Assembly (NCBI GenBank): GCA_027051265.1
Contig: JALTZH010000051.1
Coordinates: 1-5,169 of the forward strand
Source of the DNA: an archaeon
Lineage (GTDB): Archaea > Hydrothermarchaeota > Hydrothermarchaeia > JALTZZ01 > JALUTC01
Reading direction: 5' to 3'
DNA: 5,169 nucleotides
The notes below the pieces were generated by a model. The model had not been told where the DNA came from. It was given only the letters and a program-made list of their open reading frames with translations, and did no database searches. How positions within the stretch are numbered: the stretch's first letter is position 1; each line of letters opens with the position of its first letter. The position numbers and the translations under genes were made by a program. This document shows, one piece after another, positions 1 to 5,169 of the stretch.

Positions 1-3
1 ATA

Positions 4-1740
4 TTAAGGTGTACAACCTGAAAAAATAGGCTTATTAATATCTTCCCAGTAAGATGTATCCTTATCAAAATAAGTACATTCAGTAACAGAGTCTGTATTC
101 CATAAAGATAAATCTTGATTAAATAAGTCTCAATCTTCAAAAATTCAATATAGTTCTCATACTTTATAGAACATATATCTCATGTTAGTTACTTTTGAAG
201 TATCAAAATGATCTAATGGTTGATTAAAAGATGAACCATTATCGCTACTAAAAATGAAGATCCCAGGAGCAGCAAAGTTACTATAACCAAACATTCTTTC
301 CATATTACTTACATTTGAGGTATCAAAATTAGTTAATGGGTGATTAAAATTTGAAGTACTAAACATATAACTCATATCAGTTACATTTGAAGTATCAAAA
401 TTTAATAATTGACTAAACCTTTTTGTATAGTAAAACATACCTTTCATGTTAGTAACCTCTTCAAGTAAAGTAGTAGGAATAGAAACTAAATTAGTAGCAT
501 GAGCAAAAGCAAAGCTTAAATCTGTAAATCACATATCACCCCAATTATCTACACTCACTAACTTTCATATACTATCTACTACACTAGGGAAATAACCAGC
601 ATATTCACTTCAAATATTTCCAAATCATGTAGAGTTACCTTCTACTCTTATAATATAATCTCCTAAACTAGCATTTGCATATGTACATGAAACTGCTGAA
701 GTAGATGTTGTAGGGCATCAATTATCTCAATCATCTCACCAATCTATATTAGTAATATTCACAGTTCATTTAAATGGTAATGTTACTTTATCTCAATCAA
801 CTAATCAATTATAAGTTAATTGCATAGCTGTATCTGGAATAACAGGTGTTGCATTAATTACTACTTTATTATTAATAGTATTACTTATTAATGTTTGAGC
901 CACAAACTCTGGTCATCAATTAAGCTCTACTATATCTTTTATTGTATCTTCTGATGATATAGCTGTAGAAGTATAAGCCTCTTGCACATTTTCTATTAAC
1001 TCTATTTGTTTAGCTGGATTATTTACAAAATCATCTGTACTTCAACTAAAAACTATATAACTATCTGAGTTTACTAATACTAAATCTTCTGCTTCTCATA
1101 TAGTTTTATAACCTCATCAATAGTTGAATGGTAAATTTTTATATCCATTATATGCTAATCTTTTATGTAAGATTATATCTTCTAATGTTCATCATGTAGA
1201 AGTTATCAAGCTTGGTACAGCTAATATATAATCTACTCATGGTGTTCTTACTTTTAATATTTTTTCATTATATGTTCAAGATATTTTTAATATAGCAGTT
1301 TCTTCGACTGCATTAGTTTCAGTTGTCAGTATATTATTATATACTAAATCACTTGATTCTACTATTCATGCTATTTGATATTCTTTTCTATCATTTGTAA
1401 TTGAATATATATATTCTAGTCATGTAAGTGGATCTTTTGGTATCGTACTTAATCTTCAAATACTTCTAAATGTTTCATCTCAAAAAATTCATTGTATCCA
1501 TGCCACACTTCATGAAAATGTTACATTATTTCATGATGTTGTTTCTGGGTACCTATTATTAGTTAACTTAAATAATTCAAGTCATTTTACTATACTTCAC
1601 ATATCTGCTACTCTTGTACCATCTCTTGCATCTCTAGAATATCATTGTAGTGATATAAAAGCTATTGTTCATAATATAGCTAATATTGTAATAACTACTA
1701 TTAACTCTACTAATGTAAAAGCTTGTTTTTGAAATTGCAT
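4..1740 (-). CDS. Prepilin-like/BspA-repeat surface protein, UGA read as glycine
   Basis: With UGA as Gly, one uninterrupted 578-residue frame runs from ATG at 1740 to TAA at 4-6. It contains 34 in-frame UGA codons, 14 GGN glycines and 5 UGG tryptophans, and no internal UAA or UAG. The N-terminus is a type IV prepilin leader: short basic MQFQKQA, then FTLVE with Glu at mature position 5, then a hydrophobic helix to about residue 30. The residue before the cleavage site is Ala rather than the usual Gly. Residues 55-140 resemble a pseudopilin head (a PKDPLTGLEY stretch near 102). Residues 333-372 form a PKD/WGD-like segment (DWGDD, then a DYIIRVEG strand). Residues 425-578 are BspA/DUF285 leucine-rich repeats built on FDTSNVTDM units, with a Cys near each end of the final cap. 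Such proteins are common in Gracilibacteria. Expected location is the cell surface or a pilus-like fibre, with a role in adhesion; this is inference. Under the standard code it would falsely appear as a string of fragments, the longest at 157-447. Confidence 0.88.
187..475 (-). repeat. BspA/DUF285 degenerate tandem repeats inside the surface protein gene
   Basis: The plus strand shows three copies of a block close to acatttgaagtatcaaaat, starting near 191, 311 and 383. Each encodes the unit FDTSNV-(T/S)-(D/N)-M on the minus strand. The second and third copies are 72 bp apart (24 codons, the usual DUF285 period). The first and second are 120 bp apart because of a 16-residue insertion (around FAAPGIFIFSSDNG). 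A diverged partial unit (EEVTNMKGMF) precedes the array, and a final diverged unit (LWNTDSVTEC) caps it. Confidence 0.8.
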
Positions 1741-1754
1741 AATTTTTTATATTA

Positions 1755-2405
1755 TTATTTATTTAAATATTTTTTTAATGATGGTATAATAATTTGAGAC
1801 CATGATTCAAGATCATAATTACCTGACATTATCATTCATTCTAAAGTGCTTAAAGTAACAAATTCTCAGTTATCAAGCTCTCAATCTAATAATTCAAAAT
1901 CTGAATTTGCAACTCTTACAATATAAAAAATTCACATATGTACTTTTCAAACGTCATTTCAGTCATCATTTATATATCATGCTAAATGAATATTTTTAAT
2001 ATTTTCTTCTTTAGTATTAATTTCTTCAATAATTTCTCTTACTAAAGTGTCAGACAAAATATTTTTAGCATCTTCATCTTCTCTTTCAATATGTCACCCA
2101 ACTCAAATAGAAATCTTTGAATGCAATCTTGTTTCTCATGCATTACTTCAACTTCACCCTCTTTGATATACAAATATTCTATTCTCTTGATCTATCACAA
2201 CTCAATATGGAAGAGGTTGTTTAAAATCAGTATTTACTTCTGCATCAGCTCTTACCATAAATTCATAATTATCTACCATAACTTTTCAAAAATTGTATTC
2301 ACTAGCATCATAAAATCTTGTTTCTCTTGGAAAATCTTTAAAAATAGTACCTGCATTAACAACCATTATTTCTCTTTGCATTTTATCTTTTACTATTTGA
2401 TTCAT
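1755..2405 (-). CDS. Nudix hydrolase, COG4112-like, UGA read as glycine
   Basis: Reading UGA as Gly gives a complete 216-residue protein from ATG at 2405 to TAA at 1755-1757, with 14 UGA codons, 4 GGN glycines and one UGG. It matches my memory of the COG4112 group (predicted MutT/Nudix phosphoesterase). Landmarks are a KQPLPYGVV strand (62-70), VYQRGG (79-84), SIGVGGHI (99-106), the Nudix core REIIEE (123-128), and an INDDGNDVGKVHMG segment (145-158) close to the family's INDDSN-VG-VH-G motif. Many conserved glycines here are UGA, including those in GVGGHI and VGKVHMG, which is strong independent evidence for the code. The loop between GGHI and REIIEE is longer than in classic MutT. The substrate is unknown; the family hydrolyses nucleoside-diphosphate-linked compounds. 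An AAGGAAG sequence lies about 13 nt before the chosen ATG. Met9 is an alternative start without an obvious ribosome binding site. The surface protein gene begins 14 nt downstream, so the two are probably one operon. Confidence 0.85.
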
Positions 2406-2443
2406 TTTATTTTTAACACTTCCTTATAATTAATATTTTTTCC
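2402..2443. other. Probable junction between code-25 bacterial DNA and archaeal DNA
   Basis: Left of this interval both genes need UGA as Gly and the DNA is extremely AT-rich. Right of it, more than 800 codons of CooS-like and mevalonate kinase genes contain no in-frame UGA, and gene content and promoter look archaeal. The bounds are the Nudix start codon at 2405 and the last GGA glycine codon of the truncated regulator-like frame at about 2441-2443. The exact breakpoint cannot be fixed by reading, because the intervening sequence is A/T-rich and could belong to either side. Assembly chimerism is the simplest explanation; recent transfer is the alternative. Confidence 0.65.
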
Positions 2444-2611
2444 TTCTAGCTTCTTCAAAAATTCTCCTATAGGACAATTCAACCTTATTTCAAATAAATT
2501 TGCTATCGTATCTTGATAGGCATTGCATCGTAAAAGTTTTGCACTCTTTATGTTTGAATTCTTCAATACACAACTCTCCGGATGAACCAATCTAAGTTTT
2601 ATCTCTAACAT
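2402..2611 (-). CDS. Truncated N-terminal fragment of a putative archaeal regulator
   Basis: ATG at 2611 opens a 69-codon frame that starts 20 nt after the CooS-like stop codon. The start (MLEIKLRLVHPESC) and the following LLRCNAYQDTIANLFEIR and FLKKLEGKNI stretches recall the N-terminal ligand-sensing half of archaeal bacterio-opsin-activator (HTH_10) type regulators, which often begin with a V-x-L-R-x-x-H-P-x-C-W-like pattern. This is recognition by eye only. Those proteins are usually around 200 residues or more with a C-terminal helix-turn-helix. No such domain is present here, so the frame is probably cut at the junction. Its apparent UGA stop (2402-2404) overlaps the Nudix start codon as ATGA. 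That looks like translational coupling but is likely an accident of the join, and in code 25 the UGA would be read as Gly with a stop two codons later. No ribosome binding site is visible. It could instead be a genuine small protein of unknown function. Confidence 0.45.
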   Translation of the reverse strand: MLEIKLRLVHPESCVLKNSNIKSAKLLRCNAYQDTIANLFEIRLNCPIGEFLKKLEGKNINYKEVLKIK

Positions 2612-2631
2612 GTGAAAAAATAAAAAGATAA
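2612..2631 (-). terminator. Possible archaeal oligo-T terminator after the CooS-like gene
   Basis: The 20-nt gap between the CooS-like stop and the next start reads on the minus strand as two T-tracts, TTTTTATTTTTT, without a hairpin. Archaeal RNA polymerase commonly terminates at U-rich tracts, so this could end or attenuate the CooS-like transcript. The surrounding DNA is AT-rich, so the signal is weak, and read-through into the next frame is also possible. Confidence 0.3.
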
Positions 2632-4503
2632 TTATGTGCTGAGATTTAATCTCTTTCTCTTTTCTACAATCACGTTCTCTATTATCTCTGCAGCTTTTAT
2701 TGGATTATCTTCCAATATTAACTTCCCGCCAGTTAATCTTTCAACATCTTCGGTCAATAACTTAACCAAATCCTTTGCTCCAGTAACTGGTGGTATTGGA
2801 GAAACATGAACTGTTAAACCATATGCTATTGCAAATATTGCATCGATGGTGGCCTTTTGCTCCATATATTCTGGTGCAGATGCAACGACGGGTAAATCTG
2901 GAATATCAACGTTTAATTTATCGGCAACAATTCTTGCTAGATATGCAACCCTTCCAGTATCCGTACATGTTCCAAAGCTCAATACGGGTGGTATCTTTAA
3001 CTCATTGCAAGCTTTTCTTAGACCATTTCCTGCAAGATTTATAGCTTCTAAAGAAGTTAATCCAGAAACTTGTAATGCAGCATTGCCACATCCCATGCTT
3101 AATATTAGTATGTTTCTTTTTATCAATTCCTTTGCCAACGTAACCGTATTGTAATCATGTGGACCATTTCTTAATGTGGTACATGATACTAGTGCAACTA
3201 TCCCTTTAATATCTCCCTTAACAATATAATCTAAGACCTTATCCAAAACCCCCTCAATCACTTCTATTGAGAATCCTGCAATTATTTTCTTCTTCTTATC
3301 TGGTATTTTGTATGAGTTCTTTTTCCTTCTCTTAAAGTTTTCAATCGCTCTATTTACGATTTCTCTAACAATTTCTTCAATGTTCTCAGGTTTATAATCA
3401 AGGCCTGAATCAACACCCCTCAACCTGACCAATCTATTTACAGGTATGATTTCAAAGTTGTATTTATCTGCATATTCTTTCAGTGATGGTAATGTACAAT
3501 TCATATCTGTTGCAAAAACATCTATTGCACCTGTTGCAAGTAAAAATTCCTGAAATATCCAATTTCCAACTAGACCTGAGAAATTTTTGTCTCCAATTCT
3601 TTGAATCATTTCTTGACCAGTTTCAATCGAACCAATAATTCTTACTCCTTTCGCACCAACTTTTCTTGCAGCTTCTTGAACGTCTTCTCTCTTAATATAT
3701 TCAAGCAATGCAAATGCTACGAATGGTTCATGACCGTTAACTGCAATGTTTACATATTCTGGGTCAATTATTCCCAAATCTACATAAGCTTCATGAGGTT
3801 TTGGCGTTCCAAATAGTATATCTTGAATTATTTCGAGAGGTAACTGACATGCTAAACATGTTGCAATTGCCAACCTCATTCCCTTTTTTGCTAACGATAT
3901 ATAATTCGTATCAATATTTGTCATCGATGATGTTGCTGCGTCGAGAATTTCATGTAAAACACCACCTGGAAATATTCCCAATTCCTTCCATATTCTCTTC
4001 CTCTTCTCTGGAGCAAATATTTCAACGAGTTTACTTTCTTCTTGAGAATATCTATGTAAGTCTTCCCATATGAAATTTGCAACATCCATTGCTATCTCTT
4101 TTATATCTCTTCCTTCAGTTTTTATTCCAAGTTTTTTGGCAAACCATATTAATTTCTCCTTATCTTTTATATCGAACATTTTCGATTTATTTTCTGCAAC
4201 TGCTTTAAGTGTTTTAATTGCTTCGATTGCATGATGCGTATATGCTGATGCACCCAATATATGTCTATGAAGCATATTTCTCATTGCCATTGCATTTGCA
4301 TCTATTCCACAAGCCCCATATTCTGTGTTCTTCATTATTCTACAAGGTCCCATGCTGCAAAGTTGACAGCTCAAACCTTGCATGCAAAATATGCATTTGT
4401 TTTTCTGTTTTTCATATCTATCGAAAACATTCGTTAATCCAGATTCTTTCACAATTTTATACATTTCTTCGACCGATTCGTGATAGCTGCGAGACATATT
4501 CAT
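2632..4503 (-). CDS. cooS: CooS-family Ni/Fe carbon monoxide dehydrogenase homologue with altered active site
   Basis: Full-length (623 residues, family usual about 620-640) cytoplasmic anaerobic CODH homologue. Family members form homodimers that interconvert CO and CO2. Compared from memory with Carboxydothermus CODH-II: C46, C49, C54 and C65 are the B-cluster ligands. C37-x2-C40 fits the CX2C type of D-cluster described for Desulfovibrio vulgaris CODH. Of the C-cluster ligands, H258, C336, C441, C472 and C513 align with H261, C333, C446, C476 and C526, and K550 with catalytic K563. The Cys295 position is E294 (motif GSIETGQE instead of GICCTGNE) and His93 is Y88; the proton-relay positions 99 and 102 are E94 and K97. 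Loss of a C-cluster Cys recalls CooS-V of C. hydrogenoformans, which carries a Fe/S/O hybrid cluster and lacks CODH activity. No cooC, cooF or acetyl-CoA synthase gene is adjacent. ATG 4503 is preferred over Met3 because GAAGGA lies upstream. There are no in-frame UGA codons. Confidence 0.93.
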   Translation of the reverse strand: MNMSRSYHESVEEMYKIVKESGLTNVFDRYEKQKNKCIFCMQGLSCQLCSMGPCRIMKNTEYGACGIDANAMAMRNMLHRHILGASAYTHHAIEAIKTLKAVAENKSKMFDIKDKEKLIWFAKKLGIKTEGRDIKEIAMDVANFIWEDLHRYSQEESKLVEIFAPEKRKRIWKELGIFPGGVLHEILDAATSSMTNIDTNYISLAKKGMRLAIATCLACQLPLEIIQDILFGTPKPHEAYVDLGIIDPEYVNIAVNGHEPFVAFALLEYIKREDVQEAARKVGAKGVRIIGSIETGQEMIQRIGDKNFSGLVGNWIFQEFLLATGAIDVFATDMNCTLPSLKEYADKYNFEIIPVNRLVRLRGVDSGLDYKPENIEEIVREIVNRAIENFKRRKKNSYKIPDKKKKIIAGFSIEVIEGVLDKVLDYIVKGDIKGIVALVSCTTLRNGPHDYNTVTLAKELIKRNILILSMGCGNAALQVSGLTSLEAINLAGNGLRKACNELKIPPVLSFGTCTDTGRVAYLARIVADKLNVDIPDLPVVASAPEYMEQKATIDAIFAIAYGLTVHVSPIPPVTGAKDLVKLLTEDVERLTGGKLILEDNPIKAAEIIENVIVEKRKRLNLST

Positions 4504-4518
4504 TTTTTAATTTATAAA

Positions 4519-4524
4519 TCCTTC
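4519..4524 (-). promoter_or_regulatory. Possible ribosome binding site of the CooS-like gene
   Basis: The minus strand reads GAAGGA here, 15 nt upstream of ATG 4503 and 21 nt upstream of the in-frame ATG at 4497. The spacing is longer than ideal but favours the upstream ATG. A strong call is not possible. Confidence 0.35.
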
Positions 4525-4546
4525 AAAGTTTTCCCGAAAATTTTCA

Positions 4547-4554
4547 TTTATATT
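4547..4554 (+). promoter_or_regulatory. Archaeal TATA box candidate for the mevalonate kinase gene
   Basis: TTTATATT is centred about 27 nt upstream of the mevalonate kinase ATG at 4578. This is the archaeal TATA-to-transcription-start distance, and it implies a leaderless mRNA. Consistently, no Shine-Dalgarno sequence precedes that ATG. The reverse complement (AATATAAA) could also serve the CooS-like gene, giving a leader of about 20 nt that starts next to GAAGGA. A second A/T element (ATATTTAAG on the minus strand, 4555-4563) would give a slightly longer leader. AT-richness makes chance matches easy. Confidence 0.45.
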
Positions 4555-4577
4555 CTTAAATATTTTCGAAATTATAT

Positions 4578-5169
4578 ATGCTTGAAGTTAGAGCTCCGTT
4601 AAAAGTTATATTATTTGGTGAGCATGCCGTCGTTTATAATAGGCCATGTATTGCAATGGCGATAAATAAATATGTTAGAGTAAAGATTAAAAAGAGGAAC
4701 GATTCTTCGATAATAATTCGTTCCAAAAATTTTGGAATAGAACTAAGAAAAGATATTGATAACATTTATGATAATTCCTTACCCTATGTTACAACTGCTA
4801 TTGAAGAAGTCTTCAAATATTTAGATACGCGTTTTGGAATTGAGATTGAAATTGAAACGGAAGCTCCGATTTCAAGTGGTTTAGGAAGTTCTGCAGCAGT
4901 ATCTGTTTCTACAATATATTCAATACTTAAGATTTATGGCTATGAACCAAAGAAAAGAGAGGTATCAAATCTGGCATATAATGTTGAGTTAAAAGTTCAG
5001 GGAAAAGCTTCGAGAACGGATACATATATATCAACGCATGGTGGTATTCATTTTATAAGAGGAAATAACTTTGAGAGAATAAATTCTAAAATTTCATTAG
5101 TAATATTAGATTCGGGAGTTAAAAGAAGTACGAGACTATTGGTTAATATGGTTAAAAGGATGTATGAAA
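4578..5169 (+). CDS. mvk: Mevalonate kinase, archaeal type (3' end beyond window)
   Basis: GHMP-family kinase that phosphorylates mevalonate to 5-phosphomevalonate using ATP, the step after HMG-CoA reductase in isoprenoid (archaeal membrane lipid) synthesis in the cytoplasm. The 197 codons present show motif 1 (APLKVILFGEHAVVY, residues 6-20, with K9), the glycine-rich phosphate-binding motif 2 (PISSGLGSSAA, 97-107), and the segment ELKVQGKASRTDTYISTHGG (137-156), whose Asp148 matches the catalytic Asp of the family. The ASxTDT form, rather than PSGxD, is typical of archaeal mevalonate kinases as I remember them. LDSGVKRST (178-185) follows. The C-terminal third, including motif 3, lies beyond the window; archaeal homologues are around 300 residues. 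The ATG at 4578 lies directly before the conserved motif and leaves little room for another start. No in-frame UGA. Read divergently from the CooS-like gene. Confidence 0.93.
   Translation, partial: MLEVRAPLKVILFGEHAVVYNRPCIAMAINKYVRVKIKKRNDSSIIIRSKNFGIELRKDIDNIYDNSLPYVTTAIEEVFKYLDTRFGIEIEIETEAPISSGLGSSAAVSVSTIYSILKIYGYEPKKREVSNLAYNVELKVQGKASRTDTYISTHGGIHFIRGNNFERINSKISLVILDSGVKRSTRLLVNMVKRMYE

Follow-up and report, generated by a model that had tools for sequence, protein, structure and literature searches.

A CooS homologue from Hydrothermarchaeota with glutamate at the Cys295 position: an archaeal member of structural group D-1 that probably carries a hybrid cluster

Nickel-dependent CO dehydrogenases (CODHs) and their relatives share the CooS scaffold, and a gene that matches the family profile is readily annotated as a CODH. 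The 5,169-nucleotide stretch of hydrothermarchaeal DNA analysed here (hereafter, the window) holds such a gene, the product of which has glutamate where CO-oxidising enzymes have the second cysteine of the motif G-x-C-C-T-G-x-E, i.e. Cys295 of CODH-II. Does this protein oxidise CO, or does it belong to the cooS relatives that have exchanged CO chemistry for another function? A sequence-only reading had noticed the glutamate and had proposed a hybrid-cluster protein, possibly linked to nitrogen or redox stress, rather than a CODH.

The gene is full-length (837.8 bits against TIGR01702 in a profile search). Its position and those of the residues on which the argument depends are as follows, all on the (-) strand:

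2632..4503, (-): CooS of structural group D-1 (CooS-V type), 623 aa (TIGR01702; PDB 7b7q match; tree; model)
4309..4395, (-): Cys37 and 40 of the type III D-cluster; Cys46, 49, 54 and 65 of the B-cluster
4240..4242, (-): Tyr88, where CO-oxidising CODHs carry the acid-base His93 (alignment)
3730..3732, (-): His258, cluster ligand, equivalent to His259 of CooS-V (alignment)
3622..3624, (-): Glu294, codon GAA, equivalent to Cys295 of CODH-II and Glu295 of CooS-V (alignments; PMC9311411)
3496..3501, (-): Asn335-Cys336, matching Asn337-Cys338 of CooS-V, whereas the CO-oxidising CODHs in the alignment read Gln-Cys
3181..3183, (-): Cys441, equivalent to Cys449 of CooS-V (alignment)
3088..3090, (-): Cys472, equivalent to Cys480 of CooS-V (alignment)
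2965..2967, (-): Cys513, equivalent to the persulfide Cys521 of CooS-V (alignment)
2854..2862, (-): Glu548-Gln-Lys550, ending in the catalytic Lys and starting with a Glu equivalent to Glu494 of hybrid cluster protein (HCP) and Glu556 of CooS-V

Alignment to solved CODHs confirms both that Glu294, within GSIETGQE (residues 291–298), occupies the Cys295 position and that His258, Cys336, Cys441, Cys472 and Cys513 coincide with the remaining C-cluster ligands. The codon GAA (3624–3622) differs from both cysteine codons at all three positions, so that a single base error is no explanation. The sequence-only reading had left room for a nearby cysteine replacing Cys295; there is none between residues 219 and 336, and the role of position 294 is therefore not taken over by a neighbouring Cys.

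The exchange is not a novel deviation. As the sequence-only reading missed, Cys295→Glu is a known defining trait of a described group: it is a synapomorphy of the CooS-V subclade, which belongs to SSN cluster III (Jeoung 2022, PMC9311411), and for Inoue 2019 (PMC6344411) the marks of structural group D-1 are this exchange, a type III D-cluster, a Tyr where the acid-base His would be and, as in HCP, a Glu at position −2 from the catalytic Lys. The window CooS shares every listed sequence feature of D-1, and we found none that sets it apart: the first C-cluster Cys (295) is Glu294, Cys37 and Cys40 (the latter at the Gly41 position) form the type III D-cluster, Tyr88 stands at His93, and Lys550 is kept with Glu548 two residues earlier. 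The Cys295 and His93 of the CO-oxidising Ni-CODHs (clades E/F) are represented by Glu294 and Tyr88.

Among solved structures, CooS-V of Carboxydothermus hydrogenoformans (PDB 7B7Q, 7B7T, 7B95, 7B97 and 7B9A; identity 51–52%) is the nearest, with 678.8 bits for 7b7q against 454 for the next PDB entry, Thermococcus AM4 CooS. The CooS-V motif, GSIESGQE, has the same Cys→Glu exchange, and the two proteins have in common all cluster ligands, an Asn before the first cluster Cys, Glu-x-Lys and the type III D-cluster. Unlike CooS-V, the window protein is archaeal, and its gene is flanked by genes for mevalonate kinase and an HTH_10-type regulator. An AlphaFold2 model built from a 40-row alignment (pLDDT 94, pTM 0.93) has CooS-V as its top structural match (Z 60.2, rmsd 1.2 Å over 619 residues) and as the first hit in a Foldseek search (2.6e-68). 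True CODHs follow at Z 49–59, those at Z 54–59 being nearly as close as CooS-V, so that the fold alone is undecisive and the residues and the tree decide. HCP is a more distant comparison: as presented by Inoue 2019 (PMC6344411), its hybrid-cluster ligand set, which includes the equivalents of Glu268 and Glu494, is the same, and the fold of the class III dimer (PDB 7E0L) is related to the model (Z 30), but the model is much nearer to the CODH scaffold (Z 60). The HCP models TIGR01703 and NF003658 score the window protein at 50.9 and 51.7 bits, far under their curated cut-offs of 360.8 and 367.

A first set of 83 full-length sequences (the window, 80 loci and two second copies) has Glu at the position of residue 294 in 81, a figure that leans towards Glu because part of the retrieval of the 80 loci used a Glu-containing pattern. 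This recurrence and the three-base codon difference rule out base error or chance as the source of Glu294. The sequences from a TIGR01702 search of the phylum, which is free of that bias, fall cleanly into D-1 with Glu and canonical CooS with Cys, and many genomes carry one of each, the canonical copy with GICCTGNE. In a 107-row tree, a quick search with SH-aLRT support only and no bootstrap, the 91 Glu rows, including the window and PDB 7b7q, are set apart from all other rows by a branch with support 100. The window branch is longish (0.51) and groups within the Glu clade with Hydrothermarchaeota and Archaeoglobi, in a 38-row set (support 98) that also holds CooS-V. Placement among proven CO oxidisers, the other outcome for which the sequence-only reading had left room, was not seen; residues and tree both rule it out.

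The two sequences without Glu are second CooS copies beside the D-1 gene in two loci of Candidatus Methanoperedens (L067 and L070, 446–2401 (-) in each) and represent a different clade-D paralogue. They keep Tyr88, Asn335 and Glu548-Gln-Lys550, and differ in having Cys294 (GSMCTGQE) and Gly40. In these residues they match the published D-4 group; the combination resembles what would have preceded the Cys→Glu exchange and may represent an evolutionary intermediate.

What such a protein may do is best judged from CooS-V, the one member of the group that has been tested. It binds a nickel-free [4Fe-3S-nO] cluster, has no CO/CO2 activity and shows no detectable NO reduction, and its reduction of hydroxylamine is very slow, with a kcat/KM of 20 per M per s (PMC9311411). 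In reduced CooS-V, His, Glu295 and Cys521 are the ligands of Fe4 and Glu556 is that of Fe3, and on oxidation a Cys persulfide and oxo bridges form and the gas channel shuts (PMC9311411). By homology, the window CooS would form a homodimer built on the CODH scaffold, bridged by a [2Fe-2S] D-cluster and equipped with a [4Fe-4S] B-cluster, and the old C-cluster site would hold an Fe/S/O hybrid cluster that lacks nickel and is ligated by His258, Glu294, Cys336, Cys441, Cys472, Cys513 and Glu548. Electrons would enter via the D- and B-clusters; upon reduction, the persulfide sulfur of Cys513 would shift into the cluster, Glu294 and His258 would grasp the exo iron, and the gas channel would open. 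A small oxidant could then bind at the open cluster and be reduced, whereas CO and CO2 would not be interconverted.

The preference of the sequence-only reading for a hybrid-cluster protein over a CODH is well supported by homology, with sequence, tree and fold all pointing to the CooS-V (D-1) clade. The opposing view, in which Glu294 replaces Cys295 as the unique-iron ligand of a true Ni-CODH that still oxidises CO, can appeal to the retention of five of the six C-cluster ligands and of the catalytic Lys550, to the TIGR01702 annotation as CODH and to genetic work in Methanosarcina acetivorans that, according to Inoue 2019 (PMC6344411), hinted at a role of a D-1 enzyme in CO oxidation; in conflict with that record, a 2026 eLife survey assigns the CODHs of M. 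acetivorans to clade A. CooS-V, however, has the same residues and lacks both nickel and CO/CO2 activity, and CODH-II C295E loses nickel and CO oxidation while gaining slight hydroxylamine reductase activity (PMC9311411); moreover, the acid-base His93 is Tyr in the window CooS, and the cooS of Archaeoglobus fulgidus, a clade D gene according to PMC13056359, is not induced by CO. We consider a CO-oxidising enzyme very improbable. The window gene very probably encodes an archaeal D-1 (CooS-V type) CooS with a hybrid cluster and without CO/CO2 interconversion. We found no biochemistry in the literature on the window protein or on any archaeal D-1 protein.

The contig itself is chimeric. The features around CooS are:

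4578..5169, (+): mevalonate kinase, divergent from CooS, running off the contig end (TIGR00549, 160 bits)
2402..2611, (-): HTH_10-type regulator, first 69 codons, cut at the chimeric joint (regulator profile match; homologue on contig C33 of the same bin)
2405–1755, (-): NUDIX protein (match with code 25)
1740–4, (-): type IV pilin-like protein with BspA-like repeats

DNA similarity between the window and C33 stops at window position 2411, inside the regulator. The frames left of 2405 stay open only if 48 TGA codons are read as sense, at residues fitting Gly, whereas none of the 41 Gly codons of CooS is TGA, and GC differs between the two contig halves (0.27 vs 0.35). From the TGA usage and the GC difference, we infer that positions 1 to about 2405 come from a bacterium resembling Gracilibacteria/Absconditabacteria (TGA=Gly), and that the CooS half is archaeal. 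The window offers no functional operon: the mevalonate kinase gene is divergent and no obvious partner, and the genes in 1–2405 are those of another organism. Scans of the window for sigma-70 promoters and terminators gave no excess over shuffles, as expected for archaea.

The host bin (1.46 Mb, 257 contigs) falls in the phylum of Ca. Hydrothermarchaeota, with Ca. Pyrohabitans JdFR-16 (locus L007), and in the same order as isolate S141 scaf2bin.181 (locus L006), also Ca. Hydrothermarchaeota. It encodes a CdhA (contig C85), separate from CooS, and neither a recognisable HCP nor a canonical CooS was found in it; D-1 CooS would thus be its sole kind of hybrid-cluster protein. Two D-1 versions are present, the second being 80–83% identical to the window CooS and split between the ends of contigs C27 and C33 (L091, L092), with residue 294 in the part left unassembled between them. 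The divergent mevalonate kinase–CooS pair recurs on C27 (mevalonate kinase 62%), and on C33 an intact 204-aa HTH_10-type regulator (L092:482-1135) lies just downstream of the CooS end. This second locus may reflect mixed related organisms or a duplication. A chimeric contig and a bin with two versions of the locus might suggest that the window CooS is an assembly artefact or a degenerate copy, an idea that is scarcely credible and, for the CooS gene itself, refuted: the 623-codon frame is whole with all functional residues present, the joint (about 2405–2411) leaves the gene untouched, and the glutamate is found in independent genomes.

Clues to the role come from the neighbours of D-1 genes in relatives; of these neighbours the window itself holds only the truncated regulator, and the stress-related ones are seen in relatives rather than in the host genome. 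In eight ANME/Methanosarcinaceae loci (L042, L043, L045, L049, L050, L059, L060 and L073), genes for rubrerythrin, flavodiiron protein and the catalytic chain of ferredoxin–thioredoxin reductase (FTR) lie in this order upstream of CooS on one strand; a ninth such locus is truncated. The proteins encoded there deal with peroxide, O2/NO and thiol redox. The HTH_10 family directly adjoins CooS in 9 of the 80 named loci (Archaeoglobi, Alkanophagales, Methanosarcinales and others), and all clear family members in those 80 loci are located at CooS; three cysteines are conserved across the members in an alignment. Elsewhere, a V4R/ArsR-type regulator is found at CooS in seven loci of Thermoplasmata and a CRP-type regulator in three bacteria. 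The regulators beside CooS in relatives are thus of redox or effector type. All these counts are of loci that are not independent and come from few lineages. Rubrerythrin and flavodiiron protein are not mentioned in the main text of Inoue 2019 (PMC6344411), and that of the 2026 eLife survey describes no clear pattern in clade D.

The archaeal neighbour genes favour a redox-stress role, and the most likely function would be low-potential reduction of reactive nitrogen or oxygen species, or redox sensing, in stress defence. The nitrogen part of the stress role put forward by the sequence-only reading finds little backing, given the poor hydroxylamine turnover and undetected NO reduction of CooS-V; the neighbours in relatives favour oxidative/nitrosative stress. 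Tentatively, and aware that it may well prove wrong, we propose that archaeal D-1 CooS is a reductase or sensor dedicated to oxidative/nitrosative stress. In ANME/Methanosarcinaceae it would be co-expressed with rubrerythrin, flavodiiron protein and FTR, in Archaeoglobi and Hydrothermarchaeota it would be under the control of an HTH_10 regulator that bears cysteines, and in HCP-less archaea such as the host it would be the sole hybrid-cluster protein. That the protein is no enzyme at all, and senses redox state or NO/O2 while signalling through the adjacent HTH_10 regulator, is unlikely. The adjacency in the nine named loci, on C33 and, truncated, in the window, the absence of strong family members elsewhere in those loci, the low turnover of CooS-V (PMC9311411) and the regulatory roles suggested for clade D in the eLife survey all speak for such a sensor; yet other lineages pair the gene with different regulators or none, regulators beside enzymes are commonplace, and a redox-gated substrate channel suggests a reductase.

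D-1 genes are annotated as CO dehydrogenases and may be counted as evidence for CO use, as cooS was for Hydrothermarchaeota (PMC6775978). Since the only CooS-type copies in the host bin are of the D-1 group, they are not to be read as CO oxidation. The genes that accompany D-1 CooS in relatives provide a testable lead on its role.
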